Assembly (NCBI GenBank): GCA_947632695.1
Contig: CANRQC010000003.1
Coordinates: forward strand, 1 to 36,857
DNA length: 36,857 bases
Reading direction: 5' to 3'
DNA from: an uncultured Oscillospiraceae bacterium
Lineage (GTDB): Bacteria > Bacillota > Clostridia > Oscillospirales > Oscillospiraceae
Of this stretch, positions 1 through 36,857 are shown one piece after another (within the stretch, counting starts at the first letter, position 1; each line of letters opens with the position of its first letter). The notes under the pieces are model-generated. The model did no database searches. It had not been told where the DNA came from and saw only the letters and a list, made by a program, of their open reading frames with translations. The position numbers and the translations under genes are program-made.

Positions 1-1
1 A

Positions 2-85
2 GCGGCACAGGCATTCCTGGACTTCGCGTCCAGCGAGGAAGCGGAGGAGTACATTACCGCGGCTGGCGCTGTGTATCCGAACTGA
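2..85 (+). CDS. pstS: PstS C-terminal end (phosphate-binding protein), partial
   Basis: The first 27 codons in frame 2 end in a TGA at 83-85 and read as the tail of a periplasmic-type binding protein (LDFASSEEAEEYI...VYPN). The gene is cut by the window start, so its signal peptide and ligand site cannot be seen. The assignment rests mainly on context: it sits one base ahead of pstC in a pst operon, the usual place of pstS. PstS would be the lipid-anchored extracellular protein that binds phosphate and delivers it to PstC/PstA. Confidence 0.75.
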   Translation, partial: AAQAFLDFASSEEAEEYITAAGAVYPN

Positions 86-86
86 T

Positions 87-959
87 ATGAAAAAGGCAAA
101 ATTAAAAGCGGTAGAGAGGACCATGCAGGTCCTCTTTACCCTGTGCGGACTGGTGGCGGTGGGGTTTGTCCTGCTCATCACCGTTTACCTTGTCATTTCC
201 GGTATCCCGGCAATTCGGGAGATTGGCCTTTTCAAGTTTCTTTTCGGAAAGACCTGGGCGGCGAGTGGGGATCAGTACGGGATTCTCCCGTTGATCCTTA
301 CATCCATATACGGCACCGCCGGAGCCATCGTCATCGGCGTACCTATCGGCTTTTTCACGGCGGTATTTCTCGCCAAGGTGGCGCCGAAAAGGATCGCGAA
401 TGTCATTCGCCCGGCGGTCAGTCTGCTGGCAGGGATCCCATCGGTGGTCTATGGCCTTGTGGGGATGTGTGTCCTGGTCCCAGCCCTGCGCAGCTGGCTC
501 CATCTGCCCGCCGGGGACAGCCTGCTGGCGGCGATCATTGTATTGGCTGTGATGATCCTGCCCTCCATCATCTCTCTTTCGGAGACGGCGCTGGAAGCGG
601 TGCCGAGAGAGTATGAGGAAGCGTCCCTGGCCCTGGGAGCGACAAAGCTGGAAACCTATTTCCGCGTTTCCGCGACCGCGGCGAAAAGCGGCATCGCCGC
701 GGCGGTGGTGCTGGGGATCGGACGGGCCATCGGGGAGGCCATGGCCATTATGATGGTGGCGGGAAATGTGGCGAATATGCCGGCCCTTACGAAATCGGTG
801 CGGTTTCTCACCACCGGTATCTCCATTGAGCTGAACTACTCCCAAGACGGAAGCTTACAGCGGCAGGCGCTGTTTTCCATCGGGCTTGTGCTGTTCCTCT
901 TTATCATGCTGATCAACGCCTTTTTGAACCTGGTTTTGAAACGGGAGAAGGAGGCTTAA
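87..959 (+). CDS. pstC: PstC phosphate ABC transporter permease
   Basis: 290 aa, normal length for PstC. It forms one half of the membrane channel that moves inorganic phosphate inward. Six hydrophobic segments are visible, the first at about residues 14-38. The cytoplasmic EAA-type coupling loop that contacts PstB is present (LEAVPREYEEASLALGAT, about residues 168-185). The ATG lies one base after the pstS stop with no clear ribosome site between, so translational coupling is likely. It is followed directly by pstA. The family is clear; PstC is separated from PstA by gene order and by the longer segment before the permease domain. Confidence 0.95.
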   Translation: MKKAKLKAVERTMQVLFTLCGLVAVGFVLLITVYLVISGIPAIREIGLFKFLFGKTWAASGDQYGILPLILTSIYGTAGAIVIGVPIGFFTAVFLAKVAPKRIANVIRPAVSLLAGIPSVVYGLVGMCVLVPALRSWLHLPAGDSLLAAIIVLAVMILPSIISLSETALEAVPREYEEASLALGATKLETYFRVSATAAKSGIAAAVVLGIGRAIGEAMAIMMVAGNVANMPALTKSVRFLTTGISIELNYSQDGSLQRQALFSIGLVLFLFIMLINAFLNLVLKREKEA

Positions 960-1808
960 ATGAGACGAAAAATCTATGAGATCATAGGCCGTGTCCTTCT
1001 GTACGGGTGTGCGGCGATCACCGTGGGACTGCTCCTGTTTCTGATCGGATATATCCTGTTTCGGGGGATCGGCGGGATCAACTGGCGGTTTTTATCCACC
1101 GCCGAGAGCGTCATCCATGGTACGGTGGGCATTCTTCCGGCCATCAAAAATACGCTTTTTGTAATTATTGTGTCTCTGATCGTGGCGCTTCCTCTGGGCG
1201 TCGGCGCGGCGGTCTATCTCACCGAATATGCCCGGAACCGGCGGTTTGTAGCGGCCATCGAGTTTGCCTCCGAAACGCTGGCGGGGATCCCCTCCATCAT
1301 TTACGCGCTTGTGGGCGTCATTATCTTTTGTACGGCGCTGAAGCTGCAAAAGACGCTGCTGGCCGGTTCCCTGACCCTGGTGATGATGATCCTGCCAACC
1401 ATTATACGGTCCACGCAGGAGAGCTTGAAAACAGTACCCCAGTCCTATCGGGAGGGCGCGCTGGGCCTGGGGAGCGGAAAATGGCACATGATCCGCACGG
1501 TCGTGCTGCCGTCCTCCATCGACGGGATCGTCACGGGATGTATTCTCGCCGTGGGCCGGGTAGTGGGAGAGAGCGCCGTGCTGATGTATACCGCCGGAAT
1601 GAGTATGGCGATGCAGAGCTTCTCCATTGACCGTATTGCCGGCGCTTCGGGCGCCACGCTCACCGTCGCGCTTTACCATTACGCCAAAGAAAACGCGGAT
1701 TTCGCGGTTGCTTTTTCCATTGCGACCATTCTGCTGATCCTGACGGTCATCATCAATTTTTCCGCGAGTTTTCTCGGCAAGAAACTTAAGGAGTGGACCT
1801 ATGGCTGA
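960..1808 (+). CDS. pstA: PstA phosphate ABC transporter permease
   Basis: 282 aa, the second membrane subunit of the Pst importer. It has the binding-protein-dependent permease fold, with a first membrane span at about residues 8-32 and an EAA-type loop ([19 protein letters not shown]) at about 155-173 that docks on PstB. The start follows the pstC stop with no gap, and a strong GAGAAGGAGG site lies inside the end of pstC. The last 8 bases overlap pstB (ATGGCTGA), typical of tight coupling in one polycistronic mRNA. Nothing is truncated. Confidence 0.95.
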
Positions 1809-2559
1809 AACCATTCTTTCCGCAAGGAATCTTGACTTTTTTTATGGAGAAACCCACGCCTTGAAGAATATCAGCCTTGATATTCCTGAACACAAGATCA
1901 CGGCGCTGATCGGGCCGTCCGGCTGTGGGAAATCCACATTCCTGCGTACTATCAACCGAATGAACGACCTAATCGAAGGGGTAAAAGTGACCGGTTCTCT
2001 GACCTACCGCGGTCAGGAGATTTATGCGCCGGGTCTGGATGTGACAGAACTTCGCAAGAATATCGGCATGGTATTCCAGAAACCCAACCCGTTTCCCATG
2101 TCCATCTACGACAACGTGGCCTACGGACCCCGCACCCACGGAATCCGTGCGAAAGCCAAGCTGGACGATCTTGTGGAGCAGTCTCTGCGGGACGCGGCGA
2201 TCTGGGACGAAGTAAAGGACCGGCTGAAAAAGAACGCGCTGGGGCTCTCCGGTGGTCAGCAGCAGCGCCTTTGTATCGCCCGCGCCCTGGCGGTCAGGCC
2301 GGATGTCCTCCTGATGGACGAGTCCACCTCGGCTCTGGACCCGATTTCCACTTCCAAGATCGAGGATCTGGCGATGGAGCTGAAAAAAGACTACACCATC
2401 GTGATCGTCACCCACAATATGCAGCAGGCGGTGCGAATTTCGGACAGAACTGCATTCTTCCTTTTGGGGGAGCTGATCGAATACGGAGACACAGAGAAAA
2501 TGTTCTCCCAGCCCGAGGATAAGCGAACCGAGGATTACATCACAGGGAGGTTTGGTTAA
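1801..2559 (+). CDS. pstB: PstB phosphate ABC transporter ATPase
   Basis: 252 aa, full-length PstB. It hydrolyses ATP to drive the PstCA channel from the cytoplasmic face. Walker A is GPSGCGKST at residues 38-46. The characteristic NRMNDLI segment of PstB follows, then the Q-loop (VFQKPNPFP), the LSGGQQQR signature, and Walker B ending LLMDEST. The H-loop is in VTHNMQQA. The start overlaps pstA by 8 bases and the stop overlaps the phoU ATG by one base, so the five genes are read as one unit. No abnormal residue was noticed. Confidence 0.97.
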
Positions 2560-3215
2560 TGAGGACGCGATTTGACGAGCAGCTTAATACATTGGGTCAG
2601 GAGCTTATCAAGATGGGGGCGCTGTGCGAGGAAGTGATTTCTTTGGCGGCTTCCGCCCTCATTCAAAAGGACGACGCCCTGGCGGCGAAGATCGCGCCGC
2701 TGGACCATGAGATCGATGAAAAAGAGCGGCAGATCGAATCCATGTGCCTGCGGCTGCTGCTCCAGCAGCAGCCGGTAGCGCGGGATCTGCGGCAAATATC
2801 CGCTGCCCTGAAAATGGTAACGGATATGGAGCGGATCGGGGATCAGGCGGAGGATATCGCGGAAATTCTGCCGTTTCTGAATGGCAGAACGCTGCCCGAA
2901 CATATCAAAATTCGGGAAATGGCAAGGGGGGCTTCTAAAATGGTAACGGACAGCGTGGACGCCTATGTGAAGCAGGATATAGCCCTTGCCGAAGCGGTCA
3001 TTGCTTCCGACGACATTGTAGACGATTACTTCACCAGCATTAAAAGCAGTTTGATTTCCCTGATCGCGCAAAATCCAACCGAAGGGGAATATGCCCTTGA
3101 CCTTTTGATGGTAGCGAAGTATTTTGAGCGGATCGGGGATCACGCGACGAATATTGCCGGATGGGTGTTGTTTTCTGTCACCGGGGAAAAAGGCGCGCAG
3201 TCACCAGGAGATTGA
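2559..3215 (+). CDS. phoU: PhoU phosphate signalling regulator
   Basis: 218 aa, standard length. PhoU is a cytoplasmic protein of two similar three-helix bundles; each repeat carries an acidic metal-binding motif. They can be seen as MERIGDQAEDIAE (about residues 90-102) and FERIGDHATNIAG (about 188-200). It links the Pst transporter to the PhoR kinase and keeps Pho genes off when phosphate is ample. The ATG overlaps the pstB stop by one base. The position between pstB and the response regulator fits its role as the bridge between the importer and the two-component system. Confidence 0.95.
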   Translation: MRTRFDEQLNTLGQELIKMGALCEEVISLAASALIQKDDALAAKIAPLDHEIDEKERQIESMCLRLLLQQQPVARDLRQISAALKMVTDMERIGDQAEDIAEILPFLNGRTLPEHIKIREMARGASKMVTDSVDAYVKQDIALAEAVIASDDIVDDYFTSIKSSLISLIAQNPTEGEYALDLLMVAKYFERIGDHATNIAGWVLFSVTGEKGAQSPGD

Positions 3216-3279
3216 AAAAAGCCAGGAAAGGTGCTATTATAGGCTTGCTTTTCTATTCCCTGAAAGGAAGGTGATTTTC

Positions 3280-3948
3280 TTGATTTTCTGTGTAGAAGAT
3301 GATAACGGAATCCGTGACTTAATGATCTATACCTTGAACGCCGCGGGCTTTGAGGCAAAGGGCTTTTCAGATGGAACGGCCTTTTGGGAGGCGCTTCGCG
3401 AGGACACCCCGGAGCTGGTGCTTCTTGATATTATGCTCCCCGGCGAGGACGGTATCAGTATCTTGAAAAGGCTGCGCGCAAGCGGCAATCCAGTGCCGGT
3501 CATCATGGCTACCGCCAAAGGAACCGAATACGACAAGGTGATCGGACTTGACCTCGGCGCGGACGACTATCTATCTAAGCCTTTCGGCATGATGGAAATG
3601 GTGTCCCGTGTAAAAGCGGTCCTCCGCCGCGTTTCTCCTGTTTCTCAAAGCGAGGTATTATCGCACAGCGGGATCCGGATGGACACGGCACAGCACATTG
3701 TAACCGTGGACGGGGCGCGCGTGGAGTTTACCTTTAAGGAATACGAACTGCTCCGCAAATTTATGGAAAATCCCGGTCGGGTGTTTACCCGGGACCAGCT
3801 TCTCACAAGTATATGGGGCGACTCGTTTCTAGGCGAAACCCGCACCGTGGACGTTCATATCGGTACGCTGCGGAGCAAGCTCCTGCGCTGCGGCGACTGC
3901 ATTGAAACCGTGCGAGGCGTTGGCTATCGGTTGGGGGCGGAGAAATGA
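3280..3948 (+). CDS. OmpR-family response regulator (PhoB/PhoP-type)
   Basis: 222 aa from the TTG at 3280, which has an AAGGTGA site five bases upstream and puts the normal receiver start (IFCVEDD) at the N-terminus; a longer reading from 3124 would overlap phoU and adds no conserved sequence. The receiver domain has the acidic pair ED at 6-7, phosphoacceptor D50 (LVLLDIMLPG) and the conserved KPF lysine near residue 100. The C-terminal winged helix (about 128-220) has the OmpR features FTFKEYELL and VRGVGYRL. It should bind Pho promoters when phosphorylated by the kinase encoded next. PhoB/PhoP is inferred from the pst-phoU context. Confidence 0.9.
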   Translation: MIFCVEDDNGIRDLMIYTLNAAGFEAKGFSDGTAFWEALREDTPELVLLDIMLPGEDGISILKRLRASGNPVPVIMATAKGTEYDKVIGLDLGADDYLSKPFGMMEMVSRVKAVLRRVSPVSQSEVLSHSGIRMDTAQHIVTVDGARVEFTFKEYELLRKFMENPGRVFTRDQLLTSIWGDSFLGETRTVDVHIGTLRSKLLRCGDCIETVRGVGYRLGAEK

Positions 3949-5609
3949 CAAAACGAATTTTCAGATCCATCTGTCTTGTCGCGATAGCTGTTTTTCTCGC
4001 TTCCGTGACGCTCTTTCTCTGGGTACTTTATGATTATTTTGGAAATGTTCAGCGGAATCAACTGAAAACGCAGACGGAGCTGGCAGCGCGGGGCGTCGAG
4101 GCTGTGGGGGCGGAGTATTTTGAGGGACTTTCCCCTAAAGGATACCGCGTCTCATGGATCAGCGCGAACGGCAACGTGCTTTACGACAGTGAAGCGGATT
4201 CCTCTGAAATGGAAAATCACCTTGCCCGTGAGGAAATCAAGGAAGCCCTTGAATCCGGCTACGGCGAGAGCGCCAGGTATTCCGCGACGCTGATGGAACG
4301 CACACTTTACAGCGCGAAAAGGCTGACCGATGGAACAGTCGTCCGGCTTTCTGTCGCGCAAAGTACACTTTTGACGCTGCTTTTAGGAATGACGCAGCCC
4401 ATCATCATGATCGCTGTGATTGCTGTTGTAGTATCTTTCTGGCTGGCACACCGCCTTTCCAAAAACATTACCGCCCCCTTAAATCAGCTCAATTTGGACG
4501 ATCCGCTGAATAATGAAGGATACGACGAACTTTCTCCGCTGCTCCGGCGGATCGACGCCCAGCAGCGCCAGATCCGAGGACAGGAACAGGAACTGCGGCA
4601 AAAGCAGGAGGAATTTGAAGCCGTTACGGAAAATATGGCCGAGGGTATTATTCTTCTGAACACGAAGGGCGTAATTTTAGGAATCAATCGGGCCGCGAGT
4701 ACCCTTTTCGGAACGAACCGAAACGCTATCGGCAAATACATTTTATCGGTCAATCGCAAGCTTGAACTATCGGAGCTTCTTTCGGGGATAGAAAGCGGGG
4801 TACGGAAGGAAAAAACCATAGACTTGAACGGCGGAAAATACCAGCTTGCGTTAAACCCGGTCAGAGAGCGTGATAAAGTATCCGGCGCTGTGCTTCTCAT
4901 GCTTGACGTTACGGAGAAAGAGCAACGCGACGAGATGCGCCGGGAGTTTACGGCGAATGTATCCCATGAACTCAAGACACCGCTGCATACCATCGCGGGG
5001 TGCGCGGAGCTTTTGGAAAACGGCATGGTGCGCCCCGAAGATACGGCGAGGTTCTATTCTCAAATTCGCGGCGAGGCCGGACGCATGATCGCTCTGGTGG
5101 AAGATATTATCCGTCTTTCCCATTTGGACGAGGGGGCGGAGGACATGAAGCGAGAGCGGGTCGATCTTTATGATCTGGCTGCCGAAACAGTGAAGTCCCT
5201 TTCCCGGGAGGCAGAAAGCGCCGGCGTCTCCTTAAGCGTAGAGGGTGAAAGCGCCGCTATAGTAGGCACGCCGCAGCTTCTTGAAAGCATAATTTATAAT
5301 CTCACGGACAACGCGATCAAGTATAACCGACAGGGCGGAACGGTAAAAGTATCGGTAGAATCCCTTTCAGATGGCGTTCGTCTTTCGGTAGCTGATACGG
5401 GGATCGGTATTCCGCCGGAGCATCGGGAGCGCATTTTCGAGCGTTTCTACCGAGTAGACAAAAGCCGCTCCAAAGAGCTTGGCGGCACGGGTTTGGGACT
5501 GTCTATCGTCAAACACGCCGCAAGACTTCATAACGCGAAAATAGAACTGCAAAGCGCAGAGGGTAAAGGCACAACCATCACCGTCATCTTTCCTAAATCT
5601 TCAAAATGA
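3945..5609 (+). CDS. phoR: PhoR-type sensor histidine kinase
   Basis: 554 aa, starting in an ATGA overlap with the regulator. Order: membrane span about 9-30, extracytoplasmic domain about 31-140, second span about 145-168, linker helix, PAS domain about 215-330, HisKA with phosphoacceptor H341 (VSHELKTPL), and HATPase with N-box (NLTDNAIKYN), DTGIGIP and GGTGLGLSIVK boxes. It is a complete kinase. It probably reads phosphate status through PhoU/Pst and phosphorylates the preceding regulator. The PAS and extracytoplasmic layout matches Gram-positive PhoR. A weak hairpin terminator follows. Confidence 0.9.
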   Translation: MTKRIFRSICLVAIAVFLASVTLFLWVLYDYFGNVQRNQLKTQTELAARGVEAVGAEYFEGLSPKGYRVSWISANGNVLYDSEADSSEMENHLAREEIKEALESGYGESARYSATLMERTLYSAKRLTDGTVVRLSVAQSTLLTLLLGMTQPIIMIAVIAVVVSFWLAHRLSKNITAPLNQLNLDDPLNNEGYDELSPLLRRIDAQQRQIRGQEQELRQKQEEFEAVTENMAEGIILLNTKGVILGINRAASTLFGTNRNAIGKYILSVNRKLELSELLSGIESGVRKEKTIDLNGGKYQLALNPVRERDKVSGAVLLMLDVTEKEQRDEMRREFTANVSHELKTPLHTIAGCAELLENGMVRPEDTARFYSQIRGEAGRMIALVEDIIRLSHLDEGAEDMKRERVDLYDLAAETVKSLSREAESAGVSLSVEGESAAIVGTPQLLESIIYNLTDNAIKYNRQGGTVKVSVESLSDGVRLSVADTGIGIPPEHRERIFERFYRVDKSRSKELGGTGLGLSIVKHAARLHNAKIELQSAEGKGTTITVIFPKSSK

Positions 5610-5619
5610 CATTAAAACA

Positions 5620-5642
5620 GTGGAAAGCCCGCGGCTTTTCAC
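5620..5642 (+). terminator. Probable terminator of the pst-phoU-phoPR operon
   Basis: Ten-base stem (GTGGAAAGCC / GGCTTTTCAC, one G-T pair) around a CGC triloop, beginning 11 bases after the phoR stop and followed by TTTGAAC. The T tract is short, so strength is uncertain. Confidence 0.5.
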
Positions 5643-6180
5643 TTTGAACAATTCACAGTGGATGCTGAAATACACGCCGAAGAAATTGGCCTTGGCAGCC
5701 GGACATATACCCTGGTAAATATTGATGAGTGAGGTTGTCCTAGTTCTGCAATGGAACCCAAAAGGCATAACCGACCGCCTGTGGGGCCGTGTATCGCCGT
5801 TTGTGGCGATTGTTCCGCAGGGTGGGACAGGACACGGAGAACGGGAAAACGGGCCAATTTGCCCCCGTGTACGGGGAGCCGGGAGAGGCAGTAAATGACA
5901 AATTGGATGGAATCGCGCTGTCCGATTTCGTTGCGGGAATAAGCGCCGGGGTTGCTGTCGCACCCCGGTGCGTTTTGCAGCGGACGGCAATGCCGACCGC
6001 GCAAGGGGTTTGACGGTTTTGCCCAGATAAAAAATACGGCGCCGTATTTTCGGCCCTGACGCCGGGATACGGCGCCGTAATTCCCAAAACCGCCGATTCT
6101 TCAAGGACTTTTTACGACGCCGCCGCGGGAACAGGGGTGATACTAATGAATAAAGAAACGGCGGCCCATAAAGCTTCAAA
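5643..6180. other. Gene-free stretch with a short possible coding relic
   Basis: About 540 bases with no convincing gene. Directly after the phoR terminator, 5643-5733 reads open in one frame and ends in a stop (…HAEEIGLGSRTYTLVNIDE), which looks like the tail of a lost protein, but no family is recognised and there is no start. An open frame at 5789-6013 has no ribosome site and low-complexity sequence. A GC-rich hairpin lies at about 5952-5982. The twin palindromes at 6031-6079 are listed separately. The stretch resembles the debris of insertion rather than a normal intergenic region. Confidence 0.4.
6031..6079. repeat. Two copies of a perfect palindrome TACGGCGCCGTA
   Basis: The first copy, with AAAA/TTTT extensions, is a perfect 20-bp palindrome at 6031-6050. 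The second 12-bp copy is at 6068-6079, and the centres are 33 bp apart. They sit between a short inverted pair CGGTTTTG (about 6014-6021) and CAAAACCG (about 6085-6092), so the whole block is roughly symmetric. It could be a protein-binding site or the residue of a small mobile element. Confidence 0.6.
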
Positions 6181-6223
6181 ACGCGGAGCCGACAGCAGTT
6201 CTAGCCTGCTGTCGGCTCCGCGT
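6181..6223 (-). terminator. Terminator of the Asp-rich repeat gene
   Basis: Perfect 18-bp stem (6181-6198 with 6206-6223) around a 7-base loop. On the - strand it is followed by TTTTGAAGCTTT, so it most likely ends the leftward transcript of the gene at 6326-6775. Confidence 0.7.
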
Positions 6224-6325
6224 CTATGCGTCCGGCTCGTTTGTGATTATTCTTCGTTGGTAAATGGAGATATAGGAGAACACGTTTCGCCGTGAAACCG
6301 ATTAAGGGAAAAAGGAATTGCCATT

Positions 6326-6775
6326 TCACTGCCTGTTCGCTTTTTTCAATTCCTTTTGGGCGGCTTTAATCACACGCTGTAGCTCGTCAAGCTCCTGTTC
6401 CAGAGCTTCAGCGATATAATCTCCGGTAATCACGGCGGCACGGATCATGCAGGCGGTACTTATAATGGCGTCCTCCACCTCTTTTCCAAGGCCCAGGAGC
6501 TGCAGAGACCCGGTGCCGTTTTCATCGTACAGCACCACGTCCGGAATTCCGTTTTTATCCGTATCTCCGAAGTAGAGATTGAATTCTCCGTCGCCGGTGA
6601 GATCCACCGCCAGCGTGTCGATATCGCCGTCGCCGGTGGTGTCCAGCAGGGCCAGATCCGCCTCCTTGTCTCCGTCAATATCGATCAGGATCTCATCCTT
6701 CCCGCTGCGAAGCAGCGTCTTGTGCCAGTCGCGGTCAAATTTCATTTTGGTTTTCAGTTTTCTCAGGGTTCCCAT
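6326..6775 (-). CDS. Small Asp-rich calcium-repeat-like protein of unknown function
   Basis: 149 aa from the ATG at 6775, which has a GGAG site nine bases upstream; a TTG two codons earlier is too close to that site. The centre (residues 32-89) has five Asp-rich loops spaced about 13 residues apart: DIDGDKEAD, DTTGDGDID, DLTGDGEF, DTDKNGIPD and DENGTG. They resemble EF-hand, dockerin or FG-GAP calcium loops, so calcium binding is plausible. There is no signal peptide, odd for most such repeats. The C-terminus (about 100-148) is a charged helix rich in E, L and K. No specific family is recognised. A strong terminator lies about 100 bases downstream. Confidence 0.7.
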   Translation of the reverse strand: MGTLRKLKTKMKFDRDWHKTLLRSGKDEILIDIDGDKEADLALLDTTGDGDIDTLAVDLTGDGEFNLYFGDTDKNGIPDVVLYDENGTGSLQLLGLGKEVEDAIISTACMIRAAVITGDYIAEALEQELDELQRVIKAAQKELKKANRQ

Positions 6776-6828
6776 AGTCAAGTGCTCCTTTCTTTTATTT
6801 TAGGCTTTTACAGCCTGTTTTATAGGGT

Positions 6829-6999
6829 TATTCTGTCCGCAGCGCGACAACCGGATCTTTCTTCGCGGCGCTTCTGGAGGGGATGATTCCGGCAATCAGC
6901 GTCAGCGCCATGCTGATCGCGATCAAAATGAGCGCGGCAGGCAGCGGCAGGAACGCGCTTAAATTACCGATGCCGGTCAAATGATGCAGAATTTTGACT
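6829..6999 (-). pseudogene. C-terminal remnant of an FtsX/MacB-type ABC permease
   Basis: Reading left from about 6999 to a TAA at 6829-6831 gives the typical end of a MacB/FtsX permease: a hydrophobic last span (about LPAALILIAISMALTLIAG) and the conserved cytoplasmic tail IPSRSAAKKDPVVALRTE. The frame runs on upstream without a stop but loses all resemblance to the family near 7000, close to the end of the radical SAM gene. The membrane-spanning N-terminus, the extracytoplasmic domain and the partner ATPase are missing. It is a truncated relic left by deletion or insertion and cannot make a working transporter. Confidence 0.75.
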
Positions 7000-7069
7000 T
7001 CCTTTGAAGTGCGGTTCCGATGACTGCAACAGCGGTGGCATCCGTGAAAATCCGATATGGAATCACGCC

Positions 7070-8440
7070 TTACTTCTTACTTTCTTTGGCACACTTGGAA
7101 CAACCGGCACAACTGTCCCAAAGCTCCGTGGCTTTCGGCGTCCACTTTTCGGCATAGCGGGAGGTTTTCTCGCACAGATGCTCGGCGCTTTCCGGGCTTT
7201 GGTAGTCGGTGTTGACCGCGCCTGTCTCACTGACCATTTTCGGAAGAAGATCCGGATTTTCCAGCATGGGACACGGGCGAAGCATATTGTCATTGAAAGG
7301 CTGCCCGTTGTGGTAGGCCATGAACAGAGGGCTTTGGAGCGCGTCCAGAAGGGTCGTGTTGTGGATATTGCAGTTGGAATAGTGGATAAACACGCAGGGC
7401 TCCACATCGCCCTTGGCGTTGATATGCAGATACCGCCTGCCTCCAGCGATACAGCCGCCCACATATTGGCCGTCATTCTGGAAGTCCATGGTGAAAATGG
7501 GCTTCGTTTCACGGAAAGCACGGATGTTGCGCATCACCGTTTCTCGCTGTTCCGGGGTGGGGAGAAGCTCGATGGCCGCATCGTTGCCCACAGGCATATA
7601 GTGGAAGAACCAGCAGAACAGCGCGCCGGATTCGATCAGATAGTCGAAAAATTCCTCGCTGGTGATATCCGCGTAATTTCTGCTGGTGTAGCAGGTGGAG
7701 ATGCCAAAGAGCAGGTGGTGAGACTTCAAAAGCTCCATGGCGCGCTTGACTTTTGCATAGCTTCCCTCTCCACGGCGGCTGTCGTTTGCTTCCTCAAAGC
7801 CCTCCAGAGAGATGGCGGGAACAAAGTTCTTGACCCGCAGCATCTCCTGACAGAACGCTTCATCAATCAGAGTCCCGTTGGTAAAGGACAGGAATTCACA
7901 GTCCGGGTGCATTTCGCACAGCCGGATCAGGTCGGCTTTGCGCACCAGGGGTTCGCCGCCTGTATAGATGTACAGGTACACGCCCAACTCTTTTCCCTGC
8001 CGGATAATGGAGTCAATGGTTTCCAGACTCAGGTTCAGCTTGTGTCCGTATTCCGCCGCCCAGCAGCCGGTGCAGTGCATATTGCAGGCGGAGGTGGGGT
8101 CCAAAAGGATCGCCCAGGGAATATTGCAGCCGTATTTCTCGGCCATTTCGTTCTGCGTGGCGCTCCCTTTCAGGCTGCCGTTAAACAGAAGATTCTGGAA
8201 AAACGCTTTCCGGACGCCGGGATCCAACTCATATGCCTTCAGGATCAGTTGATACCAATTTCCTTTTTCTTCGATGGCTTGACGGACTGCCGCGCGCTGG
8301 CTCTCATACCAGCCGCTGGGGGAATGTCTGTCAACAAACGCCATCAGCTTGGGGATGTTTTCTTCTGGATTGTTTTCCACATAGTTCAGAGCCTGATTGA
8401 TCGCGAAATTCTGCATTGCGGTTTTCAAAGAAGTATTCAT
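7070..8440 (-). CDS. Radical SAM/SPASM-type enzyme, substrate unknown
   Basis: 456 aa from the ATG at 8440 behind AGAAAGGAAAG; a longer open frame upstream is not needed and would run over the promoter. The radical SAM core has the CxxxCxxC cluster motif CNMHCTGC at residues 119-126 and the SAM-binding TGGEPL at 160-165. A conserved GCNIPW precedes the cluster. The C-terminal third is Cys-rich (GGCIAGG, VEPCVF, RPCPML, DSCAGCSKC), consistent with SPASM-type auxiliary iron-sulfur clusters, as in enzymes that modify peptides or carry out other radical chemistry. It is divergent from a cluster-less paralogue and a patatin-like gene, so they probably work in one pathway. Substrate cannot be told. 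Confidence 0.85.
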   Translation of the reverse strand: MNTSLKTAMQNFAINQALNYVENNPEENIPKLMAFVDRHSPSGWYESQRAAVRQAIEEKGNWYQLILKAYELDPGVRKAFFQNLLFNGSLKGSATQNEMAEKYGCNIPWAILLDPTSACNMHCTGCWAAEYGHKLNLSLETIDSIIRQGKELGVYLYIYTGGEPLVRKADLIRLCEMHPDCEFLSFTNGTLIDEAFCQEMLRVKNFVPAISLEGFEEANDSRRGEGSYAKVKRAMELLKSHHLLFGISTCYTSRNYADITSEEFFDYLIESGALFCWFFHYMPVGNDAAIELLPTPEQRETVMRNIRAFRETKPIFTMDFQNDGQYVGGCIAGGRRYLHINAKGDVEPCVFIHYSNCNIHNTTLLDALQSPLFMAYHNGQPFNDNMLRPCPMLENPDLLPKMVSETGAVNTDYQSPESAEHLCEKTSRYAEKWTPKATELWDSCAGCSKCAKESKK

Positions 8441-8506
8441 ATTTTTTCTTTCCTTTCTATCACTATTTGAAACGAGAACCGACTCAGCATCCTGAGTTTC
8501 AAGCAA

Positions 8507-8535
8507 AGTATACTGTGAAAAAACGCGAAAGTCAT
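8507..8535 (-). promoter_or_regulatory. Promoter of the radical SAM gene
   Basis: On the - strand, -35 ATGACT (8530-8535), 17-base spacer and -10 TATACT (8507-8512). It lies 67 bases upstream of the chosen ATG and next to the operator-like palindrome at 8552-8572. Confidence 0.55.
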
Positions 8536-8551
8536 GGGACAGAAGGGAATG

Positions 8552-8572
8552 CGCGTCCAAATTTCGGACGCG
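8552..8572. promoter_or_regulatory. Operator-like palindrome between divergent promoters
   Basis: A 21-bp inverted repeat with 7-bp perfect outer arms CGCGTCC / GGACGCG around an AT-rich centre. It lies 17 bases upstream of the radical SAM -35 box and is a good candidate site for the nearby TetR-type regulator. Confidence 0.5.
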
Positions 8573-8590
8573 ACGCTGACTTTGTTCCTT

Positions 8591-8616
8591 TTTTGGACGC
8601 GGCGGGCTGTTTGTCC
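8591..8616. promoter_or_regulatory. Candidate TetR operator upstream of the + strand operon
   Basis: TTTTGGAC, 13 bases, TGTCC. The same half-sites with the same 13-base gap occur upstream of the TetR gene (11420-11449). The adjoining TTGTTCCTTTTTTGGAC is also shared by both places. The site ends at the -35 box of the promoter at 8618-8646, where a perfect CCCTTGCAAGGG palindrome (8615-8626) adds another possible contact. Confidence 0.5.
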
Positions 8617-8617
8617 C

Positions 8618-8646
8618 TTGCAAGGGGGTGCCATTAAGAGTATGAT
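8618..8646 (+). promoter_or_regulatory. Promoter of the cluster-less paralogue and patatin genes
   Basis: -35 TTGCAA (8618-8623), 17-base spacer, -10 TATGAT (8641-8646), ending 48 bases before the ATG at 8695. The -35 box lies inside the CCCTTGCAAGGG palindrome, so a repressor there would block it. Confidence 0.7.
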
Positions 8647-8694
8647 CCACACAGTAACATCCATGCCTTTTGCGCCACGGAAGGAGCAGTGAAA

Positions 8695-9723
8695 ATGGAG
8701 AGCAGTATATCTAAAATATTAGTGGGTTCCATCGTAAAAAGGACACTGAAGGAAATGAAAGAGAACCCGGATCGCGGGATTCGGAATCTTGTGGATATGG
8801 CGCTGCAGTTTTCGGGCGGAAGATTTCAGGAGGATTTTTTTACAACGGCCCAGACCATGCTTCAAAACGAAAACAGCGCTTACTATCAGCTGGTGCGGGA
8901 AGTGGTGACCCATACGGATACCGACCGGCTTTACACCTTCGGAATGAATCTCGGATATAACGGATGCACTGTTGGCGCGCAGCGCATCCGCGAAAATGAG
9001 GAAAACCTGGGGTGCAACATTCCATGGACTGTACCGATCCAGATCAGTACGGACAATTTTGCGGATAAAGAACCAAAGTATCAAGCGGCGATCCGTTCTG
9101 GCGAGAAACTTGGGATTTACTCCTGGATGCTTTTCTGCGGCAGTCAGCCGAAATGTGTTCTGCCGCTTGTAAAAACACACCCGGACAGCGCCTTTTTCCT
9201 GTTCTGCGAACCGGAGGGACTGACTTCTGAATTTCTGGATGAGGCGGCCGAATCCTATAACCTGATGCTGGTCATCCGATATGATGAAGATGCCGGGGAA
9301 TTATATTCTCGGCTCCGTGATTTTGGACTGCTGTATTCCGCATGGTTTTCATACGGCCAAAAGGATTTGCAATCCATTGTAAATGGGGATCTTTTTTACA
9401 GCGTACAGCAATTCTCTCCTGCCTTTACGGTACTCCTGCCGGAACAGGGCTGCCCGGATGCCATTTCGCGGCTTGTCTATCAGACTGTGCAGCAGGCGCG
9501 TAAGGAACAAAGATACCATACCATGCTTTGGGATCTGAAGGGAGACAACAGTACGGTAGATCATATCATTTCCGATGATGTTTGTTGTGTCTTGTTTGAC
9601 ACGGATGGAAACCTGTGCGATTGGAGCGGGCCGGTAAAAAGTGGTCAGTACAATCTTTTTCAAAACGACTTGAAGGATATTTTTGTGCGTGCGTGCCCGA
9701 AGAAAGGATGTCTAGCAGTATGA
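8695..9723 (+). CDS. Cluster-less radical SAM-like paralogue
   Basis: 342 aa from the ATG at 8695 (GGAG eight bases upstream; a GTG at 8689 is too close). It aligns by eye along its length with the divergent radical SAM enzyme: a similar helical N-terminus, GCNIPW at 106-111 in both, GEKLGIY against GKELGVY, KTHPDSAFFLF against EMHPDCEFLSF, and a late FDTDGNLCDW against INAKGDVEPC. The segment that should hold CxxxCxxC is gone, replaced by IQISTDNFAD, and GGEP has become GSQP (149-152). It therefore cannot bind the catalytic cluster in the usual way. A partner, scaffold or substrate-binding role is inferred. It overlaps the patatin gene by 4 bases. Confidence 0.75.
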   Translation: MESSISKILVGSIVKRTLKEMKENPDRGIRNLVDMALQFSGGRFQEDFFTTAQTMLQNENSAYYQLVREVVTHTDTDRLYTFGMNLGYNGCTVGAQRIRENEENLGCNIPWTVPIQISTDNFADKEPKYQAAIRSGEKLGIYSWMLFCGSQPKCVLPLVKTHPDSAFFLFCEPEGLTSEFLDEAAESYNLMLVIRYDEDAGELYSRLRDFGLLYSAWFSYGQKDLQSIVNGDLFYSVQQFSPAFTVLLPEQGCPDAISRLVYQTVQQARKEQRYHTMLWDLKGDNSTVDHIISDDVCCVLFDTDGNLCDWSGPVKSGQYNLFQNDLKDIFVRACPKKGCLAV

Positions 9724-10568
9724 ATCAAGGAAAAATCGGCGTTGTAGATGTGGGCGGCGGATTTCGCGGCGTCTATGCCGCGGGCGTTTTAGATTATTGC
9801 ATGGATCAACAGATTCAATTTGATGTTGGAATTGGCGTTTCTGCGGGGAGCGCCAATCTAATTTCTTATGCGGCCGGACAGCGCGGGCGCAATCTCCGGT
9901 TTTACACGGAGTATGGACGGCGCGGACAGTACGCCGGGATCGGGAATTTCCTGTTCAAAAGATCCTTTGTGGACTTAGACTATGTTTACAGCACCCTGAG
10001 CAATTCAGATGGGGAAAATCCCTTGGATTATTTCGCCGCAATCGCCAGCCCCATGGAGTTCGTCGCCGTTGCCACCGAGGCGGAAACAGGCCGTGCCAAG
10101 TATTTTGGGAAACAGGATATGTCGCGGGACGATTACAGTATTATGAAAGCGTCCAGCGCGATCCCGTTTGTCTGCCATCCCTATTCGGTAAAAGGGATCC
10201 CGTATTTTGACGGCGCGTTAAGCGATCCGGTCCCCATCCAAAAGGCTTTTGAACGCGGGTGCGAAAAAGTCGTTCTGCTTTTGACCTTGCCGGAAAACAC
10301 GGTGCGAACCTCCGATAGAGACAAAATACTCGCCGCCCGAATCCGAAAAAAATACCCGCTGGCAGCGGAAAAGCTGGCACAGCGGGCAGAACAATATAAC
10401 AACGGCGTGGAAATGGCACGCAGATTGAGCGCGGAGGGGAAGGTCTTGATTATTGCGCCGGACGACACCTGCGGCGTCAGTACATTAAGCAGAAACACCG
10501 ACGCGCTCCATAGGCTCTATGAAAAAGGATACCGGGACGGAGAGCAAATCCAGTCGTTTATTCAATGA
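9720..10568 (+). CDS. Patatin-like phospholipase/acyl hydrolase
   Basis: 282 aa starting in the ATGA overlap at 9720 with AAAGGA upstream; a longer frame into the previous gene is rejected. It has the patatin features in order: the oxyanion glycine loop DVGGGFRG (10-17), the nucleophile elbow GVSAG with Ser41, and the catalytic Asp in DGA (Asp164). Patatins use a Ser-Asp dyad to release fatty acids from lipids. There is no signal peptide, so it acts in the cytoplasm or on the inner membrane face. Co-transcription with the cluster-less radical SAM paralogue suggests a shared lipid or acyl-related task. Its stop overlaps the end of the convergent TetR gene by 7 bases. Confidence 0.88.
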   Translation: MNQGKIGVVDVGGGFRGVYAAGVLDYCMDQQIQFDVGIGVSAGSANLISYAAGQRGRNLRFYTEYGRRGQYAGIGNFLFKRSFVDLDYVYSTLSNSDGENPLDYFAAIASPMEFVAVATEAETGRAKYFGKQDMSRDDYSIMKASSAIPFVCHPYSVKGIPYFDGALSDPVPIQKAFERGCEKVVLLLTLPENTVRTSDRDKILAARIRKKYPLAAEKLAQRAEQYNNGVEMARRLSAEGKVLIIAPDDTCGVSTLSRNTDALHRLYEKGYRDGEQIQSFIQ

Positions 10569-11164
10569 CTGTTATGTTCCGGGCCAAGCGCTTCGGCTCC
10601 GGCTTCCGTGGAATTCATTTCCCTATAAATCGCCACCGCTCCGCCTTGAATGATTTGCTTGATTTTTGTGACAAACTCTTCCGGCGGCATACATTGTTTC
10701 TCCAACAGCCATCTTTCAATCGCGCAGAGCACGGCGTCCGCGAAAAAATTGATGGCGAACTCGTCGGCGGCGTCATCGCTGAGAAATTGAGTGATTCGCA
10801 TTTTAATCAGGGGAAAGAGATATTCCCGAAGATGGTCAGCTAAAGAGTTTTGGCCTTTGATCAAGAGTGCCTTGCGGTAAAACGTCCTGTTTGCGTAAAA
10901 GTGTTCGCAGGCCCGCTCGATCAGTTCCCAGCGGTCATCGGAGGGCAAATATTTCGCACTGTCTCTGGCGAACGAGATAAACTCCGTATCGAAGATCCAG
11001 TTGACCAGATCGTATTTGTCTTTGAAATGATAATAAAAGCTCTTTCGATTCATATCACACCGCTCGCATATCTGTGCGATCTGAATTTTATCGAAGGGCA
11101 TTTCCTCCATAAGCTCCCGCAGTGCGGCGGCCAGCGCCCGTTTCGTAATATTGGAATCTGCCAT
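10562..11164 (-). CDS. TetR-family transcriptional regulator
   Basis: 200 aa from the ATG at 11164, chosen for the GGGAGG site eight bases upstream over an ATG eight codons earlier. The N-terminal HTH (about residues 8-55) ends in the typical NRKSFYYHFKDKYDLV recognition-helix and post-HTH segment. The C-terminal ligand domain has DEFAINFFADAVLCAIERWL, like the DhaS/AcrR-type C-terminal groups. It is convergent with the patatin gene. A matching inverted repeat lies upstream of its own promoter and in the radical SAM/patatin intergenic region, so it likely regulates itself and those genes. The ligand is unknown. Confidence 0.88.
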   Translation of the reverse strand: MADSNITKRALAAALRELMEEMPFDKIQIAQICERCDMNRKSFYYHFKDKYDLVNWIFDTEFISFARDSAKYLPSDDRWELIERACEHFYANRTFYRKALLIKGQNSLADHLREYLFPLIKMRITQFLSDDAADEFAINFFADAVLCAIERWLLEKQCMPPEEFVTKIKQIIQGGAVAIYREMNSTEAGAEALGPEHNSH

Positions 11165-11372
11165 CCGGTTTTCCTCCCTTACTGTCATCTCGGGATGCCA
11201 GGATATCCCGACATATCATCTCGCTGCCAAACTTGGTGATCCGCCGTGGATAAAATGAACGAGCCTTACCCACCGCGGCAGATAAGTCTCGTCGTTTCAG
11301 ATGATACCAGGAAAGATTCCGGTGTGTTGGAATCACCGCACAAAGGTGCCGACTACTCCCTTATTCAAAGCA

Positions 11373-11401
11373 ATTATATCATGGAATCCGCGTTTTTTCA
11401 A
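11373..11401 (-). promoter_or_regulatory. Promoter of the TetR gene
   Basis: On the - strand, -35 TTGAAA (11396-11401), 17-base spacer, -10 TATAAT (11373-11378). The leader to the TetR ATG is about 200 bases, unusually long. Confidence 0.6.
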
Positions 11402-11419
11402 CTGAATTCGGAAACTCCG

Positions 11420-11449
11420 TTTTGGACAGATAACGCTCTGTGTCCAAAA
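11420..11449. promoter_or_regulatory. Candidate TetR operator upstream of its own gene
   Basis: Perfect inverted repeat TTTTGGACA, 12 bases, TGTCCAAAA, 18 bases upstream of the TetR -35 box. It is followed by AAGGAACAA, so GTCCAAAAAAGGAACAA matches, on the other strand, 8583-8599 in the divergent region. Confidence 0.5.
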
Positions 11450-11481
11450 AAGGAACAATGTTTGTCCCAAAAGAAAAAGTC

Positions 11482-11683
11482 CTACGGGCGGACAGCTTTT
11501 CACGACCTGCGGCATACATTCGCCACCGTCGCTCTACAGAACGGGGTGGACATCCGCACGGTGTCCGGAATGCTGGGTCACACCGATCCTGGCTTCACCC
11601 TCCGCACCTACACCCACGCCACCAATCCCATGCAGGTCCACGCGGCGGAAACGATTGGTAAGGTCATGGCGGGGAGAAGATAG
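11482..11683 (+). pseudogene. C-terminal remnant of a tyrosine recombinase
   Basis: The last 60 or so codons before the TAG read as the catalytic end of a phage-type integrase: HDLRHTFA (HxxR), MLGHTDPG, and the nucleophile region LRTYTHA. The N-terminal arm- and core-binding domains and the first catalytic Arg are absent. The open frame extends to 11246, but that part has no resemblance to integrases and overlaps the TetR control region. The fragment lies about 300 bases left of a tRNA-Thr 3'-end scar at 11979-12007, the distance and direction expected for the integrase of an older element that used the same site. Confidence 0.8.
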
Positions 11684-11841
11684 ATAGAAAACGAATTCGG
11701 CGCACTCCGCCTCTGTTCAGAATTTGCGCCGCGGTAAACAAAGAAAAAATCCCTTTCGCAAAGAGCGCAAGCAAATAGGGAAGGAAAGCTGCTGTTCGCC
11801 GCGGGGGTCAGCCCCTCTACCCACACGCCGTTTCCTCTCCG

Positions 11842-11893
11842 GCCCTTTCCAGCCCTTTCCGCTTCTATCCGCTTGTGGGTCAGGGTGTGGGTC
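11842..11893. repeat. Short tandem repeats, possible arm sites of the dead element
   Basis: GCCCTTTCC occurs at 11842-11850 and 11852-11860 (period 10) and TGTGGGTC at 11874-11881 and 11886-11893 (period 12). They lie between the integrase remnant and its presumed att scar, where integrase arm sites would be expected. The rest of 11684-11943 shows no gene. Confidence 0.35.
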
Positions 11894-11943
11894 GGCTGTC
11901 CGGCCCTGCCAAAAACCCGTATCTTTTCCCCCAAAAAGGCAAC

Positions 11944-11979
11944 AAATATCCCGGAAATCATGGGATTTCCGGGATATTT
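11944..11979 (-). terminator. Hairpin terminator beside tRNA scar 1
   Basis: Perfect 16-bp stem (11944-11959 with 11964-11979), 4-base loop. It lies immediately 3' of the tRNA-Thr scar when read on the - strand, where a tRNA terminator would sit; the T run on the + side may also work rightward. Confidence 0.65.
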
Positions 11980-12007
11980 TGGAGCTGCTAGCCAGATTCG
12001 GACTGGC
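11979..12007 (-). repeat. tRNA-Thr 3'-end scar 1 (old att site)
   Basis: 29 bases identical to the start of the att repeat at 12147-12192, including the G at 11999 where the intact tRNA has A. Homology stops after GGACTGGC. This is best read as the footprint of an earlier integration or excision. Confidence 0.75.
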
Positions 12008-12097
12008 TACCGGTCTCCCGCAAAGCTATGCTTTGCGGGAACCCTCACGACCTCCGATTGAATCCCCGCTTCGCGGGTGGGGTGAGGTCGCCAGTCC
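12000..12097. repeat. 98-bp inverted-repeat structure between tRNA scars
   Basis: The outer arms are GGACTGGC (12000-12007) and GCCAGTCC (12090-12097). Inside are a hairpin CCCGCAAAGC-TAT-GCTTTGCGGG (about 12018-12040) and a small CCCGC-TTC-GCGGG hairpin. The right end (12083-12097) is an exact 15-bp inverted copy of 12168-12182 in the att core. Confidence 0.6.
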
Positions 12098-12113
12098 CTG
12101 CCCGGAACAACAG

Positions 12114-12148
12114 AAAACTCGCGGAAGTTTCCCCCGCGAGTTTTTTTT
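12114..12148 (-). terminator. Hairpin terminator beside attL
   Basis: 11-bp stem (12114-12124 with 12134-12144) with AAAA/TTTT ends, directly adjoining the tRNA 3'-end copy in attL. It can act in both directions; the + side is followed by eight T in all. Confidence 0.7.
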
Positions 12149-12192
12149 GGAGCTGCTAGCCAGATTCGGACTGGCGACCTCATCCTTACCAA
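12147..12192 (-). repeat. Left attachment site (tRNA-Thr 3' half)
   Basis: 46 bases matching 21019-21064 with one difference (G12169 against A21041, in the T-loop). It covers CCA through the anticodon stem of tRNA-Thr. It marks the left edge of the integrated element; the integrase gene starts its reading towards it. Confidence 0.9.
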
Positions 12193-12314
12193 TTATAATT
12201 TACCTTGTTATAAATTGCTTTAATTTACCGTGGCTTAAAACTGAAACCCCTTGATATATAAGGCTTTTTGCCGTTTTCCATGTTGTAGCTTGTCATAGCT
12301 TGCTATGGCCTTAC

Positions 12315-12358
12315 CTCAATCCTTTTAGCCTGTTGCTCAATCCTTTGCTCAATCCTTT
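12315..12358. repeat. Left integrase arm-site repeats (CTCAATCCTTT x3)
   Basis: CTCAATCCTTT at 12315-12325, 12336-12346 and 12348-12358. The same unit is found twice inside the right end (20897-20919). Position between the att core and int, and presence at both ends, mark them as likely arm-type integrase sites. The rest of 12193-12419 holds no gene. Confidence 0.75.
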
Positions 12359-12419
12359 TTGGGCGCTCCAAATGATACAAAAAGCGACGCCGGGGAGGTC
12401 CCCCAGCGCCGCTATTTTT

Positions 12420-13616
12420 TTATCCGACCTGTGTTTTGAGTGCGTCCCTGACCGTTTGACCGGCCCGCCTGATAGATTCTGCATTTGCGTGGCTGTACAT
12501 CCGCAACGTGACCGCCGTATCACTATGCCCCAACCGTTCGCTGACGGAAACCACGTCCGCGCCGTTGGTGATGCCGATACTTGCCGATGTATGCCGGAGT
12601 TTGTGCGGGTGGAAATCCTCTATGCCATACTTCTCCCCAAACTTCTTAAAATACCTTGTTGGGCTTTGCGGATGCAGCGGCTCCGCTGTCCCGTCTTGCG
12701 TGAAGACCCATTTTGAGATGCAGGAATGGGCTTGCCCCTCCCGGAGCTGTTTCAAGAGGGCCAGCGTTTCCGGGCCAATGTCCACTACACGGGTTTTCCC
12801 GTTTTTGGGAGTTGTTTCATATACCCCTGTCGTGGCGGTATATTGCAGATTGCGCCGGATCGTGACCGTGCCGGAATCCCAGTCAATATCAGCCCATTGC
12901 AAGGCACACAGCTCACCCCTCCTGCATCCGCTGTCTGCGGCAAGATTGATATATACCCTCCATTTTAGCGGCTCTTGCTCCGCACAGGAAAGCACGCGGG
13001 ACAGCTCCGCAACCGTGAAAGCCTTGCTTTCTTCCTCTTGTATGCGCTCATCCTTGCGGGGTGCAGGCCGCTTGACCTTCAACATGGGATTCATGACGAT
13101 TGAATCGTCTAAAAATGCCATCTCAAACACGCCGTTGAGAATATTGTATAGCTTGACTGCTGTGGCGTGGGCATATCCGGCCTTTTGGAAGTCTACCAGC
13201 AGCTTTGTTATCATTGCCGGGGAAACATCCGTTAAGAGGAAATCTCCCAGTGTGGGGAGAATGTGCTTATCAAGGAACATTCGATAGCTGGATCGTGCAT
13301 TTTCTGAAAATGTGGCCTCTTTTGTGGGCATAAACACGCCATTGGCATATTGAGCCACCGTTTTGAGCTTTGCGGCCTCTGCGGCCTCCTGGGCGGTTTT
13401 CTCTCGCTCCTGGGCACGGTTTAGGACTTCCCCATTTTTGCAGGCAAGCTCAAATGCGGCCGCCTGCTTTGCGGCCTCTCTCTCCGCCGTCCGTTTGCTC
13501 CAGCCGTCCGGCCAGTACCAGCGGGTTTTATATGGGGCCTTGCCATATCCACGGGAAACGCAAATTTGAAAGAACCGGCGACCGTCTTTTGTTTCCATTA
13601 ATTTAGTGCTTGCCAT
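12420..13616 (-). CDS. int: Tyrosine recombinase (integrase)
   Basis: 398 aa from the ATG at 13616 (AAGGAAGGGG site upstream); a start ten codons earlier is less well placed. It has an N-terminal arm-binding region, an SAM-like core-binding domain (about 85-180) and the catalytic domain with R232 (SGCRRGEL), H338-R341 (HKLR), H364 (LGH) and nucleophile Y374. All catalytic residues are present, so it should catalyse insertion and, with the excisionase-like protein, excision at the tRNA-Thr site. It reads towards attL, and its start overlaps the repressor gene by 14 bases. It is the Tn916/phage-type Int found in Bacillota. Confidence 0.95.
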   Translation of the reverse strand: MASTKLMETKDGRRFFQICVSRGYGKAPYKTRWYWPDGWSKRTAEREAAKQAAAFELACKNGEVLNRAQEREKTAQEAAEAAKLKTVAQYANGVFMPTKEATFSENARSSYRMFLDKHILPTLGDFLLTDVSPAMITKLLVDFQKAGYAHATAVKLYNILNGVFEMAFLDDSIVMNPMLKVKRPAPRKDERIQEEESKAFTVAELSRVLSCAEQEPLKWRVYINLAADSGCRRGELCALQWADIDWDSGTVTIRRNLQYTATTGVYETTPKNGKTRVVDIGPETLALLKQLREGQAHSCISKWVFTQDGTAEPLHPQSPTRYFKKFGEKYGIEDFHPHKLRHTSASIGITNGADVVSVSERLGHSDTAVTLRMYSHANAESIRRAGQTVRDALKTQVG

Positions 13617-14193
13617 CGTGATCCCCTTCCTTTCGTAACATTTCAACGGTGCTTGAAATGACTTTAGCGGACAAGTTAGCAGCTAATGCCTCAGATATTT
13701 CTTTCGATGAATGGTTTTGAAATCTGTCATCACCTGGGATTTTCAAAATTTCCTCTTTTGGGTCTGGAGCTTGCACACATTCAAAAATGACATTTAGGAG
13801 GTGGTAAAAAAAGTAATTGCCCAAAAGAGCATTTAGGACAACACGCCTATCATCATTGTGCTTATCTAAAGCCCGTTGCAAACATCCGATTGCATTTTCT
13901 GAAAGGCCAGTTGTCTTACAAGCCCCCTGTATATCCTCATTCACCGTTTTTGTACCGGTTCTACCAAGCAGATAATCAACCGATACATTATAGAAATCTG
14001 CGATTTTGCAAAGATTTTCAAGCGAAGGGCGCGAGATACCCAACTTATATTGATTTATCGCTTGTGCAGAAACATCTAAATATTTTCGTAGTGCGTCGCT
14101 GTCAGTAATTAAACCAGATAACCGGCTTGCGAGGGGTGCCGATTGCTTTTCTGCTACATCCATTTCCGAAGTAGCATTCTTTTTTCTGCCCAT
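13603..14193 (-). CDS. XRE-type repressor of the element
   Basis: 196 aa from the ATG at 14193, with GGAGG five bases upstream; an earlier ATG lacks such a site. Residues about 30-80 are a lambda-repressor-like HTH (LRKYLDVSAQAINQYKLG...SLENLCKIADFYNVSVDYLLGR). The C-terminal half is helical and unrecognised, with no clear S24 peptidase Ser-Lys pair. It is divergent from the excisionase-like gene, with AT-rich DNA and an inverted repeat between, the classic place of a lysogeny-type switch. In satellites such a repressor (Stl-like) is often released by a helper-phage protein rather than by RecA; the lack of a peptidase domain fits that, but is not proof. Confidence 0.85.
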   Translation of the reverse strand: MGRKKNATSEMDVAEKQSAPLASRLSGLITDSDALRKYLDVSAQAINQYKLGISRPSLENLCKIADFYNVSVDYLLGRTGTKTVNEDIQGACKTTGLSENAIGCLQRALDKHNDDRRVVLNALLGNYFFYHLLNVIFECVQAPDPKEEILKIPGDDRFQNHSSKEISEALAANLSAKVISSTVEMLRKEGDHDGKH

Positions 14194-14290
14194 AATAACC
14201 TCCAATGTCAAGTTTTACTTTCAACTTATCAAAATGCTAAATTATCGCTTGCTTTTTCTGGCCCTTTGTGCTATCCTAACATCAAGAAGC

Positions 14291-14323
14291 ATAACTTGAT
14301 ATAAACTATTATAAACAAGTTAT
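14291..14323 (+). promoter_or_regulatory. Operator/promoter of the rightward operon
   Basis: Inverted repeat ATAACTTG (14291-14298) and CAAGTTAT (14316-14323), 17 bases apart, overlaps a likely rightward promoter: TTGATA at 14296-14301 and TTATAC about 18 bases on. A further CAAGTTTTACTTTCAACTT lies near the repressor start, so several repressor sites are likely. Confidence 0.6.
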
Positions 14324-14373
14324 ACTTAAATGTCAATAGCATACACTAAAAAAGATGAAAGGACGATGAACAA

Positions 14374-14574
14374 ATGCAAGTGACAGAAACTAAACAGGCT
14401 ACCCCGTTCATGAAAATCGGAGCGGCCAGCAGGGCCACCGGCTTGTCGCAGTACTTTTTGCGGCAGGGGTGCAAGGACGGCACTGTTCCCCATATCAAGA
14501 GCGGAACCGTGTACCTTGTGAATGTCGCCAAGCTACTGCGACAGCTTGACGCAGAAGGGGGTGCAATGGAATGA
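14374..14574 (+). CDS. Excisionase-like small HTH protein
   Basis: 66 aa, ATG at 14374 with AAAGGA ten bases upstream. The sequence MKIGAASRATGLSQYFLRQ followed by VPHIKSGTVYLVNVAKLLRQL is the MerR/excisionase-type winged helix, in which a short helix pair is followed by a DNA-reading wing. It is the first gene rightward from the switch region. It is likely either a recombination directionality factor for the integrase or an AlpA-like activator. Its stop overlaps the next start (ATGA). Confidence 0.75.
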   Translation: MQVTETKQATPFMKIGAASRATGLSQYFLRQGCKDGTVPHIKSGTVYLVNVAKLLRQLDAEGGAME

Positions 14575-14963
14575 ACAAAATAGAAACTCCCACCGGCGCG
14601 GCAACGTCGGCAGGAGCGAGGGCGGAAAGGACAACCGGGCAGGCGTCTATTTCCTTTACTTATTCTAACACAACTGCGGCCCACGGTCAACCTTTAATCG
14701 CTGACTTTTTGGGCCATGACAGAGAAAGCGCCCGCAAGGGCTGGGAACTGTGCGCCGCACTTCACATGGACAGCCGGACACTACGGCAGCAGATCGAGCG
14801 GGAGCGCAGAGCCGGGGCGCTAATCGTTTCAGACAACAAAAATGGCTATTGGCTGACCGACGACCCGGCAGAGGCCCAGGCGTTTGCCCGTTCCATGCGT
14901 CACAGGGCGCGGCAGATTGTCAAAATTGCACAAGCCGTTGAAAGGGGCGCTGGCCTTGACTGA
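14571..14963 (+). CDS. Winged-helix protein, possible replication organiser
   Basis: 130 aa, starting in an ATGA overlap with the excisionase-like gene. The first 45 residues are low-complexity. Residues about 50-100 look like a winged helix: GWELCAALHMDSRTLRQQIERERRAGALIVSDNKNGYWLTDD, with the last part forming the wing. The C-terminus is an Arg-rich helix. Proteins of this shape often stand next to primases in phages of Bacillota, so a part in starting replication or in control of the operon is plausible. The exact family is not recognised. Confidence 0.65.
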   Translation: MNKIETPTGAATSAGARAERTTGQASISFTYSNTTAAHGQPLIADFLGHDRESARKGWELCAALHMDSRTLRQQIERERRAGALIVSDNKNGYWLTDDPAEAQAFARSMRHRARQIVKIAQAVERGAGLD

Positions 14964-15582
14964 TATTTTTCGAGAAGTCAGAGAGCGCCTAAACATGGAG
15001 GACGTGGCCCGCCACTACGGGCACGAACCCAACCGGGCCGGATTTCTTTGTTGTCCGTTTCACCGGGGCGACCGAACCGCCAGCCTAAAGCTCTATCCAG
15101 GCGGGCGTGGCTGGCACTGTTTTGGATGTAACCGAGGCGGGAGTGTGATAGACTTTGTGGCTCTTGACCTGGGACTTTCTCCCCTAGATGCCGTCAAACG
15201 GCTTAATACGGACTTTGCCCTGGGCCTACCCATTGACCGGCAGCAGACCCCCGCAGAGCGCCGGGAGGCCGAACAAGCGGCCCAGCGGCGGCGGGAAGTA
15301 GCTGATACTTACCGCGCCTTTGAACAGTGGCGAACCGATACCATCAACAGATTAAATGCTTGCTTTCGTGGAGCGCACCTGTTACAGATTTCCAGCCTTG
15401 ACCGGCTGACCGAGCGGGAGGCGCTGGCACTACGGGAACAAGCTACCGTTGAATACTTCTCCGACCTTCTATCATTTGGAACACTAGCGGAGCAAGTCGC
15501 GGTTTTCCGAGATAGGAAGGAGGTGGAGATCCTTTGCAACAGGATTTTACCCAGTACGCCGATGAAATCAGACGTGGCTTGA
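14956..15582 (+). CDS. CHC2 zinc-finger primase-like protein
   Basis: 208 aa from the TTG at 14956, which overlaps the previous stop and has AAAGGGG eight bases upstream. Residues about 30-65 form the DnaG-type CHC2 zinc finger, with CCPFH, an Arg/Lys-rich strand and WHCFGCNRGGSVIDFV. The C-terminal half is a charged helix with no visible TOPRIM catalytic motif. It is therefore only the template-binding part of a primase and may need the adjoining helicase or host DnaG. It overlaps the helicase gene by 49 bases, and a strong ribosome site for that gene lies inside it. Its context is replication of the element. Confidence 0.8.
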   Translation: MTDIFREVRERLNMEDVARHYGHEPNRAGFLCCPFHRGDRTASLKLYPGGRGWHCFGCNRGGSVIDFVALDLGLSPLDAVKRLNTDFALGLPIDRQQTPAERREAEQAAQRRREVADTYRAFEQWRTDTINRLNACFRGAHLLQISSLDRLTEREALALREQATVEYFSDLLSFGTLAEQVAVFRDRKEVEILCNRILPSTPMKSDVA

Positions 15583-16703
15583 TAGAGGACGCAACCGCAC
15601 CGCCTCCAGAGGCAGAACCGCCGAAGCCGTCACTATCTACCATCTCCGCCGCTGACCTCCAGCGCAAGGCCATACCCCCGATTCGTTTCATTGTGGACAA
15701 GCTCTTGACCGTGGGCCTTAGTATTCTGGCCTCTCCGCCGAAATATGGCAAAAGCTGGATGGTACTTGACCTGGGCTTGTCCGTGACCACAGGAGGGCGT
15801 TTCCTGGGTTACCAGACCAACAGAGCCGAGGTTTTATATCTGGCTTTGGAGGACTCCGAGCGGCGGCTAAAGGCCCGTATGTGCAAGCTGCTGGCCGGAA
15901 AACCGGCCCCCGCCGGATTCCACTTTGCTACCACGGCCCACGACGCAGATAACGGCCTGTTTGATGAATTGGAGGGCTTTTTGAAAGACCACCCGGACAC
16001 AGGTTTAATTATCGTTGACACCCTCCAACGTGTACGGGGAATCGCCCACGGTAAAGAAGGGGCTTATGCCGCCGATTATCGGGAAGTTGGAGCATTAAAG
16101 GCGTTTGCAGACAGTCACAATGTGGCCCTTCTACTTGTCCACCATCTACGGAAGATGAAGGACGACAGCGACCCGTTCAACATGATTTCCGGCACCAACG
16201 GTATCATGGGCGCTGCTGACACTACGATGGTTTTGTCAAAAGAGAAACGGGACGACGAAAACGCCACCTTGTCTATTGTGGGCCGGGACGTGGAGAGCGC
16301 CGATGCGGTGTTACACTTTAACCGGGATTCTTGCAAATGGGAAAATCTGGGTGATGCCGATTGGTTTGCAGAGCAACAGGCCCGCCGAGAGTATCAGGAA
16401 AGCCCCACAGTTAAGACCATCAAAAAATTATTGGCACAGTCCACGGATGGGGAATGGGGTGGGACAGCACAACAGCTACTTGACGCCGGTACATATATTG
16501 CCCGCACACGTCTGGCCGCGTCTGCCCGTGACCTGACCAGCCAACTCAAACAGATGGACAAGCTCCTGTTTGAGTACGACAACATCATCCACGAAAGAAA
16601 GAGCAATGGCACCGGCGGCGGGAAACATTTATTCTACTATGGCAACCTTGCCCCGCTTGAGGAAATGGAGCCAGACGAAAACAACCCGTTTCTACCCACC
16701 TAA
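15534..16703 (+). CDS. RepA-type RecA-fold helicase/ATPase
   Basis: 389 aa from a TTG at 15534 with AGGAGG ten bases upstream. The RecA-like core has Walker A in SPPKYGKSW (about residues 73-81), Walker B in GLIIVDTLQRV, and LLLVHHLRK, the AAA_25/RepA group used by plasmids and phage islands as a replicative helicase. A C-terminal helical part (about 285-365) may bind partners. The iteron origin begins six bases after the stop, as in satellite islands where the rep gene adjoins ori. Together with the CHC2 protein it forms the element's own replication module. Confidence 0.85.
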   Translation: MQQDFTQYADEIRRGLIEDATAPPPEAEPPKPSLSTISAADLQRKAIPPIRFIVDKLLTVGLSILASPPKYGKSWMVLDLGLSVTTGGRFLGYQTNRAEVLYLALEDSERRLKARMCKLLAGKPAPAGFHFATTAHDADNGLFDELEGFLKDHPDTGLIIVDTLQRVRGIAHGKEGAYAADYREVGALKAFADSHNVALLLVHHLRKMKDDSDPFNMISGTNGIMGAADTTMVLSKEKRDDENATLSIVGRDVESADAVLHFNRDSCKWENLGDADWFAEQQARREYQESPTVKTIKKLLAQSTDGEWGGTAQQLLDAGTYIARTRLAASARDLTSQLKQMDKLLFEYDNIIHERKSNGTGGGKHLFYYGNLAPLEEMEPDENNPFLPT

Positions 16704-16708
16704 AAACA

Positions 16709-16812
16709 CCGTTGCAACCGTTGCGACCGTTGGAACCGTTGATATATAAGGGCTATTTTGGTAAATCATGTAATTCTTGCAACGATATCAACGAAGCCAA
16801 CGGAACCAACGG
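16709..16812. other. Iteron-type replication origin
   Basis: Four direct 9-bp iterons (CCGTTGCAA, CCGTTGCGA, CCGTTGGAA, CCGTTGATA; 16709-16744), then 32 AT-rich bases (16745-16776), then four 9-bp units in inverse orientation (TTGCAACGA, TATCAACGA, AGCCAACGG, AACCAACGG; 16777-16812). A fifth partial unit GCAACGA follows. Every unit abuts the next without a gap. Inverse iteron sets around an AT-rich core, right after the helicase gene, are the layout known for SaPI origins. Confidence 0.85.
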
Positions 16813-17300
16813 GCAACGATGCCCCCCTAAAAGAAGGCCAAAACAAATGGGCGGCTATCGCCTGGATGTGCAAAAACCAGCTAGGGCGCCGGAATCTGAC
16901 GCCAGAACAGAAAACCTATCTGACCGGGAAACAATACGAAGCTGAACGAAAGACTTCAGGGGGTCAACTTGAAAACAGAAATGCGCAAAAACGAGTTGAC
17001 CAGAGTGGTCAACTCGTTTCGGGAGGAACCACCCGCCAGCGCATGACGCAAGGCGGATTAAAAAACAAAAACAGGGAAGAAGATACTGGCCGATTCACCA
17101 CAAATGACCAGATTGGTCATTTGTGGCAGGACACAACTAGAAAAAAGATTGCAGAGCAATTTGGCGTTGGTGAAGGAACTGTACAGCGTTCGGAATATTA
17201 CTTGCAGGGCCTTGACCAGGCCGAAAGAGGTTGTGGAAGAAAAACATCCGCAACCTCAACACGGAAAAACAATGCAGAAAAGGGCAATTTACCATTCTGA
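16758..17300 (+). CDS. Truncated ParB-like DNA-binding protein
   Basis: 180 aa if the TTG at 16758 is used, but that start lies inside the origin and its first 20 codons translate iterons; the true start may be downstream (for example the ATG at 16866) or non-standard. Residues about 30-60 (KWAAIAWMCKNQLGRRNLTPEQKTYL) match the part that follows the ParB nuclease-like domain in phage and plasmid ParB-like proteins, and about 128-150 (TRKKIAEQFGVGEGTVQRSEYY) is an HTH. The ParB N-terminal domain is missing. Two long palindromes lie within the gene and encode DQSGQL and DQIGHL. It may bind them or the origin. Confidence 0.6.
   Translation: MVNHVILATISTKPTEPTGNDAPLKEGQNKWAAIAWMCKNQLGRRNLTPEQKTYLTGKQYEAERKTSGGQLENRNAQKRVDQSGQLVSGGTTRQRMTQGGLKNKNREEDTGRFTTNDQIGHLWQDTTRKKIAEQFGVGEGTVQRSEYYLQGLDQAERGCGRKTSATSTRKNNAEKGNLPF
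16989..17019. repeat. Palindrome P1 (14-bp arms, GAG centre)
   Basis: Perfect arms AAACGAGTTGACCA / TGGTCAACTCGTTT around GAG, inside the ParB-like gene. Core TGACCA-N3-TGGTCA is shared with P2 and P3. Confidence 0.9.
17098..17126. repeat. Palindrome P2 (13-bp arms, GAT centre)
   Basis: Perfect arms CCACAAATGACCA / TGGTCATTTGTGG around GAT, inside the ParB-like gene, 108 bases after P1. Same TGACCA-N3-TGGTCA core, different outer arms. Confidence 0.9.
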
Positions 17301-17318
17301 CCAAAATGGTCAAAATGG
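17292..17318. repeat. Palindrome P3 (12-bp arms, one mismatch, AAA centre)
   Basis: Arms CCATTCTGACCA / TGGTCAAAATGG around AAA, spanning the stop of the ParB-like gene. Core TGACCA-N3-TGGTCA is again exact. Confidence 0.85.
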
Positions 17319-17341
17319 AATGACAACCCACCAGCGCAACC

Positions 17342-17372
17342 GTCAACCGTGGTTTGTAACAATGCGGTTGAC
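17342..17372. repeat. Inverted repeat GTCAACCG...CGGTTGAC
   Basis: Perfect 8-bp arms with a 15-base spacer, upstream of the small zinc-ribbon gene. It differs in spacing from P1-P3 and may be an operator. Confidence 0.55.
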
Positions 17373-17417
17373 CGATTGGACGGAGATTTACAACAATACC
17401 GAAAGGAGATATTGACA

Positions 17418-17612
17418 ATGTTTTACATCAAAATTGGAAAGAAAAAGCGCAATCTTCGGGAGGACAATATTTATACCCGCTGTCCGATTTGCGGACGTGA
17501 ACACGCCGTAGACCTCCAGGAGATTTTGAAGGGAGGTGACGCCGATTTGTACGGAACATCAGTATATTGCCCGGAGTGTTCCGAGCGGCAAAAGGCAAGC
17601 GACAACCTGTAA
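17418..17612 (+). CDS. Small zinc-ribbon protein
   Basis: 64 aa from the ATG at 17418, with AAAGGAG well placed upstream. Two Cys pairs, CPIC (about residues 22-25) and CPEC (about 53-56), make a zinc ribbon; the N-terminus is Lys-rich. Proteins of this type are common just ahead of terminase genes in phages of Bacillota, but their function is not known. It could bind DNA or RNA or act as a small adaptor. It is in line with the terminase genes and ends 34 bases before the next start. Confidence 0.7.
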   Translation: MFYIKIGKKKRNLREDNIYTRCPICGREHAVDLQEILKGGDADLYGTSVYCPECSERQKASDNL

Positions 17613-17646
17613 ATTTACAGAAAAGCACAGAGAAAGGGGGGATAAG

Positions 17647-18009
17647 ATGAAAGTATCAGATGAAGCCATCATTGCGGCGGTACTCTCCAACAGCACAAAC
17701 CGGGATGCGGCGAGAGCTTGCGGATTGTCAGAAAAGCAATTTTACACCCGATTGTCACAGCCGGAATTAAAGGCAAAACTTGCGACGGCCCGTACACAGC
17801 TATTAGAGGGCGCGGCAAGCGTCATACAAGCCCGTGTGGGCGAGGCCGTGGAAACTATGGCAAATATCATGCACGACAAAGAAGCGCCGCCACAGACGCG
17901 ATTAAACGCCGCTGACGGGATTATCCGTAACGCCTTGAAGATGAATGAAACGGTTGATATTCAAGGCCAGATTGCGGAACTTAATAGGGCGGTATTCCAG
18001 AATGAATAG
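17647..18009 (+). CDS. terS: Probable terminase small subunit
   Basis: 120 aa, ATG at 17647 behind AAAGGGGGG. The N-terminal part (about 5-40: IIAAVLSNSTNRDAARACGLSEKQFYTRLS) is an HTH of the kind found in small terminases of Bacillota phages, where it recognises the packaging site. The C-terminal helices (about 45-115) would serve oligomerisation and contact with the large subunit. It overlaps the large subunit start by 8 bases, which supports the assignment strongly. In satellites the small subunit directs helper packaging to the satellite genome. The family fit is by shape and context. Confidence 0.75.
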   Translation: MKVSDEAIIAAVLSNSTNRDAARACGLSEKQFYTRLSQPELKAKLATARTQLLEGAASVIQARVGEAVETMANIMHDKEAPPQTRLNAADGIIRNALKMNETVDIQGQIAELNRAVFQNE

Positions 18010-19363
18010 TAGTATTGAGAGACAGCTTGCGGCATTGAAACGGGAGATAAAGGCCAGACAGGGCGGCAAAGACGTGTTAGCCAAGCTGGACGTTACCCAG
18101 CATATAGCGCCGGTCTATCTGCCCTTACACGCCGATATAGAGGCCAACAGACACACCGTGTATAACCTCCCCGGCGGGCGTGGCTCTTGTAAATCCTCTT
18201 TCGTTTCCCTTGAAATCGTCAACGGCATTATGGCAGACCCCACCGGCCACAGCAACGCCATTGTGTTCCGGCTTTACGGTAACACCTTGCGGGAAAGCGT
18301 ATTCTCTCAGATCGCCTGGGCCATTGATACCCTGGGCGTGGGCCACCTCTGGAAAAGCCGTATTGCCCCCATGCAATGGGTATATACCCCGACCGGGGCG
18401 CAAATTGTTTTCCGTGGTCTGGACGATGCTAGCAAATTAAAGTCAATCAAGCCCACACGGGGGACTTTCCGCTTCATATGGCTGGAGGAATTTTCAGAGC
18501 TGCCAGGGCCGAACACCCTTAGAAACGTGATGCAATCGGTACAACGCGGCGGCGACACCTTCACCGTGTTTAGATCGTTCAACCCGCCCATTTCAAAGAA
18601 CAACTGGGCCAACGTCTACATACAAGAGCCGGACGAGCGGGCCACAACACTATTGACCGATTACACCATGATCCCCCCGGAATGGCTGGGCGATGCCTTT
18701 TTGTACGAGGCGGAGCGGTTAAAGGCCATCAACCCCACGGCATACCAGCATGAATACATGGGCATACCCACCGGCACCGGCGGCGAAGTCTTCCCCGCTC
18801 TGGAAATCCGGGAAATCACGGACGCAGAAATAACACAGATTGAGTACATTTACCAGGGCCTTGATTTTGGCTTTGCGCAAGACCCAGCCTGTTTTCTCCG
18901 TGTGGGCTATGACCGGCGGCGGGAGGTTATCTATCTGATTGATGAAATCTATCGGAAGGGCATGAGCAACCGCCAGATTGCCGACGCCATCAAAGGGAAG
19001 GGATATGACCGGGCAGAAATGGCTTGGACGGGGCGAGGTTATGAACGTGAACTTGTCCCTGTGATATGCGACAGTGCCGAACCGAAAAGTGTTTCAGACC
19101 TGCGAGACCTGGGCTTGCTTGCCTGGAGCTGTCACAAAGAACCGAACTGCGTTCAATATCGTGTGAAGTGGCTACAACATCGTACAATCGTAATAGACCC
19201 GAAACGGACACCCAACGCATACCGGGAGCTTGTAAATTATTCCTATGAGGCGGACAAAGACGGGAATTTTTCAAGCCTCTTGCCTGACCGTGATAACCAT
19301 TCGATAGATGCCCTTGCTTATGCTTTAGATCGGGTTATCTACCGGCGGGAAAATCCAGCATAG
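18002..19363 (+). CDS. terL: Terminase large subunit
   Basis: 453 aa from the ATG at 18002. The N-terminal ATPase has Walker A GGRGSCKSS (about residues 57-65, with Cys where Gly is usual) and Walker B in FRFIWLEEFSEL. The C-terminal RNase H-like nuclease is complete, with acidic residues in LDFGFAQDPA, VICDSAEPKS and DNHSIDALAYALD. It belongs to the Terminase_3/PBSX group, full length. It would cut concatemeric DNA and pump it into a procapsid. No portal or capsid gene follows, which is unusual; the enzyme must use a helper's procapsid or be a relic. It shows no frameshift, so recent selection is likely. Confidence 0.93.
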   Translation: MNSSIERQLAALKREIKARQGGKDVLAKLDVTQHIAPVYLPLHADIEANRHTVYNLPGGRGSCKSSFVSLEIVNGIMADPTGHSNAIVFRLYGNTLRESVFSQIAWAIDTLGVGHLWKSRIAPMQWVYTPTGAQIVFRGLDDASKLKSIKPTRGTFRFIWLEEFSELPGPNTLRNVMQSVQRGGDTFTVFRSFNPPISKNNWANVYIQEPDERATTLLTDYTMIPPEWLGDAFLYEAERLKAINPTAYQHEYMGIPTGTGGEVFPALEIREITDAEITQIEYIYQGLDFGFAQDPACFLRVGYDRRREVIYLIDEIYRKGMSNRQIADAIKGKGYDRAEMAWTGRGYERELVPVICDSAEPKSVSDLRDLGLLAWSCHKEPNCVQYRVKWLQHRTIVIDPKRTPNAYRELVNYSYEADKDGNFSSLLPDRDNHSIDALAYALDRVIYRRENPA

Positions 19364-19379
19364 AAAGGAGGGAGCCGAC

Positions 19380-19667
19380 ACGGGAAGTTTAGAAATTATA
19401 TGCCATAATTGCGGAGCCGTCACCGAGATAACCCCGGACATTATCATGGAGACCGACAAGCTCCAACCGGGGGTAATTCCGTACAGATGCCCCCATTGTC
19501 TCGCAAGAATGAATAAGCGAACATGGGACAAGTTGGTATTTGCCTTTTGGACTTTTGAAGAAGTCAACAAAGAATTGCGGGAATGGCATACCGGCTATGA
19601 CAATCACCCGCTGATGCAAGCGCAGATTAAGACCCACTATGTACCAAAAAACAAAATATTATTTTAA
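19380..19667 (+). CDS. Zinc-ribbon protein with an uncertain, perhaps ACG, start
   Basis: The frame encodes CHNC (codons from 19401) and CPHC, a zinc ribbon, then a helical tail ending HYVPKNKILF. A strong AAAGGAGGG at about 19365-19374 follows the terL stop, but the codon at the right distance is ACG (19380); no ATG, GTG or TTG is in frame before the CHNC pair. The ATG at 19446 would drop the first Cys pair and has no ribosome site. Either a non-standard start is used or a start codon was lost by mutation. About 95 aa from 19380. The function is unknown; position suggests a packaging-linked role. Confidence 0.55.
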   Translation, partial: TGSLEIICHNCGAVTEITPDIIMETDKLQPGVIPYRCPHCLARMNKRTWDKLVFAFWTFEEVNKELREWHTGYDNHPLMQAQIKTHYVPKNKILF

Positions 19668-19683
19668 AAAGGAGAATTACGAC

Positions 19684-20313
19684 ATGAACAAAAACCATTT
19701 TGACAACCTGGCAAAGGCCAGCACCGACTTTATTAAATCCGTAGATAGCATTATTCCCGACGTGCAGAAGAACGCGGCAGAGGATAAGAATTGGGCCGAA
19801 TTTGTCCAGAAAGACCGGCGAGAGGCCCGCGCCGCTTATGTTGCGGCCACCATCAACGAGGGCGCGGCCACGGCCAAGCGAAAGGCAGATGCAGAGCTTG
19901 ACGCCATGAGAGCCGCCTTTAAGAAGTACATGACCACCACCAGCGACCCCGGAGCCTTGCAGAGCCTCCAGGCGCTTATTGGCGCGGGCGTGAAGCTGTC
20001 CAGGGCGGAGGTGGAGGCATACGCCGCCAGCAACGATTATGCCACCTTGCGCCTTTTGGAGCCGCACAGCCAGGGCAGAGTAAAGGCCCCCGACCTGACC
20101 CGCTTTGAAACCGATATGAAAGAGATTGCCTTTTATTTTGGGGGCTTGTCCAGCTATTCCGGCCCCGCTTGCGAACTGGCCGACTACACCACGGCCCACT
20201 ATTTTGGGCTACCCTCCAAAACGGCGGGAACCATCGTAAAGGGCAAGGCCGACCACTTCCAGGCAATGCTTGACGAAATCGCCGCCCGCTGGAGCATGGT
20301 AAAGGAGGGGTAA
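19684..20313 (+). CDS. Unknown helical protein of the element
   Basis: 209 aa from the ATG at 19684, with AAAAAGGAG upstream; a frame reaching back to 19639 has no such site. The sequence is rich in A, K, D and E with long predicted helices (about 50-120), no Cys, no membrane span and no signal peptide. No family is recognised. It stands where phages keep capsid, scaffold or portal genes, directly after terminase, yet has none of their motifs. A role in redirecting a helper's procapsid or in interfering with it is possible by position only. Confidence 0.65.
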   Translation: MNKNHFDNLAKASTDFIKSVDSIIPDVQKNAAEDKNWAEFVQKDRREARAAYVAATINEGAATAKRKADAELDAMRAAFKKYMTTTSDPGALQSLQALIGAGVKLSRAEVEAYAASNDYATLRLLEPHSQGRVKAPDLTRFETDMKEIAFYFGGLSSYSGPACELADYTTAHYFGLPSKTAGTIVKGKADHFQAMLDEIAARWSMVKEG

Positions 20314-20316
20314 AGC

Positions 20317-20655
20317 ATGACAGACCGGCAGGAGAGCCGTGCAAAGGGGGAGGCCACCCGCAAGGAAAATGCAAAGGCCAAAGCCGCCCGCTATGAGCAA
20401 GAGCGCCAGGACAAGGCCCTTGTGGCCCAGGCCATGCGGGGCATTCTGGGCGACGATGGAGCCACCGCCCGCGAAAAGATTTTTGCGGCCCTGACCCTGG
20501 ACAATATCGAAATTGGCGATTTAGTCCCCTGGAGGGCCGCGAGGCTTTACGACAGCGACACCGACACCGCCGCATTTGCGAGGGCCGTGAGCGCCATTAC
20601 AGAGGTAAAGGGACAGGCAGAAACAGAAAATCAAGTCTTCAAAATGAAGACTTAA
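20317..20655 (+). CDS. Unknown charged protein of the element
   Basis: 112 aa, ATG at 20317 three bases after the previous stop, with AAAGGAGGGG upstream. The first 45 residues are a strongly charged helix (K, R, E, A); the rest is acidic and helical. No family is recognised. The last codons and stop lie within palindrome P4 (20633-20653). It is the final gene of the rightward operon and is followed by a 0.2 kb palindrome-rich stretch and a terminator. It may act together with the preceding 209-aa protein. Confidence 0.6.
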   Translation: MTDRQESRAKGEATRKENAKAKAARYEQERQDKALVAQAMRGILGDDGATAREKIFAALTLDNIEIGDLVPWRAARLYDSDTDTAAFARAVSAITEVKGQAETENQVFKMKT

Positions 20656-20839
20656 AGGGCCCATTTTGAGCCTTTTCACTTTTGGTGTTAGTGGGTCCAT
20701 TTTGGACCCACTAACCGACATTGGTAAATGACCAAAGCGGTCAACGCTAACGCTGTAGTTGGTAGAGCCCAAAATGAGCCCCACCAAAGCGCGTTAGATA
20801 GAGAGAGCCGGGGGTGGTAGGTCCGAAACGGACCTACCA
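20633..20839. repeat. Right palindrome cluster (P4-P8), otherwise gene-free
   Basis: Perfect: P4 at 20633-20653 (9-bp arms AAGTCTTCA, centre AAA); P6 at 20687-20715 (13-bp arms GTTAGTGGGTCCA, centre TTT); P8 at 20815-20839 (11-bp arms TGGTAGGTCCG, centre AAA). Imperfect: P5 at 20655-20677 (8 of 10 pairs, centre TTT) and P7 at 20759-20787 (10 of 13 pairs, centre AAA). A weaker TGACC-AAAGC-GGTCA is at 20729-20743. No gene is seen in 20656-20861. Confidence 0.85.
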
Positions 20840-20861
20840 AAACAACGAAAGATTCACAGGA

Positions 20862-20888
20862 CCGGGGAACCCTCCCCGGCCCATTTTT
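20862..20888 (+). terminator. Terminator of the element's rightward operon
   Basis: Stem CCGGGGA / TCCCCGG (20862-20868 with 20873-20879), ACCC loop, followed by CCCATTTTT. Confidence 0.75.
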
Positions 20889-20896
20889 AGGTCCAG

Positions 20897-20919
20897 CTCA
20901 ATCCTTTGCTCAATCCTTT
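20897..20919. repeat. Right integrase arm-site repeats (CTCAATCCTTT x2)
   Basis: Copies at 20897-20907 and 20909-20919, the same sequence and 12-base period as at 12336-12358, about 100 bases inside attR. Confidence 0.75.
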
Positions 20920-20981
20920 TGAGAAAACCGCATTTTTGACAAAAATCCGTTTTCCATCAAAAAGTTATAAAAACTATAAGA

Positions 20982-21016
20982 AAAACCACCCAAAACCTTT
21001 AGTTTTGAGTGGTTTT
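20982..21016 (-). terminator. tRNA-Thr terminator supplied by the element
   Basis: Long stem with one mismatch: AAAACCAC and CAAAAC pair with GTTTTG and GTGGTTTT; loop CTTTA. On the - strand it follows the tRNA CCA after three bases and leads into TTTTTCTTAT. Confidence 0.75.
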
Positions 21017-21018
21017 CA

Positions 21019-21095
<77 letters not shown>

Positions 21096-21115
21096 ATTTT
21101 TCAGACAGCTTCGCT

Positions 21116-21144
21116 ATTATAGCGCAGGATCTGAAAAATGTCAA
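21116..21144 (-). promoter_or_regulatory. Promoter of tRNA-Thr
   Basis: On the - strand, consensus TTGACA (21139-21144), 17-base spacer and TATAAT (21116-21121), 20 bases upstream of the tRNA 5' end. Confidence 0.88.
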
Positions 21145-21207
21145 GAGTTTTTCCGTGCTTCCTGGGGAATTTTTTGTATGGACTTGTCGTGGATTTTTTC
21201 TTGAACC

Positions 21208-22626
21208 TTATTTCAGCGCGGGGATGGTAACCGTCCCCTCCCATTCCCCGTCCCAGAGGACGGTGAAGACGTACACCGGCTGGAAAAAGCCCTTGGAATC
21301 GGCTTGGTAGGTAAGGGTATAGTCCAGAATCTGGGCCGTCTTGGCGGCAAAGTCGTCATACACGAAAAATTGGCCCTTTCGCAGCCGCTCATAGGCTTCC
21401 TTGGGGGAGCGGATCGGAACGGCTTTCTCTACTTCCTCCGCCTGGGGGACTCGGTATTCTACATCCTTAATCTTGCCCTCGGCCAGATAGGAGACCCGGA
21501 TGGTCCCGCCAAGAGGATATTCCTCCGTCGCTGGGAGGGTGAAGGTGTGCCACTGTTTCCCATCATAAGAGAAGTCCGCCTCCGCCGGGATCTGGATCTG
21601 GATCTCGGAGAGCAGCTCCGTCAGGGTTTGACGGTCCGCCTGCCGGTAATCCATGCCCTGCCAGGCGTCGTAATTGCTAAGGGTGAAGCTGCCGTCGGCA
21701 TAGGAAACGATCATCTGCCAGCCGGGGGCGCCATAAGTGGTGTAAATCACTTGGTGGTCATAGTACATTCTCTCCATCGGAAATTCCGGGTCCTTTTTTG
21801 GGTCCACCACGTCGATCCACTGCTGGAGCAGGGCGTCGCAGTCCGCCTGGGAGAACCGTTTGCCCCTGCAAATGGAGGCCTCCCCGGCCTGATCGGGCAG
21901 GTCGCAGGAGACGGTCCAGGCCACGTCCCGGACGTCCACGGTGTAGGACGGGGCGATGGCCAGGTTGCCGTAGGGCTGGAGGAAGTACAGCCCCACAAAG
22001 CCCAGAACCACGGCCAGGAAGCTCCCCAGCACCGCGCCGGCAGGAAGATACGCCTTCTTCGGCGCTTTTTCCAGGAGCAGCAGGACCATCGTCACCGCCG
22101 CCCAGCCCAGGACGGCTCCCAGGGTGTTGCACATGAGATCGTCCACATCGAAGGTTCCCGCGCCCAGCAGAAATTGGGCGGACTCAATAAGCAGGCTCAG
22201 GCCCAGGGCCGCCAGCAGGGAAACATACCATTTCCGCAGCCGCCGCCCGGTCAGGGGCAGCAGCACCCCCAGGGGGATGAACACCGCCGTGTTCAAAATG
22301 GGGTTGAGCCAGCTTTGCAGGGTGAAGCCGTTCCATGCCTCCCGGAGGGCTCGGAAAAGGTGGAGACTCACAGCTCCCTGCCGCTGCCCAAAATTCAGAT
22401 ACCCAAAGCTGAGATCCCGAAGTACGGTGACATACGCCAACCCCGCCAGGTAGCACAGCAGCCCCCAGAGGAAAAAGCAGCGCAAGACGGACACCTTTTT
22501 CTTGCCCACGAATTTTATCAGAGCGGCCCCAAGAATGACGGCCAGCAGAAGCCCGCCCCATATTGGGAGCAGGACGCTCACTGCGGATAACAGCAGGCTC
22601 AGAAGATACCTTATAAAATTAGCCAT
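21208..22626 (-). CDS. VanZ-domain membrane protein with a long extracytoplasmic C-terminus
   Basis: 472 aa. The first half is a VanZ-like domain with membrane spans at about residues 5-40, 48-66, 105-130, 132-155 and 160-185, and the family motifs NTAVFIPLGVLLPL, IESAQFLLG and DVDDLMCNTLGAVLG. After a last span at about 195-215 comes a soluble region of 250 residues, probably outside the cell. VanZ itself gives low-level teicoplanin resistance; most homologues have no known role. Plain VanZ proteins are about 160-200 aa, so the added domain is notable. A likely promoter is at 22653-22681. Confidence 0.85.
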   Translation of the reverse strand: MANFIRYLLSLLLSAVSVLLPIWGGLLLAVILGAALIKFVGKKKVSVLRCFFLWGLLCYLAGLAYVTVLRDLSFGYLNFGQRQGAVSLHLFRALREAWNGFTLQSWLNPILNTAVFIPLGVLLPLTGRRLRKWYVSLLAALGLSLLIESAQFLLGAGTFDVDDLMCNTLGAVLGWAAVTMVLLLLEKAPKKAYLPAGAVLGSFLAVVLGFVGLYFLQPYGNLAIAPSYTVDVRDVAWTVSCDLPDQAGEASICRGKRFSQADCDALLQQWIDVVDPKKDPEFPMERMYYDHQVIYTTYGAPGWQMIVSYADGSFTLSNYDAWQGMDYRQADRQTLTELLSEIQIQIPAEADFSYDGKQWHTFTLPATEEYPLGGTIRVSYLAEGKIKDVEYRVPQAEEVEKAVPIRSPKEAYERLRKGQFFVYDDFAAKTAQILDYTLTYQADSKGFFQPVYVFTVLWDGEWEGTVTIPALK

Positions 22627-22652
22627 AGACCTTTCCCGTCCTTTCCGCCCTC

Positions 22653-22681
22653 AAAATAGCACGTTCCATTTTCACCGTCAA
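22653..22681 (-). promoter_or_regulatory. Promoter of the VanZ-domain gene
   Basis: On the - strand, TTGACG (22676-22681), 17-base spacer and TATTTT (22653-22658), 26 bases before the ATG. Confidence 0.5.
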
Positions 22682-22716
22682 GGGGGTTAAGGGATTCTTA
22701 TAGAAACCTTAAAATT

Positions 22717-22755
22717 CTTAAAAATCAAAGCCGCGGACCTGTTTTAGTCCGCGGC
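22717..22755 (-). terminator. Terminator of the pseudouridine synthase gene
   Basis: Stem GCCGCGGAC / GTCCGCGGC (22730-22738 with 22747-22755) overlaps the last codons and stop; on the - strand it is followed by TTTGATTTTTAAG. Confidence 0.75.
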
Positions 22756-23439
22756 CAGCTCTTCGATTTCTTCCTCTGTCAGCTCCCGGAAGCCGCCTCT
22801 GGGCAGGTCCCCCAGGGTGAGAAACCCCTCCTGCCGCCGTTCCAGATAGGTCACCGGCAGGCCCTGGGCGGCCAGCATCCGGCGGACCTGATGATACTTC
22901 CCCTCCCGGAGGATCACCAGGCTCTCCCCGGGGCCCAGGGGTCGAAGCACGGCGGGCAGGCACTTGGTCCCGTCCCCCAGGACCAGCCCGGAGGCGAAGG
23001 CGTCCACATCCGCCGGACCCGCCGCACCCTCGTGCCGGGCATAGTACACCTTCTCCACCCCCCGCCGGGGAGAGATGAGCCGGTGGAGCAGCTCCCCGTC
23101 GTCGGTCAGGAGCAGCAACCCTTCGGTGGCCTTGTCCAGACGGCCCACGGGATTTAAGTCCCGGTGTTTTTCCGGCAGCAGGTCCAGAACGGTGGGGGCG
23201 CTCCGGTCCTGGGTGGCGGTGAGATACCCCGCCGGCTTGTTCAGCAGAACTACCCGCCGTCCCCTTTTCCCCAGCGCCGCCCCGGAGAGGGTGATTATTT
23301 GGGCGGCAGGGTCGATCTTCCGCCCACCGTCGGTCTCCGGCACGCCGTCCACCGCCGCCTGGCCCGCCTTTAAAAGCTGCCGCACCTGGCTTCGGGACAG
23401 CCCGCTGGCCTGAGAGAGAAATTTATCCAGCCGTTCCAT
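22744..23439 (-). CDS. rsuA: 16S rRNA pseudouridine synthase, RsuA family
   Basis: 231 aa, the usual RsuA/RluB length. Residues 1-60 are an S4 RNA-binding domain (LDKFLSQASGLSRSQVRQLLKAGQ... without long tail). The catalytic domain has the family motif VGRLDKATEGLLLLTDDGEL with the catalytic Asp, and KVYYARHEG. RsuA converts U516 in helix 18 of 16S rRNA to pseudouridine; RluB-type 23S modification is the alternative, and the compact C-terminus speaks for RsuA. It stands alone, ending at its own terminator. Confidence 0.88.
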   Translation of the reverse strand: MERLDKFLSQASGLSRSQVRQLLKAGQAAVDGVPETDGGRKIDPAAQIITLSGAALGKRGRRVVLLNKPAGYLTATQDRSAPTVLDLLPEKHRDLNPVGRLDKATEGLLLLTDDGELLHRLISPRRGVEKVYYARHEGAAGPADVDAFASGLVLGDGTKCLPAVLRPLGPGESLVILREGKYHQVRRMLAAQGLPVTYLERRQEGFLTLGDLPRGGFRELTEEEIEELAAD

Positions 23440-23519
23440 ATTGCCTCCAATATTCCGGTTCTATCCTCCGGGACAAGGGAATAGGCTTAACTGCCAATTC
23501 AAAACAGGAGGGATGAACT

Positions 23520-24062
23520 ATGATGGTAATGACCGCGAAGGTCGATAAGAAAAAGATCGCCCTGATCCTGACGGCAGTGGCGGTGGTGATTGTGGCGCTG
23601 GTGCTGTTCCTGCGGAGCGGGGATTCCTCGGCCCCTACGGCGGCGCCCTCGGTGGCCACCAACGACGGGCGGGTCAAGTTCCTGACGAGCTTCGGCTGGG
23701 ACGTGGCCAACTCCCCGGTGGAGAGCAGTCAGGTCCGGATCCCCAAGGAGCCCACGGAGGTATTTGAGCGCTACAACGCCCTGCAAAAGAGCCAGGGCTA
23801 CGATCTGAGCCAGTTTGCCGGGAAAACGGTGATGCGCTACGTCTATAAGATCAACAACTATCCCGGCGCCACGGATCCGGTCTACGCCACTGTGCTGGTC
23901 TACAAGGATCAGATCATCGGCGGGGACGTGACGGACACCGCCGCCAAGGGCGTGATCCGGGGCTTCCAGATGCCCCAGAATATCCCCGCGGCCTCCCAGC
24001 CCACCAAGCCCACCGCTCAGGAGCCTGCCCCGTCCCAGGGGACCGTGCCGCCCTCCACCTGA
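23520..24062 (+). CDS. Membrane-anchored DUF4830-like protein
   Basis: 180 aa, ATG at 23520 behind ACAGGAGGG. A single N-terminal span (about residues 12-32) is followed by a linker rich in A, P, S and T and a globular domain (about 50-150: FLTSFGWDVANSPVESSQVRIP, FERYNALQKSQGYDLSQFAGK, VMRYVYKINNYPG). This pattern matches DUF4830, common in Clostridia and of unknown function. The tail (about 155-180) is Pro/Thr/Gln-rich. It probably sits on the outer face of the membrane. Its own terminator follows at 24071. Confidence 0.8.
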   Translation: MMVMTAKVDKKKIALILTAVAVVIVALVLFLRSGDSSAPTAAPSVATNDGRVKFLTSFGWDVANSPVESSQVRIPKEPTEVFERYNALQKSQGYDLSQFAGKTVMRYVYKINNYPGATDPVYATVLVYKDQIIGGDVTDTAAKGVIRGFQMPQNIPAASQPTKPTAQEPAPSQGTVPPST

Positions 24063-24070
24063 CGCCTCCC

Positions 24071-24097
24071 GCTCCCGGCTCCGCCGGGAGCTTCTTT
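24071..24097 (+). terminator. Terminator after the DUF4830-like gene
   Basis: Stem GCTCCCGG / CCGGGAGC around CTCCG, followed by TTCTTTG, 8 bases after the stop. Confidence 0.75.
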
Positions 24098-24101
24098 GCT
24101 G

Positions 24102-24130
24102 TTGACAATCCGGCAGATGCGTGGTATGCT
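24102..24130 (+). promoter_or_regulatory. Promoter of the riboswitch-ribU transcript
   Basis: TTGACA (24102-24107), 17-base spacer, TATGCT (24125-24130), with the riboswitch starting about 19 bases on. Confidence 0.8.
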
Positions 24131-24148
24131 ATAAGAAATGAATCAGGT

Positions 24149-24290
24149 GTCTTCAGGGCAGGGTGAAAATCCCGACCGGCGGTACAGTCCGCGAGCGCTC
24201 CGGCGCAGAATCGGTGCAACTCCGATACCGACAGTGAGGGCAGTCCAGCCGCTTTGGCGGCGGGCTCCGAGTCTGGATGGAAGAAGATGC
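24149..24290 (+). ncRNA. FMN riboswitch (RFN element)
   Basis: The conserved RFN blocks are present in order: CTTCAGGGCAGGGTGAAA, ATCCCGACCGGCGGT, AGTCCGCGAG, GGTGCAACTCC, ATACCGACAGT and the closing AGTCTGGATGGAAGAAGA. The ends pair to close P1. FMN binding should favour the terminator at 24315 and lower riboflavin uptake by RibU. Confidence 0.95.
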
Positions 24291-24314
24291 GTGGCGGGAC
24301 CACGTTTATTTTCG

Positions 24315-24345
24315 CGCCCTGGGGTTCTCCCCGGGGCGTATTTTT
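24315..24345 (+). terminator. Riboswitch-controlled terminator
   Basis: 10-bp stem (24315-24324 with 24329-24338, one G-T pair), TTCT loop, then TATTTTT, between the aptamer and ribU. It is the expression platform of the FMN switch. Confidence 0.85.
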
Positions 24346-24365
24346 GATTTACGAGGTGTTTCAAA

Positions 24366-25094
24366 ATGTTGGAAAATTTGCGGACTCTTTGGACCCAGGT
24401 CCAGGCCAATCTGGCGTTTTTGGGGATGTGTGTGCTGATCTGCGCCGCCCTGGGCCTGGCGGCCTGGCTGGCGGAGCGGTATCTGCCGGGAAGGCGGACG
24501 ATCTCCGCCACCCGGCGGGCGGCCATCGTGGCGGTCTGCGCCGCGCTGGCGGCGCTGTTGCAGCTGTGGGATTTCCCGCTCCCGTTCCTGGCGCCGGATT
24601 TTTACAAGGTGGACTTTTCCGAGGTGCCGCTGATGCTCTGCGGGATGTACATCGGCCCCACCGCCGTGGTGGTGGGGGAAGCGGTCAAGACCCTGCTGAA
24701 GCTGCTCCTCAAGGGCACCAGCACCGCCTTTGTGGGGGAATTTGCCAATTTTGTGGTGGGCTGCGCCTACGCCCTGCCGGCGGCTGTCGTCTACCAGGTG
24801 GCCCATACCCGGAAGGGGGCCTACTGGGGCCTGGCCCTGGGCACGGCGGTGATGACGGTGTTTGGGAGCCTGTTCAACGCCTTTTTCCTGCTGCCCAAAT
24901 TCGCGGAGCTCTACGGGATGCCCCTGGACGCCATTTTGGCCATGGGCACGGCCATCAATCCGGCCATTACCGGCCTGGGCAGCTTTGTGGCCCTGGCGGT
25001 GGCGCCGCTGAATTTCCTCAAGGGGCTGGTGGTGTCCTTGCTGACGGCGCTGCTGTATAAAAAGGTGGCCCGGCCCCTGTTTGGGAAGGAATGA
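24366..25094 (+). CDS. ribU: Riboflavin ECF transporter S component RibU
   Basis: 242 aa, ATG at 24366 with GAGGTG eight bases upstream. It is an integral membrane protein with about six spans. It has the RibU signature near FYKVDFSEVPLMLCGMYIGP (the substrate-facing region) and a following ALVEFANF-like segment (VGEFANFVVG). RibU binds riboflavin and works with the shared EcfAA'T energising module encoded elsewhere. The FMN riboswitch directly upstream confirms the substrate. The N-terminus is longer than in many RibU proteins, with an additional span at about 15-38. Confidence 0.93.
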   Translation: MLENLRTLWTQVQANLAFLGMCVLICAALGLAAWLAERYLPGRRTISATRRAAIVAVCAALAALLQLWDFPLPFLAPDFYKVDFSEVPLMLCGMYIGPTAVVVGEAVKTLLKLLLKGTSTAFVGEFANFVVGCAYALPAAVVYQVAHTRKGAYWGLALGTAVMTVFGSLFNAFFLLPKFAELYGMPLDAILAMGTAINPAITGLGSFVALAVAPLNFLKGLVVSLLTALLYKKVARPLFGKE

Positions 25095-25227
25095 CCCTCC
25101 GCGCCCCGGATGCCGCCGGATTTAAGACCATTCTAGCATAATTCCCCCACCGCCGTCAACCTTTGGAAATATTCCCGATCTTTTTTTGAAAAGATGTGCT
25201 ACAATATAAAAAAAGGGGGAATGGACT

Positions 25228-26220
25228 GTGCCGCTGAACATTGTCCGCAACGACATCACCAAAATGAAGGTGGACGCCATCGTGAACGCCGCCAATCCCA
25301 GCTTGCTGGGCGGCGGAGGCGTGGACGGGGCCATCCACCGGGCGGCGGGGCCGGAGCTGCTGGAGGAGTGCCGAAGCCTAGGCGGCTGCGAGACCGGTTC
25401 CGCGAAAATCACCGGCGCTTACCGCCTGCCCTGCAAATATGTGATCCATACCGTGGGCCCTGTGTGGCACGGCGGCTTTTTTGGGGAGCGGAAGCTGCTA
25501 TCGTCCTGCTACCGGGAGAGCCTGGATCTGGCCCTGGACGCGGGCTGCGAGAGCGTGGCCTTTCCGCTGATCTCCGCGGGGGCCTACGGCTATCCCAGGG
25601 ACCGGGCCCTGGACGTGGCGGTGGAAACCATCGGGGCGTTTCTAAGGGATCATGAAATGACGGTGTACCTGGTGGTCTTCGACCGGGCCTCCTTCCGGAT
25701 CGGGGAGCGGCGGTTCCAGGCCATTGAGAGCTACATTGACGATCACTATGTGGATCTGCGCCTGGACAAGACCAGAAGAGACCAGAGCGTGGGCTTCCCC
25801 CCGCCGCTGGCGGCGGCGCCAATGGCCTATACCCAGGAATGCGCCGCCCCCGGGAATCTCCGGGAGGCGCTGGCCATGATCGACGAGAGCTTTTCCGAGA
25901 TGCTCCTGCGGAAAATCGACGAGAAGGGCATGACCGACGCCCAGTGCTACAAAAAGGCCAACATCGACCGGAAGCTCTTTTCCAAGATCCGCTCGGACCG
26001 GCTCTATAAACCCAGCAAGCCCACGGCTCTGGCCTTTGCCATCGCCTTGGAGCTGCCCTTGGGGGAGACTCGGGAGCTGCTGGAAAAGGCGGGCTTCGCC
26101 CTGTCCCACAGCAGCAAATTTGACATCATCGTGGAGTACTTTATTCGCCAGGGCAACTACAATATCTATGAGATCAACGAGGCCCTCTTCGCCTTCGATC
26201 AAAGTCTGCTTGGAAATTAA
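25228..26220 (+). CDS. Macro-domain protein with HTH-like C-terminal domain
   Basis: 330 aa from the GTG at 25228 (AAAGGGGGA upstream). Residues 1-150 are a macro domain: [27 protein letters not shown], the ADP-ribose pocket loop with the catalytic-type Asn pair, and [11 protein letters not shown]. It resembles YmdB/TARG-type deacetylases and ADP-ribosyl hydrolases. Residues about 225-330 ([30 protein letters not shown]...) look like a divergent HTH seen as an added domain in Clostridia. Such a fusion may couple ADP-ribose or OAADPR sensing to nucleic acid or protein binding. The VWA gene follows after a strong hairpin. Confidence 0.85.
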
Positions 26221-26260
26221 ATGTCGCCTGCCAGGCGACCACTTCTTGAAAAACGGAAGG

Positions 26261-26302
26261 TATAATGTGGCTGTAAGAACCAAACAGCCACATTATATTT
26301 TT
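26261..26302 (+). terminator. Strong hairpin between macro-domain and VWA genes
   Basis: Perfect 14-bp stem (26261-26274 with 26284-26297), 9-base loop, then TTTTT that runs into the AAGGAGGA ribosome site of the VWA gene. It would end the macro transcript or act as an attenuator for the next gene. A smaller hairpin GTCGCC/GGCGAC lies at about 26223-26239. Confidence 0.7.
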
Positions 26303-26317
26303 AAGGAGGAATTTCCA

Positions 26318-26968
26318 ATGAAAAAGAATTTGACGGAGCTGGTATTCATCCTGGACCGGAGCGGGTCCATGGCCGGTCTGGAGTCGGACACCATCGGCGG
26401 CTTCAATGGGATGCTGGAGAAGCAGCGGCGGGAGCCGGGGGCGGCCCTGGTCTCCACGGTGCTGTTCGACAATGTAAGTCAGGTCCTCCACGACCGGGTC
26501 CCGCTTAGCAAGGTGGCCCCTCTGACGGACCGGGACTACACCGTTCGGGGCTGCACCGCCCTGCTGGACGCCATCGGCGGGGCCATCCATCACATCGGCA
26601 ACATCCACAAGTATGCCCGGCCCGAGGACGTGCCGGAACACACCCTGTTCATCATCACCACCGACGGCATGGAAAACGCCAGCCGGCAGTATACCGGCGA
26701 CCGGGTCCGGGCCATGATCCAGCGGCAGAAGGAAAAATATGGGTGGGAATTTCTGTTCCTGGGGGCCAACATCGACGCGGTCCAGACGGCGGGCCGGTTC
26801 GGCATCGGCGCGGACCGGGCGGTGAACTACCACGCCGACAGCCGGGGCACCCGGCTCAACTATCAGGTCCTCAGCGACGCCATTGGCGCGGTCCGGGCCT
26901 CCCAGCCCTTGAGCGCCGGCTGGAAGCAGCGGATCGAGCAGGACTATGAGGAAAGGAAGAAGAAATAA
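26318..26968 (+). CDS. VWA-domain protein
   Basis: 216 aa from the ATG at 26318, seven bases after AAGGAGGA; a longer frame overlapping the macro gene is rejected. The MIDAS metal site is complete: DRSGSMAG (residues 12-19), a Thr in RGCTALLDAIG, and TTDGMENAS. There is no signal peptide or span, so it is cytoplasmic. VWA proteins usually mediate metal-dependent protein contacts. The pairing with a macro-domain gene suggests a linked ADP-ribose-related process, but the exact role is unknown. A terminator follows at 27018. Confidence 0.85.
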   Translation: MKKNLTELVFILDRSGSMAGLESDTIGGFNGMLEKQRREPGAALVSTVLFDNVSQVLHDRVPLSKVAPLTDRDYTVRGCTALLDAIGGAIHHIGNIHKYARPEDVPEHTLFIITTDGMENASRQYTGDRVRAMIQRQKEKYGWEFLFLGANIDAVQTAGRFGIGADRAVNYHADSRGTRLNYQVLSDAIGAVRASQPLSAGWKQRIEQDYEERKKK

Positions 26969-27017
26969 AGAAAGCGCCGGCCCCCTTCGTGGATCGCTTC
27001 CGGTGGCCGGCAGTATT

Positions 27018-27058
27018 CGAGGCTGGTCTGACAGAGCCATACCAGCCTCGGACTTTTT
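27018..27058 (+). terminator. Terminator after the VWA gene
   Basis: Stem CGAGGCTGGT / ACCAGCCTCG (27018-27027 with 27041-27050), 13-base loop, then GACTTTTTT. Confidence 0.8.
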
Positions 27059-27094
27059 TAACAAAACGGAAAGGAGCGGTCTTCCAGCGGCCCT

Positions 27095-27781
27095 TTACGG
27101 CACCCAGGGCCCCTGGGGAGGACGGGTAGACTCCCAGGTGGGGGGTTGAGGCGTCCAGGTGGGCTGGGGCGGGATCTGATCTTGCCGGGGCGGCATTCCC
27201 AGGTCCTTATTCCGCAGGGCAAACAGCAGGAACGGCTCGGTGACGCGCAGGAAAATGCTCAGCAGCAAAAAGACCACCGCGCTGCCGGGATCGCAGGAGC
27301 GATAGATGTCGTACAGGCAGAAATACTGGATGATGGTCAGGGGAATGCTCAGGCACAGATCCAGCAGGATCGAGCCGCTCATGCTGAGCACCGGGCCCAA
27401 AAGCAGATTCAGGGTCTGCTCCTCGGTCATGTTCATGGGCGGGTTCAGGGCGAAGCCGATCACGGCCCCCATGGCCCGCGCAGCCTGGAAGCTGACCGCA
27501 AGCTCCAGCACATGCTGCAAAATGCTCAGCACCAGCAGGGCCTTGCGCTTGTTGCGGATCTGGCCCTGAACCACATACTGGTATTGATCGGAGATGCAGC
27601 CCCACATCCATGCCCAGCCGATGGGCAGCCAGGCCAGCCAGGGATGGTTGACGCCCCGCCGCCGGGCGATGGTTTGGACCGCCAGCGCTTCCAGCACATA
27701 GGTCAGGATCAAGAAGCCCAGGGCCAGCAAGATTGACGGCAAATACAAAAGCGCGGCCACAGTATCGACAGCAGGTTCCAT
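27095..27781 (-). CDS. Multi-span membrane protein of unknown function
   Basis: 228 aa from the ATG at 27781 with GGAGGC seven bases upstream. There are about five spans: about 10-32, 45-62 (with GVNHPWLAWLPIGWAWMWG), 80-112, 128-152 and 160-185. The C-terminus is a Pro-rich, Trp-containing tail (PQPTWTPQPPTW) of about 35 residues. The second segment is like that in small integral membrane proteins of Clostridia whose role is not known. It is convergent with the VWA gene and stands alone. Confidence 0.7.
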   Translation of the reverse strand: MEPAVDTVAALLYLPSILLALGFLILTYVLEALAVQTIARRRGVNHPWLAWLPIGWAWMWGCISDQYQYVVQGQIRNKRKALLVLSILQHVLELAVSFQAARAMGAVIGFALNPPMNMTEEQTLNLLLGPVLSMSGSILLDLCLSIPLTIIQYFCLYDIYRSCDPGSAVVFLLLSIFLRVTEPFLLFALRNKDLGMPPRQDQIPPQPTWTPQPPTWESTRPPQGPWVP

Positions 27782-27970
27782 AGGCAATGCCTCCTTTTTT
27801 CTTTTTCGCAGCTCTAGTATACCACTTTATTTCCAAAAAAGCAAGGGGACCGGGGCGGGGGAGGGGCAATCTGACCGATAAAAAACCTTCATTTTCAAGG
27901 CGGCCCAAAAGGACTTGGGATATTTCCATAAAAAAGCCCTGAGATTTTGCAATAAAATGTCAAAAGGTAC

Positions 27971-27999
27971 TTGCAAAATGCGCAAAAGCCGTGTATAAT
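27971..27999 (+). promoter_or_regulatory. Promoter of the PucR/CdaR-type regulator
   Basis: TTGCAA (27971-27976), 17-base spacer and TATAAT (27994-27999), 60 bases before the ATG. No gene is seen in 27782-28059. Confidence 0.75.
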
Positions 28000-28059
28000 A
28001 GTTACGGAATTTTGTGGAATCCGTTTTTGTGCAGATTTAAAGATGGGGGCTTGTATCAT

Positions 28060-29148
28060 ATGTCCAACAGTGTGTTTCAGAGCGTGATTTTGCAGCTCAA
28101 GGACGTGACGGACCGGGTATTCGGCGTCATCGATACGGAGGGGTATGTGATCTCCTCCACAGATACCATGCTTCTGGGGGAGCGTTGGGCGGACTGCGCC
28201 CTGAAGGCCTCCGCGGCTGGCGAGGGGATCGTCACCTACCACCAGAAGGCGTTCAAGGCCATTCTGAACAGTTCCAATTACTTTGAGTACGCCGTGTTCT
28301 GCACCGGGGACGACGAAACCGCCAAGTCCTTCTGCGCCATGGCCCACATCGCCCTGAACGAGGCCAAGACCTTCTATGAGGAGAAGCACGACCGGGGCAC
28401 CTTCGTGAAAAACATCATCATGGACAATATCCTGCCCGGCGACATTTATATCCGGGCCAAGGAGCTGCACTTCTCCACGGACACTCCTCGGGCGGTATTT
28501 CTGGTGCGGCAGGTGGGCCACGCGGAGGTGACGGCGGTGGATGTGCTGACCGGTCTGTTCCCCGACCGGACCCAGGACTTTGTGCTGAGCATCAACGAGA
28601 CAGACATCGCCGTGGTGAAGCAGATCAGCCCAGGCACTCCCGACGGGGAGCTGGAGCGGCTGGCCAAGACCATGGAGGACACCCTGAAAAACGATCTGTA
28701 CGTCAAGACGGTGATCGGCATCGGCACCGTGGCGGAGCATCTGCGGGAGCTGGCGGATTCCTATAAGGAGGCCCAGACCGCCATCGACGTAGGCAAGGTC
28801 TTCGACACGGAAAAGTCCATCATCAACTATGAGAACCTGGGTATCGGCCGGCTGATCTACCAGCTGCCCACCACGCTGTGCGAGATCTTCCTGTCCGAGA
28901 TCTTCAAGAAGAGCGCCATCGACTCCCTGGACCAGGAGACGCTGTTCACCATCAACAAGTTCTTTGAGAACAACCTGAACGTCTCCGAGACCTCCCGGAA
29001 GCTGTTCGTCCACCGGAACACCCTGGTGTACCGCCTGGAGAAGATCAAGAAGCTGACGGGCCTGGACCTGCGGCAGTTCGACCACGCCATCGTCTTTAAG
29101 GTGGCGCTGATGGTCCGCAAATACCTGGCGTCAAGGGAAAATCGATAA
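28060..29148 (+). CDS. PucR/CdaR-family transcriptional regulator
   Basis: 362 aa from the ATG at 28060 with a weak GATGGGGG site. The N-terminus (about 1-120) is an unassigned sensor region; the middle (about 125-265) resembles the GGDEF-like part of CdaR proteins; the C-terminus ends in the PucR-type HTH (about 300-355): FFENNLNVSETSRKLFVHRN and TLVYRLEKIKKLTGLD. This family controls uptake and use of small molecules such as sugar diacids and purines in other bacteria. The neighbours are cell-division genes under a separate promoter, so the target is unknown. Confidence 0.82.
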   Translation: MSNSVFQSVILQLKDVTDRVFGVIDTEGYVISSTDTMLLGERWADCALKASAAGEGIVTYHQKAFKAILNSSNYFEYAVFCTGDDETAKSFCAMAHIALNEAKTFYEEKHDRGTFVKNIIMDNILPGDIYIRAKELHFSTDTPRAVFLVRQVGHAEVTAVDVLTGLFPDRTQDFVLSINETDIAVVKQISPGTPDGELERLAKTMEDTLKNDLYVKTVIGIGTVAEHLRELADSYKEAQTAIDVGKVFDTEKSIINYENLGIGRLIYQLPTTLCEIFLSEIFKKSAIDSLDQETLFTINKFFENNLNVSETSRKLFVHRNTLVYRLEKIKKLTGLDLRQFDHAIVFKVALMVRKYLASRENR

Positions 29149-29154
29149 AAATAC

Positions 29155-29188
29155 CGGCGGGAAAGGGAGGCCTTTCCCGCCGATTTTT
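29155..29188 (+). terminator. Terminator after the PucR/CdaR-type gene
   Basis: Perfect 12-bp stem (29155-29166 with 29171-29182), GAGG loop, then ATTTTT. Confidence 0.88.
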
Positions 29189-29300
29189 GCGGTGCCGGGG
29201 GCGGAGCGCGAAGGGCGACGGGAAGCGGGACCTTTCGCCGGAGCGCCCCCGGTTCCACCTTTTCCCACGCAAAATATCGGTTTTTTTGGTGGATTTGCTA

Positions 29301-29329
29301 TTGACAGGTCATTTACAATGTGTTACAAT
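29301..29329 (+). promoter_or_regulatory. Promoter of the ftsEX operon
   Basis: TTGACA (29301-29306), 17-base spacer and TACAAT (29324-29329), 32 bases before the ftsE ATG. Confidence 0.85.
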
Positions 29330-29361
29330 TTGGTTACATCAATTTGGGAGCGAATATACAT

Positions 29362-30051
29362 ATGATTGCCTTTACCGATGTTGAAAAGTCCTACACCGTG
29401 GGGACCAAGGCCCTGCGGGGGATTTCCTTACAGATCGAGGACGGGGAATTTGCCTTCCTGGTGGGCCCCTCCGGCTCCGGCAAATCCACCATTATCAAGC
29501 TGATTACCGGCGAGCTGAAGCCTACCGCCGGCTCTGTTCATGTCAACGGGTACTCTCTGGAGCGGATCCGCAAGCGGGAGATCCCCTACCTGCGCCGGAC
29601 CCTGGGGGTGGTGTTCCAGGATTTCCGGCTGATCGGCACCAAGACGGTTTACGACAACGTGGCCTTCGCCATGCGGGTCATCGGCGCCCGGGAGAAGGAG
29701 ATCAAGGAGCGGGTGCCCTATGTGCTGGATCTGGTGGGGCTGGAGAGCAAGAGCCGCCGCCACCCCGGGGAGCTGTCCGGCGGCGAGCAGCAGCGGCTGG
29801 CCATCGCCCGGGCCCTGGTGAACAACCCCTCAACCATCATCGCCGACGAGCCCACCGGCAACCTGGACCCCGCCCGGTCCTATGAGATCATGCTCCTGCT
29901 GCAGGAGATCAACAATCTGGGCAACACCATGCTGGTGGTCACCCATGAGCACGATCTGGTGGAGCAGTTCTCCAAGCGGGTCATTGCCATCAACGAGGGC
30001 CTAGTCATCAGCGACGGAATGGATGGGTATTACGACTATGAAAATCAATAA
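29362..30051 (+). CDS. ftsE: FtsE cell-division ABC ATPase
   Basis: 229 aa from the ATG at 29362; an earlier start would lie inside the promoter. It has Walker [10 protein letters not shown] (about residues 36-44), Q-loop VFQDFRLI (typical of FtsE), signature [15 protein letters not shown], Walker [12 protein letters not shown] and the H-loop in VTHEHD. FtsE drives conformational change in FtsX, which switches on murein hydrolases outside the cell. It overlaps ftsX by 14 bases. Confidence 0.95.
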
Positions 30052-30928
30052 CTTAGGATATCTGCTGGTAGAGGGCATCAAGGGCATTTTCCTCCGGGGC
30101 TTTATGTCCTTCGCCGCCGTGTGCGTCACGGTGGCCTGCCTGCTGATCGTGGGCAGCTTTTCCAGCCTGATTTATAACGTGAACATCATGGTGGAGGATC
30201 TGAACAAGACCAACGAGATCATGGTGTATGTGGACAGCGAGCTGTCCGAGGCGGAGGCCCGCAGCGTGGGCACCGAGCTGAACCGGATCGACAACGTCCT
30301 GCAGGCCACCTTCGTGTCCCGGGACGTGGCTCTGGCGGAATTTATCGCCGACCATGCCGACGAGGCCGAGGCCTTCAGCGGCGTGGAGCCGGAGACCCTG
30401 CGCCATCGCTTCGTGGTGACTCTGGAGGACAACTCCAAAATGGAGCAGACCGACGAGCTGATCCAGCAGATCCCCGGCGTTGCCAAGACCAGCGCCGCCT
30501 ATGAGCTGGCGGAGGGCTTTACCACCTTGCAGCGGGTACTGCACATCGCCTCTATCGCGGTGATCGCGGTGCTGCTGCTGGTGTCGCTGCTGATTATTTC
30601 CAACACCGTCAAGCTGGCCATGTACGACCGGCGGGACGAGATCGCCATTATGAAAATGGTGGGCGCCACCAACGGCTTTATCCGTCTGCCCTTCGTGGTG
30701 GAGGGCTTCTTCCTGGGCATGATCGGCGCGGCGGTGGCCTTTGGCCTGGAGTGGCTGATGTACGACGCCCTGGTGGAGCAGCTGGAATCGGTGGATTCCC
30801 TGAACCTGCTGAACTTCGTGCCCTTCAGCGAGCTGCTGGTGCCCATGGTGGCCACCTTTGCGGCGGCGGGCGCGTTCGTGGGCATTGTGGGCAGCTGGAC
30901 CTCCATCCGGAAGTTCATGGATGTGTAA
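30038..30928 (+). CDS. ftsX: FtsX cell-division membrane protein
   Basis: 296 aa from the ATG at 30038, inside the end of ftsE. Spans: one at about 22-45, then three at about 170-195, 220-245 and 268-288. The outside loop between the first and second (about 50-165) is the FtsX extracellular domain that contacts hydrolases. The motif MKMVGATNGFIRLPFVVEG is typical of FtsX. The hydrolase genes follow directly, which supports direct FtsEX control over them. Confidence 0.95.
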   Translation: MKINNLGYLLVEGIKGIFLRGFMSFAAVCVTVACLLIVGSFSSLIYNVNIMVEDLNKTNEIMVYVDSELSEAEARSVGTELNRIDNVLQATFVSRDVALAEFIADHADEAEAFSGVEPETLRHRFVVTLEDNSKMEQTDELIQQIPGVAKTSAAYELAEGFTTLQRVLHIASIAVIAVLLLVSLLIISNTVKLAMYDRRDEIAIMKMVGATNGFIRLPFVVEGFFLGMIGAAVAFGLEWLMYDALVEQLESVDSLNLLNFVPFSELLVPMVATFAAAGAFVGIVGSWTSIRKFMDV

Positions 30929-30940
30929 CGGAGGCGCGGG

Positions 30941-32185
30941 ATGAAAAAGCATCGGACGATGATCGCGCTGGCGCTGATCCTGGCGCTGACAGTGTCCATG
31001 GCGGGCGCTGCCATCCCGGAAGCCGAAGCCGCCTCCTCCAGCGAGATCCGGGAGCAGCTGGAGGAGCTGGAGGCGGAGCAGGAGGACTATCAGGCCCAGA
31101 TCGACGCCCTGGAGCAGCAGATCGCGGAAAATCTGTCCTCCATGCAGGAGATCGTGGAGCAGAAGAACCTGATCGACCAGCAGGTGACGCTGCTGAACAG
31201 CCAGATCGCCAACGTGAACGAACGCCTGGCCGCCTACGCCGTGCTGATCGCGGACAAGCAGGAGGAGCTGGAGGCGGCCCAGGCCCGGCTGGAGGAGCTG
31301 AACGAAAAGAACCGGGAACGGATCCGGGCCATGGAGGAAAACGGCGCCTTGTCCTACTGGTCGGTGCTGTTCAAAGCCAACAGCTTCGCGGACCTGTTGG
31401 ATCGGCTGAACATGATCGAGGAGATCGCCGCCGCGGACCAGGAGCGGCTGCGCCTGCTGTCTGATGCGGCCCAGCGGGTGGCGGATGCCCAGGCGGAGCT
31501 GGAAGCGGAGCGGGACGGCCTTCAAGACGTCCGGAACGAGTTGGAAGACACCCAGGCGGAGCTGGATCAGAAGCGGGCGGAGGCCGATGCTCTTCTGGAT
31601 CAGCTCCGGGCCAAGGGCGAGGAATTTGACCTGTACATGGAGGAGGCGGAGGAGCGCCAGGCGGATGTGATGCTCCGGATCGCCCAGAAGGAAGACGAGC
31701 TGGACGAGGCCGAGTATCAAGAATGGCTGGCGACCTATGTTCCCCCGGAGACCTCCTCCGGCGGCGGTGGGTATTTCACCAGCGCTACCCCCAACCCCGG
31801 CGGCTGGATCACCCCGGTGCCCTGGTACATCATTACCAGCCCCTTCGGACCCCGGATCCACCCCATCTATGGGGACTATCGGATGCACTACGGCGTGGAC
31901 ATGGCCTGTGACGAGGGCACGCCCATTTACGCCACCCGGGGCGGCAAGGTCATTGTTGCGGAGTATGACAGCTCCTGCGGCAACTATGTGACCATTGACC
32001 ACGGGGACGGGTATCGTTCCATTTACATGCACATGACCTATTTTGTGGTGTCCTACGGCGAGTATGTGGCTGCCGGGCAGGTCATCGGCTATGTGGGGGA
32101 GACCGGCGACGCCACCGGGCCCCATTTGCACTTCGGCATCTCCTATAATGGAACTTATGTAAACCCCATGGAGTATGTGGGCTAA
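30941..32185 (+). CDS. FtsEX-linked M23 murein hydrolase, copy 1
   Basis: 414 aa. A signal peptide (about 1-30, ending AEA-A) is followed by a long coiled coil (about 35-255) and a linker, then a LytM/M23 metallopeptidase domain (about 300-412) with zinc ligands in HYGVD and the HLHFG motif near residue 395. The coiled coil is as in PcsB/CwlO/EnvC, the parts that dock on FtsX and hold the enzyme inactive. It would cleave peptide bonds in peptidoglycan at the division site. The start lies 12 bases after ftsX. Copy 2 follows after nine bases. Confidence 0.9.
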   Translation: MKKHRTMIALALILALTVSMAGAAIPEAEAASSSEIREQLEELEAEQEDYQAQIDALEQQIAENLSSMQEIVEQKNLIDQQVTLLNSQIANVNERLAAYAVLIADKQEELEAAQARLEELNEKNRERIRAMEENGALSYWSVLFKANSFADLLDRLNMIEEIAAADQERLRLLSDAAQRVADAQAELEAERDGLQDVRNELEDTQAELDQKRAEADALLDQLRAKGEEFDLYMEEAEERQADVMLRIAQKEDELDEAEYQEWLATYVPPETSSGGGGYFTSATPNPGGWITPVPWYIITSPFGPRIHPIYGDYRMHYGVDMACDEGTPIYATRGGKVIVAEYDSSCGNYVTIDHGDGYRSIYMHMTYFVVSYGEYVAAGQVIGYVGETGDATGPHLHFGISYNGTYVNPMEYVG

Positions 32186-32194
32186 GGAGTCTCC

Positions 32195-33445
32195 ATGAAA
32201 CATCGCAAATTCTGGATTGCGCTGCTGGCGGCCTTGCTGGCGGCGGCAATGCTGCTGCCCATGCTGGTCAGCCTGATTCCCACCGCCCACGGCGCCACCT
32301 CGGACGAGATCCGGGCCGAGATCGACGAGCTGGAAGCCCAGTCCGACGAGCTCTCCGCCCAAATGGCGGCCCTGGAGGCCCAGATTTCCGACAATATGTC
32401 GGAAATGCGGCAGGTCGTGGAGCAAAAATACGTTATCGACCAGCAGGTGAACCTGCTGTACGCCCAAATTGAAAATATCAACCAGCGGCTCTCGGCCTAC
32501 GCCGTGCTGATCGCGGATAAGCAGGAGCAGCTGGACGCGGCCCAGGCCCGGGTAGAGGAACTGAATGAAAAGAACCGGGAACGGATCCGGGCCATGGAGG
32601 AAAACGGCACGGTTTCCTATTGGTCCGTGCTGTTCAGAGCCAACAGCTTTTCCGATCTGCTGGACCGGATCAACATGATCCAGGAGATCGCGGCGGCGGA
32701 CCAGCGGCGCTTAGAGCAGATGCGGGAGGCCGCCGAGCAGGTCCTCTCCGCCCGGGAGGAGCTGGAAGAGGAGCGGGACCAGATGGCCGAGACCCGGGCT
32801 TCTTTGGAATCGGCCCAGGCGGAGCTGGCGGAGAAGCGGGCGGCGGCGGACGAAATGCTGGACTCCCTCCAGGCCCGGCACGAGGAATTTCTGGAGATGC
32901 TGGAGCAGGCCGAGGACGCCGAGGACGAGCTTTTGCGGCAGATCGCCGAGCAGGAGGCGGAGTACGACGCCGCCAAGGACCGGGAGTATCTGGAATGGCT
33001 GGCCCGGCAGCCCAAGCCTGAGTCCAACGCCAGCAGCTACGGCACCGGCGGGGATGGCACCTGGCTTCCGCCTCTGGACTTCATCTATGTGGTCAGTCCC
33101 TTCGGTATGCGGCTGCACCCCATTCTGGGCTACTACCGGATGCACCGGGGGGTGGACCTGGACGCGGATCAGGGAGACCCCATCTACGCCAGCCGAAGCG
33201 GCGTGGTCACCGTAGCGGAAAGCGACAGCGAATCCGGCAACTATGTGGTGATCAACCACGGCGGCGGCTATTCCTCCGGGTATATGCATATGACCTACTA
33301 TGTGGTTTCCAAGGGAGACTATGTGCTGGCGGGGCAGATCATCGGCTATGTGGGCTCCACTGGCCTGTCCACCGGGCCCCATCTGCATTTCAGCGTGTAC
33401 TATAACGGCGAGGCCGTCAATCCCATGGATTATATCGGCGGTTGA
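32195..33445 (+). CDS. FtsEX-linked M23 murein hydrolase, copy 2
   Basis: 416 aa with the same build as copy 1: signal peptide (about 1-32, ending AHGA), coiled coil (about 35-265) and M23 domain with HRGVD and HLHFS. Long stretches are close to copy 1, for example NEKNRERIRAMEENG and the SYWSVLF-ANSF-DLLDR segment, so the pair came from a tandem duplication. The last motif has Ser for Gly after HLHF. Both copies keep their zinc ligands and should be active. A terminator hairpin separates it from the protease gene. Confidence 0.9.
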   Translation: MKHRKFWIALLAALLAAAMLLPMLVSLIPTAHGATSDEIRAEIDELEAQSDELSAQMAALEAQISDNMSEMRQVVEQKYVIDQQVNLLYAQIENINQRLSAYAVLIADKQEQLDAAQARVEELNEKNRERIRAMEENGTVSYWSVLFRANSFSDLLDRINMIQEIAAADQRRLEQMREAAEQVLSAREELEEERDQMAETRASLESAQAELAEKRAAADEMLDSLQARHEEFLEMLEQAEDAEDELLRQIAEQEAEYDAAKDREYLEWLARQPKPESNASSYGTGGDGTWLPPLDFIYVVSPFGMRLHPILGYYRMHRGVDLDADQGDPIYASRSGVVTVAESDSESGNYVVINHGGGYSSGYMHMTYYVVSKGDYVLAGQIIGYVGSTGLSTGPHLHFSVYYNGEAVNPMDYIGG

Positions 33446-33450
33446 GGATT

Positions 33451-33491
33451 CCCCGCGGCCCCATGGGGCTGCGGGGAAATCATTTTTTAAG
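33451..33491 (+). terminator. Terminator after the hydrolase pair
   Basis: Stem CCCCGC-GCCCC / GGGGC-GCGGGG with one G-T opposition and an AT loop, followed by AAATCATTTTTT. The ribosome site of the protease gene follows at once, so read-through or attenuation is likely. Confidence 0.75.
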
Positions 33492-33503
33492 AGGTGTTCT
33501 GCA

Positions 33504-34742
33504 ATGACCGAAGAAACGAAGATCGAGGAAGCGTCCTCCCAGATCCTAGAGCTGGAGGAACAGTGCCGGAAGCTGAAAAAAAGCGCCACTTTGGAACGAA
33601 TCGCCTACCTGTGCCTGATCGGGGCGCTGGCGGTGTCGCTGGTGCTGGTCAGCGTCCTGGCGGGAACCGCCTACCCCAAGGGAAGCGAACAGAGCAAGCT
33701 GGAGGCCATGAAGCAGCTGATCCTGGAGCGCTTTATCGGGGAGGCGGACGCCAAGGCCATGGAGGACGCCGCCGCCCAGGCCATGGTCAGCAGCCTGGGA
33801 GACCGCTGGAGCTATTATCTGACGGCGGAGGCATATACCGCCCACTTGGAGAACCAGAACAACGCCTATGTGGGCGTGGGCGTTACCATCCGGCAGCGGG
33901 AGGGCGTGGGCTTCGACGTGGTGGAAGTCACCGCCGGGGGCCCGGCGGAGGGGGCGGGGATCTTGCCCGGGGACGTGATCACAGCCATTGAAGGTCAGTC
34001 CGCCGCCCAGCTCACGGCGGAGGAGGCCAGAGGCCTGATCCGCGGCCAGGTGGGCACCCAGGTGGAGATCGTTGTGGACCGGCAGGGGAGCAGCCTGACC
34101 TTCTCCGTGCCTCGCCGGAGCATTCAGACCGCCGTGGCCACCGGCGCCATGCTGGAGGGGAATATCGGCCTGGTTCGGATCGTGAATTTTGACAGCCGCT
34201 GCGCCGACGAGACCAAGGCCGCCATTGAGGACCTGCTGGCCCAGGGGGCGGAGAAGCTGATTTTCGACGTGCGGAACAACCCCGGGGGCTATGTCTCCGA
34301 GTTGGTGGAGCTGGCGGACTATTTGTTGCCGGAGGGCCCGGTGTTCCGGAGCGTGGAGTACACCGGCCAGGAGGAGGTGTACACCTCGGACGCAAAATGC
34401 GTGGACGTGCCCATGGCGGTGCTGGTGAACGGGGAATCCTATTCCGCCGCGGAATTTTTCGCCGCCGTGCTGTCCGAGTACGATGTTGCCGTGGTGGTGG
34501 GCCAGCCCACCTGCGGCAAGGGCTATTTCCAGCGGACCTACGCCTTCGCCGACGGCTCCGCCATCGGCCTGTCTGTGGGCAAGTATTTCACCCCCGGCGG
34601 TGTGAGCCTGGCGGAGGCGGGGGGCCTGGTTCCCGACGTGGCGGTGGAGGTGGACGCCGATACCGCCGCCCTGATCGCCCAGGGCACCCTCCCGGCAGAG
34701 GAGGATCCCCAGATCCAGGCCGCTATTCAAGCGCTGAAATAG
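33504..34742 (+). CDS. CtpA-type S41 C-terminal processing protease
   Basis: 412 aa from the ATG at 33504 with GAGGTG upstream. A cytoplasmic N-terminus with a short coiled coil is followed by a span (about 33-55), then a PDZ domain (about 115-195: GVGVTIRQREG, AGILPGDVITAIEG) and the S41 core with catalytic Ser in GESYSAAEFF and Lys in QPTCGKGYFQ. It would cleave proteins at the outer membrane face. In other bacteria such proteases trim murein hydrolases; the place behind the M23 pair suggests the same here (inference). Confidence 0.9.
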   Translation: MTEETKIEEASSQILELEEQCRKLKKSATLERIAYLCLIGALAVSLVLVSVLAGTAYPKGSEQSKLEAMKQLILERFIGEADAKAMEDAAAQAMVSSLGDRWSYYLTAEAYTAHLENQNNAYVGVGVTIRQREGVGFDVVEVTAGGPAEGAGILPGDVITAIEGQSAAQLTAEEARGLIRGQVGTQVEIVVDRQGSSLTFSVPRRSIQTAVATGAMLEGNIGLVRIVNFDSRCADETKAAIEDLLAQGAEKLIFDVRNNPGGYVSELVELADYLLPEGPVFRSVEYTGQEEVYTSDAKCVDVPMAVLVNGESYSAAEFFAAVLSEYDVAVVVGQPTCGKGYFQRTYAFADGSAIGLSVGKYFTPGGVSLAEAGGLVPDVAVEVDADTAALIAQGTLPAEEDPQIQAAIQALK

Positions 34743-34763
34743 CCGGAAATATTGGAAAATCCC

Positions 34764-34792
34764 TTGACTGCCCGGCAAAAATCCACTATAAT
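34764..34792 (+). promoter_or_regulatory. Promoter of greA-lysS
   Basis: TTGACT (34764-34769), 17-base spacer and TATAAT (34787-34792), 41 bases before the greA ATG. Confidence 0.85.
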
Positions 34793-34833
34793 GTGGAAGC
34801 TATCTATTACTAATTACTTTGGAGGCGTCCACT

Positions 34834-35313
34834 ATGGCAAAGGAATATAAGATCACCAGTCTGCGTCTGGCGGATTTGGAAAAGGAACTGAACTATCTCA
34901 AGACCACCCGGGAGCGGGAGATCGCCGCCATGATCGCCGAGGCCCGGTCCTACGGCGACCTGTCCGAAAACTCCGAATACGACGCCGCGAAAAACGAGCA
35001 GGCCAAGCTCTATGGCCGGATCGGGGAGATCGAGGACATTCTGTCCCACGCCGTGATCATCGAGGACGAAAACGAGGCCAACGGACGGGTGGGCCTGGGC
35101 TGCACCGTCACAGTCCTGGACGTGGAAACGGGGATCAAGACCGAGTACCGGATCACCGGCTCCCAGGAGGCCAATCCCATGGAGCACAAGCTGTCCGACG
35201 ACTCTCCCTTCGGCCGGGCCATCGTGGGCAAGGCCGTGGGGGAGACCTTCACCGTCAACGCCCCCTCCGGAGCCTTTGATATGAAGGTCCTTTCCGTCAC
35301 CCGCGAGGGCTGA
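34834..35313 (+). CDS. greA: Transcription elongation factor GreA
   Basis: 159 aa, ATG at 34834 with GGAGG eight bases upstream. The N-terminal coiled coil (about 8-75) has the acidic tip (ARSYGDLSENSEYDAAK, residues about 35-51) that reaches the RNA polymerase active site to promote cleavage of backtracked RNA. The C-terminal FKBP-like domain has GSQEANP and SPFGRAIVGKAVGE. Length and motifs are standard. lysS starts three bases after its stop, so they share a transcript. Confidence 0.97.
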   Translation: MAKEYKITSLRLADLEKELNYLKTTREREIAAMIAEARSYGDLSENSEYDAAKNEQAKLYGRIGEIEDILSHAVIIEDENEANGRVGLGCTVTVLDVETGIKTEYRITGSQEANPMEHKLSDDSPFGRAIVGKAVGETFTVNAPSGAFDMKVLSVTREG

Positions 35314-35316
35314 GCC

Positions 35317-36813
35317 ATGGCAAAGTTTACACCCCAGTCCGAGCTGCCCCTAGCCGACCAGATGCGGGTCCGCCGGGAGAAGCTGGAGGCCCTCCGTGCC
35401 GAGGGAATGGACCCGTTTCATCAGACAAAATTCGACGTGAACGCTACCTCCGCCCAGATCAAGGAGCGTTTTGAGGAACTGGAGGGCCAGACCTTCTCCC
35501 TGGCGGGCCGGATCATGAGCAAGCGGGGCATGGGCAAGGTGCTTTTCTGCGATTTGCAGGACAGCGCCGGCCGGATCCAGCTCTATGTGAAGATCGACGA
35601 GATGGAGGAGGACTCCTTCCAGCGGTTTAAAAAGTACGACATCGGGGACATCGTAGGCGTGACCGGTCCGGTCTTCCGCACCCAGCGGGGGGAGATCTCC
35701 CTGCGGGTACAGGAGGCCACCCTGCTGAGCAAGTCCCTGCTGCCCCTGCCGGAGAAATTCCACGGTCTGACCGACCGGGAGATCCGCTACCGCCAGCGGT
35801 ATGTGGATCTGATCGTCAACCCCGAGGTGAAGGAGACCTTCGCCAAGCGCAGCCAGATTCTTCGGGAGCTCCGGTCCTTCCTGGATGGGAAGGGCTTCCT
35901 GGAGGTGGACACCCCCATTCTGACCCCCTTTGAGATCGGCGCTTCCGCCCGGCCCTTCGTGACCCATCACAATACCCTGGACATGGATATGGTTCTGCGC
36001 ATTGAGACGGAGCTGTACCTGAAGCGGCTGGTGGTGGGCGGCATGGACCGGGTCTACGAGGTGGGCCGGATCTTCCGCAACGAGGGCATGGACCCCAAGC
36101 ACAACCCGGAGTTCACCTCTATCGAGCTCTACCAGGCCTATACCGATTACCACGGCATGATGGATCTGGTGGAGGAGCTGATGAAGACCGTGGCCCAGAA
36201 GGTCTGCGGCACCCTGCAAATCACCTACCAGGGCCAGGAGATCGACCTGTCCCACTGGGAGCGGATGACCATGGTGGAGGCGGTGAAGAAGTATTCCGGC
36301 GTGGACTTCGACCAGGTGCAAAGCGACGACGAGGCCGTGGCCCTGGCAAAGGCCCATCAGGTCCCATTGCCGGAGGCGCCTACCAAGGGCGCCATTCTGG
36401 CGGAATTTTTCGACGCGTTTGTAGAGGAGAAGCTGATCCAGCCCACCTTTATCTACGACTACCCGGTGGAGACCAGCCCCCTGGCCAAGCGGAAGCCCAG
36501 CAACCCGGCTTATACCGAGCGGTTCGAGTATTTCATCAACGCCACGGAGATGGGAAACGCCTTCTCCGAGCTCAACGACCCCATCGACCAGAAGGCCCGG
36601 TTTGAAAACCAGGTGGCCCAGCGCAAGAGCCTCGACCCGGCCAGCCGAGCCCAGGTGGACTATGACTACGTCACCGCCCTGGAGTACGGCCTGCCCCCCA
36701 CCGGCGGCCTGGGCTTCGGCGTGGACCGGCTGGTCATGCTCCTGACCGACAGCCCCTCCATCCGGGACGTGCTTCTGTTCCCCACAATGAAGTCCTTACC
36801 GAACGACAAGTAA
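35317..36813 (+). CDS. lysS: Lysyl-tRNA synthetase, class II
   Basis: 498 aa, complete. The N-terminal OB-fold (about 55-150) binds the anticodon. The class II catalytic core has motif 2 (IFRNEGMDPKHNPEFT), the lysine-site region with ERFEYFINATEMGNAFSELND, and motif 3 (GLGFGVDRLVMLL). It attaches lysine to tRNA-Lys in the cytoplasm. The ATG at 35317 follows greA by three bases, and the upstream GAGGGC in greA may serve as ribosome site. The last 44 bases of the window hold no further gene. Confidence 0.97.
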   Translation: MAKFTPQSELPLADQMRVRREKLEALRAEGMDPFHQTKFDVNATSAQIKERFEELEGQTFSLAGRIMSKRGMGKVLFCDLQDSAGRIQLYVKIDEMEEDSFQRFKKYDIGDIVGVTGPVFRTQRGEISLRVQEATLLSKSLLPLPEKFHGLTDREIRYRQRYVDLIVNPEVKETFAKRSQILRELRSFLDGKGFLEVDTPILTPFEIGASARPFVTHHNTLDMDMVLRIETELYLKRLVVGGMDRVYEVGRIFRNEGMDPKHNPEFTSIELYQAYTDYHGMMDLVEELMKTVAQKVCGTLQITYQGQEIDLSHWERMTMVEAVKKYSGVDFDQVQSDDEAVALAKAHQVPLPEAPTKGAILAEFFDAFVEEKLIQPTFIYDYPVETSPLAKRKPSNPAYTERFEYFINATEMGNAFSELNDPIDQKARFENQVAQRKSLDPASRAQVDYDYVTALEYGLPPTGGLGFGVDRLVMLLTDSPSIRDVLLFPTMKSLPNDK

Positions 36814-36857
36814 GAAAAAGCCAGTGTTTATGCGGGTTTCGGGACTTTCCAAACTGA

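Follow-up and report, generated by a model that had tools for sequence, protein, structure and literature searches.

A mobile element integrated in a tRNA-Thr gene of an uncultured Oscillospiraceae bacterium is probably a PICI-like phage satellite which encodes a complete packaging motor of its own, i.e., both the small (TerS) and the large (TerL) terminase subunit, and borrows the remainder of the virion from a helper phage, as judged from its sequence and those of its relatives. With somewhat more reserve, we think it likely that the element represents a separate satellite family with integrated and plasmid-like forms, in which a chimeric machine (TerS and TerL of the satellite, working on the portal and shell of a helper) would operate and whose motor lineage has been apart from phages long enough to form a clade of its own.

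The integrated element and its genes

The window (the whole stretch of 36,857 nt that was analyzed) is contig C3 of a 1.98-Mb assembly (189 contigs, 95.7% complete). The element occupies positions 12147-21020 (8.87 kb) in a tRNA-Thr gene, at a pair of direct repeats (12140-12192 and 21012-21064; 53 nt, 94% identical). The same architecture was found in ~9.5 kb in a MAG titled uncultured Oscillospiraceae bacterium (L032), where its boundaries are marked by a 52-nt repeat derived from a tRNA-Met gene; the genome of L032 (G215) is in the same family as that of the window. The features of the element are listed below, with identities to L032 and to a circular relative (L041).

12147-12192, no strand: attL, a 46-nt copy of the tRNA-Thr 3' end, in the direct repeat pair
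12420-13646, minus strand: tyrosine-recombinase integrase (Phage_integrase E 4e-29; 53% identical to the integrase of circular L041)
13603-14211, minus strand: HTH repressor, divergent from the remaining genes, in an stl-like position (HTH_3 E 7e-9)
14374-14574, plus strand: AlpA/excisionase-like small regulator (58% identical in L041 and 42% in L032, same position)
14571-14963, plus strand: 130-aa protein, function unassigned (phrog_2113 E 5e-9; 64% identical in L032)
14884-15582, plus strand: DnaG-type zinc-ribbon (CHC2) primase protein (Zn_ribbon_DnaG E 7.5e-12)
15534-16703, plus strand: AAA_25/DnaB-like helicase (AAA_25 E 2e-27)
16758-17300, plus strand: 180-aa protein (HTH_Tnp_ISL3 E 0.002, weak and under the cut-off)
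17418-17612, plus strand: 64-aa zinc-ribbon protein (phrog_21057 E 3e-15; 90% identical in L032)
17647-18009, plus strand: terS, small terminase subunit, 120 aa (phrog_2538 E 7e-6; 97% identical in L032)
18002-19363, plus strand: terL, complete large terminase (ATPase and nuclease), 453 aa (Terminase_3 E 1e-30, Terminase_3C E 6e-12)
19380-19667, plus strand: zinc-ribbon protein, start codon uncertain (phrog_15404 E 3e-7)
19684-20313, plus strand: 209-aa helical protein (85% identical in L032, dN/dS 0.39)
20317-20655, plus strand: 112-aa protein at the right end of the element (64% identical in L032; family F18)
21019-21064, no strand: attR, the direct repeat inside the intact tRNA-Thr(GGT) gene
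21020-21095, minus strand: intact tRNA-Thr(GGT) gene (ARAGORN), whose 3' end is the right repeat copy

The empty site was found in three congeneric genomes (G036, G039 and G064), where both flanks are joined over a single 46-nt copy, and the right part of the same element lies at the same tRNA gene in another species (G026; 95% identical across 1.84 kb, as far as the contig end). To the left of the element, a third, partial att copy (11972-12024) and a truncated tyrosine-integrase fragment (11246-11683) suggest that this tRNA-Thr gene had received an insertion before; att copies are likewise repeated in G036 and G039. The T loop of the tRNA-Thr genes at empty sites (L078, L079 and L080) reads TCCGAAT and that of the element-bearing copy is the canonical TTCGAAT, so the usual T55 appears to be restored through integration.

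Gene order follows a PICI-like syntax of integrase, divergent repressor, AlpA-like gene, primase and helicase, and then terS and terL. Features of PICIs found here were: i) site-specific integration with att repeats (the 46-nt att in tRNA-Thr, with three empty sites); ii) an integrase followed by a divergent regulator and by primase/replication genes; iii) the absence of capsid, portal or tail genes, with the often present terS. On the other hand, PICIs use the large terminase of the helper and have no TerL of their own, while terL (18002-19363) is complete and constrained here. Therefore we file the element as a satellite that presumably works in the manner of a PICI, a variant with its own TerL.

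Several genes call for comment. The AlpA-like gene had no Pfam match and was named from its position, size and conservation. Over 356 aa, the helicase and the corresponding half of a Prim-Pol fusion in L032 are 92% identical (dN/dS 0.066); in the primase module (14884-16703 versus 3349-5205 of L032) the same helicase is thus joined by a CHC2 zinc-ribbon protein in the window and by Prim-Pol in L032. A frameshifted primase-helicase was rejected as an explanation, as the CHC2 protein replaces the fused Prim-Pol on the same helicase, i.e., a module swap. An ORF at 17104-17415 matches, in its tail, the C-terminal end of a nuclease of PDDEXK type (family F11), which is whole in L032 and L041 and whose front part is replaced in the window by the region of the 180-aa gene. 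The zinc-ribbon gene after terL (family F3) is kept beside terL in 14 related elements, and the next gene, for the 209-aa protein, stands where relatives have coiled-coil genes of families F6/F13.

The TerS-TerL motor

As the original prediction had held, terS overlaps a complete terL (by 8 nt; the terL start was taken as the ATG at 18002, the mechanical ORF starting at 17945), and both ATPase and nuclease motifs are present: Walker A GGRGSCKS (residues 58-65), Walker B WxEE (160-163), FNPP (193-196) and the nuclease residues D288, D357, H433 and D436. A profile of five family members matched the solved TerL nuclease 2wbn, which we take to be phage SPP1 G2P, at E 8e-42, and the solved 'Gene 2 protein' ATPase 4idh at E 9e-6. 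The protein has the Terminase_3 ATPase, the RNase H-like nuclease and the acidic catalytic residues by which an SPP1-type TerL is recognized.

The dN/dS of terL was 0.105 over 453 codons against the nearest relative, L032 (proteins 94% identical), with 0.062 for the ATPase and 0.149 for the nuclease part, and that of terS was 0.092. Such values indicate purifying selection, for which a dN/dS check had been proposed, and not the relaxed selection expected of a terL kept in a defective remnant. Among 26 relatives, the Walker A K/S, the Walker B EE, the FN of FNPP and D288, D357, H433 and D436 never vary. Position 63 in Walker A does vary (Cys in 17 of the 26, Gly in six, Ala in two and Thr in one), and Cys is also found there in the portal-bearing phages L110, L112 and L146. 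The cysteine to which the original prediction had drawn attention (GGRGSCKSS) is therefore present but is an ordinary polymorphism, and both inactivation and special chemistry were rejected as its meaning. In congeneric prophages (L047, L049, L050 and L051), the open frames for TerL span 524-565 aa and exceed the satellite TerL by ~100 aa, possibly through a fused domain or an upstream frame.

In a maximum-likelihood TerL tree of 69 rows, the satellite TerLs form a single 28-row clade with 100/100 support, which has a long stem and contains no named phage; the portal-bearing SPP1-type phages lie apart from it. The clade is not purely portal-less: 26 rows lack a portal, while L094 and its near-twin L107 have one in the record and form a portal-bearing lineage nested inside. 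Two histories would account for this: a phage acquired a satellite TerL, or the satellites got theirs from the phage lineage that L094 marks. An F6-like gene follows the portal of L094.

TerS, on the other hand, comes in two types, with 21-29% identity to the window's TerS across types, whereas the TerLs of these elements are 50-69% identical. The distribution of the two TerS types disagrees with the TerL tree (e.g., L085 versus L033), which indicates that TerS, the putative DNA-recognition subunit, was swapped among elements. Such a contrast would be expected of a TerS that determines DNA specificity and a TerL constrained by its fit to a portal.

Relatives and the search for a portal

Further relatives include two att-bounded elements, one at a tRNA-Arg gene (L093, 12.2 kb), which is followed by a second satellite-like element, and one at a tRNA-Thr gene (L097, 9.6 kb). 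The two at the tRNA-Arg gene (383-16326 of L093) apparently stand in tandem at one gene. In L046, which comes from a congeneric genome, the same block of terS, terL and zinc-ribbon gene is combined with a serine integrase and a D5-type primase. The two ends of L041 (MT836267) share an exact 124-nt overlap, by which the record closes into a circle of 11,334 bp; it has genes for an integrase, a repressor, an AlpA-like protein, a primase-helicase, TerS and TerL. Its source is a human faecal phage record from Mexico with numbered scaffolds; by country, source and naming, rather than by a stated accession, we infer that it came from a VLP study with DNase-treated particles (PMC8361208). Circular contigs can also be obtained from excised circles within cells.

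Scanning IMG/VR with a profile yielded 33 loci, of which nine were closed circles by terminal overlap (L088, L090, L091, L095, L096, L098, L100, L101 and L104; 9.3-13.9 kb). These have primase-helicase and terL, with ParA and a tyrosine recombinase in place of the integrase-repressor block, and look plasmid-like. In all nine a large gene without assigned function follows parA (~390-516 aa; families F12 or F17, or singletons). Across the family, the integration and replication modules vary, with an integrase of tyrosine or serine type and a primase of CHC2, D5 or Prim-Pol type; the terS-terL-zinc-ribbon block, in contrast, stays together. The family is widespread, its members coming from Oscillospiraceae-like gut bacteria and from viral contigs of gut type.

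The predicted absence of a portal or capsid gene from the element was borne out: family profile searches of its ORFs matched no portal, capsid, scaffold or tail family, and a permissive portal search over the window gave no match. In the host assembly (95.7% complete), neither Phage_portal PF04860 nor the SPP1-type portal phrog_533 was found. phrog_533, the portal which accompanies this TerL family in phages, was detected in nine of the 39 records that were searched; all ten circles lacked it, as did L032, L093 and L097. Counting the window, complete portal-less elements number 14 (four att-bounded and ten circular; 8.9-13.9 kb), portal-less fragments (e.g., L033, L084 and L086) being excluded. 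Phage_capsid PF05065 had no match in satellite virus records, nor did it in phage-type records, so that its absence does not separate the two. No portal directly follows terL, as it would in an intact SPP1-type prophage. Neither of the observations named beforehand as telling against the original prediction was made: terL is constrained rather than freely changing in relatives, and no portal or capsid gene lies beside the att-bounded copies.

Proposed packaging into a borrowed shell and its alternatives

That the element keeps a putatively working motor under selection is well supported by purifying selection, the invariant catalytic residues, the separate TerL clade and the 14 complete portal-less members. 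The original prediction had the element bringing its whole motor to a helper procapsid; the functional-looking motor kept under selection stands, and the loading of helper procapsids itself is what we infer as the best reading, helped by the 11.3-kb circular relative that was found in a faecal phage record. Under this reading, once a helper phage of SPP1 type is active, the element would excise and replicate into concatemers; the satellite TerS would recognize the satellite's own pac site, and the satellite TerL would dock on the portal of helper procapsids, cut satellite DNA and load it by headful packaging. SPP1-type portals (phrog_533) were found in 38 of 136 congeneric genomes, and thus the genus does contain candidate helpers, although the host assembly itself, as noted above, showed no such portal.

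As a conjecture, packaging may be tuned by the conserved helical genes that follow terL, e.g., through procapsid choice or head size. The 209-aa protein gave a low-confidence all-helical model (pLDDT 52), and the F6 protein of relatives an all-helical model of pLDDT 91. Fold searches with the F6 model returned generic helical matches only (best VIA Z 10.1), and Foldseek gave no match at E 0.001 or better. Profile similarity between the two proteins was weak (hhalign E 0.002, probability 13%), so that their homology is only suggestive at the sequence level. Among the viral and phage records searched, none was found to encode the 209-aa protein.

An unlikely alternative, which the original prediction had also raised and which may hold as a second role, is interference: TerS-TerL would mainly compete with the helper's motor for portals or cut helper DNA and thereby lower helper yield, the element's DNA being packaged by the helper TerL or not at all. 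Known satellites do interfere with helper packaging (PMC10690885, PMC6092414). However, the invariant ATPase and nuclease motifs and the strong constraint over the whole protein exceed the needs of a decoy, the equal constraint on TerS is left unexplained by portal blocking, and no gene of the element had a convincing match to an anti-phage system.

Very improbable is a small virus whose own portal and shell belong to unrecognized protein families. About five window genes are without known function and the plasmid-like relatives carry the 390-516-aa families F12/F17, but in phages a recognizable portal follows the TerL of this family, and the open frames of the portals found in phages measure ~430-595 aa, as against ≤209 aa for the window proteins without assigned function. 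F12/F17, tried as hidden portals, were rejected for want of similarity to the portal profile, and are absent from the window and from L032, L041, L046, L085, L092 and L093. We give as little credence to a plasmid-like element which uses its terminase outside virion packaging, e.g., to resolve replication concatemers: ParA and the tyrosine recombinase of the plasmid-like relatives speak for it, but it would not explain the conserved translocating ATPase motifs, the integrated members rely on integrases, and a faecal phage record is the source of one relative. Finally, a remnant of an ordinary SPP1-type prophage with terL as a leftover of lost structural genes, to which the SPP1-type phage family of TerL and the commonness of prophage decay had lent some color, is largely refuted by the intact att sites and empty sites, the purifying selection on terL, and the same absence in 14 complete members with one TerL clade.

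The closest known systems share some features with the element and differ in others. i) Gram-positive PICIs and SaPIs share the integrase at one end, the divergent repressor, the primase-replication genes, the late terS, the att boundaries and the absence of portal and major capsid genes, but encode no terminase subunit other than TerS and depend on the TerL of the helper (PMC6092414, PMC10690885), to which the window element adds a complete TerL. ii) cf-PICIs share both terminase subunits plus integration and replication genes, but also encode portal, protease, major capsid, connectors and an HNH nuclease (PMC10690885), none of which was found in the window element. iii) MulchRoom and MiniFlayer, satellite viruses of Streptomyces, likewise have terS and terL inside the satellite genome; they carry portal, major capsid and scaffold and are without key replication genes (PMC10690885). 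iv) PICMI satellites of Vibrionaceae are also small and leave capsids without remodelling, but are described as having a minimal gene content (PMC10803314). v) SPP1-type phages (Blautia phage Montmirail, Dulem virus 35 and phi OH2) have a homologous Terminase_3 TerL (37-49% identity), but portal and minor head genes come after their terL, with scaffold and major head where annotated. For AH14b, no terminase was identified by its authors. In the open papers searched, no capsid-less satellite with its own TerL was found.

The element would represent a third packaging strategy, beside motor borrowing (PICI, P4) and motor plus shell (cf-PICI). In gut viromes, the presence of terL would not by itself be safe evidence of a complete phage. 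The general view is that a packaging motor matches its own portal, and a motor-only satellite lineage would be a natural test of the portability of TerL between portals.
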